Origin: Chloroflexota bacterium
GTDB taxonomy: Bacteria; Chloroflexota; Anaerolineae; Caldilineales; Caldilineaceae
DNA length: 64,000 nucleotides
Reading direction: 5' to 3'
NCBI GenBank assembly: GCA_026389895.1
Contig: JAPLGZ010000809.1
Coordinates: forward strand, 1 to 64,000
The notes under the pieces are model-generated. The model was given only the letters and a program-made list of their open reading frames with translations, did no database searches and was not told where the DNA came from. Below are positions 1 through 64,000 of the stretch, one piece after another (position 1 is the first letter of the stretch; the number at the start of each line of letters is the position of its first letter). The position numbers and the translations under genes were made by a program.

Positions 1-60
1 GGCGCTCAGTAGAGCGTTATGGCGCTCAGTAGAGCGTTATGGCGCTCAGTAGAGCGTTGA
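1..60. repeat. Tandem array of 20-bp hairpin units
   Basis: Three head-to-tail copies of a 20-bp unit (GGCGCTCAGTAGAGCGTTAT) fill the first 60 bases; the last copy ends in GA instead of AT. Each unit contains the short inverted repeat CGCTC-AGTA-GAGCG. The array touches the window edge, so its true length is unknown. Period and lack of spacers do not fit CRISPR. Confidence 0.9.
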
Positions 61-188
61 TTTACGAGGTGGCTTCGACGACAGGTGATCTTCTGCTTTC
101 GACGCTTCTTTCTAGAAAGCAGAAACAACTACACCGAGGATTTCACTTCGTAAATCAAAAATCGTAAATCGTATAGGGAGCAACCCGT

Positions 189-1467
<1,279 letters not shown>

Positions 1468-1475
<8 letters not shown>

Positions 1476-3831
1476 ACCTAGCGATAAGCGCGTGGCAGCG
1501 AGTGATGGGCATTCGGTTAACCTAGATCAGCGGTCAACGATCAACTGGCCACTGATCCTGATTCTCTTTTTAGCCGGTCTGCTCCGTTTTTACGAGATTG
1601 GCGCCTCTAGTTTGTGGAGCGACGAAGGCAATACCTGGGCTTTGCTGGGACGCAGTTTCGGCCAGATTGCGCGTGACGCCGCCGCCGATATCCATCCACC
1701 GGGCTATTACTGGTTGCTGAAAATTTGGACGCTGCTCTTCGGCGCCAATGCTGTCGGCATGCGTAGTCTGTCTGCAGTAGCCGGCATCGCCTTGGTCTGG
1801 GTCATCTATCAGCTTAGCGTGCAACTTTGTAAAGAGGACCAACGTTGGCCGGTCACGGCGCTCTTGGCGGCCTGCTTAGCGGCGCTCAATCCTTTCCAGA
1901 TCTATTATAGCCAAGAAGCCCGCATGTATATGTTGCTGGCCCTGGAAAGCGCCGGCCTCTTCTGGGCGCTGTTGGCCCTGATGCACGCGCAACAGCATAA
2001 TTCTCATCACCCGATCAAGCCGTCGTCGCGATTTTTTGTACCGGCCTTGTTCTATCTGGTCTGTGGGATTGCTGGCCTCTGGACCCACTACAGCTTTCCG
2101 ATTGTGCTGGCGGCGGCTTGTCTCGCTTATCTGTGGCAAACGATTAAAGGTCAGAGACAAAAGGCGGGTCGTAAGCTCCTATTCTTTGTACTGCTCAATG
2201 GCATCGGGGTGCTCGCCTTTGCCCCTTGGTTGCCAACGGCGCTTGATCGCATCCGCCATTGGCCCAAAGGCGGTGCACCGGTGACTGCATTGGCTGGTTT
2301 GCAGACAACATTACAGACCCTGACGTTGGGTCCTTTCCATCAACTGGCCGCGCCACCCTGGTTTTTGCTCAGTGGGCTCTTGCCGCTGGTCGGTCTGCTG
2401 GCCTTGCGCCGCCAACCAAATGTCGTGGCGCTGGCCCTGTGGATGTTGGCGCCCGTTGGCTTAATGCTGGGCCTTGGTCTGTTTAGCGATGCTTTTTTGA
2501 AGTTTCTACTGATTGCTTCCCCGGCCTGGTGCATTGCCGTTGCCGCTGTGCCCCAAATCCTATACCGACGACCGTATCCCGTATCCCGTATCTTATATCC
2601 TTTGCTTTGCACCCTGCTCATTGCTGGCGCGTTAATCCTGGCGGCTTTCACCCTGCCCACCTATTACACCAATCCAACGGCGCGCGATAATTACGCTGGG
2701 GTGGCCCGCTATATCCAAGCAACGGGTGACGCAACAACGGATCTCGTGCTGCTGGATGCGCCTGGTCAACAAGAAGTGTGGCGGTATTACGATCCAGGTT
2801 TCCCAAGCGTAGCGCTGCCACAACAGCGTCCGCCCAATCCCGAGCAGACCGTGGCTGCCTTAGCCGCAGCTGTGCAAACGCGCCGCAACGTCTATGCGTT
2901 GTTTTGGGCAACGGATGAAGCAGACCCAGCGCACATTGTAGAGCAGTGGTTGGATCAAAATGCGTTTAAAGGCTTGGAAAGCTGGCAGGGTAATCTACGG
3001 TTTGCCGTCTATCGATTGCCGACGCAGGTCACTTGCACTGGACTGACAGCTGTCTTTGATCAACGGATCCGCTTGCTGGCGCAATGTCAACCGCAATCGC
3101 CACAACGAATAGCGGCTGGCGAAATTGCGCTGATTGGGTTGCAATGGCAAGCACTGACGCCGATCAAACAACGGTATAAGGTGAGTGTGCAATTGTTGGA
3201 TGCTCGCCAGCAGGTGATCGCCCAGCACGACAGCGAACCAGCCGGTGGTTCACAGCCCACCGACAGTTGGCTGCCGCACACCACGATCTCCGACAATCAT
3301 GGGCTAAACATTCCCTTTGGCACGCCGCCGGGTGATTACACATTGATCGCTAAACTTTATGATCAGGCCAACGGTCAACCGCTGCTCATTGGTTCAGCCG
3401 AAACTGTGCCACTTGGCCAGCTTCAAGTTGTCCGCCCACAGCTCGCTATTCCCGTTGATATTTTGCCGATCCTGAATTGGTTGCATACCTCGTCGAACGG
3501 TGTTATGTTGCTTGGGTATGATCTCTATCGCAAAGATGCCGCCCATGCCCCCGCCACGCCGATCCAGCCAGGTGATTTGGTTCACTTTACCTTTTATTGG
3601 CAAGCACCGGATCCGCTGCCCACCGATTGGGCGCAAAAAGCTTCGTTCCAGCTCAAACTAGGCCAGCAGACGCTTAGTGAATTGTTGGTGCCGAACTATC
3701 CGCTCGATCAATGGCAAGCAGGCGATCTGCTGCGCGGCGAGTTTGATCTGCCATTTGACGGCACAGACCGCACGCCCATGGTAGAATTTGCCGGAATCAA
3801 GGTCAACTTAAAGACTTTACCTGGTAAATGA
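1468..3831 (+). CDS. GT39-type polytopic membrane glycosyltransferase
   Basis: This is a 787-residue protein from the ATG at 1468; an in-frame TTG at 1456 is less likely. The N-terminal half has about ten transmembrane segments and the family's acidic first loop, SSLWSDEGNTW (~residues 34-44), followed by DIHPPGYYWLLKIW, typical of PMT/ArnT-like GT39 enzymes that use lipid-linked sugars. The C-terminal third (from ~residue 500) is soluble and beta-rich, probably extracytoplasmic. It overlaps the hydrolase gene, which suggests a glycan assembly/processing pair. The donor and acceptor are unknown. Confidence 0.75.
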
Positions 3832-3861
3832 GCCTTACCTTGCGGAAAAAACCTATTCAGC

Positions 3862-3890
3862 TTGACATAGTACTATGTTTGATATAGCAT
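3862..3890 (+). promoter_or_regulatory. Promoter with palindromic operator for the HxlR regulator
   Basis: TTGACA (3862-3867) is followed after 17 bp by TAGCAT (3885-3890). A perfect 12-bp palindrome CATAGTACTATG (3866-3877) overlaps the -35, and another CATAG half-site follows at 3888. A dimeric regulator bound here would block the promoter; autoregulation by the adjacent HxlR protein is an inference. Confidence 0.6.
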
Positions 3891-3927
3891 AGACCGTAGC
3901 AAGTTCAGGCGGAAGGGATTGGTACAT

Positions 3928-4362
3928 ATGCATGAGGATGATAATTTTACGAACCAAGACTGTACAGGACGCAAGTTTAGCGCGCAAGCGTTGTTGGCTG
4001 AGGACCCCATGTGTCCTGTCGACGTTGCGTCGCGCATTATCGGTCAGAAATGGACACTGCAAATTGTCCATGAATTGATGGACTGTGAGTCGCGGCGGTT
4101 TTGTGAGCTTCAGGAGGCGCTGGGCGGCGTCAATCCCAGCACCTTAAGCAGTCGACTCAAGATGTTGGAAGAAGAAGGTTTGATCCGGCGGATCCAAATT
4201 AGCGCCATTCCACCACATGTTGAATATAGCCTAACCAAGATGGGCGCGGAACTACACGATGTGATCGGCGAAATCAGAAAGTGGAGCCGGGCTTGGTTGT
4301 GCAATATAGAACGCCAGCAGACGATCCACGACCCAGAACGCCAACTTTTTGCTGTCCATTAA
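3928..4362 (+). CDS. HxlR-family winged-helix transcriptional regulator
   Basis: The 144-residue product begins at the ATG at 3928, 10 bp after a GGAAGGG site; the in-frame TTG at 3919 lies too close to that site. It has the HxlR signature: CPVDVASRIIGQKWTLQIVHEL, then a winged helix with FCELQEALGGVNPSTLSSRLKMLEEEGLIRR. The Cys before PVD is the residue that is redox- or electrophile-sensed in characterised members such as HypR. C-terminal residues ~105-144 would form the dimerisation helices. The palindromic promoter just upstream suggests autoregulation; targets are unknown. Confidence 0.9.
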   Translation: MHEDDNFTNQDCTGRKFSAQALLAEDPMCPVDVASRIIGQKWTLQIVHELMDCESRRFCELQEALGGVNPSTLSSRLKMLEEEGLIRRIQISAIPPHVEYSLTKMGAELHDVIGEIRKWSRAWLCNIERQQTIHDPERQLFAVH

Positions 4363-4378
4363 TCAATTCCCAATCGAG

Positions 4379-4433
4379 CCACGAATTACCCCAGATCTGG
4401 CGCTATTGCCGGTAAAACAGGGATAATTCGTGG
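4379..4433. repeat. Intergenic inverted repeat with CCACGAAT ends
   Basis: CCACGAATTACCC (4379-4391) pairs with GGATAATTCGTGG (4421-4433) with one mismatch around a 29-nt loop. There is no T-tract, so it is not a typical terminator. A second intergenic hairpin at 36567-36629 starts with the same CCACGAAT sequence. Confidence 0.7.
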
Positions 4434-4462
4434 TTTGCATGCCATAGAAAATAGCGAAGATT

Positions 4463-5110
4463 ATGATCGTCAAAGGGTTAACGGTTGGTTTATTACAGGA
4501 AAATTGTTATATATTAGGTTGCGAAACGACGCGCCAAGGCGTCATTATCGATCCCGGCGATAACGCACGCTCGATTCTTAAACTTGTGGCGCAACAGGCG
4601 CTGACCATTGAGAAAATCATCAATACACATGCCCATTTCGACCATGTAATGGCCGTCAATGCGGTGCACGCTGCGACTGGCGCGCCCTTTTATCTACACA
4701 AAGCCGATCTACCCATTTTGCACGACACGCCAGAACGGGTGCGTTTGTGGTTGGACATGGAAGTAGCGCCAATCCGCGAGCCAGATGAATTTCTGGTGCA
4801 TGGGCAGATTATTACATTTGGGCATGAAGGATTGGAAGTTCGTTTTACACCTGGCCATGCACCTGGCCATGTAGTTTTTGTTCACCATGCCAGCCAGCAA
4901 ATCTTTGGCGGCGATACGCTCTTCCAGGGCAGTATCGGTCGTTATGATCTACCAGGAGCAGATGGCCCAACGCTCTTCCAGAGTATCCGTGAGCAACTAT
5001 TAACGCTGCCCGATGATTACGTAGTCTATCCAGGTCATGGCCCGGCCACCACCATTGGGGAAGAACGGGTCTCTAATCCTTATGTCGGTCAAATTTCAAC
5101 CAATGCCTAA
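4463..5110 (+). CDS. Metallo-beta-lactamase-fold hydrolase (glyoxalase II-like)
   Basis: The 215-residue protein carries the full MBL zinc site: THAHFDH (~residue 52-58), His in TPGHAPGHV (~residue 131), Asp in FGGDTLF (~residue 151) and the last His in YPGHGPAT (~residue 192). The compact length and the opening VGLLQENCYILG are typical of the YcbL/glyoxalase II-like subfamily, which hydrolyses thioesters such as S-lactoylglutathione or related substrates. It is cytoplasmic, with no signal peptide. The natural thiol cofactor here is unknown. Confidence 0.9.
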   Translation: MIVKGLTVGLLQENCYILGCETTRQGVIIDPGDNARSILKLVAQQALTIEKIINTHAHFDHVMAVNAVHAATGAPFYLHKADLPILHDTPERVRLWLDMEVAPIREPDEFLVHGQIITFGHEGLEVRFTPGHAPGHVVFVHHASQQIFGGDTLFQGSIGRYDLPGADGPTLFQSIREQLLTLPDDYVVYPGHGPATTIGEERVSNPYVGQISTNA

Positions 5111-5133
5111 CTAACCATTAGAAGGAATTCACC

Positions 5134-6330
5134 ATGCAATCCTTGCCATTTCCTCTGCATTGTTTAGTGCCATTGCGAAAAGCAGGTTCAGGCCGCGTCT
5201 TGCTTTTTGTCAGCCTATTGCTTGTCGTCAGCACGTTAGCCGCTTGTGGGCGGTCGAGAGAGCCTGAAGGTTTGCCCACCGAAATCCCAACTTTGGTGGT
5301 TGCACCGCCATCAACACCTGAGCCAACCGCCACAACCGCGCCGGCAGTCACTGATACACCTATCGCCGCAACGGAAGCGCCCACCAGCACAGTCAGTACA
5401 ACAACGACCACCGCGCTGACAACGACCACAACGGTGACCGAAACGAGCGGCGTTACGACGAGCACTGAACCAACCACGACATCGCCGGTTACAGAGACCG
5501 CCACCGCCACGGCGACCACCCCATTAACCGAAACCGCGCCGATCACAACCACGCCAGTCGTGACAGCGACGACGAGCCTTTCAACGAGTGTTACACCAAC
5601 GACGACCGCGGTGGTAACTTCAACATCCGCAACCACCAGCACGACAGCGACACCACGGGTCTTCTTTCGCGAGCCAACCAATGGGGCCACCATTCCAGTC
5701 ACGACAACCGTGGTCATGGGCGCGGATGGCCTAAAAGTCGAGCCCGCGGGGGCCGTCGAAGCCGGCGTTGGTCACTTCCACATTTTAGAAGATACAGAGT
5801 TTATCCCGGCGGGTGATGTCATTCCGAACGATGCAACCCATTTGCACTTTGGCAAAGCGCAGTTGACCACCACCATTACGTTGACGCCTGGTATTCACGT
5901 TTTGCATTTGCAATTCGCCAACGGAGCGCATGTTGCGCTGGATGGGCCTGAATATCGTGATACGATCACAGTCACGGTCGAAGCTGGCGCGCCGGCCCAC
6001 TCCGTCCACTTTGTCACACCAATTAATGAGGCCACCGTGCCCGAAAAATTTGATGTGACGATGGCCGCCGCTGGGCTGCTGGTAGAGCCAGCCGGTGCAC
6101 CCCAGGATAATGCCGGTCACTTTCACATTTTAGTAGATCAAGATTTTGTACCGGCGGGCGAAGTCATCACCAAAGACGCCACACATCTACATTATGGGCT
6201 TGGTCAAACGCACGCCACCTTAGAACTGAAGCCGGGCAAACACACATTGCGCCTGCAATTTGCCAATGGGGCGCATATTGCGCTGGATGGCCCACAGTAT
6301 CGTGACGAGATTACAGTTACCGTCCAGTAA
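5134..6330 (+). CDS. Lipoprotein with Thr-rich stalk and two DUF4399 domains
   Basis: This 398-residue protein follows an AAGGA site. A hydrophobic N-terminus ends in the lipobox LAAC (Cys at ~residue 38), so the protein should be lipid-anchored outside the cytoplasm. Residues ~45-175 are a low-complexity Thr/Pro/Ala stalk. Two copies of DUF4399 follow (~178-282 and ~288-398), each with GHFHILxDxxFxPAG, a DATHLHxG segment and LQFANGAHxALDGPxYRDxITVTV. The regular His residues suggest metal or ligand binding, but no function is established for this family. It is probably co-transcribed with the preceding hydrolase gene, 23 bp upstream. Confidence 0.85.
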   Translation: MQSLPFPLHCLVPLRKAGSGRVLLFVSLLLVVSTLAACGRSREPEGLPTEIPTLVVAPPSTPEPTATTAPAVTDTPIAATEAPTSTVSTTTTTALTTTTTVTETSGVTTSTEPTTTSPVTETATATATTPLTETAPITTTPVVTATTSLSTSVTPTTTAVVTSTSATTSTTATPRVFFREPTNGATIPVTTTVVMGADGLKVEPAGAVEAGVGHFHILEDTEFIPAGDVIPNDATHLHFGKAQLTTTITLTPGIHVLHLQFANGAHVALDGPEYRDTITVTVEAGAPAHSVHFVTPINEATVPEKFDVTMAAAGLLVEPAGAPQDNAGHFHILVDQDFVPAGEVITKDATHLHYGLGQTHATLELKPGKHTLRLQFANGAHIALDGPQYRDEITVTVQ

Positions 6331-6345
6331 GCACAGGGATAACAG

Positions 6346-6684
6346 ATGATTTATCATATGTTGCCGGCGGTTGTCTGGGCACAACAAGCGGACACTGAAA
6401 CCTATACAGCGGAGACGCTAGCCAGCGAAGGTTTCATTCATTGCACCGGTCAACCTGAACGACTAATTTGGGTGGCCAACCGCTTCTATCGACAACAAGC
6501 CACTGATTTTCTTATTCTCTGCATTGAGCCAACCCGTGTGCAGGCCGAGATCAAGTGGGAGCAAGCCGATCAACACCTGTTCCCGCACATTTATGGACCC
6601 CTTAACCGGGATGCAATTGTCAACGTGATTAAATTTCCGCGTGATGCGGCGGGTCTCTTTATATTGCCACCAGAGCTAGCCTAA
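6346..6684 (+). CDS. DUF952 domain protein
   Basis: The 112-residue protein fits the DUF952 family over its whole length: IYHMLPAVVWAQQ at the start, the GFIHCTGQPERL motif (~residues 28-39), and HIYGPLNRDAIV near the C-terminus. The fold resembles ADP-ribosyltransferase-like proteins, but the biochemical role of the family is not established. The start ATG lies 16 bp after the DUF4399 gene, so the two may share a transcript. Confidence 0.85.
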   Translation: MIYHMLPAVVWAQQADTETYTAETLASEGFIHCTGQPERLIWVANRFYRQQATDFLILCIEPTRVQAEIKWEQADQHLFPHIYGPLNRDAIVNVIKFPRDAAGLFILPPELA

Positions 6685-6695
6685 CTGAAGGCCGA

Positions 6696-6727
6696 GTTAC
6701 AGAGAAGATTTGTTACAGAGAAGATTC
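6696..6727. repeat. Two tandem 16-bp repeats
   Basis: GTTACAGAGAAGATTT is followed directly by GTTACAGAGAAGATTC. The repeat lies 12 bp after the DUF952 stop codon, in an otherwise empty stretch. A third, weaker repetition (ATAGAAGCA) follows at about 6745-6770. Confidence 0.8.
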
Positions 6728-6965
6728 GTGACCTTCACTATAATCATAGAAGCAAATAATAGAAGCATAACTTTAGTAAGTTTTCCACAATCGCAATTCC
6801 TGGTACAATAAACCCATCAAACAGTTGCGGTTGTGGCAGGTAACAGCTAGACCATCAATGAGTACTTCAAACAATTTATTTGTCACAGAGCGCAATAACC
6901 GATGACGGCATATTCTGATAAGCTGCCAGGCTGGTTTGCCAAAGAGTCTGGTGTAAACCAAGAAG

Positions 6966-7253
6966 GTGATCCAGCAACAACTCGGCCAACCAGCAGAGCC
7001 AGTGGTCGTATGGCAAGCGGCGAACCCGATGGAAGCACAGATTGTTAAGGGACGCTTAGAGAGTGAAGGCATTCCAGCGATTGTGCGCGGCGAAGTATTA
7101 AGCACCATCTATGGTTTAACCACCGGTTCGCTGGCGGCCACAGATGTACTCGTACCAGCACCGCTTGCCGAGAAGGCTCTGCAACTATTACATGAAGATG
7201 TCGAGTGGGACGATAGCGAAATTATCGACCAGGATAACCCTGGCAGTGAGTAA
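6966..7253 (+). CDS. DUF2007-type small protein
   Basis: The 95-residue product contains the DUF2007 signature VVVWQAANPMEAQIVKGRLESEGIPAIVRGE followed by a short beta/alpha fold and LVPAPLAEKALQLL. Members bind signal-transduction partners or act as small regulatory domains; no specific role can be assigned. The GTG start at 6966 is the first usable codon in frame, but its ribosome-binding site would be unusually close. A different frame opens with ATG at 6902 and reads through to 7048, so the true N-terminus may be longer if a frameshift is present. Confidence 0.7.
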   Translation: MIQQQLGQPAEPVVVWQAANPMEAQIVKGRLESEGIPAIVRGEVLSTIYGLTTGSLAATDVLVPAPLAEKALQLLHEDVEWDDSEIIDQDNPGSE

Positions 7254-7425
7254 GCAGAAGGCAGCAATGAGACCGGCACGTTCGAGTGAAACGAGTTCTG
7301 TCGAGCGATAACATGTCGCACGTTGCAACAGGGAATACTGGTCGCGTCTCATACCTAAAGGGGCTGGTAACGCGATATCCAGTGAAGTAATGAGTATTCT
7401 ATTGGGATAACAGGAAATAAATCTT

Positions 7426-7917
7426 ATGGCACAAGAATTACAGGCATCAACGATTCCTGCACACTTGGGGGCACGCACCGGCCGAACATATAACGTCAAA
7501 TTTATCGCCGGTGGGCTGCTTTTGTTGGCTTTTGTCGCTTTTCTCGGCGTACAAATCGTCCAAGCAACGCGCACCAATGGCGCCTATTATATGACGGTAA
7601 ACGAGCTAAAAACCCAGGCGGCAACCATTCAAGGGGAGCGCGTACGCGTGAATGGAAATTTAGTCGAGGGCACCGAAGAGTGGCTGCCTGAAGTGAATCC
7701 GCCAACGCTCAAATTCTCGATCAAAGATGAGCATGGCGGGATCTTACCGGTGATCTTTCATGGCCCTCGCCCAGATAACTTCCAACGGGCGGCTTCCGCG
7801 ATTATTGAAGGCGAATTGTTGCCAAATGGCGCATTTCAAGCCGAAACTTTGTTGCTCAAATGCCCCAGCCGTTACGAAGAAGAACCATCCGAGGTCTTTG
7901 TCAAGGCGCAAGGCTAA
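7426..7917 (+). CDS. ccmE: Cytochrome c maturation haem chaperone CcmE, Cys type
   Basis: CcmE holds haem outside the membrane and passes it to CcmF for attachment to apocytochromes. This 163-residue protein has the expected N-terminal anchor (~residues 26-47), then an OB-fold (VNGNLVEGTEEW..LKFSIKD..LPVIFHGPRPDNF) and the C-terminal haem-binding strand. The haem ligand is Cys146 in C-P-S-R-Y150, the CxxxY variant, instead of the HxxxY of E. coli CcmE. The start ATG follows an AGGAAA site. It begins the cytochrome c maturation cluster here. Confidence 0.9.
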   Translation: MAQELQASTIPAHLGARTGRTYNVKFIAGGLLLLAFVAFLGVQIVQATRTNGAYYMTVNELKTQAATIQGERVRVNGNLVEGTEEWLPEVNPPTLKFSIKDEHGGILPVIFHGPRPDNFQRAASAIIEGELLPNGAFQAETLLLKCPSRYEEEPSEVFVKAQG

Positions 7918-8019
7918 ATCGCAGTTGTAGAATGGGTCTGCTGCCAACCAATCAGTGGTTTTACACTCAGATAGGTTGGCAGACCTCGCTGAGCTTCACC
8001 GTTGTCTCCGTCTAGGCCA

Positions 8020-8054
8020 GACCGGTCATCTGAACGACAGGTGACCGGTTTTTT
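8020..8054 (+). terminator. Rho-independent terminator after ccmE
   Basis: GACCGGTCA (8020-8028) pairs with TGACCGGTT (8042-8050) and is followed by a TTTTTT run. A weaker hairpin (GGTCTGCTGCCAACC with GGTTGGCAGACC, ~7933-7984) lies just before it. The terminator rules out the upstream TTG (8002) as start of the next gene. Confidence 0.8.
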
Positions 8055-8088
8055 ATCGAATTTTCATCAAAAAAGCCTATTATTGCTC

Positions 8089-9981
8089 ATGAGAAGTTTA
8101 CGTTTTTATCGTCTATTTGCCGGATTGGCAATTGTCTGTGCAGCTTTTATAAGCCTAAGCGCGCTGATGATGTTTGCGACACCACCGGTCTATGCGCAGC
8201 AACAGGCCCCAACGCCACCGCCATTTGTGCCCGCAGAAATTCCCCCGCCCGCCCAAATGCCACTGGCAAGTTTGGGCCAGGCCAGCTTTTTGCAAAATTG
8301 CGCCCCCTGCCATGGGGAGCAGGGCAAGAGCGATGGGCCCAGTGTGAGTGGTTTGCCAGCGCCGCCACCCCAGCTGGCAGATCCAGCCACCATCTGGGCG
8401 CGCAGCCCAGCCGAGTATTTTCATATTGTTAAGTTCGGGCGTATTCAAAAATTTATGCCCCCGTGGGGCGATCACCTAAACGATACTCAAATCTGGCAGA
8501 CGCTCTATTATGCCTGGAGTTTGCATACCGATCAGGCCAAAGTTCAAAGCGGTGCGCAACTTTATGCGCAGACCTGCACCGAATGTCATGGGGCTAGCGG
8601 CCAGGGGGATGGCCCGAAGGCGAAAGGCAAATTGCCAAACTTTGCCGATAGTGCCCAGATGATCGTGCAGACGCAAGTGCAATTATCCGAACAGTGGAAA
8701 AAGGCCCATCCCACAATTGGTCAGGATTGGAGCGAGGATCAACGCCGTAATGTCCTTGACTACATTCGCACCTTTAGTTATACACCGCCGTGGGAATCAG
8801 CTTTTCGCGCCGGCAATGGGCTCTTACAGGGGCAAGTACACCAGGGAACGCCAGGCGGGAGCCCGGTAACGACGCTGCCCATCACCTTGACAGCCTACGC
8901 TAATTTTACGCCGGTCAAGACATTTACCACAACGACGGATGCCAAGGGCCAATTTACCTTTCCCAACTTATCCACCGATGAAGGCGTCGTTTATATTGCG
9001 GAAGCCGCCTATGCCAACGTTCAATATAACAGCAATATCTATGCCCTGACACCCGTGACACCGACCCAAAACATCGATCTGCCGGTCTATGAAACCACAA
9101 CCGATGGCAGTGGCGTCCATATGAGCCGGTCTCTCTGGATCATTGACCAAAAGCCTGGCGTGCTCGTGATTGACCAGATCCTTGACTTCAGCAATCAGCT
9201 TGATCGCACCTTCCTTGGCCGGCCAGTGCAAGGGCTGGCGGCGCCAGCAACCCTTGCGCTACAAATTCCGGCCAAGGCCACTGATATTCAATTCCAAGAT
9301 GGAACTTTGGGTGATCGGTATAAACAAATCGGTGATCGAATTTATGATGTAGCGCCGTTGCTGCCAGGGGAAGAAGTGCGGCAGATCTACATCCAATATC
9401 GGGTGCCATTTGAAAACGACGCCACCAAAATCGAGCAACAGTTGCTCTATCCCGTTGGGCAGTTAAATCTCCTCATTCCAGATTTACCAAATTTGCAAGT
9501 CGAAGTTACGGGTCTGAAAGCCAACCAACCCCAGACGGTGCAAGGTGTAGCTTACCGTTTTTGGAGTGGCGACAATCTGCCCACACAGACAATCAGCGTC
9601 AATTTGAGTGGACTGATTCCAACCGGTGGCACAGATCCGCGAGCGGTGGCGGCAGCATCGACAGCCGGTACAGGTGCCGTGACAACGGTGCCATTGGCGG
9701 CGACACCCCCCCTCAAGCCAGCGGTGCCAATCGCCGTGGGGGGAGTACTCTTGGTCGCTTTAGCAGCAGTAGTGATTTTACCGCTGCGCAAACAAAAAAC
9801 AATGGATCGCGCCCTTGCCTTACAACAAGAAAAAGCGGCCTTGATTCAGAATATTGCACAGTTAGATGATCAACACGACACCAACGAACTCGAAACGTCC
9901 GTTTGGGCGCAAGAAAGGGCCGAGTTGAAGAGTCAGTTATTGGCAGTTGCGCGTGAAATAGCCTTGGAAGAGAAGAAATAA
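8089..9981 (+). CDS. Secreted dihaem cytochrome c with C-terminal membrane anchor
   Basis: From the ATG at 8089 the protein has 630 residues and a signal peptide ending in VYA-QQQ. Two class-I cytochrome c domains follow, with haem sites C71-A-P-C-H75 and C163-T-E-C-H167; FMPPWG (~residue 122) offers the Met ligand of the first. From ~residue 245 comes a carboxypeptidase-regulatory-like beta domain (LLQGQVHQGTPGGSPV..ITLTAYANFTPV..TTTDAKGQFTFPNL), then a second beta-rich part, a transmembrane helix (~residues 545-566) and a charged, coiled cytoplasmic tail. It lies inside the ccm cluster and is an obvious client. The redox partner is unknown. Confidence 0.85.
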   Translation: MRSLRFYRLFAGLAIVCAAFISLSALMMFATPPVYAQQQAPTPPPFVPAEIPPPAQMPLASLGQASFLQNCAPCHGEQGKSDGPSVSGLPAPPPQLADPATIWARSPAEYFHIVKFGRIQKFMPPWGDHLNDTQIWQTLYYAWSLHTDQAKVQSGAQLYAQTCTECHGASGQGDGPKAKGKLPNFADSAQMIVQTQVQLSEQWKKAHPTIGQDWSEDQRRNVLDYIRTFSYTPPWESAFRAGNGLLQGQVHQGTPGGSPVTTLPITLTAYANFTPVKTFTTTTDAKGQFTFPNLSTDEGVVYIAEAAYANVQYNSNIYALTPVTPTQNIDLPVYETTTDGSGVHMSRSLWIIDQKPGVLVIDQILDFSNQLDRTFLGRPVQGLAAPATLALQIPAKATDIQFQDGTLGDRYKQIGDRIYDVAPLLPGEEVRQIYIQYRVPFENDATKIEQQLLYPVGQLNLLIPDLPNLQVEVTGLKANQPQTVQGVAYRFWSGDNLPTQTISVNLSGLIPTGGTDPRAVAAASTAGTGAVTTVPLAATPPLKPAVPIAVGGVLLVALAAVVILPLRKQKTMDRALALQQEKAALIQNIAQLDDQHDTNELETSVWAQERAELKSQLLAVAREIALEEKK

Positions 9982-10121
9982 GTCCCTTCGCTTGTAGGAA
10001 AAGAACAGGGTGGGGCAGATCAAGCATTTTCTATTTTTCTAATCGCATGGCGGATGCAAAGTGCCATCAATTCCCTCTTGGTAGGAGAGAGTGGGATCTC
10101 TGTAGCTTTACCTTTACTTCT

Positions 10122-10832
10122 ATGGCAGAATCACTGATCTCGGTAAGCAATCTATATAAACGGTACGGCAGCAAAAATGTGCTGAAGGGCGTCAATCTAG
10201 ACGTGGCCGAAGGTCAGGTTATGGCGTTGTTGGGCCCGAATGGGGCGGGCAAAACGACCTTAATGCGCATTGTGGCGGGGCTGGCTAGACCCAACCGCGG
10301 CGATGTTACTTTGGGCGGTGTCTCATTAGGCAAGGCAGGCACAGAATTGCGGCGTTATATTGGCCTGGTCAGCCACTTGCCTCTGTTGTATGATAATTTG
10401 AGTGGCTGGGAAAATTTGGCTTTTTTCGCCCGGATGTACGACATGCAAACGCCCGAGCCACGCATCGAAGCGGTGCTGCATGCCGTTGATCTATGGCAAC
10501 GCCGGCGCGACGCGGTGCGTACTTATAGCCGGGGTATGCTCCAACGGCTCTCCATTGCGCGCGCCATTTTGCATAACCCGCCCGTACTGTTACTAGATGA
10601 ACCGGATACAGGGCTAGACCAGACGAGTTCACAGATGCTGCATAGTCTGATCCGCCAATTAGGCGCAAGCAATCGGGCAATTTTGCTTTCCACTCACAAT
10701 TTAGATCGCGCCTTGGAATGGGCCGATTCAATTTGTCTGTTGCGCGATGGGAAGATAGCCTATCAGGCGAGCGCGGCAACCTTAACAGGCGCATCATTAC
10801 GCCAGCTTTACGCCGAGGCGAGCGCTTCGTAG
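10122..10832 (+). CDS. ccmA: Haem exporter ATP-binding protein CcmA
   Basis: This ABC ATPase (236 residues from the ATG at 10122; 25 extra residues would come from an upstream ATG) has Walker A GPNGAGKTT, signature YSRGMLQRLSIARA and Walker B VLLLDEPDTGLD. The degenerate signature (SRGM in place of SGGQ) and position directly before ccmB and ccmC identify it as CcmA, which powers release of holo-CcmE from CcmC rather than bulk haem transport. It acts on the cytoplasmic face of a CcmABCD complex. Confidence 0.88.
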   Translation: MAESLISVSNLYKRYGSKNVLKGVNLDVAEGQVMALLGPNGAGKTTLMRIVAGLARPNRGDVTLGGVSLGKAGTELRRYIGLVSHLPLLYDNLSGWENLAFFARMYDMQTPEPRIEAVLHAVDLWQRRRDAVRTYSRGMLQRLSIARAILHNPPVLLLDEPDTGLDQTSSQMLHSLIRQLGASNRAILLSTHNLDRALEWADSICLLRDGKIAYQASAATLTGASLRQLYAEASAS

Positions 10833-10916
10833 GACTGGAAATCGTAAAGCGTTTCCAAGTCGCGCGCCGATAATTGTGCCAGCCAGGCTGCGTTATACAC
10901 GGGATCTATCAGATAC

Positions 10917-11690
10917 ATGAGCGTTTTATTGCAGACCGAACCAAATAATAACGCCTTGGTTGCACCGCCCAGTTTGGAGAATCAACCGGTGCAAATGCAT
11001 ACCGGTGGTGGCGTGGGCGCTTATTTGCGCAAAGTCGGGGCGATTGCAGATAAAGACTTACGCGCCGAAATTCGTGCCAAAGAAGTCTTTAGTACGATGA
11101 CGGTCTTTAGCGTATTGGCGGTGGTGATCTTTGGGATGGCCTTTGATCTGCGGGTGGCCTTTCCAACCAGCGTGGTACCGGGAGTGCTCTGGGCGGTGAT
11201 GCTATTTACCGGGGTGCTGGGGCTCAATCGCAGCTTTGGCGCAGAAGTAGATCGGGGCAGTTTGGCCGCTTTGCTGTTAGCCCCCGTGGATCGGAGCGCG
11301 ATTTATTTTGGTAAGCTGCTGGCCAATCTGTTTTTCCTGCTAGCCACCCAATGTATTACCCTACCGGCCATTCTGGTAATTTTTAATGTCAATATCTTTC
11401 AGACCTGGATCTTGGTCAGTCTCTTGCTGGGAACGGTGGGATATGTCACGGTTGGCACCCTTTTTGCAGCGTTGAGCGCTAGTGTACGCGCCCGCGAGAG
11501 CATGCTGCCGATCTTGCTTTTACCCGTCATGTTGCCGGTCTTTATGGCTGGCACGAAAATAACTGGGCTGGTGTTGGATGGGAAGGGCTTGAATGATATC
11601 CAACGCTGGCTAGGCATCCTCATCGCTTACGACCTGATTTTTCTCGTTGTCGCCTTTTTAGTCTTTGATCTGATTTGGGAGGAGCTATAA
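10917..11690 (+). CDS. ccmB: Haem exporter permease CcmB
   Basis: The 257-residue integral membrane protein has six hydrophobic helices and typical CcmB segments: VGAIADKDLRAEIRAKEVFSTM before the first helix, GVLGLNRSFGAEVDRGSLAALLLAPVDRSAIYFGKLLANLFF, and LPILLLPVMLPVF. CcmB pairs with CcmA and CcmC. It ends 4 bp before ccmC, consistent with one operon. Confidence 0.9.
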   Translation: MSVLLQTEPNNNALVAPPSLENQPVQMHTGGGVGAYLRKVGAIADKDLRAEIRAKEVFSTMTVFSVLAVVIFGMAFDLRVAFPTSVVPGVLWAVMLFTGVLGLNRSFGAEVDRGSLAALLLAPVDRSAIYFGKLLANLFFLLATQCITLPAILVIFNVNIFQTWILVSLLLGTVGYVTVGTLFAALSASVRARESMLPILLLPVMLPVFMAGTKITGLVLDGKGLNDIQRWLGILIAYDLIFLVVAFLVFDLIWEEL

Positions 11691-11694
11691 ATTT

Positions 11695-12441
11695 ATGAGC
11701 ACGACAACGTTACCCCAACGAACACTGGCGCGAACAAATGGCTGGGCTACAGCCCAAGTGGTGATAAATGTGCTCACAGCGGGTGCGATGGCAACGCTGA
11801 TGTGGGCATCCCTGCTCTATGCAAAAGATGCGGCCAATCTAGCTGGGGTTGAACAGACCGCTCAACGAATCTTTTATATTCATATTGGCTGCAATGTAGG
11901 CGCGGTTCTTGCGTTTCTCGTTTCACTCATTGGCAGCATTGCTTACTTGATCACGCGCAAGTTGGACTGGGATCGCGTGACGCAAGCGAGCATCGAAGTT
12001 GGCACAATTTGCGCGCTGGGCACCACCTTGAGTGGTTCGCTCTGGGCGAAACCCACTTGGAACACCTATTGGACTTGGGATCCGCGCCTGACTAGCATCA
12101 CGATTACCCTGTTGATCTACATTGCCTATCTGCTCTTTCGCAATGGGATCGATAATCGGCAAACACGCGCGCGTTTTGGCAGCATCTATGCCTTGATTGC
12201 CTTTTTGAGCGTGCCACTAACTTACTTTAGCGCCCGCTGGTTCCGCTCCATTCACCCCGTGATCATGAATGGTTCGAATCCAGATGCGCAAGGTGGCTTT
12301 GGGGTGGGTGAAACAATGGGTCATACACTACTCGTAGCGACCGTTGCCTTTTCCCTGCTTTTCTGTTCACTCATGTTCCAACGTTGGCGCCAATTGCGCT
12401 TGGAAGACAGAATCGAAGAAATTCGCGAGGAGATCGAATAA
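11695..12441 (+). CDS. ccmC: Cytochrome c assembly protein CcmC
   Basis: CcmC loads haem onto CcmE. The 248-residue protein has six transmembrane helices and the periplasmic tryptophan-rich motif WAKPTWNTYWTWDPRLTS (~residues 120-137), plus the two flanking His residues expected as haem ligands (IHIGCNVG ~residue 62 and SIHPVI ~residue 185). The C-terminal tail is charged. It is followed after 1 bp by ccmD. Confidence 0.93.
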   Translation: MSTTTLPQRTLARTNGWATAQVVINVLTAGAMATLMWASLLYAKDAANLAGVEQTAQRIFYIHIGCNVGAVLAFLVSLIGSIAYLITRKLDWDRVTQASIEVGTICALGTTLSGSLWAKPTWNTYWTWDPRLTSITITLLIYIAYLLFRNGIDNRQTRARFGSIYALIAFLSVPLTYFSARWFRSIHPVIMNGSNPDAQGGFGVGETMGHTLLVATVAFSLLFCSLMFQRWRQLRLEDRIEEIREEIE

Positions 12442-12442
12442 C

Positions 12443-12535
12443 ATGGCTTATCTAGCGGCGGCGCTGATTGGCGTCTGGTTGCTCGTTACAATCTATATCG
12501 TCTTCATGAGCCGGCGGCAGCGCCACTTAGAATAA
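12443..12535 (+). CDS. ccmD: CcmD-like 30-residue membrane peptide
   Basis: The tiny gene starts 1 bp after the ccmC stop codon. Its product has one transmembrane helix (AALIGVWLLVTIYIVFMS) followed by a basic tail RRQRHLE, the layout of CcmD, a small subunit of the CcmABCD complex. CcmD proteins are poorly conserved, so the call rests on position, size and topology. Confidence 0.75.
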   Translation: MAYLAAALIGVWLLVTIYIVFMSRRQRHLE

Positions 12536-12642
12536 GAGTTGCACGCGCTGGAAGAGGTGTTGACGACCCGCAAGACCCAACGCTAAAGGGATGGGTGACG
12601 CCGTTGATTTTATGTTTTTGTCACAGATTTGTAATAAATCAG

Positions 12643-12651
12643 TGCTATAAT
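12643..12651 (+). promoter_or_regulatory. Extended -10 promoter upstream of the permuted ccdA
   Basis: TGC-TATAAT is a perfect extended -10 element, 61 bp before the ccdA start. No good -35 sits at 17 bp, which is normal for extended -10 promoters. It indicates that ccdA and downstream genes may be transcribed separately from ccmABCD. Confidence 0.5.
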
Positions 12652-12711
12652 GAATCATAGGCTCGCGGACTGAGCATTTTATTAGAGTGGAATTGGAAGG
12701 AAAAGTAGTCT

Positions 12712-13695
12712 ATGACAGAACTTATTCAAGAGCAAGCGCCTGCCCGCGCAACGAAACCAAGCCAACAGGCGGTCACGAGCAAGCAGCGCGGGGGTGGTGA
12801 ACAGCGCGGGAGTGGCGAACGACGAATTGTCTTTCTACATGCGCTAGCTTTTGTGATTGGGTTTTCTGTGGTTTTTACGCTGCTTGGTTCAGCGGCGGGC
12901 TTGATCGGCAATCAGCTGACCAATGATAAATTGCAGATTATCCAGCGTCTTGGCGCTATCTTGCTGGTCATCTTCGGTCTGGTAACGTTGGGTGTCTTTC
13001 GCTGGTTGGTCGGCGTGCTCCGCACACGCACAAACCTGGCAACAAACCCAGCTGCCGAGGCGCTGGTTAGTATCTTAGAATTTTTTAACGCCCTGCTCTA
13101 TACCGAAAAACGGGTGGTGGCGATGCACCAGGTCAATTCTAAATGGGGCTACCTGAGCAGCGCCATGCTTGGCGTCAGTTTTAGCGCCGGTTGGGTGCCC
13201 TGTGTTGGCCCAATTTTAGGCAGTATCTATCTGCTTGCGCAAAATAGTACGACGGCCAGTCACGGCGCGGCCTTACTGGGAATTTATAGCCTAGGCTTGG
13301 GCATTCCTTTTTTGCTAACCGGCGCCGCCTTTAGCACGGCCACACGGGCATTACGTCGTCTCAATCGACATGCGGGGATCGTGAGCTTGATCAGTGGCTT
13401 CTTTCTACTGGCCGTTGCCGTCATGCTCTGGCGGGGCAACCTAGGGACATTGACAACCCAGTTCGATGTGGTCAATCGTTATGTACTTCGCATTGCCGAC
13501 TGGACATCCAACCTGGAAATGGACATGAGCGCGACCTCGGCGGCCGGTGACATCACGAACCTGGGTCTGTTGAGCGCAGCGCCTTTGGCCTTTTTTGCTG
13601 GTTTGCTCAGCTTTCTTAGCCCTTGTGTCTTGCCGCTGGTGCCAGCCTATATTGGTTACTTGAGCGGTGCGGCGGTGAATAGTCGTAAAGTCTAA
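12712..13695 (+). CDS. ccdA: CcdA/DsbD-type transmembrane thiol electron carrier, circularly permuted
   Basis: CcdA moves reducing equivalents across the membrane through a Cys pair, one in helix 1 (PC..P) and one in helix 4. In this 327-residue protein the order is changed. The N-terminus starts with what is normally helix 2 (HALAFVIGFSVVFTLLG, ~43-59), then helix 3 (~78-97), helix 4 with GWVPCVGPILG (Cys164), helix 5 and helix 6 (~221-240). A ~50-residue linker leads to the normal helix 1, SPCVLPLVPAYIGYLSG (Cys305), at the C-terminus. Both Cys are kept. The start has an AAGGA-type site and the stop follows a charged tail, so the ends look genuine. It follows ccmD and precedes a glutaredoxin-like gene, which fits a role in cytochrome c assembly. 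Confidence 0.85.
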   Translation: MTELIQEQAPARATKPSQQAVTSKQRGGGEQRGSGERRIVFLHALAFVIGFSVVFTLLGSAAGLIGNQLTNDKLQIIQRLGAILLVIFGLVTLGVFRWLVGVLRTRTNLATNPAAEALVSILEFFNALLYTEKRVVAMHQVNSKWGYLSSAMLGVSFSAGWVPCVGPILGSIYLLAQNSTTASHGAALLGIYSLGLGIPFLLTGAAFSTATRALRRLNRHAGIVSLISGFFLLAVAVMLWRGNLGTLTTQFDVVNRYVLRIADWTSNLEMDMSATSAAGDITNLGLLSAAPLAFFAGLLSFLSPCVLPLVPAYIGYLSGAAVNSRKV

Positions 13696-13786
13696 GAGAT
13701 GAGAAGTAAAGGTGAAGGAAGGCGGCGTTGCCGCTTTATGCTCACTCATCCATTTGAATTATGCTAGAATAAGGCGTGAAAGCCCG

Positions 13787-14044
13787 ATGCAAGTTACATT
13801 GTATAGCAAACCCAGTTGCCATTTGTGTAGCGACTTAAAAGTTGATCTGATGATTTTACAAGCAGAACTCGGTTTTGCCTTGCTCGAACGTAACATCGAA
13901 GAAGATGCTGAGGATTTCGCCCGTTTTCGTTATTTAATCCCGGTGCTGGACATTGCAGGTGGGGAATTGCTTTATCCACCACACACAGTGGACAAAGTGC
14001 GCCGGGCGTTGGAAGTGGCTCAAAAAAATGCAAATAAATTCTAA
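13787..14044 (+). CDS. Glutaredoxin-like (DUF836) protein
   Basis: From the ATG at 13787 the product has 85 residues with a thioredoxin fold: MQVTLYSKPSCHLCSDLK carries the CxxC motif (Cys11/Cys14), and the cis-Pro strand is YLIPVLDIAGGELLYPP. It resembles DUF836/YruB-type glutaredoxin-like proteins. It directly follows ccdA and could exchange electrons with it, but it has no signal peptide and would act in the cytoplasm. Its end overlaps the next gene by 17 bp. Confidence 0.8.
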   Translation: MQVTLYSKPSCHLCSDLKVDLMILQAELGFALLERNIEEDAEDFARFRYLIPVLDIAGGELLYPPHTVDKVRRALEVAQKNANKF

Positions 14045-14720
14045 CCAGCTGCCTGAAACACCCAAACAGGCCACGTCTTCACAAGTAGCCGAGTCTAAAC
14101 TTGCCCGCGCGGCCAATCAACTTGTGGTAGGGATTGCACGCCATTGGCTGGCCTTGTTTAATCTGGCTTGGGGCACGTATGTCGTGCTGCCCATTCTGGC
14201 GCCTATTTTTATGCACTTTGGCCTCTTTGCGCCGGCGCACATGATCTACACTGTCTATTCGTTTATGTGTCACCAATTGCCAGACCATAGTTACTTTCTT
14301 TTTGGGCAGAGTTTGACGCCCTTAAAGCCGAGCTTGGAAGCGGGCGGTATGCCGCTCAGTGTGAATCTATTTCAAGAACGCCAATTTATTGGCAATGCAC
14401 TGGTTGGTTATAAGGTGGCCATCTGCGAACGCGACATTGCGATCTACGGGTCGGTTTTGCTCTTTGGCTTACTTTTTGGCCTGATGCGCCGATGGATGAA
14501 ACCACTGAGCATCTGGGTCTACATTCTATTTTTAATGCCAATGGCTGTAGATGGTACCACGCAACTGATTGGTCTGCGCCAGAGTGACTGGTTGTTGCGC
14601 ACTGTTACTGGGATCCTCTTTGGTGCGGCGTCTGTCTGGTTGGCATACCCATACATTGAAGAGGCCATGCAAGAAGTGCTCGAAAGTGAGAGCCAACGTG
14701 AGCAACCGTTGCCTGCATAA
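14028..14720 (+). CDS. DUF2085 membrane protein
   Basis: The 230-residue protein begins inside the glutaredoxin-like gene (17-bp overlap). DUF2085 features are visible: MCHQLPDHSYFLFGQ (~residue 80) and CERDIAIYGSVLLFG (~residue 134), with five or so transmembrane helices. The paired Cys/His residues in MCHQ and CERD are conserved in the family and suggest redox or metal chemistry, though no function is known. The tight coupling to a thiol-redox gene supports that idea only as an inference. Confidence 0.8.
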   Translation: MQINSNQLPETPKQATSSQVAESKLARAANQLVVGIARHWLALFNLAWGTYVVLPILAPIFMHFGLFAPAHMIYTVYSFMCHQLPDHSYFLFGQSLTPLKPSLEAGGMPLSVNLFQERQFIGNALVGYKVAICERDIAIYGSVLLFGLLFGLMRRWMKPLSIWVYILFLMPMAVDGTTQLIGLRQSDWLLRTVTGILFGAASVWLAYPYIEEAMQEVLESESQREQPLPA

Positions 14721-14745
14721 TCAGTTGTTTTGTAGCTCTACAAAT

Positions 14746-14774
14746 TCGACAAACAGAGCATATCAGGGTATACT
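14746..14774 (+). promoter_or_regulatory. Promoter of rpsT
   Basis: TCGACA and TATACT are separated by exactly 17 bp. Transcription would start near 14781 and leave a leader of about 160 nt before the S20 start codon. The leader is AT-rich and contains a TACGC..GCGTA hairpin at 14841-14860. Confidence 0.6.
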
Positions 14775-14944
14775 ATCCGCTTGTAGAAACGACAGCTTGT
14801 TCTGATAAGTGGTTGCAATTTCTATTCGCAATTATTCTTATACGCTGCTGTTGCTGCGTATAACTTTATACAAACTAAAATTAAAATCGAGCCCACCTGG
14901 GCGAGCATAGTTAAAATTCAGAAAGTACTGGGAGAGATCAGTCA

Positions 14945-15208
14945 ATGGCTAATATTAAGTCAGCCGAGAAACGCAATCGCCAAAACATCAAACGTCGTGA
15001 GCTCAATCGAGTGTGGCGTGGTGGTTCGCGCACCGCCGTTAAGAAGGCCCGTCTTGCAATTGAAGGCGGCGCAGAAGATGCCGCCGAGAGCCTGCGCGTG
15101 GCCGTGCGTGCGCTAGACAAAGCCGCAAACAAAGGCATTATTCACAAGAACAATGCCTCGCGCCGCAAAAGTCGCCTTATGTTGGCCCTCAACAAAATCA
15201 CAGCCTAA
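14945..15208 (+). CDS. rpsT: 30S ribosomal protein S20
   Basis: The 87-residue basic protein matches S20 over its whole length: MANIKSAEKRNRQNIKRRELNR at the start, a central helix pair, and ANKGIIHKNNASRRKSRLM at the C-terminus. S20 binds 16S rRNA early in small-subunit assembly. It sits alone between its own promoter and a strong terminator. Confidence 0.97.
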   Translation: MANIKSAEKRNRQNIKRRELNRVWRGGSRTAVKKARLAIEGGAEDAAESLRVAVRALDKAANKGIIHKNNASRRKSRLMLALNKITA

Positions 15209-15225
15209 TCCGCTAACATTTTGTT

Positions 15226-15281
15226 ATTTTAAACACAAAAAGGGAACCGGTTGATACCGGTTCCCTTTTTGTGTTTAAAAT
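15226..15281 (+). terminator. Long perfect hairpin terminator of rpsT
   Basis: A 26-bp perfect stem (15226-15251 with 15256-15281) closes on a TGAT loop. The GC-rich core GGGAACCGGT is flanked by A and T tracts on both sides, so it should terminate transcription in both directions. Confidence 0.9.
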
Positions 15282-15403
15282 TCTAAGCGTAAATCAAATT
15301 TAAAGCCGTATCGTCCTTGAGTTCACACTGTGATGAGCATAACTTACCATGCCTTTGTGCAAAACCCATTATCTTTGCTATGCGAAGGCGATTAATTTTT
15401 ATT

Positions 15404-15457
15404 CGGCCAAGCAAAGGGTTCACCGTTACGATCAACAGTGAACCCTTTGCTTGGCCG
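15404..15457 (-). terminator. 20-bp perfect hairpin downstream of the DUF11 gene
   Basis: CGGCCAAGCAAAGGGTTCAC (15404-15423) pairs perfectly with 15438-15457 around a 14-nt loop. It lies 40 bp past the stop codon of the minus-strand DUF11 gene. In that direction it is followed by AATAAAAATTAA, not a clean T-run, so it may act as a processing or stabilising hairpin. Confidence 0.6.
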
Positions 15458-15497
15458 GGTCAGCACGCTTTACCCCAACACCCAAGGCTACAAGCTT

Positions 15498-18400
15498 TTA
15501 TCGCTTGCTAATGACAGGTAAAAAGAGTTTACCGCCGTCAGGGCTAGGTAGACGAGCGCCAACCGGGGTTACGGTCGCATCACCACTTGGGCCGGTATCC
15601 GGGTCATCTGAAAGCACAATGATGGAATTAGCCCCTTGCTTCACCGTTACCTGCGCCTGATTGACAATCTGGTTCGTAGTTACGTTGTTGTTGACTTTCA
15701 CTTGGAAGCTAATCGTCGCCCGCCCACCACTGGCTAGCTCAGCCGCAATATGGATCTGAAGATGTGTGTCACCAGTCGCGTTGCCGGTGACATACTCACC
15801 CTGATCGGTGCGCACGGTGCCAGCCATTAAAGCAGATTGGACGCCAGGGACATCGTCAATGATAAGATCATTGACACCGGCATTGCCGACATTAAAAACA
15901 GTGAGCCGATAGAGCAAAGTATCGCCACCAGATACTTTGTCGTCATCGTCCGCATCGGTAAAGAGATAATCGATCAGCGTAACCCGTAAAGCTACTGGCG
16001 TGCTCAACAGTGTACGCGTAGCATCGCTATTGCCAACCACGGCGGGATCATCCGTCAGCACATCTGGTAATTCGCTGCTCTTGACAACACCCTGGTTCAC
16101 AATTTTGCTAATGCTCGCTGATAGCGGGCTCTTGATTTTCACCTGGAAACGAATTTGCACATCGGCGCCAGAGGCCATGACGCCAACCGCCACCTGGACG
16201 GTTTGATCGGCTACATTATTACCGCTAACGACATTTCCTTGGCTGGTTTGGATGGAATTGTTCGTGACAAGCTGGGTATTAGTATCTAGTAAATCCTGAA
16301 AATCCACATTGTTCAGGCTATTGTTGCCACTGTTGTTTAACGTAACCAGATATTCAAGGGTGTCCCCAGGGCTGGCGGCTTGATTGCCATCCGCATCTAC
16401 AATGAGCGTCGCCTGTTTGGTGGCGTTCAGCGCATATGAAACCGAAAGCTGTGTCGTGTCCGTGGCCGTATTATCCACGAGGCTAAGATCGCTGCCGTTG
16501 CTGGCGTCGTCATGAATGGTGGCTGAATTTGTCACTTGACCGACACCCAATGGCAAAGCGCTATTCACATTGATGGCAAAAATCACAGTACCTGTGGCGC
16601 CAGCGGCAAGATTGCCCACAACATAGCTACAGGCAGGGCCTGTACATGTCCAACCTGGCGAGCTGGCAGTTGCGACAAAGCTAGTGTGCTCAGGCACCGT
16701 TTCTTGGATCACAACCCCGGTTGCATCCTGGTTACCGTGGTTGGTGTAGCCCAATGTGTAGACAATATTCTCACCAGGCTTCACTTTTACATTAGAATCA
16801 TTCTTGGTCAGGCTCAAATCAGGTGCGGCATTAACAGGGGTGGCCGTGCTACTTTCATCGACATTGGCAGCCGCGCTATGCCCAATTTTGACACTATTAT
16901 CAATTTGCACCACACCAGCCGGCAAGGGATTATCCAGCTTGACGGCAAAAGTTAGTGAACCGCTGACACTACCGGCCAAATCACCACTAGCATGTTTACA
17001 AATCCCCCCTGCCAGTGTGCTGCTACAATCCCACACAGTAGCGTTGCCAACAAAACTTGTATGCGCAGGCACGGTTTCTGTAATCATCACGCCAGCAGCT
17101 GTTTGATTACCCGTATTCGTATAATTGAGCGTATAGACCAGGGTGTCACCAGGCTTGACGGTAATCCCACCATCGGTCTTCAGAATCACCAAACCAGCGG
17201 CGGCCCTAACAGGTGTTATGTCGGTGTCCGAGGCAACGTTGGCGGTGCGATTATCCCCAATGAAGACGGTATTGCTGATCTGCGTGACGCCGCTTGGCAA
17301 AGAATTCACCACCGTGACAGCAAAGTTGACGTTACCATGCGCGCCGCCTGCCACGTTGCCAATGGTAAACTTGCAAATGCTGGTAGCAACCCCACTGTTT
17401 GGAACACAGGTCCAGCCAGTGGTGCTGCTATTTGTATTAAATTTTGTATTCGCAGGTATAGTCTCTGTCAGGACTACGCCAGCGACATCTTGATTGCCAG
17501 CATTGGTATAGACTACTGTATAGATAATTGATTTCCCAGGCTGGGCAAAACTGACATCATGGCGCTTATCGAGCGACAATTTAGGCGCAGCAACGACAGG
17601 TGTCGTATCACTAGCGCTGTTGTTGCCCAGCGTTGGATCGGCGCCATTGCTATGATCATCGTTGACTGATGCTGTATTGGCAATTTGTATTATCCCTACA
17701 GGCACCGGATTAACCACAGTGACGGCAAATAGGGCTGTGCCATGCCCGCCGCCGGCCAAGGCGCCAATCGCCAGGCGACAAGTGCTGGGCGCATTTGTGT
17801 TGGGCGAGCAAATCCAGTTTGGCGAACTTGCAGACGCATTGAATTGGGTGTTGTCAGGCACGGTTTCGACCAGCACAACGCCCGTTGCATCCTGGTTCCC
17901 GGTGTTGGTATAGCTCAAGGTATAAACAATTGTACCACCAGGGACACCCGTTGCGCCGCCATCACTTTTGCTGAGCACTAAATCAGGAGCCGCGGTTAAA
18001 GGTGTCGTATCACCGGCGCTGTTGTTGCTCGGCGTTGGATCATCGCCATTGCTATGATCATCGTTGACTGATGCCGTGTTGACAATTTGCGTTACGCCAG
18101 CCAACACCGGGTTGACCACAGTGACGGCAAACAAGGCTGTGCCATGCCCGCCGCTAGCCAAGGCGCCAATCGCCAGGTGACAAGTGCTGGTCGCATTTGT
18201 GTTGGGCGAGCAAGCCCAGTTTGACGAACTTGCAGACGCATTGAATTGGGTATTATTGGGGACAGTTTCGACGAGCACAACGCCCGTCGCATCCTGGCGT
18301 CCAGTGTTGGTATAGTTCAAGCTATAAACAATTGTACCGCCGGGAGTGCTAGTCACGCCGCCATCACTTTTACTGAGCACTAAATCAGGAACCGCGGTTA

Positions 18401-19295
18401 AGGCGACGGTCGCTAAATCAGAATTGTTACTCGGCGTTGGATCATCGCCATTGACGCCGTCATCGCCGATCGATGCCGTGTTGGCAATTGAGGCAACCCC
18501 AGCCGGTGCGGGGTCACCGACAGTTACAACAAAGCTGGCATCACCACTAGCTCCAGCCGCCAAATTAGTAAAGGTATGGGCGCAAACAATATTCGCATTC
18601 TTGTCTGGTGCGCAAGACCAATAGCTGGTATCGCCAGTGAAGGTGGTATTGGCAGGCAAGTTCTCCTGGAGGGTGACATTGGCCGCGTCTTGATTGCCAC
18701 TGTTTGCATAATGCAAGGTATAGATAATACTCCCACCGGGAACAACGCTGGTGACGTTCGCCTTTTTTTTCACTGACAAATCGGGCGCGGCCACGAGTGG
18801 TATTATAAGGGTGTCGCTATCGGCATCAACCGATATAAGATCACCGATATAAGCAGTGTTGCTAATCTCAGCGACATTGACCGGCGCGGGTTTATCCACC
18901 TTAACGGCAAAGTTCACCGAACCCGATGTGCCGGTTGCCACTGAACCAATCAAGAGTATACAAGCAGTGCCAGGAGTGGGGGTAAGTCCACAATCCCAAC
19001 TATCGGTGTTATCACCCGCTATATATTGCGTGTTGGCCGGTATATATTCGGTGATTATCACCCCCAGTGCATCTGCTGCGCTGGTATTGGTATAGTCTAA
19101 TGTATAAACAATGGTGTCGCCTGGAGATACAGTAGTAACATTGGTCGTTTTATGGATCACCAGGTCGGGGGGGGCATCTCCGTAAACGTGTGAACTCACC
19201 ACAAGCGGAAACAAGAATAGAGCAAACAAGCTAATTATCAGAATATAGCCAAGTCTGCTCCACCGAAAAGCAAAGGCCGGGGCATGATACTGCAT
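15498..19295 (-). CDS. Secreted surface protein of nine DUF11-type repeats
   Basis: This 1265-residue protein has a basic N-terminus and a signal helix (~residues 15-35, cleavage after VYG or nearby). Seven repeats of about 125-134 residues follow, each starting with a pattern like DLxLxKxDGGxxxxPGxTIVYTLxYTNTGNQDAxGVVLxETVP, then two divergent repeats beginning at ~1020 (DADGNQAASPGDTLEYLVTLNNSGNN) and ~1150 (DADDDDKVSGGDTLLYRLTVFN). The repeats are Ig-like DUF11 domains that build stiff surface fibres. Repeats three and four are nearly identical at DNA level with a 402-bp period (~17600-18400). The protein ends GGKLFLPVISKR, similar to the end of the protein at 22813-24717. The start ATG follows an AGGAA site. 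Confidence 0.88.
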   Translation of the reverse strand: MQYHAPAFAFRWSRLGYILIISLFALFLFPLVVSSHVYGDAPPDLVIHKTTNVTTVSPGDTIVYTLDYTNTSAADALGVIITEYIPANTQYIAGDNTDSWDCGLTPTPGTACILLIGSVATGTSGSVNFAVKVDKPAPVNVAEISNTAYIGDLISVDADSDTLIIPLVAAPDLSVKKKANVTSVVPGGSIIYTLHYANSGNQDAANVTLQENLPANTTFTGDTSYWSCAPDKNANIVCAHTFTNLAAGASGDASFVVTVGDPAPAGVASIANTASIGDDGVNGDDPTPSNNSDLATVALTAVPDLVLSKSDGGVTSTPGGTIVYSLNYTNTGRQDATGVVLVETVPNNTQFNASASSSNWACSPNTNATSTCHLAIGALASGGHGTALFAVTVVNPVLAGVTQIVNTASVNDDHSNGDDPTPSNNSAGDTTPLTAAPDLVLSKSDGGATGVPGGTIVYTLSYTNTGNQDATGVVLVETVPDNTQFNASASSPNWICSPNTNAPSTCRLAIGALAGGGHGTALFAVTVVNPVPVGIIQIANTASVNDDHSNGADPTLGNNSASDTTPVVAAPKLSLDKRHDVSFAQPGKSIIYTVVYTNAGNQDVAGVVLTETIPANTKFNTNSSTTGWTCVPNSGVATSICKFTIGNVAGGAHGNVNFAVTVVNSLPSGVTQISNTVFIGDNRTANVASDTDITPVRAAAGLVILKTDGGITVKPGDTLVYTLNYTNTGNQTAAGVMITETVPAHTSFVGNATVWDCSSTLAGGICKHASGDLAGSVSGSLTFAVKLDNPLPAGVVQIDNSVKIGHSAAANVDESSTATPVNAAPDLSLTKNDSNVKVKPGENIVYTLGYTNHGNQDATGVVIQETVPEHTSFVATASSPGWTCTGPACSYVVGNLAAGATGTVIFAINVNSALPLGVGQVTNSATIHDDASNGSDLSLVDNTATDTTQLSVSYALNATKQATLIVDADGNQAASPGDTLEYLVTLNNSGNNSLNNVDFQDLLDTNTQLVTNNSIQTSQGNVVSGNNVADQTVQVAVGVMASGADVQIRFQVKIKSPLSASISKIVNQGVVKSSELPDVLTDDPAVVGNSDATRTLLSTPVALRVTLIDYLFTDADDDDKVSGGDTLLYRLTVFNVGNAGVNDLIIDDVPGVQSALMAGTVRTDQGEYVTGNATGDTHLQIHIAAELASGGRATISFQVKVNNNVTTNQIVNQAQVTVKQGANSIIVLSDDPDTGPSGDATVTPVGARLPSPDGGKLFLPVISKR

Positions 19296-19918
19296 TAAGT
19301 CTGGTTCCTTTCTATGACCACATCACCTGCGTCTACTAGGTTGTGATGACGGAATGATCCAGACGCACTGTCAGTCAATTGTAATGTCTATTTTAGATAA
19401 ATCGTATATAATTATGGCAATTAGAGCACAGCATTATTTATACGTAATTATTATACTCGTCATAAATATAGTTCAGATTAGCGGTAACAATCCTGTCAAT
19501 TCGCTAACAGTTTCTCTATTACTGGTTATAGACACTGTAAAAAAACTATCGCGCCCTGAAAATATCCAATTCGCCATCAGGAACGGCAACCCCATCCAGT
19601 GGGATCCTGCAGGAGTTGACACCTGATCTTACTCGGCTTTGCACTCAATAGGTGCCCATTTTAGGGTATATTTCTCACGCAGGCAGCGAATTCGTTCGCT
19701 GCTTTTTCAACAGTTTCTGAGCCCTGAGCATGGATTGATATCTGCGTCAATGCAGATGTAAGCTTCCATTGCTCACTGACAAAAATCTACTGTAAAATCA
19801 ATTAAACTACTACAGTAAAATATGCAATAATATAATAATATTATATAGTAGAATATTGTTATATAGCATAAAATTGTAATTATTGTGTTCCTTACTCTAT
19901 ATTATGAACTAGTTTATT
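19296..19918. other. AT-rich intergenic region
   Basis: No convincing gene is visible in these 623 bp between two divergent genes. The last 120 bp are extremely AT-rich and contain the 15-bp palindrome TATAATAATATTATA (19831-19845) and two near-identical segments CTACTGTAAAA / CTACAGTAAAA (~19789 and ~19809). Promoters for both divergent surface genes must lie here. Confidence 0.6.
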
Positions 19919-22810
19919 ATGGCCCCAACCCAAATCAACCAAATTGGTCCTTTCCAGATCCGCGAAGAAATCAGGCGCGACGCCTTCTCCACCACCTACC
20001 TGGCCTTCGACCCAAAACAGAAAAAAACATTAGCTCTGCGAATTCTAAATCCTGAGCTGGCCCGTGATCCGCTCTATGGACAGCGATTTATCATGGCTGG
20101 GCAGGCGGCAGCCGCCTTACACCAAGACGATATTGTTCCAGTGTATGAAGCTGGCGAAATTGATGGGCACTATTACATTGTCTCGGAACTCGTCACTGGG
20201 CAAACATTGCTTAGCGTGTTGATACGACGGCAAAAGTTACTGTCGCCCACCGAGGTCACTGGCATTCTCCAGCAGATTGCGGCTGGGCTAGATTATATCC
20301 ATAGTCAGGGCCTTTTATACCTTGATCTTAACTTTCGCGACATTTTGATCAGCGAAGCTGGCCATGCCATGCTAACGGATATTGGCATGCATGAACTCAG
20401 ACAAGTTGCGTCGCCACCTGGACAGACTGAGCCAGAAAACATATCGGCTTTCATAGCCCCAGAGCAAGCGCGCGGTGATGCCCAAATTGATCACCGCGCA
20501 GACATCTATAGCCTGGGCGTGATTGGGTATGCCATGCTCGTGGGCAGGCTGCCGTTTGAATCAGCAGACCCAGCCATTCTGAAACGCGAAATCATCGAAC
20601 AGGCGCCGCCCGATCCTAGCTCGCTCAACCCACGTATTCCGGCCCACGTCGCTACGATCCTCACGACAGCGCTGGCCAAAGACCCGGCGCAACGCTATAC
20701 ATCCGCTGGGCAATTTGCCAGCGTGCTCACCCGCAGCTTGCTCTGGGAAACAGATGCGGAAGCGTTGGCTTTGTTGGCCGGCCCCCCCGATCCGGCTGAA
20801 AGTGAGCCGCAGCCACGATCAAGACGAGGCCTGGCTATTTTTGCGACAGCCCTCGTAGTTTTGGGTGCGCTCTTGGCAGGTACGCTCTTTGCCAGACCGG
20901 CCTTGCTCGCAACGTTGGGTTTTACCGATGGATCGAATGCTGGTAGGCTCTCAACCCAAGTGCTTACGCCAACGCTCCAATCAAGCGTAATTGTGACAGC
21001 AACAGAGACTGCGGATAGCAATGCACTCGCTCAAGCGGCAACGATGACGGTGGCAAGCAGTATTAGTGCGCCAGTTGAGGAGATTACAGCCACCTTAGCG
21101 GTGACACTTGTGACAGCGAATACCAGTACGCCCATGCCAACGGTGCTAGCCACCACAACCGTCACAGCACAGTTGGTTTTGGTGCCTACACCAATCCCGA
21201 CCAATACCCAGACGAATACAGTGCAAGCGGCGAATACTACGGCCGTCGAAGGGCCAGCGGTTATTACACCAACCTTGGCAACGACGAGCACAAATCCACT
21301 AACCACTGCAAATACATTAATAACCACTGCAAATACATTAACGCCAACGCTGCCGCCCTCGGCGACGGCAACGGTGACACCTGTACCAACGGACACAGCA
21401 GCACCGACGGCAACGCCAACCAATACAAATACGCCCGCACCGACAGCCACGTCTACCAATTCGGCGACACCGCTGCCAACTGCCACGGCGACCATTGCAC
21501 CAACCAATACGCCGTTGCCAACGGCTACGACGATCATCGTGCCGACCAATACACCGCTGCCAACTGCCACGGCGACCATTGCTCCAACCAATACGCCGTT
21601 GCCAACGGCTACGACGATCATCGTGCCGACCAATACGCCGTTGCCAGCCGCCACAGCGACAGCGACAAATTCGCCGGTGCCGACCGTCACCAACACAAAT
21701 ACGACGCTGCCAACAGCCATTGCCACCGCGACTGCTTTGCCAACGAATACGGCACTGCCAACAGCAACAGTGACGCCGCTACCCACGGCAACAGCAACAG
21801 CCCTACCAACGGCGACAGCAACACTGCTACCAACAGAGACCGCGACACCGCTACCTTCCGCAACAGCTACATCGCTACCGACGGAAACGTCAACAACATT
21901 GCCAACGGCGACAGCAACACCGTTACCAACGGAGACAGCCACAGCCCTACCAACAGCGACGCCGTTGCCTATTGCCACCGCAACCGACACACCGTTGCCA
22001 ACCGCCACACCGACCTTTACAGCTACCTCAACCCTAATACCAACGCCATCGCCAACGTTCACCAGTTTGCCAACAGCGACGGCCACACCGCAACCGACCG
22101 CAACAGCGACGCGCGCCCCCATTCCACCATCATTTGACGCCACAGCGCTGCGACAACCCTTAAATGACGGTACAGCTAGAATGCGCGGGGCTGGCCAACC
22201 AGGCTCGACAGTACAAGTTTTGGTCAATGATGCGGTAGCTGGCACCACCGTTATAAGACCCAATGGCGCTTGGACGCTAGCTGTTGTGTTGGGTAAACCA
22301 GGCAGCTATCAGCTTGGTGTACGCGCCGTTTATGCCAATGGCAAAGTCATCCAAGCCACCACACGACCGATCACGGTAACTGTGCCCGCGCCAACACCGC
22401 TCCCTACTCCCACGGTCACGATTGGTAGTATCCAGTTGGTGGCCCCAGGGAACAATGCCGCCAATTCAGGGTTAGAAGAGTTCCGGTGGACGGCTAATTT
22501 CACACCAGATGCCGGCTTAGCTTTTGAAGTCGTCTTCTGGAAGGCCGGTCAAGATCCACTCGTCAACGGCTTTGGTTTAGCCGCGCCGACAATAAACAAT
22601 AAAGTGAATGTTGATTTGAATGCACTCGATGCCAGTTTGGGCAAATTGTTGGAGCCGGGCGATTATCAATGGGGAGTCCTCCTTGTGCGTGTATCGCCTT
22701 ACCAACGTGTCCAATTTATGGGTCAATCCCGCAACTTCCGTTTTGACCGAGCGGGCAATGACAATGGCGGTGGCGGCTCATCGGGTGGTGGTCAGAATTC
22801 AGGTGAATAA
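19919..22810 (+). CDS. Membrane-anchored pseudokinase with Thr/Pro stalk and Ig-like C-terminus
   Basis: Residues ~11-275 have a Ser/Thr protein kinase fold (PknB type): APE at 180-182, DIYSLGVIGYAMLVGRLPFE, and the family's C-lobe. Key catalytic positions are altered: no glycine loop (EEIRRDAFSTTY), ATP-binding Lys is Arg41, the helix-C Glu is Ala60, HRDxKxxN reads YLD-L-N-F-R-D (Asp136 kept, Lys to Asn138, Asn to Asp141), and DFG is DIG. It is therefore probably a pseudokinase. One transmembrane helix (~304-326) is followed by a ~390-residue extracellular Thr/Pro/Ala stalk with repeats, then an Ig-like domain (~740-825) and a further beta domain (~840-950), and a Gly-rich tail. The start is two bases after an A/T-rich leader, with no clear ribosome site. 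It lies 2 bp before the next gene. Confidence 0.8.
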   Translation: MAPTQINQIGPFQIREEIRRDAFSTTYLAFDPKQKKTLALRILNPELARDPLYGQRFIMAGQAAAALHQDDIVPVYEAGEIDGHYYIVSELVTGQTLLSVLIRRQKLLSPTEVTGILQQIAAGLDYIHSQGLLYLDLNFRDILISEAGHAMLTDIGMHELRQVASPPGQTEPENISAFIAPEQARGDAQIDHRADIYSLGVIGYAMLVGRLPFESADPAILKREIIEQAPPDPSSLNPRIPAHVATILTTALAKDPAQRYTSAGQFASVLTRSLLWETDAEALALLAGPPDPAESEPQPRSRRGLAIFATALVVLGALLAGTLFARPALLATLGFTDGSNAGRLSTQVLTPTLQSSVIVTATETADSNALAQAATMTVASSISAPVEEITATLAVTLVTANTSTPMPTVLATTTVTAQLVLVPTPIPTNTQTNTVQAANTTAVEGPAVITPTLATTSTNPLTTANTLITTANTLTPTLPPSATATVTPVPTDTAAPTATPTNTNTPAPTATSTNSATPLPTATATIAPTNTPLPTATTIIVPTNTPLPTATATIAPTNTPLPTATTIIVPTNTPLPAATATATNSPVPTVTNTNTTLPTAIATATALPTNTALPTATVTPLPTATATALPTATATLLPTETATPLPSATATSLPTETSTTLPTATATPLPTETATALPTATPLPIATATDTPLPTATPTFTATSTLIPTPSPTFTSLPTATATPQPTATATRAPIPPSFDATALRQPLNDGTARMRGAGQPGSTVQVLVNDAVAGTTVIRPNGAWTLAVVLGKPGSYQLGVRAVYANGKVIQATTRPITVTVPAPTPLPTPTVTIGSIQLVAPGNNAANSGLEEFRWTANFTPDAGLAFEVVFWKAGQDPLVNGFGLAAPTINNKVNVDLNALDASLGKLLEPGDYQWGVLLVRVSPYQRVQFMGQSRNFRFDRAGNDNGGGGSSGGGQNSGE
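21471..21638 (+). repeat. 84-bp tandem repeat in the Thr/Pro stalk
   Basis: Two nearly identical 84-bp units (21471-21554 and 21555-21638) and the start of a third encode a 28-residue module made of two 14-residue halves, NTPLPTATATIAPT and NTPLPTATTIIVPT. The pattern suggests length variation by slippage or recombination. Confidence 0.85.
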
Positions 22811-22812
22811 CT

Positions 22813-24717
22813 ATGTATGATTTTGTCAGAAAAAATTCTCTTATTCAAAATAGCCAATGGAGTCTGCTGAGCATTGCCCTCATAGTCGTGGCGCTCATTC
22901 TGATCTGGACGGCCACAGCACGCTCTTCACCGCTGCCAGCCGACATTCAGACTTGGACAACCGCTGCGCCCCTTCCAGAAGTGCTAGCCAGTCGCAACGC
23001 AATTGCCAAAGGGGACAGGGTCTATGTGATTGGTGGCAAAAATCCCACCGAGAAACCAAGCGCCCAAGTCTATACGGCCCAAGTCCAGACGGATGGTTCG
23101 TTGGGCGCTTGGGCTAGCACAACCCCGCTGCCGGTGCCGGTCTATCTACACGCAGTCGCGGCCACGGATAGCCAACTCTACCTCATCGGCGGTTGGGATG
23201 GCAGCCGGACGCGCGCAGAGGTCTGGCGGGCGCCGTTTGTTGGCAATGGATTAGGGGCTTGGGAAAAGGTTAGTGACTACCCGATCTCTATCGACTTGCA
23301 TGAGGCGACGATTGTCAACAATCGCTTGTATGTGATCGGCGGTTGGAATGGCACCGCGGCCTTAAACAAAGTGTACTATGCGGATATTCAGGCGACTGGC
23401 GGCTTGGGTGCGTGGACGCCGGCCCTCGAGCTACCCACAAAGTTATACCGGTTGTCCGTAGCCTCGGCCAATGGTGTTATTTATGTGACCGGCGGCTATG
23501 ATGGCAGCGCGGCTCAATCAAAAGTCTATTATACGAAAGTGAATGATAATGGTTCATTAGGGGGCTGGCAACAGACCACCGAGTTGCCCGACACCCGTTA
23601 CTACCAGGAAACCGTGGTCCAAGATGGAAAACTCATCGTGTTGGCAGGCAAAAATGATGTCGTGGAATACAATAGCGTCTATGCCGCAACGATCAATGCC
23701 AATGGGGCGCTCGGTAGTTGGAACGCGCAAACAGCCTTGCCCGAATCGCTCTATCGCTTTGCAGCGGTCACGATCGCCAAGAATGGCTCCGAGTTTATCT
23801 ACCTATTTGGGGGTCTGCATAATCTGGATTACCGGCAGAATGTCTATCATTCAACGGTGCCTAAGCCGCCAACCCCCACCAGCACACCACTCCCTGGTCC
23901 AACCGCAACCCCCGTGCCTAATATTGCGCTACAGTTGCAAAATAGCCCGCGCCAGTGGGTTGCCCCAGGCGAAGAGATCGTCTATACAATCCTTTATCAA
24001 AATCAGGGTGTGAAAGATGCCAAAGATGTGACAATTACCGGGGTGATCCCTGGCGATGCCGAACTTGTTCCCGACAGTGTGACCGCTGGCGCTGGCACCA
24101 CGTTTGTGATCAACGGCACGAGCGCAGGTGATACCATTGTTTGGCATATAGCCCAGTTGGACCCGACAACCAAAGGGACCGTGGGCTATCGCGTACGGCG
24201 TCTGGTGGCCACGAACACAGGCCCCCAGCGCGCCCTAGGTATTGTCAGTGCTGGGCCACAAGCAGCCAGCGCAGGCACGCCCATCGATTACCAAATTACG
24301 ATCACGAATTTTGTACCGATCACGTTAACCGATATCTCGGTCTTTGATATTTTGCCAGAAGGGGCGCGTTATGTCAGTGGCGCTAGTCAGGCGCCCACGA
24401 ATAACATCGTGCAATGGACAGTGCCAACATTGGCGCCGGATCAGGTGATTACCCTAAGTTTGACGGTCATGGCCACCCAATCGCTGATCAATAGCAACTA
24501 TTGGGTTACAGCCGAAGAAGGCGCCAGCGCTCGAGGGACAGCCATCGTGATTACCCAGGTCGATAACACACCTTTGCCAGCCAAGGGTGATGGGGTGGCC
24601 ATTGTCAATGATCAGGCAAAGATTACATGGCAAGCCAATGGGCAGATCAATGAACGCGTTAGCAATGTAGTTATCAATCCCGCTTTTCCGGTTTTCTTAC
24701 CCGTCGTGAAAAACTAG
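22813..24717 (+). CDS. Surface protein with kelch-type propeller and DUF11 domains
   Basis: This 634-residue protein has an N-terminal signal/anchor helix (~17-37). Residues ~45-350 hold about six kelch-like blades, each with a pattern such as LYVIGGWNGTAALNKVYYADIQATGGLGAWT, which would fold into a beta-propeller. A Pro/Thr linker (~352-372) leads to two DUF11-like domains (~378-460 and ~475-560). The C-terminus reads FPVFLPVVKN, similar to the end of the DUF11 protein at 15498-19295. It starts 2 bp after the pseudokinase gene, so the two should be co-expressed. A sugar-binding role for the propeller is possible but not shown. Confidence 0.85.
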   Translation: MYDFVRKNSLIQNSQWSLLSIALIVVALILIWTATARSSPLPADIQTWTTAAPLPEVLASRNAIAKGDRVYVIGGKNPTEKPSAQVYTAQVQTDGSLGAWASTTPLPVPVYLHAVAATDSQLYLIGGWDGSRTRAEVWRAPFVGNGLGAWEKVSDYPISIDLHEATIVNNRLYVIGGWNGTAALNKVYYADIQATGGLGAWTPALELPTKLYRLSVASANGVIYVTGGYDGSAAQSKVYYTKVNDNGSLGGWQQTTELPDTRYYQETVVQDGKLIVLAGKNDVVEYNSVYAATINANGALGSWNAQTALPESLYRFAAVTIAKNGSEFIYLFGGLHNLDYRQNVYHSTVPKPPTPTSTPLPGPTATPVPNIALQLQNSPRQWVAPGEEIVYTILYQNQGVKDAKDVTITGVIPGDAELVPDSVTAGAGTTFVINGTSAGDTIVWHIAQLDPTTKGTVGYRVRRLVATNTGPQRALGIVSAGPQAASAGTPIDYQITITNFVPITLTDISVFDILPEGARYVSGASQAPTNNIVQWTVPTLAPDQVITLSLTVMATQSLINSNYWVTAEEGASARGTAIVITQVDNTPLPAKGDGVAIVNDQAKITWQANGQINERVSNVVINPAFPVFLPVVKN

Positions 24718-24725
24718 TAAATCTG

Positions 24726-24786
24726 TTGATAAACGGGTGGCGCGCAACTAGGGTTTTGACCTAGTTGCGCGCCACCCGTTTATCAA
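24726..24786. terminator. 26-bp perfect hairpin between convergent genes
   Basis: TTGATAAACGGGTGGCGCGC.. (24726-24751) pairs perfectly with 24761-24786 around a 9-nt loop. It sits 8 bp after the kelch gene and 7 bp from the end of nth, so it serves both strands. There is no T-run. Confidence 0.85.
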
Positions 24787-24793
24787 GCTATCA

Positions 24794-25474
24794 TTAGGTA
24801 ACGGACCACTCGCCTTGCTCCTGGTAATAGTCACAATAGGCTTGCAGTACACAAAGTTCGCACCGCGGCGCCCTGGCCTGACAGGTTTGGCGACCGTGGC
24901 GGATTAGATTGATATGAAGGGCGTAAAAATTCTCGGGCGGCAATAGTTCCTCCCAAATTGCCTTAATTTTAATGGGTGGCGCGCGCCGATCACTGATCCC
25001 CAAACGCTGGCTAATGCGCTGGACATGGGTGTCTACTGGAAATGCGCCGCGGTTAAAACAGAAAAGCAGGACAATACTAGCCGTTTTATGCCCAACACCA
25101 GGAAAGCTGGTCAGATAGGTAAAGGCTTCATCTACGGACATCGCGGCCAAGTGACTTAGATCATACTGCCCCTGCTCACGCTGAATCCTTTCCAGCACGG
25201 CAACAATATTCGGGGCTTTTTGGTTATACATACCCGCAGGGCGAATCGCCGTTTTAATGGCTTCTAATGGTGCAGTGCGGATAGCGTCCCAATCATCACT
25301 GAAAGCAGTTTTTAGTTGCTCAAACGCCCGCCCACTGTTAACATCATTCGTATTCGCGCTCAGGATGGTTAGAATCAACTCATCCAATGGATCCTGGCCT
25401 GGTTGCCAGATGGGTTCACCATAGCCGTCAATCAAGCGCTGATAGATTATCTGGGCTTTTTCTGAAAGATCCAC
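24794..25474 (-). CDS. nth: Endonuclease III
   Basis: The enzyme removes oxidised pyrimidines from DNA and nicks the abasic site. The 226-residue protein has the helix-hairpin-helix LTSFPGVGHKTA with the catalytic Lys, the catalytic Asp in VDTHVQRISQRLG, and the C-terminal [4Fe-4S] ligands C-x6-C-x2-C-x5-C (CQARAPRCELCVLQAYC). Length and motifs are those of a full, active enzyme. It is convergent with the kelch gene and its 5' end borders the insertion sequence. Confidence 0.93.
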   Translation of the reverse strand: MDLSEKAQIIYQRLIDGYGEPIWQPGQDPLDELILTILSANTNDVNSGRAFEQLKTAFSDDWDAIRTAPLEAIKTAIRPAGMYNQKAPNIVAVLERIQREQGQYDLSHLAAMSVDEAFTYLTSFPGVGHKTASIVLLFCFNRGAFPVDTHVQRISQRLGISDRRAPPIKIKAIWEELLPPENFYALHINLIRHGRQTCQARAPRCELCVLQAYCDYYQEQGEWSVT

Positions 25475-25607
25475 ACACTACTCCTTGAACTGTTTAAAAA
25501 GGGTGATTGGTCCGAGACATTTTATCGGTATTCACCAGCCACTTCCACCCCGTTTTATGGCTTTTTAGCCGGTAAAACCCTGCGCCTTCAGGCTTGGGAT
25601 ATAAGGG

Positions 25608-25650
25608 CTTGATTGTGCGTTACTGCGCACTGTGCTTTAGCACGATCAAG
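25608..25650 (+). repeat. Left-end hairpin of the insertion sequence
   Basis: CTTGATTGTGC (25608-25618) pairs with GCACGATCAAG (25640-25650) with one G-T type mismatch, and an inner hairpin GTGCTTTAGCAC sits at 25632-25643. Y1 transposases bind such subterminal hairpins on single-stranded DNA. Confidence 0.6.
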
Positions 25651-25670
25651 ATGGTCAACGATTTGCCTAT

Positions 25671-25770
25671 GATTCATTCGTCCGGTATGCTCATATCTAA
25701 TGAAGGAGTTATATGCAAATGATTCATTCGTCCGGTATGCTCATATCTAATGAAGGAGTTATATGCAAAT
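25671..25770 (+). repeat. Perfect 50-bp tandem duplication covering the tnpA leader
   Basis: Bases 25671-25720 and 25721-25770 are identical. Each copy contains an AAGGAG ribosome site and an ATG (25713 and 25763). Only the second ATG opens tnpA; the first gives a peptide of about 18 codons. Confidence 0.95.
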
Positions 25771-26176
25771 AGAACAACCTAACAAAATTTACGTTTCAGA
25801 CCATTCAATCGTCTATAGTTGCCAATACCATATCGTCTTTTGTCCTAAGTATCGGCGCAAGGTCTTGATCGATGGCGTTGACGTTCGACTGAAAGAGCTT
25901 GTGCTTGACAAGCAAGACGAGTACGGCTATCAAGTCATCGCCCAAGAAGTCTTGCCTGACCATGTTCACCTGCTTTTGGCGCTTGACCCAAGAGTTGCGC
26001 CGGTTGATGTTGTCGGAAAAATCAAGGGCTATCTTTCGCATGAACTGCGTGAACAGTTCCCCTGGCTGAAAAGCAGAATCCCCAGCCTATGGACACGAAG
26101 CAAGTTCATATCGACCGTCGGTTCGGTTTCGCTGGAAGTCGTCAAGTTGTATATCGAGAACCAGAAGAACGTTTGA
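25763..26176 (+). CDS. tnpA: IS200/IS605 Y1 transposase TnpA
   Basis: The 137-residue protein is a single-strand DNA HUH transposase. The HUH motif is DHVHLLLAL (~residues 72-80) and the nucleophilic Tyr is in VKLYIENQ (~residue 130). The typical strand YSCQYHIVFCPKYRRKVL is present. It has the usual length, so the transposase is probably functional. Its start lies in a 50-bp duplication. TGATG overlap links it to tnpB. Confidence 0.95.
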   Translation: MQIEQPNKIYVSDHSIVYSCQYHIVFCPKYRRKVLIDGVDVRLKELVLDKQDEYGYQVIAQEVLPDHVHLLLALDPRVAPVDVVGKIKGYLSHELREQFPWLKSRIPSLWTRSKFISTVGSVSLEVVKLYIENQKNV

Positions 26177-27354
26177 TGCTGATCCCAAAAGCCTTTAAGT
26201 TTCGCCTGTATCCCAACAAGACCCAACAAGCTGCCCTGGCTATCCAGTTCGGGCATGTGCGCTTTGTGTACAACCATTACCGCGCCGTGCGTGAGGGCTT
26301 CTATATCGATACAGGCATAGGCTTGAACTACAACGATTGTGCCATGGATTTGGCGGATATTCTGAAAGTCGATAATCCGTGGTTGAAAGAAGCTGACAGC
26401 CAAACCATGCAGCAAGCGTTGAAAGACCTTGACCGTGCCTATGTGAATTTCTTTGACGGTCGGGCTGGGTATCCAGCCTTTCACAGCAAGCACGGCAAGC
26501 AAAGTATTCGCTATCCTCAGCGGTTCAAGGTCAATGGCAAGCGGGTCTATCTGCCCAAAGTGGGCTGGGTTAAGGCTGTCATCCATCGCGATATTGAAGG
26601 CCAGATGAAGAATTGCACCGTCTCGAAAACCAAGAGCGGGCGCTACTTTGTCAGCATCCAATGTGAAATGGAAGTCGAAGATCCAACACCAAACCCAGCC
26701 AAGATCGGGATTGACCTGGGCTTGAGTGTCCTTGTTGCCCTTTCCAACGGGGACAAGCGTCTCAAACCCAAGCACTTGTACAAAAGTCAACGCCGTTTGA
26801 AGATTCGCCAACGGCGCTTGAGCAAGAAAGTCAAGGGCAGCAATGCCCGCAACAAAGCCCGTTTGCCGCTGGCTATCCTGCATGAGCGAGTCGCCAACCA
26901 GCGCAAGGATTTCCAGCACAAGTTGAGCCGTGAACTGGTCAATGCCTACGGTACGCTGTCGTTTGAATCGCTGAACATTGCAGGTATGGTCAAGAATCAC
27001 AATCTGGCTAAGGCCATCAGCGATGCAAGCTGGGCGCAATTCGTAAGCTTCTGCGAATACAAGGCAGCTTGGGCGGGCGGGCAAGTCTTGCGGGTTGACC
27101 GCTTCTTTCCTTCGTCTAAGTTGTGCAGCGATTGCGGACATAAAAACAAATCCTTGACCCTGAACATTCGGCAATGGGTCTGCCTGAATTGTGGATCGCT
27201 CCACGACAGGGACACCAACGCCGCGATTAATATTTTGAACCAAACTACGGTGGGAGTCACCGAAAGTCACGCATCGGGATGGTCGTCAGACCGATATGAA
27301 CGGCGCTTGTATGCTCTTCAGCCCTTGAAGCCCAACAGCTTTAGCGTTGGGTAA
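26176..27354 (+). CDS. tnpB: TnpB RNA-guided nuclease of IS605
   Basis: TnpB cuts DNA opposite a guide RNA made from the element's right end, which favours retention of the element. The 392-residue protein has an N-terminal OrfB helix-turn-helix (MLIPKAFKFRLYPNKTQQ), the RuvC residues Asp180 (IGIDLGLS), Glu264 (LSFESLNIAGM) and Asp346 (HDRDTNAAINIL), and a zinc ribbon with C317xxC320 and C336xxC339. All catalytic residues are kept. Its 3' end and the following hairpin are where the guide-RNA scaffold is expected. An ATG at 26176, overlapping the tnpA stop, is the natural start. Confidence 0.95.
   Translation: MLIPKAFKFRLYPNKTQQAALAIQFGHVRFVYNHYRAVREGFYIDTGIGLNYNDCAMDLADILKVDNPWLKEADSQTMQQALKDLDRAYVNFFDGRAGYPAFHSKHGKQSIRYPQRFKVNGKRVYLPKVGWVKAVIHRDIEGQMKNCTVSKTKSGRYFVSIQCEMEVEDPTPNPAKIGIDLGLSVLVALSNGDKRLKPKHLYKSQRRLKIRQRRLSKKVKGSNARNKARLPLAILHERVANQRKDFQHKLSRELVNAYGTLSFESLNIAGMVKNHNLAKAISDASWAQFVSFCEYKAAWAGGQVLRVDRFFPSSKLCSDCGHKNKSLTLNIRQWVCLNCGSLHDRDTNAAINILNQTTVGVTESHASGWSSDRYERRLYALQPLKPNSFSVG
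27331..27351 (+). ncRNA. Right-end hairpin, likely 3' part of the TnpB guide RNA
   Basis: CCCAAC-AGCTTTAGC-GTTGGG forms a stem that overlaps the last codons of tnpB. In known IS200/IS605 elements the TnpB-associated RNA ends with this structure and the guide continues into the flanking DNA. Only the hairpin is seen directly; the RNA is inferred. Confidence 0.5.
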
Positions 27355-27403
27355 CTCACTGCAACTACTTCAACGAGACTGCCATCACAACTACTGCTTT
27401 CAC

Positions 27404-28429
27404 ATGCTCAAAATCGCTCAAGTTACGGCTGCTCTCCTTGCTTGGCTCTACGCCGCGCTCATCGCCTTTTGGCTGCTCTGGCGTCAGCTTTATGGAGATA
27501 GCCTCTGGTGGCTCGCACTCGTTAATGCGTTTGCCCCATTTTTATTTGCGCCGCTTGTCTTGCTTACACCCTTTGGCGGCTTAGTCCGCACACGCGCCTA
27601 TTGGCTTGGCCTTGCTTTGCCCATTCTCGCCTTTTTGCTCATCTACGGGGCGCAGTTTTTCCCGCAGTGGCCCGCTGGATATAGCACAAATTTCAAACCA
27701 CTAAAGATCATGACCTTCAACATCTGGGGCGAGAGTCGCTCACCAGAGACGGCGCGTGTGATCCTGCAAAACGACTTACCAGACATTGTGGCCGTCCAAG
27801 AGCTATCGTCGGGTATGTTCAAAAAAATCATGCAAGAAGTAGGTCAATTTTATCCTTATCAAGTCTTTGATCGGGGTAGTGGCGACGAGGGATTAGGGGT
27901 CTTTAGTCGCCATCCATTGACCAAATTGGCCTCGAAAAATTTTTTCGAACAGAGCTGGCAAATCCAATTCATGCGTGTGCAAGTCGGCGAACGGACGTTT
28001 ATTCTCTATAACTGTCACCCGCGCAGCTCGAACATCCTACGCTATTTGCGCGACAATCGGTCAGTGTCGCTCGAAGTCACGCGCAGCTTTGCTATGCGCG
28101 CCGTTTTGGTCGAGCAGTTAATGACCGACATCGCCGCGCAGACAGAGCCGGTCGTGGTGGTGGGCGATTTTAACAGTACACCACAAAGTGATGTATATAG
28201 AATTCTACGTCGGAAATTATTGGATTCGCAACAGGAAGCCGGCTGGGGGTTGGGCCATACATTTCCAGCGCAGTTGACGACATTTCGCCAACTACCACTC
28301 TTTCCCCGCTTAATCCGCATTGATATGATTCTACATTCAGCAGCCTTTGTTGCGCTGGCCAATTATGTGAGCCAAGCGCATGGTGAATCTGATCATTTAC
28401 CCGTCATCGCAGAGCTAGCCTGGCAATAG
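27404..28429 (+). CDS. Membrane-anchored endonuclease/exonuclease/phosphatase-fold hydrolase
   Basis: From the ATG at 27404 the protein has 341 residues. Three hydrophobic helices (~residues 5-95) are followed by an EEP domain with all its motifs: MTFNIWGES (Asn), VAVQEL (metal Glu), YNCHPRS (His), VVVGDFNSTPQSD (Asp/Asn) and HGESDHLPVIAEL (Asp-His). The domain order is that of EEP proteins that hydrolyse phosphodiesters, for example of lipids or nucleic acids; the substrate is not predictable. The insertion sequence ends about 45 bp upstream, so its own promoter may have been displaced. Confidence 0.85.
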   Translation: MLKIAQVTAALLAWLYAALIAFWLLWRQLYGDSLWWLALVNAFAPFLFAPLVLLTPFGGLVRTRAYWLGLALPILAFLLIYGAQFFPQWPAGYSTNFKPLKIMTFNIWGESRSPETARVILQNDLPDIVAVQELSSGMFKKIMQEVGQFYPYQVFDRGSGDEGLGVFSRHPLTKLASKNFFEQSWQIQFMRVQVGERTFILYNCHPRSSNILRYLRDNRSVSLEVTRSFAMRAVLVEQLMTDIAAQTEPVVVVGDFNSTPQSDVYRILRRKLLDSQQEAGWGLGHTFPAQLTTFRQLPLFPRLIRIDMILHSAAFVALANYVSQAHGESDHLPVIAELAWQ

Positions 28430-28470
28430 TAAGATGCCAGGCCACCCATTATTTCAAAACTGCGCCAGGC

Positions 28471-29619
28471 TCAGAATGTCTCCACCATCAAGCGGGGCAC
28501 ACGGGCAAGAATACGGCTCACCACATCATAATTGTTGGTGCCCAACCGTGTGGCCACTTCGTCGGCGCTAAGCTCGGCTGCCCCTTGACGGCCGATTAAG
28601 ATCACTTCATCACCTTGTTGGACAGCCCGATCTTCTGCAACAATCGCGGTCACATCAACGATTGTCTGATCCATGCACACGCGGCCTAGAATAGGCGCAG
28701 GGCGGCCATGCAACAACACGCTGCCCCAATGAAACGGCCGGCGTGGAAAGCCATCGGCATAGCCAACTGGGATGATGGCTATGGTCATCGGCTGAGGGGC
28801 AATAAACTCACGCCCATAACTCACGCTTTCGCCGGCTGCAATTTGGCGGACCTGCGCAACCTGAGTTTTCCAACGTAAAGCGGGGCGAAAATTATCGGGC
28901 AGGCGCGTGTCATCGGCGTCTGGGTGCAACCCGTATAGCGCAATGCCCGTCCGTACCAAATCCAGATGGGTTTCTGGCATCGTCAACAAAGCGGCCGAAT
29001 TGGCCGCATGAGCCACCGGTGGCCGTAAACCGCGCGCCGTCAATGTGGCGAGCAGCGTGGTAAAACGGCCAAACTGTTCGTGGGCAAAACTCTTGTCCGC
29101 CCCATCAGATGTAGCAAAATGGGTAAAAATGCCTTCCACCTGTACCTGGTCAAAGCGCTGTAATGTGTCCAGATAGCCTGGCGTCTCAGATGGTGTAAGC
29201 CCTAGACGATTTAAGCCTGTATCGACCTTCACATGCACGCGAGCAGCGGCCTGGCCCGTGGCTACGGCGGCCTGATGGAGGGCATGAACAATCTCGACAT
29301 CGTAGACGGTTGTAGTCAATTGATAGCGTACAGCTTCCTGCGCCAACCAAGTGGGTGTATAACCCAACACTAGAATTGGCGCCTGGATGCCCGCTTGCCG
29401 CAATTCGATTCCCTCCACGGGCGTGGCCACAGCCAAACACTGGGCGCCCGCAGCCAATAGCACAGTAGCCGTGTCAACGGCGCCATGCCCATAGGCATTG
29501 GCCTTCACGACTGCCATCAACGGGCGGTGAGGCCCGATCAACTGCCGCACCTGTTGCACATTGTTGCTCAGCGCCTGTTGATCTACTTCAATCCAATTAG
29601 GCCGCAATAATGTCTTCAT
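28471..29619 (-). CDS. alr: Alanine racemase
   Basis: Makes D-alanine for peptidoglycan. The 382-residue enzyme has the PLP lysine in MAVVKANAYGHGA (~residue 37), the catalytic Tyr in SVSYGREFIAP (~residue 267), and CMDQTIVDV near the C-terminus. The start at 29619 (ATG) is preferred over an in-frame TTG two codons upstream. It is separated by 68 bp from the PHP-domain gene on the same strand. Confidence 0.95.
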   Translation of the reverse strand: MKTLLRPNWIEVDQQALSNNVQQVRQLIGPHRPLMAVVKANAYGHGAVDTATVLLAAGAQCLAVATPVEGIELRQAGIQAPILVLGYTPTWLAQEAVRYQLTTTVYDVEIVHALHQAAVATGQAAARVHVKVDTGLNRLGLTPSETPGYLDTLQRFDQVQVEGIFTHFATSDGADKSFAHEQFGRFTTLLATLTARGLRPPVAHAANSAALLTMPETHLDLVRTGIALYGLHPDADDTRLPDNFRPALRWKTQVAQVRQIAAGESVSYGREFIAPQPMTIAIIPVGYADGFPRRPFHWGSVLLHGRPAPILGRVCMDQTIVDVTAIVAEDRAVQQGDEVILIGRQGAAELSADEVATRLGTNNYDVVSRILARVPRLMVETF

Positions 29620-29687
29620 TGCCAATGATCCAGATTTGAACGCTTCCTCAAATCCTTACGAATTGCTGTAAGGATATTTTTGCTGTA

Positions 29688-30524
29688 TTATTTTACGGTA
29701 AGCGCAGACATAGCATCCGATAAAATCTGCCATTCTGATAATGTTAAGCCAGCTTGGCCGGGTAGAATGCCTGGTTTGACCGTGCCATGATAGTCACTGC
29801 CGCCGGTTTTCAACAAATCCAATTGATCGGCCAATTCGTCGAAATAACTGATCAAGTTGGCAACCGTGGTTGCCGAGGCAGTATAGTGGCCGCGGTTCTG
29901 GGCATAGGTATAACGGATTTCTAACCCATCTAAACCGGACTGATGCAAGCGGCGGATGACGGATTCGATCGAACGCACCCGTGTGTAACTGCCTGGATGG
30001 GCCAATACGGCAACCCCACCCGCCTGATGGATTAATTCAATGATCTCTTCACTGCGCAGGCTGAAGGTGCGTGCGACATAAGTAGAATGAGGGGCATCGG
30101 CACCGAGATATTGATCAAAGACATCCTTAATGGAAGAAAATTTCGCCGGATTACGCGCCAATGCCACGCGAGCAATATGAACCCGACCCGGCACACCACT
30201 CGCCAGCACCAGGACGTCAGCAACCGGGACATCGACTCCGTAGCTTTGTAGGCGCTCGATTTGGCGAATCTTTTGCTCTAACCGATGCTCATAGATAGTT
30301 TTTAACATAGATTGTAAATCTGGATCATGATGACGAATCCCATAAGCCAGCATGTTGATATCCAAATAGTCACGATCTGCTTCACTCTTGGTACTAAATT
30401 CCAGCGCAGGGATCACAGTAACACCACACAATTCGCCCATTGTCTGGGCTTCATCGACACCTAACACGCTATCGTGGTCGGTTAGGGCAAGCACTTGAAT
30501 GCCTAATTGGGCGGCATGTTGCAC
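29688..30524 (-). pseudogene. PHP-domain phosphoesterase lacking its N-terminal metal motif
   Basis: Most PHP motifs are recognisable in this 278-codon frame: LTDHDSVLG, IPALEFS, GRVHIARVAL, AVLAHPGSY, LDGLEIRYT and GGSDYHGT. The family normally starts with a strand carrying DLHxH about 25 residues earlier. Here an in-frame TAG lies four codons before the GTG at 30524 and no DLHxH is found in any minus-strand frame upstream. The His expected in the HxLGY segment is also replaced (INMLAYG). It may be a 5'-truncated remnant of an RNase AM/YciV-like nuclease, or a divergent short form. No clear ribosome site precedes the GTG. Confidence 0.6.
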
Positions 30525-31011
30525 TAATGCACCATTCTACTTGTTCAAGACAAAATTATCTATGACTGTAAAATAACGTTTACCAGTCAAAGTCGATATT
30601 TTATGGTGCACCAAACATAAATTGACATATGCCTATAATTACGTTATCTTGGTAGTTTGTTAACCGTTAATGGTGATGGCGAAAATCACTATTCCTGATG
30701 CACGCTTCACGGTTTCAAGGGGAGCAATGATACATTGTTCATCTGCCTAAATCCATAGCTTGTTCTCTATCCAATAAATTGACAAGTTTCAGCAGATTTT
30801 AAGCTTAAAAACAAACAAAAACAACAAAATTTGAAATACAAGAAAACGGAGAATTAATTCGTTTTATGTAGTTATATTTCAAATTTTACATATATCGCTT
30901 TGATCAACTCAGTGACAAATCTACTTCCCCTTTTAAAGAATTTTCAGAATACGTCTCGCAGCCGCGAAGGATTGCCATTGTTTCAACGATTAATAAAGGT
31001 AGGAGGGTATC
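30525..31011. other. AT-rich intergenic region before the sigma factor gene
   Basis: These 487 bp contain no gene I can support. The sequence is AT-rich. TTGACA occurs at 30779-30784 with only a weak -10 (AGCTTA) at 17 bp, a possible promoter for the sigma factor operon. Confidence 0.5.
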
Positions 31012-31551
31012 TTGGCACCGTTGGATCCCAAGAGTAGGTCTGAACAGGACCTCCTTCTACGTTTAAAAAATGGTGATGAGCATGCCTGGTCGTTTGTGAC
31101 TCAGGAATATGGCACGCGTCTTTATAACTTTCTGCTTAAAAAACTACCTACGGCAGAAGATGTAGAGGATGTGCTGATGGAGACAATGGCGGCAGCTGTA
31201 CGTTCAATTGGTACATTTGATGGGAAGGCCAGTTTGTCAACCTTTCTTTTTTCGCTGGCTAATCACAAACGCGTCGATTTCTATCGACGTCACCAAAAAA
31301 CAGTCGAACTGACCGAAATGGTGGTTGACCGGAACTCAGGGACAGCATCTGTGGAATTTCAGGAACTGCTCAACGAACTGCGACCAGAATATCGAGAAAT
31401 CTTACTTTTGCGCTATCAGACGGGCCTAGGTGTCGACGAAATTGCCACCCTGATCGGCAAAAATTATAAATCAACCGAATCTTTGCTCAGCCGGGCACGC
31501 CAAGAGCTGCGCAAAGCGATGGGCAAATCAGACGATGACGATGACGAATGA
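31012..31551 (+). CDS. ECF-type RNA polymerase sigma factor
   Basis: The 179-residue protein has sigma region 2 (FVTQEYGTRLYNFLLKKLPTAEDVEDVLMETMAAAVRSIGTFDGKASLSTFLFSLANHKRVDFYRR, interrupted here only for description) and region 4 (LLRYQTGLGVDEIATLIGKNYKSTESLLSRARQELRK). It lacks regions 1 and 3, as ECF factors do. The start is a TTG with a perfect AGGAGG at 31001-31006. Its last 17 bases overlap a small membrane-protein gene that could encode its anti-sigma factor. The C-terminus is very acidic (DDDDDE). Confidence 0.9.
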   Translation: MAPLDPKSRSEQDLLLRLKNGDEHAWSFVTQEYGTRLYNFLLKKLPTAEDVEDVLMETMAAAVRSIGTFDGKASLSTFLFSLANHKRVDFYRRHQKTVELTEMVVDRNSGTASVEFQELLNELRPEYREILLLRYQTGLGVDEIATLIGKNYKSTESLLSRARQELRKAMGKSDDDDDE

Positions 31552-31879
31552 GTTCTCTGACCCAATCCCGCAAAGCGGGCGTAATTCTTATAGTGAGCGA
31601 GAAATGCAAGCATTATTTGCCAAACTTTTACCAATCGAACCTCTGCCTGCTGATTTTGCCATTCTGTTAAAAGAGCGCGTATTGGCTGAAGTTGCGATTG
31701 TGATCAAAGCAGACAAAACAAGAATGATCTCTTCGACGGCCTGGCTACGGACGCTTGCACGGAGATCATCTCTGTGGCTATTCACGCGCTTTTGGTTGTT
31801 GATGTTGGCCATCGGGGTGGCATTCTGGATCGTGACTGCTTTTGTGGCAAAATTTTTTAATTTTGAGCCAGATGATTAA
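31535..31879 (+). CDS. Small single-pass membrane protein, possible anti-sigma factor
   Basis: The 114-residue product has a soluble N-terminal part of about 75 residues and one hydrophobic helix near the C-terminus (~79-104, FTRFWLLMLAIGVAFWIVTAF). It has no ZAS zinc-binding Cys/His cluster. The gene starts inside the sigma factor gene (ATG at 31535 or 31541), the arrangement of sigma/anti-sigma pairs; the anti-sigma role is inferred from this. Confidence 0.65.
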   Translation: MTMTNEFSDPIPQSGRNSYSEREMQALFAKLLPIEPLPADFAILLKERVLAEVAIVIKADKTRMISSTAWLRTLARRSSLWLFTRFWLLMLAIGVAFWIVTAFVAKFFNFEPDD

Positions 31880-31961
31880 AATTGGCCGCCTGGATGCGCG
31901 CAACACCTAAAAAGGTTTGACAAATCGTTAATTAATAGATGAGAATAGGAATATATAGCAA

Positions 31962-32007
31962 TCAGGGCTGAGCGTGCCATCCGGCAAACTCAGTCCTGAC
32001 TGTTTTA
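31962..32007 (+). terminator. Terminator of the sigma factor operon
   Basis: TCAGGGCTGAG (31962-31972) pairs with CTCAGTCCTGA (31989-31999) with one G-T pair, followed by CTGTTTTATT. It lies 80 bp after the small membrane protein gene. Confidence 0.7.
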
Positions 32008-32059
32008 TTGGCAAGTTCATTTATCTTTTATCGAACACATCCAGCCCTTAGCCGGGTAG

Positions 32060-32068
32060 TGGTATAAT
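32060..32068 (+). promoter_or_regulatory. Extended -10 promoter of pyrG
   Basis: TGG-TATAAT forms a perfect extended -10 element 66 bp before the pyrG start codon. No strong -35 lies at 17 bp. Confidence 0.55.
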
Positions 32069-32134
32069 GGCGTGTGTGGCCTGGGGATTTGCGAATGTCA
32101 GCTCAATTCGCATTGACAAAATTTAGAGGTTCTT

Positions 32135-33817
32135 ATGACAAAATATATCTTTGTAACTGGTGGGGTTTTATCTGGTCTAGGCAAAGGGGTAACAGTCGCG
32201 TCGATTGGCCGCATTTTAAAGGCGCGCGGCATTAGCATTGCAACGATGAAGCTCGATCCTTATCTTAACGTTGATCCGGGGACAATGTCACCGTATCAGC
32301 ACGGCGAAGTCTTTGTCACCGAAGATGGCGCCGAAACCGATCTGGATTTAGGCCATTATGAACGTTTTGTAGACGAAAACCTAAGTAAGCTCTGCAATGT
32401 CACAAGCGGCCAGATCTATAACTATGTGCTGAGCCAGGAACGCCACGGCGATTATTTGGGCGGCACCATCCAGGTGATCCCCCATGTAACCAACGAAATT
32501 AAACGCCGGATTGGCCTGACCGCTCGCACCTTCCAAGCCGAAGTCGTCATTATTGAAATTGGTGGGACGGTCGGCGACATTGAAGGCTTGCCTTTCCTAG
32601 AAGCCATTCGCCAGATGCGCAAGGACATTGGCCGCAACAATACCCTCTATATTCATGTCACCTGGCTACCTTTCCTGGCTGCGAGCAAAGAACTCAAGAC
32701 GAAGCCAACCCAGCACAGCGTACGTGAATTGCGCGGGATTGGCATCCACCCAGATGCCATTGTCTTGCGCAGTGATCATGCCGTCGATGAGGATGTGTTG
32801 GCCAAAACGGCGCTCTTCTGTGATGTCGAGCAAGAAGCCGTTATTCCCCTGATCACTTCAGACACCATTTACGCCGTGCCGCTGGAGCTAGAAAAGGCTG
32901 GGTTTGGCAATTGGCTGGTCAATCATCTCAATTTAACCACGACACGCAACCCGCAGGAAGGCATGGCAGATTGGGCGCATTTTGTGGAAGAAGCACGTAG
33001 CGAGAAACCAGTGCTCCGTATTGGCTTGGTTGGCAAATATATCGAGTTGGAAGATGCTTATCTTAGTGTCAAAGAATCGTTGATCCATGCCGGCTTGGCG
33101 CTAGGGCGTGATATCGAAATCCAATGGATCAGTTCCGAAAATTTAGAAAAAGGGCGCGAAACTGACCAATTGGCCAATGTAGATGGCATTGTGGTGCCGG
33201 GTGGGTTTGGTTACCGTGGGATTGAGGGTAAAATAGTGGCGGCGCGTTATGCCCGTGAACATAAAGTGCCCTACCTGGGCTTGTGCCTTGGCATGCAAGT
33301 GATGTGTATTGAACTGGCCCGCGATCTATATGCCACAGATGAACCAAACAGCACAGAATTCGATATCAGCACCAAATATCCCATTATCGACTTGATGCCC
33401 GACCAACGTGACATTGCCGATATGGGTGGCACGATGCGGCTGGGGGTTTATACTTGCGAGTTGAAACCAGGGTCACTGGCGGCAAGAGCCTATAAGAATC
33501 AAGGCTACGGCCATGCCATCCAGGAGCGCCATCGCCATCGTTTTGAGTTTAACAATCATTATCGCGAAGATCTACAGGCGCATGGCCTTGTCTTTAGTGG
33601 GCTATCACCCGAAGGACGCCTGGTCGAGATTGCAGAGCTAGCCGACCATCCCTTTATGCTTGGTAGTCAATTTCATCCAGAGTTTAAAAGTCGACCGAAT
33701 AAACCGCATCCGCTCTTCTTGGCTTTTATTCAAGCGGCCCAAAAATTTCGCACGAGCCAGCCAAAGGAAGAGGGCCAAAAAGTATTACAGAACAACCTTG
33801 AAGGCGCACCGGTATAA
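32135..33817 (+). CDS. pyrG: CTP synthase
   Basis: Converts UTP to CTP with ATP and glutamine. The 560-residue protein has the N-terminal synthetase domain starting KYIFVTGGVLSGLGKGVTVASIG (P-loop) and a C-terminal class-I glutamine amidotransferase domain with the nucleophile Cys in LGLCLGMQVM (~residue 388) and His-Glu in HPEFKSRP (~residue 514). Length is normal. It is preceded by its own promoter and followed by yebC. Confidence 0.97.
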   Translation: MTKYIFVTGGVLSGLGKGVTVASIGRILKARGISIATMKLDPYLNVDPGTMSPYQHGEVFVTEDGAETDLDLGHYERFVDENLSKLCNVTSGQIYNYVLSQERHGDYLGGTIQVIPHVTNEIKRRIGLTARTFQAEVVIIEIGGTVGDIEGLPFLEAIRQMRKDIGRNNTLYIHVTWLPFLAASKELKTKPTQHSVRELRGIGIHPDAIVLRSDHAVDEDVLAKTALFCDVEQEAVIPLITSDTIYAVPLELEKAGFGNWLVNHLNLTTTRNPQEGMADWAHFVEEARSEKPVLRIGLVGKYIELEDAYLSVKESLIHAGLALGRDIEIQWISSENLEKGRETDQLANVDGIVVPGGFGYRGIEGKIVAARYAREHKVPYLGLCLGMQVMCIELARDLYATDEPNSTEFDISTKYPIIDLMPDQRDIADMGGTMRLGVYTCELKPGSLAARAYKNQGYGHAIQERHRHRFEFNNHYREDLQAHGLVFSGLSPEGRLVEIAELADHPFMLGSQFHPEFKSRPNKPHPLFLAFIQAAQKFRTSQPKEEGQKVLQNNLEGAPV

Positions 33818-33952
33818 ATTTCTACCAGGACAAGGTCCTTACACCAAAATTTTCAAGCACCGTTGGCCTGATCGGCGCTTAAAAAGCCGCAACAAAACAG
33901 ACCGACTTTCGCCATTCTAGACAGAAAAAGCATTTCAAAAGGAGGAAAAATT

Positions 33953-34720
33953 ATGTCTGGACATTCAAAATGGTCAACCATCAAACGTAAAAAAGGGGCA
34001 ATTGATGCTGTGCGCGGCCAAGTTTTTACAAAACTCGCGCGTGAAATTCAAGTGGCCGCCCGTAATGGCGCGGACCAAAATTCCAATTTTGCCTTGCGTT
34101 TGGCCGTTGAAAAGGCCCGCGCCGAAAATATGCCGAAGGACAACATCGAACGGGCGATCCGGCGCGGCGCTGGTCTTGAAAAAGATGCCGCTGAAATCGA
34201 ATCAATCACCTATGAAGGGTATGCCCCGCATGGGGTCGCGATGATTGTCGAATGTTTAAGCGATAACCGCAATCGCACGATTTCAGAAGTACGCCGTGTT
34301 TTCACGCGCGGCAATGGTAATATCGGTGAACCAGGCTCTGTCGCCTGGCAATTTACCGAAAAAGGTTATATCAGTTTCAGCTTAGTAGACGAAGAGGGCG
34401 AAAGACGCGCGATTGATCCAGACCAAATCTTTATGCTCGCACTCGAACATGGCGCCGAAGACGTTGTGATCAGCGACGAGGCAGTCGAAGTCTACACCGA
34501 GCGCACAAATTTTGCCCAAGTGAGCCAAGCCATCAAAGAGGCTGGCTATACGCCGGATAGTGCAGAGCTGATCATGCAACCCAACATGACCATTGCCCTA
34601 GATGCCGAACAAGCCACAGATGTCCTTGATCTAGTAGAGGGGCTTGAAGGGCTCGATGATGTTACCAAAGTTTCCCACAACCTGGAATTGACGGATGAAC
34701 TGGTCGCTCAATTCGCCTAG
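33953..34720 (+). CDS. yebC: YebC/PmpR-family protein
   Basis: The 255-residue protein opens with the family signature MSGHSKWSTIKRKKGAID and carries EKARAENMPKDNIERAIRRG. The start has a perfect AGGAGG site 8 bp upstream. YebC proteins act as transcriptional regulators in some bacteria and, in more recent work, as translation factors relieving ribosome stalling. It lies directly before ruvC, the common yebC-ruvC arrangement. Confidence 0.95.
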   Translation: MSGHSKWSTIKRKKGAIDAVRGQVFTKLAREIQVAARNGADQNSNFALRLAVEKARAENMPKDNIERAIRRGAGLEKDAAEIESITYEGYAPHGVAMIVECLSDNRNRTISEVRRVFTRGNGNIGEPGSVAWQFTEKGYISFSLVDEEGERRAIDPDQIFMLALEHGAEDVVISDEAVEVYTERTNFAQVSQAIKEAGYTPDSAELIMQPNMTIALDAEQATDVLDLVEGLEGLDDVTKVSHNLELTDELVAQFA

Positions 34721-34744
34721 TGGCTTTTGTATTCACTTTTTGGC

Positions 34745-35281
34745 ATGAATAAACACCAGTCGTCAACATCGGTTGTACGCTCTATTCGGATCGAACGCGT
34801 TGTGATTGGTGTTGACCCTGGCACAGCCAGCACAGGCTATGGTGTTGTCGGCCAAACAACTGAGCGCGAATTTGAATTGTTGGCTTGCGGTGTCATTCGT
34901 ACAGAGCCCAAGCAACTTATGCATCTGCGCTTGCTCGAACTGCATCAAGATTTCTGTAAGATTATTGCCGAATTTAACCCTGATGAAATCGCGGTTGAAA
35001 AGCTCTTTTTTGGCCGGAACGTAACAACCGCCATCACAGTGGGCCAAGCGCGCGGCACAATTCTGTTGGCAGCCGCACAAAACGGCTTGCCCCTTGCTGA
35101 ATATACACCCGCCGAAGTGAAACAGGCGATCACCGGCTACGGTAACGCCGACAAGCGCCAAATCCAAGAGATGGTCCAACGCTTATTAAACCTTACCCAA
35201 TTGCCACGCCCCGATGATGCTGCCGATGGCGTGGCAATTGCGCTATGTCATTTACAGAACACCCGCTTCTCTATCCTCTAA
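34745..35281 (+). CDS. ruvC: Holliday junction resolvase RuvC
   Basis: Resolves Holliday junctions made by RuvAB. The 178-residue protein (ATG at 34745; an in-frame TTG at 34727 is possible) has the four acidic catalytic residues: Asp in VIGVDPGTASTGYG, Glu in IAVEKLFFGRN, and Asp-Asp in PDDAADGVAIALCH. A strong terminator follows, so it is separated from ruvA, which lies 1.4 kb downstream beyond a response regulator gene. Confidence 0.93.
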   Translation: MNKHQSSTSVVRSIRIERVVIGVDPGTASTGYGVVGQTTEREFELLACGVIRTEPKQLMHLRLLELHQDFCKIIAEFNPDEIAVEKLFFGRNVTTAITVGQARGTILLAAAQNGLPLAEYTPAEVKQAITGYGNADKRQIQEMVQRLLNLTQLPRPDDAADGVAIALCHLQNTRFSIL

Positions 35282-35321
35282 CTTTACTGCCAGCCAAAAT
35301 TTCTTTTTGAACAAAAAGAAG

Positions 35322-35371
35322 AAAAGCCGCCCAGCAATCGCCTTTTATTAGGGATTGCTGGGCGGCTTTTT
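35322..35371 (+). terminator. Strong terminator of yebC-ruvC
   Basis: AAAAGCCGCCCAGCAATC (35322-35339) pairs with 35353-35370 and is followed by T residues. The A-tract on the other side makes it potentially bidirectional. Confidence 0.9.
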
Positions 35372-35618
35372 GTCTTTGTCGTGCATAAGCAACCATTATT
35401 TTTGGCTAAACCACCATTACCTTACGAGGGGTTCGCGTCTTCTAAAAAAATTTCTTGAAAATTCATAAAAACCCGCGAAGGATTCGCCCTAAAATTGCGA
35501 TTAATATAATAGGTGCTAGTAACAACGGCCTGAAACAAATCTCATGATACTAACATGATACTAAATTGTGATAGCAGTCTTCCATCATTAGAAGGCTTTT
35601 CTACTAGGAAAAAAACCT

Positions 35619-36437
35619 ATGCGCGAGCATACACATATCAATAACTATGTCACCCACCGCAACCTTGGATTCATGTATCAAATACAGCACAGACCAGAGC
35701 AGAAGTTACCCATGCAAAGAGAAATTCGTATTCTTGTTGTGGACGATGAAGAGCCGTTGCGCGACCTCCTGCGCATCTCCCTTCAAAAAGCAGGATATAA
35801 AGTGATTGTAGCTCGCGATGGGCATGAAGCGCTAGATCTATTCTCTCGCAATCCCATTGACCTTGTCTTGTTGGATGTTATGATGCCAGACATGGACGGG
35901 TTTGAGGTTTGCACAGAGTTACGCAAACGCAGTGATGTGCCAGTAGTGATGCTGACGGCGTTGAATCGCCCCGATGACATCGTTCACGGGTTTAATCTGG
36001 GCGCCGATGATTATATCTCAAAGCCCTTTACCTTCCGTGAAGTCGAAGCTCGCATTCAGGCCATTTTACGTCGCATCGCCTGGATCAACGAACGCCCCGA
36101 ATTCCAGATCATCTCCTATAATGGCATTGTTCTGAATGATGAGTTGCATGAAGTGCGTGTCCGCAGTGAGCTCGTGCACTTGACACCCACCGAATATCAA
36201 TTGCTCCGTCATCTGATGAGTATGCCGGATCGCCCCGTGAGCAAAGAAGACTTATTTCAAACAGTCTGGGGTTATGATCTAGCCGGTGGCACAAATTTAG
36301 TCGAAGTGGCCGTCCGCCGTCTGCGTGAAAAAATTGAACAAGACCCGTCCCAACCTACCTATTTGATCACCGTCCGTGGCGCTGGTTATAAATTCAACAC
36401 GCAACAATTGGGCGAACGCGAAATTCTGGTTTCCTAA
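35619..36437 (+). CDS. OmpR/PhoB-family response regulator
   Basis: The receiver domain (from ~residue 36) shows VVDDEEP, the phospho-acceptor Asp in LVLLDVMMPDMDGFE, Thr in VVMLTALN and Lys in DDYISKPF. A winged-helix output domain follows (~residues 170-265: LHLTPTEYQLLRHL..VWGYDLAGGTNLVEVAVRRLREKIE). The start at 35619 follows an AGGAAA site; an ATG at 35712 would remove 31 residues that are not part of the domain. No histidine kinase is adjacent. Confidence 0.9.
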   Translation: MREHTHINNYVTHRNLGFMYQIQHRPEQKLPMQREIRILVVDDEEPLRDLLRISLQKAGYKVIVARDGHEALDLFSRNPIDLVLLDVMMPDMDGFEVCTELRKRSDVPVVMLTALNRPDDIVHGFNLGADDYISKPFTFREVEARIQAILRRIAWINERPEFQIISYNGIVLNDELHEVRVRSELVHLTPTEYQLLRHLMSMPDRPVSKEDLFQTVWGYDLAGGTNLVEVAVRRLREKIEQDPSQPTYLITVRGAGYKFNTQQLGEREILVS

Positions 36438-36566
36438 CCTGTTGCTCGCCATAGCACCATCCTAGTAACTTAGTTTCCTCAACGCTCGCGTATCACCTAT
36501 TTTGCCAAAGGCATGGATCCGGCGGTCGGTTTGCAGCTAGCCGTTGCCTGAATTTTCCTTTTTAGC

Positions 36567-36629
36567 CACCACGAATAGCGTAAATGCCAACACGGTATAG
36601 CCGTTTTGTAATTTATGCCATTCGTGGTG
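36567..36629. repeat. Intergenic inverted repeat with CACCACGAAT ends
   Basis: A 19-bp arm (36567-36585, starting CACCACGAAT) pairs with 36611-36629 with two mismatches around a 25-nt loop. The CCACGAAT end matches the hairpin at 4379-4433. Function unknown; it could be a terminator or a small dispersed repeat. Confidence 0.65.
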
Positions 36630-36719
36630 TATTTTATTTAGATGATTTCGTTCATGCAGAGCATATGCGTAGGCTAGGTATGATCAGCATCTAAATTTTA
36701 CGCAACTGGGGCAATTCTT

Positions 36720-37310
36720 ATGATTCGACTCGTGCGTGGCACTGTTTTGGCGCGTGGCAAAGATTATCTTATCGTCGATATGGGCAGCAGTACTGGCGGC
36801 CTTGGCCTAAAAGTTTTCGCGCCCGAGCCAACCTTAGCGCAATTCAATAGTGGCATAGTGGTCACTTTGCACACTTATTTACAAGTGCGCGAAGACGCGT
36901 TAACGCTGTATGGCTTTGCCGAGGAAGATGAATTAGGCATGTTTGAATTGCTATTAACGGTCAGCGGTGTGGGTCCCAAAGTTGCCTTATCAATTCTGAG
37001 TACGTTGAGCCCAGATGCATTACGATTGGCATTGGCCAATGATGAGCCGGCGATTGTGGCGCGTGCCCCTGGTGTAGGTAAGCGCACGGCCCAAAAGATT
37101 GTGCTAGACCTAAAAGATAAAGTGGGTGGCTCGATGACTGGCATCGAGGCATTAGCCATGTCCAGTGACGCCGACAGCCAAGTGATCGAAGCATTGACTG
37201 GTTTGGGGTATAGCGTAGTCGAAGCGCAGCGCGCCGTGCAAAAATTGCCCAAAGATTTAGTGGGGGTAGAAGAACGACTGCGCTATGCGCTCAGTCAGTT
37301 CGGCGGTTAA
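36720..37310 (+). CDS. ruvA: Holliday junction branch-migration protein RuvA
   Basis: RuvA binds Holliday junctions and loads the RuvB motor. The 196-residue protein has an OB-fold start (MIRLVRGTVLARGKDYLIVD), two helix-hairpin-helix segments (LLTVSGVGPKVALSIL and RAPGVGKRTAQKIVLDLK), and a C-terminal UBA-like domain (VIEALTGLGYSVVEAQRAVQKL). ruvB is not in this window. Confidence 0.95.
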   Translation: MIRLVRGTVLARGKDYLIVDMGSSTGGLGLKVFAPEPTLAQFNSGIVVTLHTYLQVREDALTLYGFAEEDELGMFELLLTVSGVGPKVALSILSTLSPDALRLALANDEPAIVARAPGVGKRTAQKIVLDLKDKVGGSMTGIEALAMSSDADSQVIEALTGLGYSVVEAQRAVQKLPKDLVGVEERLRYALSQFGG

Positions 37311-37373
37311 CGCCTAAAAATTCATTTTACAAACTCGATTTTTATATCAGAAAACAAGTAAAGGTGAAATTCA

Positions 37374-37937
37374 GTGAAAGAAGTACAAACACTCCGCAAA
37401 GGCGACATTTTTCAAGAAGAGAACCAGCTTTGGAAGGTGCTGGAATATCAACACATAAAAATGGCTCGTGGAAGCGCAACCATTCGGCTAAAGATCCGTA
37501 ATATCCGCTCTGGCTCGACGGTGGAACGCACCTATAACAATGGCCAACGGCTCCAAGATATCGAATTGGACAATGATGATGTACAGTATCAATACACCGA
37601 TGGTCAATTCCATTATTTCATGAATACGGCAACCTTTGATCAAGTGATCCTTCCGCCAGAGGCATTAGAAGGTGTGCTGGAATTCTTGACCGATAACCAA
37701 GTGGTAACTCTTGAATCATTTGAAGGGGAACCCTTGGATGTGCGCATTCAACAGACCGTCGATTTAAAAGTTGTCTGGGCAGATGCAGCGTATGCTGGCA
37801 ATACGGTAGATGCAGCGACCAAACGTGTGGAATTAGAGACCGGCTATAAGATGCAGGTGCCAATGTTTGTAAACGAAGGCGATATTATTCGCGTCAACAC
37901 CCAGGATGGCAGTTACGTAACACGTGTCAAGCAGTAG
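37374..37937 (+). CDS. efp: Elongation factor P, Arg-tip type
   Basis: EF-P relieves ribosome stalling at polyproline. The 187-residue protein has the three OB/KOW domains and ends LETGYKMQVPMFVNEGDIIRVNTQDGSYVTRV. The tip of domain I reads HIKMARGSATIR, so the position of the modified Lys in E. coli EF-P is Arg32, as in Thermus-type and EfpL-like proteins. It starts with GTG after AAAGGTGA. A second EF-P is encoded at 46201-46767. Confidence 0.9.
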   Translation: MKEVQTLRKGDIFQEENQLWKVLEYQHIKMARGSATIRLKIRNIRSGSTVERTYNNGQRLQDIELDNDDVQYQYTDGQFHYFMNTATFDQVILPPEALEGVLEFLTDNQVVTLESFEGEPLDVRIQQTVDLKVVWADAAYAGNTVDAATKRVELETGYKMQVPMFVNEGDIIRVNTQDGSYVTRVKQ

Positions 37938-37972
37938 TTGCCAGTCCAGCGGTCACAAGGCAGTTGAACAAG

Positions 37973-38002
37973 GGGCTTTCGTCACAAAATAGGCGAAAGC
38001 CC
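37973..38002 (+). terminator. Hairpin after efp
   Basis: GGGCTTTCG (37973-37981) pairs with CGAAAGCCC (37994-38002) 35 bp after the efp stop codon. No T-run follows, so termination would be weak or factor-dependent. Confidence 0.5.
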
Positions 38003-38048
38003 TCGTTGGCTAGCCAAGCGGTAAATCAGTTATTATAACTTGGCAAAC

Positions 38049-38077
38049 TTGCTTTCTAAGCATATTTTCGGTATACT
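38049..38077 (+). promoter_or_regulatory. Promoter of tRNA-Thr
   Basis: TTGCTT (38049-38054) and TATACT (38072-38077) are separated by 17 bp. The -10 ends 12 bp before the mature tRNA 5' end, so the primary transcript would have a very short leader. Confidence 0.65.
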
Positions 38078-38089
38078 GGAGTGAGAAAT

Positions 38090-38163
38090 GCCGTTGTAGC
38101 TCAGCTGGCCAGAGCAGTGCTTTCGTAAAGCACCGGTCGTCGGTTCAAATCCGACCAACGGCT
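38090..38163 (+). tRNA. tRNA-Thr (anticodon CGT)
   Basis: All arms fold: acceptor GCCGTTG with CAACGGC, D stem GCTC/GAGC, anticodon stem GTGCT/AGCAC with loop TTCGTAA (anticodon CGT at 38124-38126, reads ACG), and T arm GTCGG-TTCAAAT-CCGAC. CCA is not encoded. A promoter and a terminator flank it closely. Confidence 0.96.
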
Positions 38164-38166
38164 CTT

Positions 38167-38201
38167 AAAAAGAACCTGTCTATGTGGACAGGTTCTTTTT
38201 T
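38167..38201 (+). terminator. Terminator of tRNA-Thr
   Basis: AAAAAGAACCTGTC (38167-38180) pairs perfectly with 38187-38200 and ends in TTTTTT. It begins 4 bp after the tRNA. The A-tract makes it usable from the minus strand too, where the dehydratase gene ends at 38214. Confidence 0.9.
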
Positions 38202-38213
38202 GATTCACTTTGC

Positions 38214-39197
38214 TTACAGTGTTGTACCTGCTGCCACCTGTTGGGCAAAGGTAGTAATATCCAGATTAGCGCCACAGACGATTACACCGACACGTTTACC
38301 CCGTAAGCGCTCACGCAAGGGACCGCATAATGCAGCCGTAGCAGCCGCACCAGCCGGTTCCACCGCTAACTTCATTGAACGAAACAACAAACTCATGGCA
38401 TGTCGCATTGCATCATCATCGATGAGGACGAGTTCATCGACAAAACGCTGACAGAGGCTAAAGCTATAGGGGGCAGCATGCGGCGCGCCCAGGCTATCGG
38501 CAATAGTGCGCACCGTATCAATCGAACGCGGCGCGCCGGCGGCAAAACTGCGATGCATGGTATCGGCGCCTTCGGGTTCCACCCCGAACACTTGACAATT
38601 AGGTTGCAGTTGCTTAATCGCCGTGGCCATGCCAGCACACAGGCCGCCCCCGCCGATCGGAATGATCACGGCATCAAGATGCGGCGCTTGCGTGGCAAAT
38701 TCTAAGCCCAATGTTGCCGTACCGAGGACTGTTTGTTCTCCTTCAAAGGGATGGACAAACGCCCGGCCTTCCTCAAGTTGAATTTGTTGCACAAGTGTAA
38801 AAGCGTCGGTCACATTCTCGGCCAAGACGACTTCGGCCCCGTAAGAGCGACAACTAGCCACGCGAAAGGGATTAGCCGTTTTGGGCATCACAACTTTAGC
38901 TGTTGTCCCCATTAATTGGGCGGCGAAGGCGACCGCAATCGCGTGGTTACCCGCGCTAACGGCAGTCACACCTTTGGCCAAGGCAGCCTGATCTAAGCTG
39001 AGCAAATTGAGCAACGCGCCACGCGCCTTAAAGCTACCTGTATGTTGAAAGAGTTCTAGTTTAAGCAACACTTGGGTATCTTCGCCGACGAGCGTGTTGA
39101 TCTCGCGGGTGCGCCAATGCCAAAGTGGTGTCTCCAGAATTAAGGCGCCTAGTCGTTCACGCGCCGCGCGAATTTGGTCGATTGAAGGAAATTCCAT
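38214..39197 (-). CDS. PLP-dependent threonine/serine dehydratase-like enzyme
   Basis: The 327-residue fold-type II PLP enzyme has the lysine motif HTGSFKARGALLNLL (~residue 56), a phosphate-binding IPIGGGGLCAGMA and a Ser/Asn-rich cofactor pocket. It lacks the C-terminal ACT regulatory domain of biosynthetic IlvA, so it fits catabolic threonine dehydratase or serine racemase types. The products would be 2-oxobutanoate or pyruvate plus ammonia. The gene stands alone between two plus-strand genes. Confidence 0.85.
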   Translation of the reverse strand: MEFPSIDQIRAARERLGALILETPLWHWRTREINTLVGEDTQVLLKLELFQHTGSFKARGALLNLLSLDQAALAKGVTAVSAGNHAIAVAFAAQLMGTTAKVVMPKTANPFRVASCRSYGAEVVLAENVTDAFTLVQQIQLEEGRAFVHPFEGEQTVLGTATLGLEFATQAPHLDAVIIPIGGGGLCAGMATAIKQLQPNCQVFGVEPEGADTMHRSFAAGAPRSIDTVRTIADSLGAPHAAPYSFSLCQRFVDELVLIDDDAMRHAMSLLFRSMKLAVEPAGAAATAALCGPLRERLRGKRVGVIVCGANLDITTFAQQVAAGTTL

Positions 39198-39355
39198 TTT
39201 ATGCTCCTTACGAATTGCAACAAATTGCCTGAATCCTGTGGCTTAGCACTGGATTCTTGAATAAATTCACTTGGTCAAGATTGACAGAACCTATCATTCT
39301 TCGGTATGATCAGCACTTGCGAATAGCATACCGCTCAATCATTGGGAACAATAAC

Positions 39356-40090
39356 ATGACTTTGCAAGAAACACCTGCCGCTCCTTCCACCAATCCTAAT
39401 CAAAAAACCCAAATTCTCATCGCCGAAGATGACGAGGCCTTGCGCCACCTACTCAGTATTGCACTCAGACGTGATGGCTATCGCATCTTGGCGGTACGTG
39501 ACGGCAAAGAAGCTTTAAGTGTCTTTGCCGAACATGCCGTCGACCTTGTCCTACTTGATATTAATATGCCGATCATAGATGGCTATGAAGTTTGCCTGGA
39601 ACTTCGTAAGCGTACGGATATCCCGATCATCATGATCACAGCAAAATCGCGCACAGATGAAGTGGTGACTGGCTTTCAACTTGGTGCTGATTATTACATG
39701 ACCAAGCCATTTTCCATGCAAGAGTTGCGCGCCCGCATCCAAGCTATGTTGCGAAGGGTGGGGAGTGAATCGCAGCGCAGGGCCGCTACGATTGTGGCCT
39801 TTGGCGATATTTCGCTCGATGAAGAGAATCGGCAGGTGACTGTGCGCGGCAACGTCATTGGGTTGACCCCGAATGAGTTCCGCGTGTTGAGCTATTTGAT
39901 GCGTCATCCCGACAAATTGATCAGTAAAGAGGAATTTCTGAGCGCGGTTTGGGACTATCAGTCAATGGAAGATACGAATTTTGTGCGGGTTACGATCAGG
40001 CGCTTGCGCAGTAAGATTGAGCTTGATGCTTCAAATCCCATCTACCTAAAGACTGTTCATGGCGAAGGATATCAGTTCTGCACGAAGTAA
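39356..40090 (+). CDS. OmpR/PhoB-family response regulator
   Basis: From the ATG at 39356 the protein has 244 residues: receiver domain with IAEDDEALRHLL, phospho-Asp in LVLLDINMPIIDGYE, Thr in IIMITAKS, Lys in YYMTKPFS, then a winged helix (LTPNEFRVLSYLMRHPDKLISKEEFLSAVW..RVTIRRLRSKIE). It is clearly paralogous to the regulator at 35619 over the whole length. No kinase gene is adjacent, so both are orphans in this window. Confidence 0.9.
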   Translation: MTLQETPAAPSTNPNQKTQILIAEDDEALRHLLSIALRRDGYRILAVRDGKEALSVFAEHAVDLVLLDINMPIIDGYEVCLELRKRTDIPIIMITAKSRTDEVVTGFQLGADYYMTKPFSMQELRARIQAMLRRVGSESQRRAATIVAFGDISLDEENRQVTVRGNVIGLTPNEFRVLSYLMRHPDKLISKEEFLSAVWDYQSMEDTNFVRVTIRRLRSKIELDASNPIYLKTVHGEGYQFCTK

Positions 40091-40120
40091 TTGTGCTATC
40101 TTGATGGGTAATCGATAGAT

Positions 40121-40327
40121 TCAGCGTACAAACCAGCCTTGGTCATAAAGGGAGTAAAGCGTATAAAGCCCATAGAGAAAGTAAAGTCCGACGACCACGA
40201 CAAGCACACGGATCAGTCGCTCACGCTGTCCCCAGATTTGCTTGATTTCACGCCAGAAACCAGTTGGCTTGATCAGTACAAGCAAAATAATGATGACAAT
40301 AATTAGAAAATCGCGACGAATGCTCAT
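40121..40327 (-). CDS. Small two-helix membrane protein
   Basis: The 68-residue product has two hydrophobic helices (~5-23 and ~40-62) with a charged loop EIKQIWGQRERLIR between. I do not recognise a family. Its start codon CAT (40325-40327) abuts the ATG of the divergent gene at 40328 with no base between. The hydrophobic pattern and reading-frame length support a real gene, but no ribosome site is seen. Confidence 0.55.
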   Translation of the reverse strand: MSIRRDFLIIVIIILLVLIKPTGFWREIKQIWGQRERLIRVLVVVVGLYFLYGLYTLYSLYDQGWFVR

Positions 40328-41011
40328 ATGCTATTAACACTATTCAGTTTACAAGCGCCCGGCATTTGGCTACTCCTCAGTTTGATCGCAAGCGCGCTCT
40401 TGCTCCTGCTTAAGCAACAACTCACCACTAATTGGCATGCCCGCTTGACGATTGGGCTCTGGATTGGTATTCCTTACCTAGGCTTGCTTCTGGGGGGATT
40501 ATCGCCAAGGTTGATTGGATTGAGCGCTGTCGATTGGGTAGCGAGCTTGGGTTTAGGTTTGGGCTTGCTCTTTATCATGGTCTTGCTGCTCATGTTGGTA
40601 CGCTCAACCATGCCTATGCCCAGGACTAATGATCCATCGGTGCAGACCCCTTTGGCCACCTATGTATCACAAACGCTCCAACATGGCGCCCAAGAATTTC
40701 ATTGGTGCTTCTACCGGGGCGCCATTTGGGAACTGCTCCAAATGATGCCCAACCCGCCAGCCCTACCCGCCTATTGGGCGGTTTGGCTGGCTGCCCTCTT
40801 TGCGTTGCCGGGCGCGCTCATACGCCCCAGCTACGCTCCCCAACGACTTCTTCTGATTGGTATCGTAATTGCCACAACTGTGCTCTTTTTCTACACCCAC
40901 AATTTTTGGCTCTGCTGGCTATTACATACGGCAGCCTGGCTGATTGTCAATCCACAGCATACACCAAGCAAACCCATGCCTGCGCTCCGCCAATCAACAC
41001 CGCTGCGATAA
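40328..41011 (+). CDS. Integral membrane protein, possibly CPBP-like
   Basis: The 227-residue protein has about six transmembrane helices. QEFHWCFYRGAIWELL (~residue 121) followed by FWLCWLLHTAAWLIVN (~residue 197) vaguely resembles the Glu/Arg and His motifs of CPBP intramembrane proteases, but the Glu-to-Arg spacing is wrong, so I do not assign the family. It is divergent from, and directly abuts, the small membrane protein gene. Confidence 0.6.
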   Translation: MLLTLFSLQAPGIWLLLSLIASALLLLLKQQLTTNWHARLTIGLWIGIPYLGLLLGGLSPRLIGLSAVDWVASLGLGLGLLFIMVLLLMLVRSTMPMPRTNDPSVQTPLATYVSQTLQHGAQEFHWCFYRGAIWELLQMMPNPPALPAYWAVWLAALFALPGALIRPSYAPQRLLLIGIVIATTVLFFYTHNFWLCWLLHTAAWLIVNPQHTPSKPMPALRQSTPLR

Positions 41012-41134
41012 ATCAGAGTAGTCAACAGGGCAATCTATATTCCCTATGTGCAGCTCAGCCTTCTACAAAATCGTTACGAGCTACTCTATCCCCACTGGGC
41101 AATGCGGCTAGCCTGATTCGTAATAACGCTCAGT

Positions 41135-41425
41135 CTAATTTACAAAAAATCCTGCGACAATGATGATGGCGATGAGGCTAACGGAAACAATGCCCAAAAG
41201 CCGCAAATCTTTCATCACATACAAATATTCGCTCTTCCAATCAGTAACTTCAGGGCTTTTTGGCGCCATATAACGACGTGAAGTCGCCGGTTTGGCGGGG
41301 GTCGCTACACCAGGTTGGGTCGCGGGAACGACATTGTCATTTTTATAAAGATCGCTGTAACTGCGCGGACGCCCGGCGGTCATAGTGCTCTTGGTGCGGA
41401 CGCGCTTTTTATTGGTAGTAGCCAT
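41135..41425 (-). CDS. Small basic protein with C-terminal transmembrane helix
   Basis: The 96-residue protein starts at the ATG at 41425 after an AGAGGAAA site. The first ~70 residues are basic and of low complexity (TTNKKRVRTKSTMTAGRPRS), then WKSEYLYVMKDLRLLGIVSVSLIAIIIVAGFFVN contributes one membrane helix. It is a tail-anchored layout of unknown function. It lies downstream of murJ on the opposite side, 167 bp from its stop codon. Confidence 0.6.
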   Translation of the reverse strand: MATTNKKRVRTKSTMTAGRPRSYSDLYKNDNVVPATQPGVATPAKPATSRRYMAPKSPEVTDWKSEYLYVMKDLRLLGIVSVSLIAIIIVAGFFVN

Positions 41426-41592
41426 ACGAATCGTTTCCTCTAAATTTTTCTCAAATGAATGATGCGAACCAGATCTATGACGAAGGTAGATCAAAGTTCC
41501 TCTATTATACTGTTGCGGGGGTTGGAAAACAAACTTTGCCATCAAGCACATGAACAGAGACAAGATAGGAAGCAAGCCGATATTTCCTCAAA

Positions 41593-43206
41593 TCACCGCC
41601 TCAGCCATTTTCTACCCTTCGCTAATGCACCAAATCGGTTGACTTCATCAAGCCCAACCCAATAAAGTAAAACGACATAGACCAACAACCCGCCACCACC
41701 CGCCACGCCCAAACGCAACAAGTCTAGCAGACGACTATCCATAAAAATTAGACCAATCAGGTAATTGAGCAAATATAGTACGCCCGCCATTGCTACGGAT
41801 GCGCAACAGATTTGCAGCAAACCCCAACGTACCCGCGCACCAAGCCGGCCAATCCGCCACTGTAATAAGCCAATCATGATCAGAGCGTGGCTCGCCTGTT
41901 TAGCAGAATCGGCCCAGACAAGCCCTAAATATCCGGACGTTTGAACCAACGCCAACGCAACGCCCACATAAACGGCCACACTAACCACACCCACCAATGC
42001 CGGCAACAAAGTATTGTTGCGCGCATAAAATGCAAAATTAAGCGGAAAATCAAGCGCTGCAAAGAGCATGCCAATCACATAAACATTAAGCGCTGGCACC
42101 ACATGAAAGGTATCAGTGGGTGTAAACTTACCATGCTGAAACAACAAACGAATCACCGGTTCACCCAACAACCAGAGCCCAACCGCGGCTGGTGCCATGA
42201 ACAGCAACACCATCCGCAAGCCGCGCCCCAACGTCTGACGATAGGCATCTTCTTGCTGGGTAACAAAATATTGGCTCAAGCGTGGCAAAGCGGCCAATCC
42301 AATGGCCACGCTGATCAGGCCAAGCGGCATCTGTTGCAAGGTCGTCGCCGTACTCATCCACGCGATGCTCTGATCACCTGTACCGCTGGCCAAACGCCGA
42401 TCTAACCCAATTTGAAAGGTAGAAACCACTAGTCCGGCAGCAATTGGAGCATAGAGGCGCAAAATTTTGATGAGCGCTGGATGACGCCAGTTAATCGCTA
42501 ACGGAGCCAAACGCAGCGCTAGACCGGCGCGTTGCAAATCCCAACCCATCAAGAGTAACTGCGCCAAGCTACCACTCAGAATCCCAATCGCCAGACTCAT
42601 AATGCCCAAGCGCGGCGCCAATAAAGGCACGGCAATGACAATCCCCAAATTATAAATGGTCGTGGCCACAGCCGGGAAGGTGAAGCGGTGCCAAGCATAG
42701 AGCATCGCGGTTAGCAAACCCGCCATACTAAAGAGCCAAACCGCAGGCGCCATCAGACGCATCAAGGTAACGGTCAAGGGCAGCAATTCGGGATTAGAGG
42801 TGCGAAAACCACCAGCCATTAGCCAGGCAATGGCCGGTGCGGTCAGCTCTAAAGCCAGGACCAGCAGGATGAGAATGATCGTCAACAAACTGATCAACAT
42901 CCCTGCAAGTTGGGCAAATTCATCACGCTTGCGCACTTGAGCATATTCGCTCAGCACAGGCACTAGTGCCGCGCTTAACATCCCCCCCACCAGGAAATCA
43001 TAGAGTAGTGATGGCACCTGGCTAGCCACACGGAAAGCGCTGACTTGCCCAGTCGCACCAAAATAGCGCGTGATCAAAATTTCGCGCACCAGGCCCAGCA
43101 CGCGGCTGGCCAGATTGCCAATTGAGAGCACACTAGCGCTACGGGCAAGCCCCGCGGTCGGTTTGTCAAGTTGCGCCAATGGCACAGTGGGTTCAGTCGT
43201 GGACAT
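41593..43206 (-). CDS. murJ: Lipid II flippase MurJ
   Basis: The 537-residue MOP/MATE-fold protein has 14 hydrophobic helices and the MurJ N-terminus [37 protein letters not shown], with the cavity Arg residues. Further typical segments are [22 protein letters not shown] and [26 protein letters not shown]. It moves lipid II across the membrane for peptidoglycan synthesis. Confidence 0.93.
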
Positions 43207-43304
43207 GCAGAGATTCTAACACAGAGGGATAATTACCAGGCAACGGCGCATTCGTGATCTGTCATAACAAATAGAATGGAAGCAAACAGGCAAAACCCCA
43301 ATAA

Positions 43305-43338
43305 AAAAGGCGACAGGAGTTAGCGCCCATCGCCTTTT
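43305..43338 (-). terminator. Terminator downstream of the thioredoxin reductase remnant
   Basis: Read on the minus strand, AAAAGGCGA and TCGCCTTTT form a 9-bp stem followed by TTATT. It starts 22 bp after the stop codon at 43360. Confidence 0.75.
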
Positions 43339-43359
43339 CATACTGATTAATTGAATAAT

Positions 43360-44171
43360 TTACCAAGTGCCCAATGGCTCTTGCTTCTTGATGCCCGCGA
43401 CACCGAAGTCCCGCGGATCTTCTTGTAGATCTGGCATGCCGTGCGACTCCAACTCTTCCAAAAATTTAGTCGTCTGCATAGCGGCAGCACAGCCTTGGCC
43501 AACACTGGTCGCAACCTGCTTGAAAACTTTATCCATGATCTCGCCACCGGCAAAGACACCTGGAATATTCGTGCGTGTAAAACGGTCCGTGATCAAGTGG
43601 CCATCTTCATCCAGTTCGAATTTGCCCTTGAGCAACTCATTGTTGGGCAAGTGACCCACAAAGATAAAGACGCCATCCGTATCCAGTTGAGCTTCTTCAC
43701 CCGTCACCAAATTCTTGGTTTTGATCGCCTGCACTTTGCCATCAGCGCCCACTACTTCAGTGACCGCCGTATTCCAAACAAATTCAATCTTTTCGTTTTT
43801 GAAGACGCAATTGATTTGGTTACATATTCCTTGCCCAGCGTCGTCCGCACTAAAAAGGGATGCTGATCGACAACCAGTTCGCTCACATAATCGAACTCGA
43901 CGCGCGTGCCAAATTTCTCCGCTTGCGCCTTCATCTTTTCGACCAATTCCGGCCCGCTCAAACTCTCTGGAAAGCCAGGGTAGTTCTCTACTTCATACGT
44001 AATACTAACTTGACCACCGTAGTCATTGCCCGTGATCAACAGTGGGTTTAAGTTTGCTCGTCCAGTGTACAAGCCAGCGGTAAATCCGGCTGGGCCGCTG
44101 CCAATGACGATCACTTCTTCCACATGCGGGCCATTGCCATTGGTTGCCGCACCATTTGTGTAACTTTGCAT
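43360..44171 (-). pseudogene. trxB: Thioredoxin reductase broken by an internal deletion
   Basis: The 5' part (44171 to ~43809) encodes a normal FAD-binding start: [24 protein letters not shown] and [18 protein letters not shown], up to [10 protein letters not shown]. The 3' part, in another frame (~43808 to 43360), encodes the normal end: [37 protein letters not shown] and [30 protein letters not shown]. The middle, about 80 residues, is missing: the NADPH-binding GxGxxA and the CATC redox motif. The junction is near 43808 and changes frame, so no full protein can be made. The 5' start keeps an AGGAG site. Confidence 0.85.
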
Positions 44172-44360
44172 AAAAGATACTCCTAGAAGGTTAAGCGCTG
44201 ATGCCGAATATATCAATGCCTTATTTAATGCTTTTTACTTGTATATTCTTTTGCCGATTAATTTCTCACTATAAAAAATATAGTGCACTTTCTATTTATT
44301 ATAATACGGGTCACCCAAAAGAAATGTAGGAATCCCTACAAGCCGTGCCCTGTTATCATT

Positions 44361-45095
44361 CTAGCCCAATTCACCCAAATTTGCCATTATGACGGCAATA
44401 CTGGCAATGGCCGCGGTCTCAGCGCGCAAGATGCGCGGGCCGAGTGATACCACTTGCCAGCCATATGCGCATGCCACAGCCACCTCATCGGGTGCGAGGC
44501 CCCCTTCAGGACCAATCAACACGTTGAGCGCCGTAACCACCGTTTGAGGCGCCAGATAATGCACCAGACTTGGGTGCTGGTCATCAGAAGCTTCCCAAGG
44601 CAACACTCGGAGACCCTGCGCTTGCTTGACAGCAACATCCCAGCCGAGCGGCGCAGCCAGCACAGGTACACGGCCACGCCCACACTGCTCTGCAGCCTCG
44701 CGCAGGATGCTTTGCCAACGCTCATATTTTTTGAGCAACGCACTTTCTGGCCTCACAATACTCCGCTGGCTGATCACCGGCACAAAACGCGCCACGCCAA
44801 GTTCTGTGCCCTTTTGCAAGACCCATTCGAACTTGTCAGCTTTCAAACTACACTGGTAAAGCGTAAGTTCGACCGCCGGCTCGCCGCGAGACGGTTGTTG
44901 CTGCAAAATAAAACCCTGCGCCTGGTCGCGCGCCAATTGCCGAATTTCCGTTAGAAATTCGTTGCCTTGGCGATCAAGTAAGATGATCTGGGCGCCCGTT
45001 TGCAAACGCAATACGGCATGGAGTTGATGAACAAGCCCAAGCAGATCGATCGTTTGGCCAACGAGTAGGGAATGCGGGTAAAAGAATCGCTGCAC
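44361..45095 (-). CDS. rsmE: 16S rRNA m3U1498 methyltransferase RsmE
   Basis: The GTG at 45095 gives a 244-residue protein beginning MQRFFYPHSLLVG, the typical RsmE N-terminus (PUA-like domain). The SPOUT methyltransferase domain has LIGPEGGLAPDEVAVA and the knot strand LGPRILRAETAAIASIAVI. Longer in-frame starts up to 45173 would overlap prmA. It is the last gene of the dnaJ-efp-prmA-rsmE group. Confidence 0.9.
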   Translation of the reverse strand: MQRFFYPHSLLVGQTIDLLGLVHQLHAVLRLQTGAQIILLDRQGNEFLTEIRQLARDQAQGFILQQQPSRGEPAVELTLYQCSLKADKFEWVLQKGTELGVARFVPVISQRSIVRPESALLKKYERWQSILREAAEQCGRGRVPVLAAPLGWDVAVKQAQGLRVLPWEASDDQHPSLVHYLAPQTVVTALNVLIGPEGGLAPDEVAVACAYGWQVVSLGPRILRAETAAIASIAVIMANLGELG

Positions 45096-45136
45096 GGGTT
45101 TGAGAAGAGAATAGGTGAGTGCGAATAAATAGAATT

Positions 45137-46132
45137 CTATGGTGCCGTGCGCTGCATGACCAGCGCCACCCAATCAGTTTCCTGTTTGCGATCGACCAGT
45201 TGCAGGCCATGGCGGCTGGCAGCTTCGATGACAATATCCGCTTTATCTTCGATGATACCAGAGAGAATAATAAACCCACCTTTAGCCAGCGGCTCAGCCA
45301 GTGGCACATTGCCATATTTGCTATCAAACAGACCGGCCAATACCTCGGCCAGAATATTAGCGACAATGACTTGAAAATGGGCAGCGAAATCGCTTGGCAC
45401 ACTTGCTTGCCGAATTTTAATCAATTCATCAATGCCGAAGCCATTAAGCGCTGCGTTTTCTTGCGCCACTTGCACGGCGACCGAATCAATGTCGGTGGCC
45501 AGAAGCGAAGCCGCCCCAAGTTTCGCCGCCACAATGGCCAACACACCGCTGCCTGTTCCCACGTCTAAAACGTTATCGCCTGGCTTGACCACATCTTCCA
45601 GAGCAGCAATACATAAACGCGTCGTCGGATGCAGACCGGTGCCAAAGGCCATCCCTGGGTCGAGTTCGATGATAATGTCTGACACCTGCGGGGTAAATTC
45701 TTCCCAACTCGGTTTCAGTACGACATGCCGCCCCACGCGCAGTGGTTTATAAAACTTCTTCCAGGCGTTAGCCCAATCCTCATGCCGGACAGTACGCACA
45801 TCGGGCTGCGCCGGAATTGGGTAGAGCAGGCTCAACCGCCACAGTCCTTCTTCGATCTGCTGGCGGATGGCCTGCCCACGTGGACCGGGCTTTAGGTAAG
45901 TTTTGACGACAAAGCGATGCGCAGCATCATAAAATTGATCCTCATCGTCAAAACCGGTGGCCTCAATGACGGCACCACCACCGCTGGCCTCGCCGGCTTC
46001 GTTATCTTCTTCGTAACCGCCACCATTAAAGCGATTAAACAGTTCGCTTACAGCTTCAGCAGCTTCCGAATCAACGGTGACAGCAAGCTCGATAATTTCG
46101 TCGGGTACGGTCGTATTGATATGTTCAGACAT
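45137..46132 (-). CDS. prmA: Ribosomal protein L11 methyltransferase
   Basis: The 331-residue enzyme methylates L11. The SAM motif VLDVGTGSGVLAIVAAKLGA (~residue 200) and the post-I acidic LLATDID are present, and GMAFGTGLHPTTRLCI precedes them as in PrmA. The N-terminal domain has an acidic insertion (EEDNEAGEASGGG, ~residues 41-53) that makes it somewhat longer than usual. It lies 42 bp before the rsmE start on the same strand, a common pairing. Confidence 0.92.
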   Translation of the reverse strand: MSEHINTTVPDEIIELAVTVDSEAAEAVSELFNRFNGGGYEEDNEAGEASGGGAVIEATGFDDEDQFYDAAHRFVVKTYLKPGPRGQAIRQQIEEGLWRLSLLYPIPAQPDVRTVRHEDWANAWKKFYKPLRVGRHVVLKPSWEEFTPQVSDIIIELDPGMAFGTGLHPTTRLCIAALEDVVKPGDNVLDVGTGSGVLAIVAAKLGAASLLATDIDSVAVQVAQENAALNGFGIDELIKIRQASVPSDFAAHFQVIVANILAEVLAGLFDSKYGNVPLAEPLAKGGFIILSGIIEDKADIVIEAASRHGLQLVDRKQETDWVALVMQRTAP

Positions 46133-46200
46133 TAGCGTCGTTTCGTGTTACACAACAAAAGGTAAGTGCGGGCAAGACAAAAGCCAAAGAAGACCACAGC

Positions 46201-46767
46201 TTACTCTTTGGCCCGATCCACATATTCACCCGAACGAGTGTCAATGCGCACCAGATCACCTTCTTTGACAAAGGCCGGGGCTTTGAGCACAGCGCCGGTT
46301 TCCAGCGTAATATTCTTCTGAAGATTGGTGGTGGTATCGCCACGCACGGCCACTTCGGCGCCGGTGACCCGTAACACGACGAAGGTGGGCGGTTCAACAC
46401 TCAGAATCTGGCCGTCATCTAGCACAAGCAGGTCGACAGTCTCATTTTCTTTGACGAACTCCATCGCATCGCCAATCGCGTCTTCAGACAATTCGATCTG
46501 GTCGAAATTTTCCATATCCATAAAATGATATGTATCGCCAGCCTTGTATTGATACTGCGCGGTGCGCGTCTGGGTGAGCACAATATCAATTTCCGAGCCA
46601 GCCCGCACCCGATCTTCGATAATTTTGCCCGTGGCAAAGTTTTTTAAACGCATTCGCACAAAGGCCCGCCAGTTGCCAGGGCTGATATGTTGATATTCGA
46701 CCACACGGTTTAGTGAACCGTTGTAGCGAATGAGCATGCCTTTGCGCAGATCAGAAGTTGTAGCCAT
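46201..46767 (-). CDS. Second elongation factor P, Asn-tip type
   Basis: The 188-residue EF-P has all three domains and ends [34 protein letters not shown]. The tip of domain I reads [12 protein letters not shown], so the modified position is Asn32 in place of Lys or Arg. It starts with ATG after a GGAAAG site. It sits between dnaJ and prmA on the minus strand. It is more like canonical EF-P (PG..AFVR) than the copy at 37374. Confidence 0.9.
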
Positions 46768-46828
46768 AATTTTCTTTCCGTATTCTCTTTTTTAGTAGAA
46801 ATAGCGCGATTTATAAATCGCTGTAGCT

Positions 46829-47953
46829 TTAGTCGCTGCCGAAAATTCGATCAAAAAAACCCTTGGAAGGTTCGACCGGTGCGTCACCCAACGTTTTGGC
46901 CAGAGCGCGCAGTAAATCCCGCTGTTCCGTGGTCAAATTGACCGGTGTCACCACACGGACAGAGATTACCATATCACCACGTCCGGTGCGTTGTAGGCGT
47001 GGAATGCCCAAATTGCGCTTGCGGAAGGTGCGGCCATTCTGTGTGCCTGGTGGAATTTCCAAACTTTCTTCGGTGCCATCCAGGGTCGGAATATTGACGG
47101 TTGCCCCCAAAGCGGCCTGAGCAATATTGATGGGTAATTCCATATGAATATCAAATTCATTGCGGACAAAAATTGAGTGCGGCTCAATCGTCACAATCAC
47201 ATACAAATTGCCGGGGGGGCCACCCAATTGGCCAACTTCGCCTTCGCCAACCAGGCGAATGCGTGTGCCTTCATCCACACCGGCCGGAATTTTGACATTA
47301 AGTTTGCGCGACACCCGCACGCGTTTTTGGCCGTTACATTTTTTGCAAGGAGAGGCGATAATCTCCCCAGTGCCCTCACACGTTGGGCAAGTTGAGGCCG
47401 TCACGACAGTGCCAAACAAAGGGCTATGCTGACGGCGTTGCACTTCACCTGCCCCACCACACGTAGAACAAGTAACCGGACTGGTGCCGGCTTCAGCGCC
47501 GCTCCCCTGGCACCGGTCACAGACTTCCATGCGCGGGATATCAAGTTCCTTATCAACCCCAAAGGCGGCCTCTTCGAACGTCAATTTGATGTCGGCGCGT
47601 AAATCGGCGCCGCGGCGCGGTTGCCGACGGCCGCGCGACCCACCGCTGCCACCAAATCCCGAGAAGAATTCTTCAAAAATACTGCTTAGGTCGCCAAAAC
47701 CACTATTAAAATCGCCAGCGCCGCTCGCACCTTGCAAACCAGCATGGCCATACCGATCATAGATAGCCCGTTTCTGATCATCGACTAAGATCTGATAAGC
47801 CTCGTTGATCTCTTTAAACTGGGCTTCGGCTTCCTCAGATTTATTAACATCTGGGTGATATTTCTGCGCTAATTTGCGGAAGGATTTTTTCAGAGAATCC
47901 TTATCCACATCGCGCCCGACGCCCAGCACTTCATAATAATCACGTTTTTCCAT
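46829..47953 (-). CDS. dnaJ: Chaperone DnaJ
   Basis: The 374-residue co-chaperone has the J domain with HPD in KYHPDVNK, a Gly/Phe-rich segment ([17 protein letters not shown]), four CxxC zinc motifs ([32 protein letters not shown]) and the C-terminal substrate-binding domains. The last zinc repeat lacks the second Gly. It stimulates DnaK ATP hydrolysis; dnaK and grpE are not in this window. Confidence 0.95.
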
Positions 47954-48187
47954 GGCTTTATAAATTCCCTTGTTGCGAACGGGTCAAAACGGTAGATAAG
48001 CGAATAATCGTCTCTGTTGTGCAGAAAAAGTAACTAACCAGAGCACACAAAACTAGCGTGCAACCGTCGCTACGCTTATTGAGAAACCTCAATTGGGCCT
48101 TGTTACCCTGTGCAATCACTTTTCATGATCCATGCGTACCGTGAATAACCCTATTCATCGACAACTGTTCATTGCCAGGTGACAGGT

Positions 48188-48379
48188 TCACTCCCAGTTA
48201 ATAATCCATGCACAGAGGCCAGCCAACCCAATCGTTGCCCCCATCAGCGCGGCCCACTGGCCTGGCAGAAAGCCAACATGCCGTGCGCTAAAGAAAAGGA
48301 TAATCACCATGCCGATGGCTAAAATGAGCCAATTCGACAAGACAGGATAGTTACTCCAAAAATTTTTCAGTGACTGCAT
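48188..48379 (-). CDS. Small two-helix membrane protein
   Basis: The 63-residue product has two hydrophobic helices (~14-32 and ~41-60) and ends in INWE. It starts 6 bp after the coaE stop codon on the same strand, so it should be co-transcribed. No family recognised. Confidence 0.65.
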   Translation of the reverse strand: MQSLKNFWSNYPVLSNWLILAIGMVIILFFSARHVGFLPGQWAALMGATIGLAGLCAWIINWE

Positions 48380-48385
48380 AGATCC

Positions 48386-48994
48386 TCACAGGTATTTCGC
48401 TTGCACATCTGCCCAAATTGTCGCCAACTGAGCCTGTAGCGCAGCCGGTGTGCCATCATTATCAATCACACGATGGGCGTGCTTTACCTTCTCGGCCTGT
48501 GACGACTGCGCCGCCATCCGACGGCGGGCCTCAGCTTCGTCCATGCCGCGCTCTGTCCGCAAACGGTTCAGTTGCGTTTCTGGAGACGCGGTTACCACCC
48601 AGATTTCGTCACACAGTTTAACCAAACGCTGCGCTTCTAGCAGTTTGATCGCTTCCAGAAGAACAACGGCGGCGGATGTAGACGCTATCTCTTGTTGCGC
48701 TAAGGTGAAGACAGCGGGATGAACGATCTGCTCTAAACGTTGCAAGGCAGCGGCATCCGCAAAGACAATTTTACCCAATGCCGCCCGATTGATCGTGCCG
48801 TCCTGCTGTAAAATTTGGTCGCCGAATGCGTCTACAATAGCTTGATAGGCCGGTCCACTCGGCTCCATCGCCCGATGGCTCAGCTGATCGGCATCAACCA
48901 CATGCGCGCCTTTATCTACCAGATAGCGCAAAATTGTACTTTTACCGGTAGCGATATTCCCAGTTAGGCCAATGATTAATGGTTTATGCGCCAT
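48386..48994 (-). CDS. coaE: Dephospho-CoA kinase
   Basis: Performs the last step of coenzyme A synthesis. The 202-residue protein has the P-loop GLTGNIATGKST (~residue 9), HVVDADQLSHRAMEPSGPAYQAIVDAFG, and the LID region RLRTERGMDEAEARRRMAAQSSQAEK. Length is normal. Confidence 0.94.
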   Translation of the reverse strand: MAHKPLIIGLTGNIATGKSTILRYLVDKGAHVVDADQLSHRAMEPSGPAYQAIVDAFGDQILQQDGTINRAALGKIVFADAAALQRLEQIVHPAVFTLAQQEIASTSAAVVLLEAIKLLEAQRLVKLCDEIWVVTASPETQLNRLRTERGMDEAEARRRMAAQSSQAEKVKHAHRVIDNDGTPAALQAQLATIWADVQAKYL

Positions 48995-49492
48995 GCAATT
49001 GATAATTCAAACCAGATTGTTCTCGTTAGGTTACAACAAAAAGCGCCACCAAATTTCTGGCGCGCTGACGATATATTATAGCATAACTGTCAAAACCGTT
49101 GAAATAATACAAGGGTCAAATGATGATAGAGTGACAACAAGCCACAAGAGAACGCGGTCAGAAGCTAACGAGTGTGTCAAGCTTAACCAGAAATTCTCAC
49201 GCCGTTGTTCCCAAATTGTTCAGACATTGTTCTGATGGATCGGCGATTCAGCAGCAGCAGACATTCTCTGTGCCCTAGCAGCTTCCAGAAGACATTGGAC
49301 TCGTCTATGATCTATCTATAATATTGACAAAGGGCCGAGGGTCGCCTATAATCCGGCCTGCGACAACCTGTAAACAACTCGTAATTAGCTCGTTTTATCG
49401 GTTAAAGCATTTCTCCGCTACGGCAATCGACAACTGATAATCAGCGGTTAACGAATTTTCCCTGCTTGCCTTACAATTTTGCGTAAACGTGA
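48995..49492. other. Intergenic region before the liv block
   Basis: No gene is supported in these 498 bp between divergent genes. A consensus promoter lies at 49324-49352; the rest shows no feature I can name. Confidence 0.6.
49324..49352 (+). promoter_or_regulatory. Consensus promoter of the liv block
   Basis: TTGACA (49324-49329) and TATAAT (49347-49352) match the sigma-70 consensus in all 12 positions with exactly 17 bp between them. The expected start lies near 49360, giving a leader of about 130 nt before the fused permease gene. Confidence 0.8.
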
Positions 49493-51562
49493 ATGACTTG
49501 TAGCGCCAACGCCACCTGTACTGAAATATTATTGCAATTGTTGATCATTGGGCTTTCTAATGGCGCGGTGATTGCTTTGAATGCAATTGGGTTTACGCTG
49601 ATCTATGGCATTACCCAAACCATCAATCTCGCGCATGGCGACCTCTTTGCGTTGACAAGTGTCTTAGTCACCACCATTGTGACATACTTTGGTCTATATA
49701 GCGGCGTTTCACCCTTACTCTTGGTTGGTGGCTTGACTCTCATTCTGGGGGCAGCCATCACTTTTGGCTGGTGGCTCAGTGTTGGCATCGAACGCGCAGC
49801 TTTTGCGCCTTTTCGAAAACAGACCCAGCGCGTCTCTGGCTTGGCACCATTGATTGCCACACTCGGCATTTCGTTCATTCTCTATCAAGCAGCCTTAACT
49901 TGGCGGCTATTGCTCCCCAACTGGCGACCAGGCGAGCATCGCAGCGTACCTGGCATTCCGGAGTTTCCGCGCGATAGCATTCCCGAATTGTTGCCTAAGG
50001 TTGATTTGTTGCAATGGCTTGGTTTAAAAGGGCAAGTACTGTTTACGCTCAAAGATCTGCTCGTGCTGCTGCTCGCCGTTGGTGGTGCGCTAGGTGTACG
50101 CTGGTTTCTCCAACGCACCAAGATTGGCAAAGCGATTCGCGCCTGCGCAGAAAGCCCAGAGTTGGCGCGGTTATGCGGCATTAACCCCGATGTCACCATC
50201 CGCCGCGCCTTTGCGGTAGGAGGTGCGCTGGCTGGCATTGCGGCGTTTGTTTTTGCCTTATACTACACGCACCCCTACACCCAGTATGGGGCACAAAGTA
50301 GTTTAGTTGCCTTTGCCGTGGCAATTTTAGGGGGCATTGGCAACCCGATCGGAGCACTCTTTAGCGGGCTGCTCTTTGGCGTTTTTGCCGCATTGAGCGA
50401 CTATTTCTTGGGTGGCCAATGGACGCCTGCGCTGCTCCAACTGCTGCTGATCGTCTTATTACTATTGCGACCAAACGGTTTTACCAAAGGCGCTGAAGAG
50501 GCCAGCCAGCAACCAACCACACGCGACGCCATGACAGCCAGCCCGACAGCGATGCGTTCTAGCTTCGCCACACGGTTGCTCTGGTTGTTGCTGGTCGTAG
50601 GTCTGCTCTATCCAGTAGCGGATGACATTCTCGGTCTGCACTGGCAAACTACGATGACGAGCATTGGTATCTTCGTCCTATTAACCCTTGGCCTCAATCT
50701 GTTGCTTGGGTTTGCCGGTCTGCTGGATTTGGGCTATGCCACAAGTTTTGCGATTGGCGGTTATACAGCGGCATTGATCACGGATCGGTGGGGCAACATT
50801 GGCAGCGCCTTGCCACAACCGATGAATTTTTTAATTGTACTCGCCTGTAGTGCCCTAGCAGCGGGTTTATTTGGGGCATTTAACGGCTTGCTGACCTTGC
50901 GTTTGCGTAATGACTACTTAGCGATTGTAACGTTAGCCCTCAGTCAGGTCATTCGCCAATTGATCATTAATTTTGATAAAATAACCGGCGGCGGCAATGG
51001 CATCTCGGCCTTGCCCGCGCCAAACTTTTTCAACTATTCTTTGCAAACACCACTTGAACGCTACTATCTGGTCTTGGCCGTCATCGTTGTCGTCGCTTTT
51101 GCCAGCCAACGTTTGTTGCATTCGCGCATGGGACGCGCCTGGTTGGCCAGCAGTGAGGATGAGTTGGCCGCCGCGAGTTCTGGGGTGGCATTAGCCCGCA
51201 CCAAAACCCAAGCCTTTGCCTTGGGCACGGCGCTGGCCGGTATAGCTGGCGCGCTCTATGCCAGTTGCTTCACCTATGTTGACCCAGAAATGATCGATTT
51301 TCGGCTATCAGCGATGGTATTGGCGATGCTCATTTTGGGTGGCACAGGCAGCATAGCGGGTGCGATCATCGGCGCGATTGTGATAGCTGGTTATGATCGA
51401 TTGGTCATTCCACAGGTGGGCGATTGGCTTGCCCATCTGCAACAGACGGGCCATTTGGCCGTCGCAGCGGCTTTTGATGTTCGAGGATTAAGTTATCTTA
51501 GCTTTGGTCTCGCACTCTATTTGACCGTATTATTGCGTGCGCGGCGTTCAGCAAACGTTTAG
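49493..51562 (+). CDS. Fused LivH-LivM branched-chain amino acid ABC permease
   Basis: The 689-residue protein joins two permeases. Residues ~12-335 are LivH-like (IIGLSNGAVIALNAIGFTLIYGITQTINLAHGDLFAL and AILGGIGNPIGALFSGLLFGVFAALSDYFL). A linker (~336-360) leads to the LivM-like half (~361-689: LGLNLLLGFAGLLDLGYATSFAIGGYTAALI and SSEDELAAASSGVALARTKTQAFALGTALAGIAGALYAS). About 18 transmembrane helices are expected. It would form both halves of the channel in one chain. The start ATG has no obvious ribosome site. Confidence 0.9.
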   Translation: MTCSANATCTEILLQLLIIGLSNGAVIALNAIGFTLIYGITQTINLAHGDLFALTSVLVTTIVTYFGLYSGVSPLLLVGGLTLILGAAITFGWWLSVGIERAAFAPFRKQTQRVSGLAPLIATLGISFILYQAALTWRLLLPNWRPGEHRSVPGIPEFPRDSIPELLPKVDLLQWLGLKGQVLFTLKDLLVLLLAVGGALGVRWFLQRTKIGKAIRACAESPELARLCGINPDVTIRRAFAVGGALAGIAAFVFALYYTHPYTQYGAQSSLVAFAVAILGGIGNPIGALFSGLLFGVFAALSDYFLGGQWTPALLQLLLIVLLLLRPNGFTKGAEEASQQPTTRDAMTASPTAMRSSFATRLLWLLLVVGLLYPVADDILGLHWQTTMTSIGIFVLLTLGLNLLLGFAGLLDLGYATSFAIGGYTAALITDRWGNIGSALPQPMNFLIVLACSALAAGLFGAFNGLLTLRLRNDYLAIVTLALSQVIRQLIINFDKITGGGNGISALPAPNFFNYSLQTPLERYYLVLAVIVVVAFASQRLLHSRMGRAWLASSEDELAAASSGVALARTKTQAFALGTALAGIAGALYASCFTYVDPEMIDFRLSAMVLAMLILGGTGSIAGAIIGAIVIAGYDRLVIPQVGDWLAHLQQTGHLAVAAAFDVRGLSYLSFGLALYLTVLLRARRSANV

Positions 51563-51667
51563 ATCTGCCAACTTGTGTAGTACAATAGAGTACACGCTTG
51601 ATACTACTCTCTTGCTTCTATGTACCCATCGTTTTAAAACCTGTATCGTTAGAGGAGAAACAAAACA

Positions 51668-52912
51668 ATGAAACGTAGGCTTTCTGTATTTTCGTTCCTG
51701 GTGGTTGCCTGTCTGGTGCTGGCCGCCTGTCCGCCGCCACCTGCGGCCCAACCTGCCGCCGGTGGTTCCACCACCGCCGCAAGTGGTAGCCCCGAAGTGA
51801 TCCACATGTATTCCAGCTTGCCGCTGACTGGTTCTTCCGCCGGCCAGAACATCACCGTCGTCAATTCCATCAATCTGGCGCTTGAGCAACAGACGAAGGA
51901 TGGCGTCATCTGCGATGGCAAATTCAAGATCGAATACACCTCATTGGACGACGCCACAGCGGCGGCCGGCAAATGGGATGCCGCCAAAGAGCAGGAAAAT
52001 GCTAATAAAGCGGTTGCCGATCCAGATGCGATGGTCTACATTGGCACGTTCAATTCAGGCGCGGCCCGTGTCTCAATTCCGATTTTGAACCAGGCTGGTC
52101 TAGCCATGATCAGCCCGGCCAACACCGCCGTCGATCTGACCAAGGGTGAAGACACCGCCAAGTATTACCCAACCGGCAAACGCAATTACATGCGTGTCGT
52201 GGCCGCCGATGACTTCCAAGGTGCCTTTGCCGCCAAATGGGCCAACAAAATGGGTGCCAAGAACGTCTACATTCTAGACGACACCGAAGTCTATGGTAAG
52301 GGCGTGGCCGATCAATTCCAGAAGAATGCCGAAACGCTTGGCATCACAGTGGCCGGTCGCGATGGGATTGATGGCAAAGCTGCCGACTATAAGGCACTGG
52401 CCACCAAGATCGCTGGCACCAACCCCGATTTGATCTATTTCGGCGGTATTACGCAAAATAATGCTGGTCAGGTGCTGAAGGATATTCGCGCCGCAGGCAT
52501 CAAGGCGCCGTTCATGGGCCCAGATGGTATTTTGGAAAAAGCGTTTATCGATGCCGCTGGCGCTGATATTGCCGAAGGCACCTATGCCACAGTCGCTGGC
52601 GCGCCGTTTGACAAGCTGCCCGAAAAAGGCAAGAAGTATTATGCCGACTATCAAGCGAAGTACAATGGCAAGCCAGAAGCCTATTCGATCTATGGCTACG
52701 AATCGGCCAGCGTGGCGATTGCCGCTTTGAGCAAGGTCTGCAAGAAAGATCGCGCAGCTGTCACCGAGGCGATGTTCACGACCAAGGATTTTGAAGGCGC
52801 ATTGGGTACGTGGTCCTTTGATGCCAATGGCGACACCTCGTTGATCGCCATGGTAGGCAATCAGGTCACCAAAGGTGAATGGGCCGAAGTGCCGGCGGAT
52901 CAACTGCCGTAA
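51668..52912 (+). CDS. Branched-chain amino acid-type binding lipoprotein
   Basis: The 414-residue protein has a lipoprotein signal ending in LAAC (Cys ~residue 20), a Pro/Ala/Gly-rich spacer, then a type-I periplasmic binding fold: IHMYSSLPLTGSSAGQNITVVNSINLALEQ, MISPANTAVDLTKG, MRVVAADDFQGAFAAKWANKMGAKNVYILDD. It delivers a ligand to the liv permeases; specificity (Leu/Ile/Val, amides or others) cannot be told. It lies between the fused permease and the second permease pair. Confidence 0.93.
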   Translation: MKRRLSVFSFLVVACLVLAACPPPPAAQPAAGGSTTAASGSPEVIHMYSSLPLTGSSAGQNITVVNSINLALEQQTKDGVICDGKFKIEYTSLDDATAAAGKWDAAKEQENANKAVADPDAMVYIGTFNSGAARVSIPILNQAGLAMISPANTAVDLTKGEDTAKYYPTGKRNYMRVVAADDFQGAFAAKWANKMGAKNVYILDDTEVYGKGVADQFQKNAETLGITVAGRDGIDGKAADYKALATKIAGTNPDLIYFGGITQNNAGQVLKDIRAAGIKAPFMGPDGILEKAFIDAAGADIAEGTYATVAGAPFDKLPEKGKKYYADYQAKYNGKPEAYSIYGYESASVAIAALSKVCKKDRAAVTEAMFTTKDFEGALGTWSFDANGDTSLIAMVGNQVTKGEWAEVPADQLP

Positions 52913-52947
52913 TACCCTAATCCTTGCTGTACTGTAAGTGCTGGATC

Positions 52948-52985
52948 AGAGGGGGTAAAGTCTGTTGACTTCACTCCCTCTTTTG
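52948..52985 (+). terminator. Terminator after the binding-protein gene
   Basis: AGAGGGGGTAAAGTC (52948-52962) pairs with GACTTCACTCCCTCT with two mismatches, followed by TTTTGT. It would lower expression of the downstream permease genes relative to the binding protein. The rest of the 382-bp gap to 53295 shows nothing further. Confidence 0.75.
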
Positions 52986-53294
52986 TAACAGGTGGCGAAG
53001 CTGTGGACCTCACTCCCCTCCTATTCAGGGGCGGGGAGCCAATCAAATGTCCTTCTCCGAGTGCTGTCCTTCGCTTCCAGAGAGAAGGCATCCACTAGCC
53101 CAGGGGTGAGGTCTACAGTTTTACCAATAAAGTGCGAAGCCATCCTAGGGTGGCGGATGATCAACCCACGTCAGGAGCCCTCCAGACGCGGTTTTGGATG
53201 CGCAGCACAAGAATTTAAGTCCCTGGCTGCTAACCCCATAGAACAATTTTGAGCGTCGCTTCTTTCACGTTGAGTTTTTTCAAGCAGGCAACCA

Positions 53295-54461
53295 ATGACT
53301 ACTGTTACCCAAAAGGCCGAGGCTTTGTCCTCAAAAAGTTCATCTATACCTTCTACGCGAAAACTTCAGCGCGCGTTATTTGTGGTCGCTGTCACCTATC
53401 TAGTACTGATTATTGGCCAGCCAGCCGGGTTGGACCTAGTACGCATTGGACAGGATGTGCGCGCCCATCCTTCCGCAATTGTGCAACAATTAATCATCGG
53501 ACTAGCCAATGGCGGCATTATCGCCATGACGGCGCTGGGCTATACATTAGTCTATGGCATCATTGAATTAGTCAATTTTGCCCATGGCGATGTCTTTATG
53601 TTAGGCGGATTTGTCTCAATCCTAACCCTTTCGATCTTTTCGAGGACGGGCGTCAACGGTGGATTGACCGCGCCGTTGTGGGCTGCTATCTTTGGCTTTC
53701 TGCCTGCGATGCTCTTTTGTGGCCTGCTCAATGCTGGGATTGAACGCATGGCCTATCGTCCTTTGCGCACAGCCCCTAAATTAGTCGCTTTGATCAGCGC
53801 CATTGGCATGTCATTCATTTTACAAAACCTGGGCTTACAGATTGGCGCTTTTGGTAAGTTGGCTGAGGTTAGCCCGGTTTTTAAATGGTTAGCGGTGCTC
53901 GGTGGCAACAATGCGGCGCCCAAAAGCTTTCCAGCAGTGCTGGGCAATAACAATTTGCTCGAATATATTATCCCTGGGGCCACGGTTCGGATTACCTTTG
54001 CCGACGTCTTAGTGATCGTCACAGCGATTGTCTTAATGGCCTTATTAAACTGGTTTGTCATGAGTACGCGCTTAGGCAAGGCCATGCGAGCAACGGCGCA
54101 GAACCGTGACGCTGCGGCGATTGTCGGCATCAATGTGAACCAGATGATTGGTCTGACTTTTTTCATCGGTGGCGCGCTAGCCGGTGCGGCAGGGATGATG
54201 TTTGGTCTGTACAATGGCACAGTGGTCTTTACACTAGGGTTTACGGCCGGTCTGCGCTCCTTTACAGCGGCGGTGCTCGGTGGCATTGGGAACATTCGTG
54301 GAGCGGCGCTGGGTGGCGTATTGATCGGTCTGTTAGCCGCGTTTAGCGACCAATATCTAGCCGTACGCTGGACCAATGCCTGGGTATTTTTAATTTTGGT
54401 GCTTGTGTTACTCTTCCGCCCAACCGGTTTGTTGGGCCAGGAAACAGGGGATAAAGCCTAA
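53295..54461 (+). CDS. livH: Branched-chain amino acid ABC permease LivH
   Basis: The 388-residue permease has IGLANGGIIAMTALGYTLVYGIIELVNFAHGDVFMLGGF, ATAQNRDAAAIVGINVNQMIGLTFFIGGALAGAAGMM and AAVLGGIGNIRGAALGGVLIGLLAAFSDQYL. It is longer than usual at the N-terminus (~60 extra residues including a helix). It ends in TAATG shared with livM. Confidence 0.93.
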   Translation: MTTVTQKAEALSSKSSSIPSTRKLQRALFVVAVTYLVLIIGQPAGLDLVRIGQDVRAHPSAIVQQLIIGLANGGIIAMTALGYTLVYGIIELVNFAHGDVFMLGGFVSILTLSIFSRTGVNGGLTAPLWAAIFGFLPAMLFCGLLNAGIERMAYRPLRTAPKLVALISAIGMSFILQNLGLQIGAFGKLAEVSPVFKWLAVLGGNNAAPKSFPAVLGNNNLLEYIIPGATVRITFADVLVIVTAIVLMALLNWFVMSTRLGKAMRATAQNRDAAAIVGINVNQMIGLTFFIGGALAGAAGMMFGLYNGTVVFTLGFTAGLRSFTAAVLGGIGNIRGAALGGVLIGLLAAFSDQYLAVRWTNAWVFLILVLVLLFRPTGLLGQETGDKA

Positions 54462-55954
54462 TGAAACAAAAAATCCTTGCCAATGCCGAAATTGCGGCGA
54501 TTGTGTTGATTGGCTTTATTGCCTTGATCACAGGTGGCTGGTCTGTATTAATTTTGACGGTGGTTGCGGGGGCATTGGTCGGTGCCGCAGCCCCACCCAA
54601 CCGGGCGGGCGTATTGCGCGCCCTAATCGTAGGCGCCCTCACTGCGCTGATCATTGTGGCGGTGACTTTTTTACACAATGCCTACATTACGCAATTGCCC
54701 AAGCAAGATGCGATCCCAGTAGGCGCATTACAACCGACCACCTATGGTTTGGCGCTCCTCCTTGGCATCGTGGTGGCGGTGCTCGTGGCAGCGCTGCGCG
54801 CACATCCAAACAAACAGCGCGGGCGTACGGGGCTCCTCATATTAGTACTCTTCTTTGCAGTAATCTTCCCCTTCTTTGAACAAAGCGTGCAGCTCTTCTG
54901 GGCCAATGCCGTGATCGTGTCGATGATTTTTACGTTGCAAGCCCTGGGTTTGAACATTGTCGCTGGTTACGCTGGCCTGCTCGATCTAGGTTATGTCGCC
55001 TTCTTTGCGATTGGTGGTTATACCATCGCTTTTCTCAACTCACCACAGTTCAACCTGAATGTCTCTTTTTGGCTGATCATTTGGATTGCCGCCGCCGCCG
55101 CCGCACTTTTCGGCTTCATTCTGGGCGCGCCGGTAATCCCGCTGCGTGGTGACTATCTAGCCATCGTCACTTTAGGTTTTGGTGAAATTGTGCCGATCGT
55201 CTTTAAAAACCTGGAAGCGGTAAAAATTCACGAACCGGTGACGGCTATTTTTGCCGCACTTTTTAATAAACCAGAGTGGGTGCGCTGTCTTGTCGGCTGT
55301 ACGGAGCCTGTTAATATCACAAACGGCACCCAGGGTATTACACCTATCGGACGTCCTGAATTATTCGGTGTAAAATTTATGACCGGGCAGTATATTCCCT
55401 GGTATTTCTTGATTTTAGCGATGCTCCTGCTGTCAGTCTTTTTCATCTCTCGCCTGCGCAGCAGCCGGATTGGGCGGGCGTGGGTGGCCATGCGTGAAGA
55501 TGAACTAGCTGCCACATCAATGGGCGTTAACATTGTGCGCACAAAGTTAACCGCTTTTATTCTGGGCGCCATGTTCAGTGGTTTTGCTGGGGCATTCTAT
55601 GGTAGTTATGTTTCGTTTATTTCGCCCGATGCCTTTGATTTTAGCATCTCGGTGATCGTACTTTGCATGGTTATTCTGGGCGGCACGGGCAGCATCACGG
55701 GTGTGATCCTGGGTGGTCTCATCATTAAGATGTCGGATCTGCTGTTTTTAGACAAATTTCAGACAGTACTCGGCGGGGTGTTGCAGGCGACTATTTTTCA
55801 ATCAGTTAAATCACAAGCGATGACGAATTTTCTGGAAAGCCTGTTTAACGCCAGCCAATATAAGCTTTTGCTGTTTGGATTGATCTTGGTGCTAATGATG
55901 CGTTTCCGCCCCCAAGGGTTGGTGCCTAGCGCCAGTGAGGATGCGATTACCTAG
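54461..55954 (+). CDS. livM: Branched-chain amino acid ABC permease LivM with N-terminal extension
   Basis: This 497-residue protein starts on the last base of the livH stop codon. The LivM core lies at ~150-485 (LGLNIVAGYAGLLDLGYVAFFAIGGYTIAFL, EDELAATSMGVNIVRTKLTAFILGAMFSGFAGAFYGSYVSFISPDAFDFSISV). The first ~145 residues add four or five further helices, more than in ordinary LivM. A 55-residue loop in the core (~250-305) contains a Cys pair (CLVGC). Confidence 0.92.
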   Translation: MKQKILANAEIAAIVLIGFIALITGGWSVLILTVVAGALVGAAAPPNRAGVLRALIVGALTALIIVAVTFLHNAYITQLPKQDAIPVGALQPTTYGLALLLGIVVAVLVAALRAHPNKQRGRTGLLILVLFFAVIFPFFEQSVQLFWANAVIVSMIFTLQALGLNIVAGYAGLLDLGYVAFFAIGGYTIAFLNSPQFNLNVSFWLIIWIAAAAAALFGFILGAPVIPLRGDYLAIVTLGFGEIVPIVFKNLEAVKIHEPVTAIFAALFNKPEWVRCLVGCTEPVNITNGTQGITPIGRPELFGVKFMTGQYIPWYFLILAMLLLSVFFISRLRSSRIGRAWVAMREDELAATSMGVNIVRTKLTAFILGAMFSGFAGAFYGSYVSFISPDAFDFSISVIVLCMVILGGTGSITGVILGGLIIKMSDLLFLDKFQTVLGGVLQATIFQSVKSQAMTNFLESLFNASQYKLLLFGLILVLMMRFRPQGLVPSASEDAIT

Positions 55955-56065
55955 CCCGGCGCATGATTGTCCCTGATCGATACGACAGAAGAGCCCTGGC
56001 TTACTGCCGTACTGGCCACTGTTTCATTACTCATTGTCACTTGAAGGCAAGCTACGAAACACACT

Positions 56066-56841
<776 letters not shown>

Positions 56842-56842
<1 letters not shown>

Positions 56843-57546
56843 TGCTGCAAGTCAAAGATGTTCACACTTATTATGGCAATATCCATGCACTTAAGGGCAT
56901 TTCGCTCAATGTAAATCAAGGTGAGGTTGTCACTTTAATTGGCTCCAACGGGGCGGGCAAAACGACAACCTTGCGCACCATCCAGGGTTTGCTACGACCG
57001 CGCACGGGTTCGATTACCCTCAATGGTGAAGAATTGACTCAGGTGCCTGCACATCTGATCACAACCAAGGGCCTCTCGCAGTCACCAGAAGGTCGGCTTA
57101 TTTTTACCCGTATGACGGTACTAGAAAATTTGGAGATGGGCGCCTTTGCCCGCAGTGATAAAGATGGTATTCAGCGCGATCTAGAACGCGTCTTTACCAC
57201 CTTTCCCCGTTTGAAAGAACGCGTCAAACAACGGGCAGGCACACTTTCTGGTGGCGAACAACAGATGTTGGCGATGGGGCGCGCCTTGATGAGTAATCCC
57301 AAAGTACTATTACTGGATGAACCCTCCATGGGGCTTGCCCCCATCCTGGTCGAACAAATCTTCGATATTATTCGAGAATTGAATCAGCAAGGTACGACAA
57401 TTCTGCTAGTCGAACAAAACGCCCAAGCGGCTCTTCAAGTGGCCCATCGAGCCTATGTATTGGAGACGGGAAAGATCACGATTAGTGGTGATGCTAAGGA
57501 ATTGCTTGAAGATCCACGTGTCATTGAGGCCTATCTAGGCTTATAG
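56842..57546 (+). CDS. livF: Branched-chain amino acid ABC transporter ATPase LivF
   Basis: The 234-residue ATPase starts at the ATG at 56842 in a TGATG overlap with livG. It has Walker A GSNGAGKTTTLRTI, signature LSGGEQQMLAMGRALMSNP and Walker B VLLLDEPSMGLAP with LLVEQNAQAAL. It is the last gene of the liv block and is followed by a terminator. Confidence 0.95.
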
Positions 57547-57571
57547 CTCAAGGAGTCAAAGACAAGGCCTT

Positions 57572-57604
57572 CCACTGAATTGTTGAGGCTTCAGTGGGAT
57601 TTTT
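57572..57604 (+). terminator. Terminator of the liv block
   Basis: CCACTGAA (57572-57579) pairs with TTCAGTGG (57590-57597), then GATTTTT. It lies 26 bp after livF. Confidence 0.8.
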
Positions 57605-58061
57605 CCCCGAATATCCAACAAATCGGCAAAACAAAATCATAGGGTAGGGGCTTACTTACAAAGCGCCCTACCCTATTGTGCGAAGTTAACCTGCTTAGCA
57701 ATCAAGGAGTTGCAGCCCTGTCTTCTGCCTCTTCATCCCCAATTGTCCAGTTCGATCTCACGGTAAGCCTTCTGATCCCATATCTTCAACAGACTTAAAT
57801 TCGTGTAAATTCTACGGCCCCACACCACCCTACACCGCTTGGGCGTACGGCGTTCAACGTCGAGCCACCCCAATTAGGACTAAAGTACGGCTACATGAAT
57901 GGTCGGCAATCTGGTATAGTAATCAGGTACTAGTAGAAATTCATGTATTCAAAATAGCCAGAATTATTTTATTTGGCTATAATTTACCAGCATTCCCGTC
58001 CCTAGCTGCCTCTATAGGCTGTGCCGCTCCATTATGCCTTAAAAAAAAGAAAGGGTTACTT
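57605..58061. other. Intergenic region with a second hairpin
   Basis: ATAGGGTAGGG (57639-57649) pairs perfectly with CCCTACCCTAT (57666-57676) without a T-run. Otherwise no gene or RNA is recognised in this 457-bp stretch. Confidence 0.6.
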
Positions 58062-58433
58062 ATGCTTTGGGATTACTCGTGCACTCACAACAATAACGAT
58101 AAAGTTCAGTTCTTGCTGCCCTTGCAGAACAATCTTGAAGCTTCCACGACAGGCCAAGATGAATCGATCACCGCAGAAAACCAGCAGGCTTTGCGTAAAC
58201 TTTGTCAAGAGTTTTTGACGCAGTTGGGGTATCCTACTTTTGGCGCTGAGATATCAAAGGGATCTGGGCAGTTGCTAGCTTTGGAATCTGGAAACCAGCA
58301 ATCGCTTGATGAGATGCGCTCAATGCTGCAAGCTTTAGCCATGTGTGCTGCATTGCGCGAACGCTCCGCCGAACCTATGACCAAATTTAATCGATTACTC
58401 GGCAGTATTAATCAGCTTATCCATAGCGATTAA
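58062..58433 (+). CDS. Hypothetical protein
   Basis: The 123-residue product starts 7 bp after a GAAAGG site. Residues ~35-123 look like a soluble, mostly helical protein (NQQALRKLCQEFLTQLGYPTFGAEISK, SLDEMRSMLQALAMCAALRERSAEP). No family is recognised. It lies 109 bp before the TetR gene, which has its own promoter. Confidence 0.55.
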   Translation: MLWDYSCTHNNNDKVQFLLPLQNNLEASTTGQDESITAENQQALRKLCQEFLTQLGYPTFGAEISKGSGQLLALESGNQQSLDEMRSMLQALAMCAALRERSAEPMTKFNRLLGSINQLIHSD

Positions 58434-58475
58434 TCTATTCAGACCAGTAAAAGCTCGAGACGATAAAATTGGTGC

Positions 58476-58504
58476 TTGACAAAACTGCGAATCCCTGTTA
58501 AAAT
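58476..58504 (+). promoter_or_regulatory. Promoter of the TetR regulator
   Basis: TTGACA (58476-58481) and TAAAAT (58499-58504) are 17 bp apart. Inverted half-sites CCTGT/ACAGG flank the region (58493-58531), a plausible operator for autorepression. Confidence 0.65.
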
Positions 58505-58542
58505 CCAAACAACGTTCGGAAAACAAACAGGGTTCCTAAACA

Positions 58543-59196
58543 ATGCCAGCCTTAAAACCTAGTGAGCGCCGTTATCAACGGACGCATGAAGCCATTTTAG
58601 AAGCAGCACGTCAGATCATTCATGAAGACGGTGTTAACGCGCTCTCTATGCGAGCCATTGCTCAGCGGATTGACTATAGTGCCGCTGGATTATACGAATA
58701 TTTTGCTAGCAAAGAAGAAATTATTGAGACAATTTGCCGGCAGGGTCATCGACGGCTGAAAGACGGCATGGCGCGCGTTAGCACAGATTTACCCATCCGC
58801 GAATACTTGCGCGACACGGGTTTAGCTTATATTGAATTTGCGGTCCAAAACCCCGATTTTTTCTTGTTAATGTTTACAAAAGCCCCCCCACTGCCGCCCG
58901 GTGAGATGAGCCCCAAAGAATTACAAGCCCTGTTAGAAAGCGAATTATTGGACGAAAATTCGGCTTTTTTAGTTTTGTTTAACGGCATTCAGCGCGGCAT
59001 AAACGAAGGCGTCCTTCCTGTAAGGCCTGATCTCGGTGTGATGGAAATAGCCCTAGGTGCTTGGTCACTTGTGCACGGATTAGCCATGCTACGGGTGACA
59101 TTTCTGCAAAGCTTCCAGACCGATTTTGCGCGGATCGAACGTGAAACTTTGCGCGCCTTTTATGAAGGTCTAACCCTTAATAGAGACAGAAACTAA
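58543..59196 (+). CDS. TetR/AcrR-family transcriptional regulator
   Basis: The 217-residue protein has an N-terminal helix-turn-helix (RYQRTHEAILEAARQIIHEDGVNALSMRAIAQRIDYSAAGLYEYFASKEEII) and an all-helical ligand domain with DUF-type TetR_C_13-like features (FVQNPDFFLLMFTKAPPLPPGE). It lies upstream of the ABA4-like and membrane-protein pair, which are candidate targets. The ligand is unknown. Confidence 0.92.
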   Translation: MPALKPSERRYQRTHEAILEAARQIIHEDGVNALSMRAIAQRIDYSAAGLYEYFASKEEIIETICRQGHRRLKDGMARVSTDLPIREYLRDTGLAYIEFAVQNPDFFLLMFTKAPPLPPGEMSPKELQALLESELLDENSAFLVLFNGIQRGINEGVLPVRPDLGVMEIALGAWSLVHGLAMLRVTFLQSFQTDFARIERETLRAFYEGLTLNRDRN

Positions 59197-59470
59197 ATTT
59201 TTTAGCCTTTACCGAACTAAGTTAGGATAATGTACCTCATTCGAAATTCAAGGAAAATAGCGATGACATAAATATCTTCTGGCCGCCATATTGCTAACGC
59301 CGAGCATCCATGTAGAGATTTTCTGGTAGGGATATAAATCAACAAACCGCGACAAGTACAAAAATGGTGGTCAGTTGACCCTATGCCCGATCTTGAAGGG
59401 CTGGCAACCGTCCGCAAGCGCGCCGAACGCCTTGTTGCGCAAACTAAACTCACAAATTAAACAGGTAACT

Positions 59471-59923
59471 ATGTTCAATATAATCTTTCAACTGAGCAAC
59501 CTTTGGATCATGCCATTTTGGGCGCTTATGATTTTTTTGCCACACTGGCACTGGACCAAACGGCTTATGACAGCGCCGTGGATGGTGGCGGTGCTAGCAC
59601 TGGCTTATTCAGTGTTGGTGTTACCCCAGGCACTGGCCGTCTTGCCGTTATTGGCCAACCCAACCTTGCCTGGTATCGCCGGTCTGTTAGGCACGCCTGC
59701 TGGGGCTGCGATTGGTTGGATTCACTTTCTAGCCTTTGACCTCTTCGTGGGTCGCTGGGTCTATCTGGATAGCCGTGCACGACGGCTAACAGCATGGTTG
59801 GCATCACCAGCCCTCTTCTTTGTGTTATTATTTGGACCGTTTGGATTCCTACTCTATTGGGGGCTGGCCAACTTGGCTGGCCACAAAACAACTGAGCCTA
59901 TCACGACTTTGGAGGCAAAATGA
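59471..59923 (+). CDS. ABA4-like (DUF4281) membrane protein
   Basis: The 150-residue protein fits the ABA4-like family over its length: NLWIMPFWALMIFLPHWHWTKRLM, the central GWIHFLAFDLFVGRWVYLDSRAR (~residues 85-107) and LFFVLLFGPFGFLLYWGLA. Four transmembrane helices are expected. In plants ABA4 is needed for neoxanthin synthesis; a bacterial role is not established. The ATG overlaps no upstream gene; the next gene overlaps it by 4 bp. Confidence 0.85.
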   Translation: MFNIIFQLSNLWIMPFWALMIFLPHWHWTKRLMTAPWMVAVLALAYSVLVLPQALAVLPLLANPTLPGIAGLLGTPAGAAIGWIHFLAFDLFVGRWVYLDSRARRLTAWLASPALFFVLLFGPFGFLLYWGLANLAGHKTTEPITTLEAK

Positions 59924-60933
59924 CCACACAAATTATCAATTTAATGTCAACGGCAGGTAATCGGTTCGCGACATGGGTGCGCAAAATTTGGGCATTCAAT
60001 CCGCTGATCACGTTTGTTGGATTACTGCATCTGGTGCTGATCCCTCTACTAATGGTAGCTTGGGTAATTGATCCCAAAACCATCTTGGGTATGCCAGCGT
60101 GGATCAAACCACTTAAATTTGCCATCTCTATCGCCATCTATTCTTTTAGCTTCGCGTGGTTGCTGACCTATGTTCAAGGTTGGCCACGCCTGGTCAAATT
60201 TGTGGCCAATGCCACGGGTATTGCCCTGATTATTGAAATGATGTTGATCACGACACAGGTCATCCGTGGCACCACCAGCCATTTCAACGCAAGCACGCCC
60301 TTTGACAGCGCAGTCTTTAGCATGATGGGCGTCTTTATTATGATGGCCGCGGTGCTCAATTTACTGATTGCGATCCGTTTGCTCATTCAAAAAATGCCCG
60401 ATCCGGTCTTCGCTTGGGGTTTACGGTTGGGGATATTGCTCTCTTTTATCGGGATGGCCGAAGCTGGCTTTATGGTAGGGCCAACACCTGCACAACTGGC
60501 GACCATGCAAACTGGCAAATCAGTGGCAGCCATTGGTGCACATAGCGTTGGCGTCGACGATGGGGGACCGGGGCTGCCGCTTGTGGGTTGGAGTACTACT
60601 GGTGGTGATTTTCGGGTGCCACATTTCTTTGGCTTGCATGGGATGCAGATTTTACCCTTGGTCGGTTGGTTGCTGACCCAACAGCGCGCCTGGCGTCGGT
60701 TTTCCACAAAGCAACGGATCGGCTTAGTCTGGACAGCAGGGCTGGGTTACCTTGGGCTGATAGGGATTCTTACCTGGCAAGCATTGCGCGCACAATCTGT
60801 GATCGCGCCAGACGCCGCCACTTGGACGGCGTTTGGCGTGTTGACTTGTAGCCTATTACTGATCGTGGTCGGTATCAACCTGTGGGCTCGCAAAGATCAG
60901 GTCGAGACAATGCTTACTTCGGTTAGTCAGTGA
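59920..60933 (+). CDS. Integral membrane protein
   Basis: The 337-residue protein has eight or nine transmembrane helices and starts at an ATGA overlap with the ABA4-like gene. HFFGLHGMQILPLVGWLL (~residue 228) and a long polar loop (~195-225) are the most distinctive parts. I do not recognise the family. Co-expression with the ABA4-like protein is clear from the overlap. Confidence 0.7.
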   Translation: MTTQIINLMSTAGNRFATWVRKIWAFNPLITFVGLLHLVLIPLLMVAWVIDPKTILGMPAWIKPLKFAISIAIYSFSFAWLLTYVQGWPRLVKFVANATGIALIIEMMLITTQVIRGTTSHFNASTPFDSAVFSMMGVFIMMAAVLNLLIAIRLLIQKMPDPVFAWGLRLGILLSFIGMAEAGFMVGPTPAQLATMQTGKSVAAIGAHSVGVDDGGPGLPLVGWSTTGGDFRVPHFFGLHGMQILPLVGWLLTQQRAWRRFSTKQRIGLVWTAGLGYLGLIGILTWQALRAQSVIAPDAATWTAFGVLTCSLLLIVVGINLWARKDQVETMLTSVSQ

Positions 60934-60949
60934 GGATCGGGGACGTTCA

Positions 60950-61519
60950 TCACTTTGATTTATCACTAAAAACCGTGCGTGCCTGCACCAAAAACAAAGT
61001 GGTCAAGAGAAGCAGAGTAAAGAGCAGGCCAGCGCTGTTATACTGGCAAGTCTGGACAGAAGACAGGAAATCTGAAGTGGGGCTAAGGTTGACGGAAAGA
61101 CTCGTGAACGCGGATAGATGGGTAGGCACCGGCAGACAATACCCAGCCCAGGGTAAGACCAAGCTGATCACAAACAGGTGAATGCCCATAAATACCAACA
61201 GGGTTAGGGTAAACTCCAGCGAGACGCTTATTTTTTCTTGGGCACGTGGCATCCGATAAAAGAAGAGCATTACACTGATGACAACCAGGCTAAAGGCCAG
61301 CAGATATAGACCAATTCCAGCGACAAAGAAATTAGCAAGAAAGCCTTCTCCACCAGTCAATACTACGATCCAGGGGAAGAAGAGACTTTCTGCCATCAAT
61401 AGCGACCAAAGAAAGAAAATTGACCAAGTCACGATCAGTAACAAGATCTGGCCTAAAATTAGCAATGGATGTGTCAACGTATGCAGCGCTGACGGCGCCT
61501 CGAGTTGTCTGGTTGCCAT
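60950..61519 (-). CDS. Integral membrane protein
   Basis: The 189-residue protein has five predicted hydrophobic helices and no family I recognise. It is convergent with the previous gene (16-bp gap). It has a Ser/Thr-rich N-terminus and short cytoplasmic tails. Confidence 0.6.
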   Translation of the reverse strand: MATRQLEAPSALHTLTHPLLILGQILLLIVTWSIFFLWSLLMAESLFFPWIVVLTGGEGFLANFFVAGIGLYLLAFSLVVISVMLFFYRMPRAQEKISVSLEFTLTLLVFMGIHLFVISLVLPWAGYCLPVPTHLSAFTSLSVNLSPTSDFLSSVQTCQYNSAGLLFTLLLLTTLFLVQARTVFSDKSK

Positions 61520-61752
61520 ACTGCAGCTCCCTGTCAGGAATATCGTTCTTCGTTGAATGCCAGATGGGTCACTACATTCAATTTATTGTCGTGCAATTTG
61601 CCAAATTAAAACGTTCATTACCAAAATAAAGTTCCACTTTTCTAGGCGCCCTATCCTTATATTCCCTAGATAGAGACCTCATGCAAAGCAAAAATCTTTC
61701 TTTTGATACACAAAAACTACAATTTGAATAAACCAGACGCACAAAGCAAGCA

Positions 61753-61807
61753 AAGGGGCCAAAGAAAACCGGTAGCTTTCGAAGCTACCGGTTTTCTTTG
61801 GCCCCTT
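61753..61807. terminator. 26-bp perfect palindromic hairpin
   Basis: The arms 61753-61778 and 61782-61807 are perfectly complementary around a 3-nt loop (TCG). It lies 76 bp after the aqpZ stop (minus strand), so it probably ends that transcript. The arm contains AAAGAAAACCGGTAGC. Confidence 0.85.
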
Positions 61808-61883
61808 GTTATTACCGAGTAGCGGCACTCGCTAGTTGCTTGCTTATCGCTACAGCTCATTCACGGTTGCCGTTCACATATGG

Positions 61884-62573
61884 CTATTCAGCAGGGCTAC
61901 CGAGAAAGCGATATACGATACCACCGATTGCTGCGCCGACGATTGGGGCGACCCAGAAAAGCCAAAGTTGTGAAAGCGCCCAACCACCGACAAACAGGGC
62001 AACCCCAGTGCTGCGGGCAGGGTTTACCGAGGTATTGGTCACCGGAATGCTGATCAGGTGAATCAAAGTCAGGCCAAGACCAATGGCAATCGGTGCGAAC
62101 CCTTGGGGAGCGCGCTTGTCAGTGGCCCCCAGAATGATGAACAAAAACATGAACGTCATCACCACTTCAGTGACCAAGGCGGCGAGCAAAGAATAGCCAT
62201 CAGGTGAATGGGCGCCGTACCCATTCGAAGCAAAGCCACCTGCTACGTCAAAACCGGGCTTACCACTGGCAATCAGATACAACACACCACCACCAACAAT
62301 AGCACCTAGCACCTGGGCAATAATATAGGGCAGCAACTCCTTTGCTTTAAAACGTCCACCGACCCAAAGCCCAATCGATACAGCTGGGTTTAGATGACAG
62401 CCGGAGATATGGCCAATCGCATAGGCCATGGTTAGTACGGTCAACCCAAAGGCGAGTGAAACCCCAAGTAAACCGATCCCTAAATTCGGAAATGCAGCGG
62501 CCAGAACAGCGCTACCACATCCCCCCAAAACTAACCAAAAGGTTCCAACAAACTCTGCGCCGTACTTTTTCAT
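61884..62573 (-). CDS. aqpZ: Aquaporin Z
   Basis: The ATG at 62573 (229 residues) follows a GAGGAA site; a longer start at 62621 is less likely. The two NPA boxes are [12 protein letters not shown] and [11 protein letters not shown]. The water-selective filter residues of E. coli AqpZ are kept: Phe in LAFGLTV, His in LIHLISIPV, Thr in TNTSV and Arg in NPARS. Six transmembrane helices are expected. It conducts water across the membrane. Confidence 0.92.
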
Positions 62574-63045
62574 TAATCGCTTCCTCTCTGCTCTTGAATG
62601 ATAATACTTTATTTGAGGCACTTATCCTGGATAATCGGCCTGCATGAGGCGCAACTTTCCACCACAACACTCAGACTCTTGATGTATAAAATCTAGCACC
62701 GAGAAATCTACTACTGAAATTTGCCTTCTGCATAAGATACACTGAACCATCTCAATATACATCCGCCAAAAGGCGGATTTCTATAGACAAGTCCTTCGTA
62801 AATTGTGTAATTCCTAGGGGAATATTGGCAGTATTGCAGTTTTCAACTGTAAAGTTGGATTTGCAATTGCATCAAAGAAAAAGAAACATAAACTCAGTGG
62901 TCGATGAGGGGGGCAATGGCGAACTAAACAGTTGGGTGGGTTTGTCGAAGACGTACCATCGATCGAAGCACCCTTCCCAATGGCTATGGAACAGACTTGC
63001 CAGGATTTAGATTAACCGCAGAAGTCTATTGATAACAGCATAACA
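62574..63045. other. Intergenic region
   Basis: No gene or RNA can be supported in these 472 bp between aqpZ and the plsY terminator. Reading frames in it are short and lack coding character. Confidence 0.5.
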
Positions 63046-63084
63046 AAAAAAGCACCTCAGCTTGTTATAACTGAGGTGCTTTTT
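63046..63084 (-). terminator. Terminator of plsY
   Basis: AAAAAAGCACCTCAG (63046-63060) pairs with CTGAGGTGCTTTTT (63071-63084). Read on the minus strand it ends in a T-run and lies 10 bp after the plsY stop codon; it can also act on the plus strand. Confidence 0.85.
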
Positions 63085-63093
63085 ATTAGCAAA

Positions 63094-63759
63094 TTACCAG
63101 ATCGTAATGATCCGTTCTTGTCCAGCTTTCAGTTTATCGCGGTTGGGGCGCAATGCAATGATCACCGCGAAGAGCGCGATAGTGCCGTATATGATATAAG
63201 GCCAAGGCAATATTTCGTTTAATCCCAAGATCAGAAAGAGGGCAAAGGCGCTGACACCCACCGCCAGTGTCCCAATTGATGCCATGCGGCTCCACCAGAT
63301 CATGAAGGCGCCAATCAACCAGACAATGCCACCCACTAATGGCGAGATCGCCATCGTTGTAGCCGCCGAAGTGATGCCACCTGCGCCACCCTTAAATCCG
63401 TTAAAGAGAGACCAGTTATGGCCAATAATGGCCGCACCCCCCGCCAGCGCAGCCGCTAATTGTAAAGCCGTCAGCCGTGTTGTGGCGATGTCAACATCCA
63501 TCACCCCAGGTTCCGGAAAAAGCAGTGCGTATAACGAGCGGATCACCCAGACAGCCACTGCGCCTTTGATGGCATCGCCAATGATTGTAGGAATACCGGC
63601 TTTGAGACCTGCTGCGCGCCAGGCATTCGTGCCACCAGTACGGCCACTGCCCACGGTGCGAATGTCGACGCCGTACAGACGGCAAACCCACAAACCCACC
63701 GGTATAGAACCAAGCAGATAACCAATGATAGCGCCCAAAGGCACGAGAAGCCAGATCAT
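63094..63759 (-). CDS. plsY: PlsY-like glycerol-3-phosphate acyltransferase
   Basis: PlsY makes lysophosphatidate from acyl phosphate. The 221-residue membrane protein has the PlsY layout: GYLLGSIPVGLWV, then motif 1 as GSGRTGGTNAWRAAG (canonical GSGNxGxTN), motif 2 as GHNWSLFNGFKGGAGGITSAAT (canonical GHxxPxFxxFxGGKGVAT) and a C-terminal RPNRDKLKAGQE (canonical motif 3 ending GxE). The GGKG Lys is replaced by Ala. The family is clear but activity may differ from canonical PlsY. Confidence 0.8.
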   Translation of the reverse strand: MIWLLVPLGAIIGYLLGSIPVGLWVCRLYGVDIRTVGSGRTGGTNAWRAAGLKAGIPTIIGDAIKGAVAVWVIRSLYALLFPEPGVMDVDIATTRLTALQLAAALAGGAAIIGHNWSLFNGFKGGAGGITSAATTMAISPLVGGIVWLIGAFMIWWSRMASIGTLAVGVSAFALFLILGLNEILPWPYIIYGTIALFAVIIALRPNRDKLKAGQERIITIW

Positions 63760-63915
63760 GATAAGGTAGACTCCTTAATAAAGTGAAGAGATCATAGAAA
63801 AAGGTAATCGCAAAACAGGGAGCCAGGTAAAACCGAGACGTGACACCTGTTTTCGTTCAGCAGCTAGCCAACAATGGCAGGCATCACGGAACAGTTAATT
63901 TTCAAATATCGATAA

Positions 63916-64000
63916 TTACGCAGTCACTTGCTTCAACGCATCCATGGCCGCATCATAGGCAGGATGCTGACCGATGGCAGGCACATATTCGGCATAGCGC
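63916..64000 (-). CDS. Partial gene, C-terminus only
   Basis: The last 27 codons of a minus-strand gene are in the window, ending RYAEYVPAIGQHPAYDAAMDALKQVTA. The codon pattern is coding-like, but the product cannot be identified from this fragment. The gap to plsY (156 bp) shows nothing further. Confidence 0.6.
   Translation of the reverse strand, partial: RYAEYVPAIGQHPAYDAAMDALKQVTA

Follow-up and report, generated by a model that had tools for sequence, protein, structure and literature searches.

What purpose remains for a membrane-anchored protein kinase once its catalytic machinery is gone? This question is raised by a gene in a 64,000-nucleotide stretch (the window) of contig JAPLGZ010000809.1, from a Chloroflexota bacterium of the family Caldilineaceae. 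A sequence-only reading of this gene had described a surface pseudokinase that senses or scaffolds and is encoded beside a kelch/DUF11 surface protein. The gene, its encoded domains, and its neighbors are listed in Table 1.

Table 1. Coordinates of the pseudokinase gene, its domains, and adjoining genes in the window.
Feature	Position	Strand	Description
Pseudokinase ORF	19919-22810	+	963 aa, frame open throughout
Cytoplasmic pseudokinase domain	19919..20758	+	~residues 1-280; Pfam, 74-kinase alignment, AF2 model
Single transmembrane helix	20828..20893	+	~residues 304-325; judged from sequence letters
Thr/Pro/Ala-rich stalk	20924..22120	+	residues 336-734, ~400 aa; composition
Ig-like beta domain	22121..22390	+	residues 735-824; weak Big_6 match
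C-terminal beta domain A1	22412..22756	+	residues 832-946; without Pfam family
Kelch protein with two DUF11 domains	22813..24717	+	634 aa; Pfam; predicted exported
DUF11 protein with nine repeats	15498..19295	-	1265 aa; divergent; Pfam DUF11 x9
Endonuclease III-like gene	24794..25474	-	HhH-GPD; right flank common with G004 (L157)

A kinase fold with altered catalytic motifs

The order of domains suggests a cytoplasmic kinase fold, one membrane-crossing helix, and a stalk and beta-domain tip outside the cell. By sequence reading, the transmembrane helix is flanked by RSRR, which would place its positive side inward. The stalk is composed of ~32% Thr, 15% Pro, and 17% Ala when counted over residues 336-752, and it is followed by an Ig-like domain and by the terminal domain termed A1, in agreement with the earlier description of a ~390-residue Thr/Pro stalk carrying two beta domains. 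The Ig-like domain matches Big_6 at E=1e-4, which is under the Pfam cut-off, and its single-sequence AF2 model has a pLDDT of ~75-80 across most residues. For A1, Pfam returned nothing at a threshold as loose as E=1. Since the single-sequence AF2 model of the whole ectodomain is poor (pLDDT 57), its fold matches are usable only as "Ig/FN3-like."

Residues 18-262 match the Pfam Pkinase profile with 107.4 bits (cut-off 31.7), and the AF2 model of the kinase domain, built on a 20-row alignment, has a pLDDT of 90.7 and a pTM of 0.88. Mycobacterium tuberculosis PknB is the closest solved fold to this model (TM 0.83 by query length), and a sequence search for solved structures returned PknE (2h34) and PknB (1mru/6b2p) as the closest entries. 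The profile match and the bilobal fold of the model together identify a protein kinase fold of the PknB type.

Alignment of the window copy with 73 other kinases places Arg41 at the position of the beta3 Lys, Ala60 at that of the helix-C Glu, Asn138 at that of the catalytic-loop Lys, and Asp141 at that of the catalytic-loop Asn. The glycine loop is replaced by R-R-D-A-F-S, compared with G-R-G-G-M-A in the active sisters, and Y134-L-D136 occupies the position of the HRD motif. Retained in the window copy are Asp136, Asp154-Ile-Gly, and Ala180-Pro-Glu182 (APE). The substitutions at these four catalytic positions, the loss of the glycine loop, and the retained motifs had been named in the sequence-only reading, and all of them are borne out by this alignment of 74 kinases. 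With four of the six catalytic residues and the glycine loop gone, and with the HRD Asp and DFG Asp remaining, the protein does not classify as an active Ser/Thr kinase; the replacement of Lys by R41, along with losses in all three counterparts described below, classifies it by sequence as a pseudokinase. Misalignment or chance was considered as a source of the motif loss and rejected, as alignments from different sequence sets are concordant. The window copy may still bind nucleotides to some extent, since Asp136 and Asp154 are kept and ATP binding has been predicted for pseudokinases of the DYD family that have a Lys-to-Arg change and lack the helix-C Glu.

Catalytic loss across four genera

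Three counterparts, from other genera of the same family (G012, G010, and G004), have the same domain architecture and the same kelch partner. A DUF11 protein of ~1200 aa is encoded nearby in all four genomes. In G012 (L159) and G010 (L160), the genes for the pseudokinase, the kelch/DUF11 protein, and the ~1200-aa DUF11/Ig protein all point in the same direction. G004 follows the gene order of the window, namely a DsbD-like gene, a small membrane protein, the divergent DUF11 protein, the pseudokinase, kelch, and endonuclease III. The G004 copy is split inside the repetitive stalk over two contigs, C622 with the kinase end and C116 with the ectodomain end, which from their synteny are inferred to be one gene. 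The Ig-like domain is common to the window and G004 copies (51% identity) and absent from those of G012 and G010.

The beta3 Lys position, HRD motif, and DFG motif read K/HEG/DFC in G012, R/HKG/DFC in G010, and Y/HGQ/GIG in G004. When the six catalytic residues are given in the order beta3 Lys, helix-C Glu, HRD Asp, catalytic-loop Lys, Asn, and DFG Asp, the window copy has R A D N D D, G010 has R A G T N D, G012 has K A G T N D, and G004 has Y E Q T E G. Thus, the HRD Asp is lost in all three counterparts, the beta3 Lys in two, and the DFG Asp in one. Orthologs with intact VAIK and HRD motifs had been named in advance as the finding that would overturn the pseudokinase claim; none of the three counterparts has both, and the claim stands. 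It follows that catalysis was lost by the lineage as a whole rather than by a single gene, and an oddity of one genome is excluded. No ATP or Mg site is common to all four copies, making an ATP- or Mg-dependent function shared by them unlikely. The kinase fold is nearly constant in length in the four copies (285, 286, 285, and 286 residues), and the fold-bearing residues, comprising the APE, the D195 motif, and R259, are retained. Judged from their sequences, the four copies show a lineage that lost catalysis in differing combinations of residues and kept the fold.

To set these losses in context, 74 kinase domains were compared, taken from the genome that contains the window and from the family and class to which it belongs. 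Of these, 62 have every one of the six catalytic residues, a single kinase lacks one, and 11 lack at least two. Since 62 of 74 kinases are fully intact, the degenerate pattern reflects neither chance nor ordinary drift. In a maximum-likelihood tree, 10 of the 11 degenerate kinases form one clade, with a support (91/73) that is under the tree's starred level and with long branches among its rows. This clade adjoins the intact kinases L083, L084, L090, and L091 inside a starred set (99/96), and the degeneracy label is clustered on the tree (0 of 500 shuffles gave a value as low). Among the active relatives, L083 lies in the window's own genome, is 41% identical, and is cut off at a contig end, while two L084 kinases and L090 are A1-bearing sisters in G010.

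Five further kinases with HxN and DFD motifs (L086, L087, L088, L092, and L187) were considered as orthologs and rejected, as the tree places them on a sister pseudokinase branch. This second branch spans five genomes, including that of the window (C582), and carries HRN or HHN for HRD and DFD or DFS for DFG. Its members have a Thr/Pro-rich segment and an ectodomain with a WD40-like propeller, and ABC transporter permease genes adjoin the pseudokinase in L087 and L092. A separate kinase-like protein of 309 aa, L180 (G004:C134), has none of the six catalytic residues; in the tree, a long branch connects it to the pseudokinase clade.

The kelch partner and the A1 module

The kelch/DUF11 gene starts 2 bp past the pseudokinase stop and directly follows the pseudokinase in all four loci. 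This short gap and its conservation suggest that the two genes are co-transcribed. The kelch partner is 37% identical over its full length to those of G012 and G010 and 50% identical to that of G004 over the N-terminal part. The 1265-aa DUF11 protein is 40% identical to its G004 equivalent over 1217 aa, with repeat-based values of 29-36% for G012 and G010. The endonuclease III-like gene is outside the pseudokinase system. Shortly downstream of the operon, at window positions 26089-27354, lies an IS605 OrfB/TnpB-like gene (OrfB_IS605, Cas12f1-like TNB).

The kelch/DUF11 protein ends in ...FPVFLPVVKN. Short hydrophobic C-termini of this kind (FLPVVKN, IYMPAISR, VYLPVMQR, LFLPVISKR, and VFLPLVSN) occur on kelch and DUF11 proteins, at window positions 24714 and 15498 and on the surface proteins of L159, L160, and L157/L199. 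By its appearance, the motif looks like a surface-sorting signal.

When 396 genomes of the class were sampled, 25 contained A1. A sample of 301 genomes across the phylum returned it beyond the class in none, the window's own genome being the sole match. It terminates proteins with a transmembrane helix and stalk, the other end of which is a kinase, a PP2C phosphatase, or a FecR-type domain. Intact kinases are joined to A1 in L084, L090, L135, L138, L139, and L132, and PP2C phosphatases in L132, L140, and L141. FecR-type proteins with A1 are found in L129 and L131, where FecR was assigned by sequence reading; a relative of these proteins in L159 has a Pfam FecR match. The A1 gene is usually adjoined by a gene for a secreted protein of a propeller type, which may be kelch (the four loci and C409), RCC1 (L090 and L135), or LVIVD (L132). 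Exceptions are L084, with InlB-type repeats, and L140, with no known domain in the neighboring protein. Because A1 lacks a Pfam family and has been shuffled onto kinases, phosphatases, and FecR-type proteins alike, it offers a useful way into the study of surface sensing in these bacteria.

Two loci combine A1 with further signaling genes. In L132 (G010:C73), a kinase (2911-4755) and a PP2C phosphatase (4902-6803) are encoded in tandem, and both have an extracellular A1 of one type. A VWA-FHA protein is encoded before this pair and an LVIVD-repeat protein after it; the kinase and phosphatase may be opposing enzymes that read the same signal. In the window's genome, L158 (G000:C409:1-14000) and L200 (C409:13000-32500) cover an extracellular contractile injection system (eCIS) cluster with genes for the sheath, two tube proteins, baseplate J and V, Tail_P2_I, Pvc16, eCIS_core, and AAA. 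At the end of this cluster are FHA, VWA-FHA, a degenerate kinase (VAIK changed to AIE), a degenerate PP2C with A1, and a kelch protein related to that of the window. These last genes may represent a control set of kinase, phosphatase, and FHA proteins that is no longer active.

Proposed role and relation to known systems

Conservation differs between the two ends of the protein. In all six pairs of pseudokinases, A1 is more conserved (42-60% identity) than the kinase domain (30-52%). The reverse holds in all six active pairs, drawn from one kinase lineage, with kinase/A1 identities of 87/84, 55/38, 53/40, 57/30, 43/28, and 44/29%. A cross-lineage active pair, G010 actC and actD, is 50% identical in A1 and 34% in the kinase, the pattern that shuffling of the ectodomain would produce. 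Between the window and G004, the most syntenic copies, identity is 34% for the kinase, 46% for A1, 51% for the Ig-like domain, 50% for the kelch part, and 40% for the DUF11 protein.

With catalytic machinery lost in all four genera and the fold, tip, and neighbors conserved, a non-enzymatic receptor or anchor is the most likely role. The reading favored here, with moderate confidence, is that of a retired PknB-type receptor kinase that now works with its kelch partner as a non-catalytic transmembrane receptor or anchor. In this proposal, the Thr/Pro stalk would carry the beta-domain tip through the envelope, and A1, as gene order suggests, would bind or display the secreted kelch/DUF11 protein outside. 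The cytoplasmic kinase fold would serve as a non-catalytic platform for docking or dimerization, which could either relay tip occupancy to a partner protein or fix the surface complex to the cell. The earlier suggestion that the protein senses or scaffolds is supported, as something inferred, by an ectodomain more conserved than the kinase and by the conserved kelch partner.

The same conservation pattern bears on the other explanations. The pseudokinase might resemble HER3, using its kinase fold to pair with an active sister of the same ectodomain type and regulating that sister allosterically. Back-to-back dimers are described for PknB-type kinases and for the MviN pseudokinase (PMC12599244), and active A1 sisters are encoded in G010 (L084 twice and L090) and a 41% identical active relative, L083, in the window's genome. 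Such an arrangement is considered unlikely, given that the kinase is less conserved than the ectodomain, contrary to expectation for a conserved heterodimer interface. In addition, no intact clade sister is among those listed for G012 (89% complete) and G004 (95%), leaving an obligate active partner unsupported. A low kinase identity, with 34% between the window and G004 falling under the kelch, Ig-like, A1, and DUF11 figures, and lost catalytic residues that differ by lineage would also suit a purely structural anchor, an inert plug under relaxed selection that provides a cytoplasmic stop for the stalk and so fixes the kelch/DUF11 layer. With such a plug, shrinkage or loss of the domain would be anticipated, yet ~286 residues persist without net length change at ~65% divergence, with the fold-bearing residues kept, making this explanation slightly less likely again.

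A cryptic or atypical enzyme, with a nucleotide-binding or reprogrammed fold as in SelO, SidJ, or WNK, could make use of Asp136 and Asp154, which are present with the APE in the window copy. SelO and SidJ have other activities without the canonical residues, and an Arg at beta3 does not preclude ATP binding (PMC12599244). However, Asp136 is gone in three of the four copies, G004 lacks Asp154, the glycine loop is missing, and the four sequences show no other conserved residues that might form a catalytic set, so that this route is improbable. Least credible is a functionless gene decaying toward a pseudogene: several catalytic residues are missing, but 963 codons are open, the architecture and operon are kept in four genera, and the ectodomain is 42-60% identical. 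The open frame and conserved architecture led to the rejection of a pseudogene.

Beyond the receptor or anchor proposed for this locus, it is possible, if on the doubtful side, that a propeller-partnered A1 receptor module was uncoupled from phosphorylation at least twice in the family, in the dead kinase of four genera and in the degenerate PP2C of the eCIS cluster in the window's genome. If so, dead enzymes would now anchor surface machinery in the membrane or act on it as allosteric adaptors.

PknB/PASTA-type kinases, such as M. tuberculosis PknB and PknE and StkP, resemble the window protein in having an N-terminal kinase fold, one transmembrane helix, and extracellular domains. The window protein differs in its altered catalytic motifs, Thr/Pro stalk, Ig-like and A1 domains, and kelch/DUF11 partner. 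It is not a PASTA kinase, as it has no Pfam match to PASTA domains and scores 179 bits against NCBIfam PknB_PASTA_kin (cut-off 450). Bacterial STK pseudokinase families comprise ActPs1-3, GLW, CP1, DYD, and DLHK, often with a C-terminal transmembrane region, and have been reported for the most part in actinobacteria, proteobacteria, firmicutes, and cyanobacteria (PMC12599244, a recent review). A term search of the main text of that review returned no mention of Chloroflexota, and literature searches found no published Chloroflexota pseudokinase or kelch-kinase pair. The beta3 Lys-to-Arg change and missing helix-C Glu of the window copy recall the DYD family, whose members with these features can be predicted to bind ATP (PMC12599244). 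However, the window has D-I-G and its counterparts DFC or GIG, which sets them apart from DYD, and YLD (window), HEG, HKG, and HGQ at the HRD position set them apart from GLW. The ectodomain and operon of the window also differ from those of ActPs1-3, GLW, DYD, CP1, and DLHK.

Scaffold roles are described for MviN (ActPs3) and EssB/YukC (PMC12599244). EssB/YukC of type VIIb secretion is likewise a membrane-anchored pseudokinase scaffold with a degraded glycine loop and motifs (PMC12599244); compared by description, it differs in being part of T7SSb, with no stalk, A1, or kelch described. On the partner side, the GhlA grappling hook of Litorilinea aerophila (Chloroflexota) has DUF11 repeats arranged as a beads-on-a-string surface filament (PMC13319060). 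GhlA has 6,596 aa and 49 DUF11 domains, whereas the window neighbor has 1,265 aa and nine and is linked to a pseudokinase. Bacterial transmembrane pseudokinases are recognized, most of them without a known partner or ligand. Here, lineage-wide catalytic loss is combined with a conserved extracellular module and a conserved adjoining candidate ligand, and the purpose of a dead receptor kinase therefore becomes a direct binding question.
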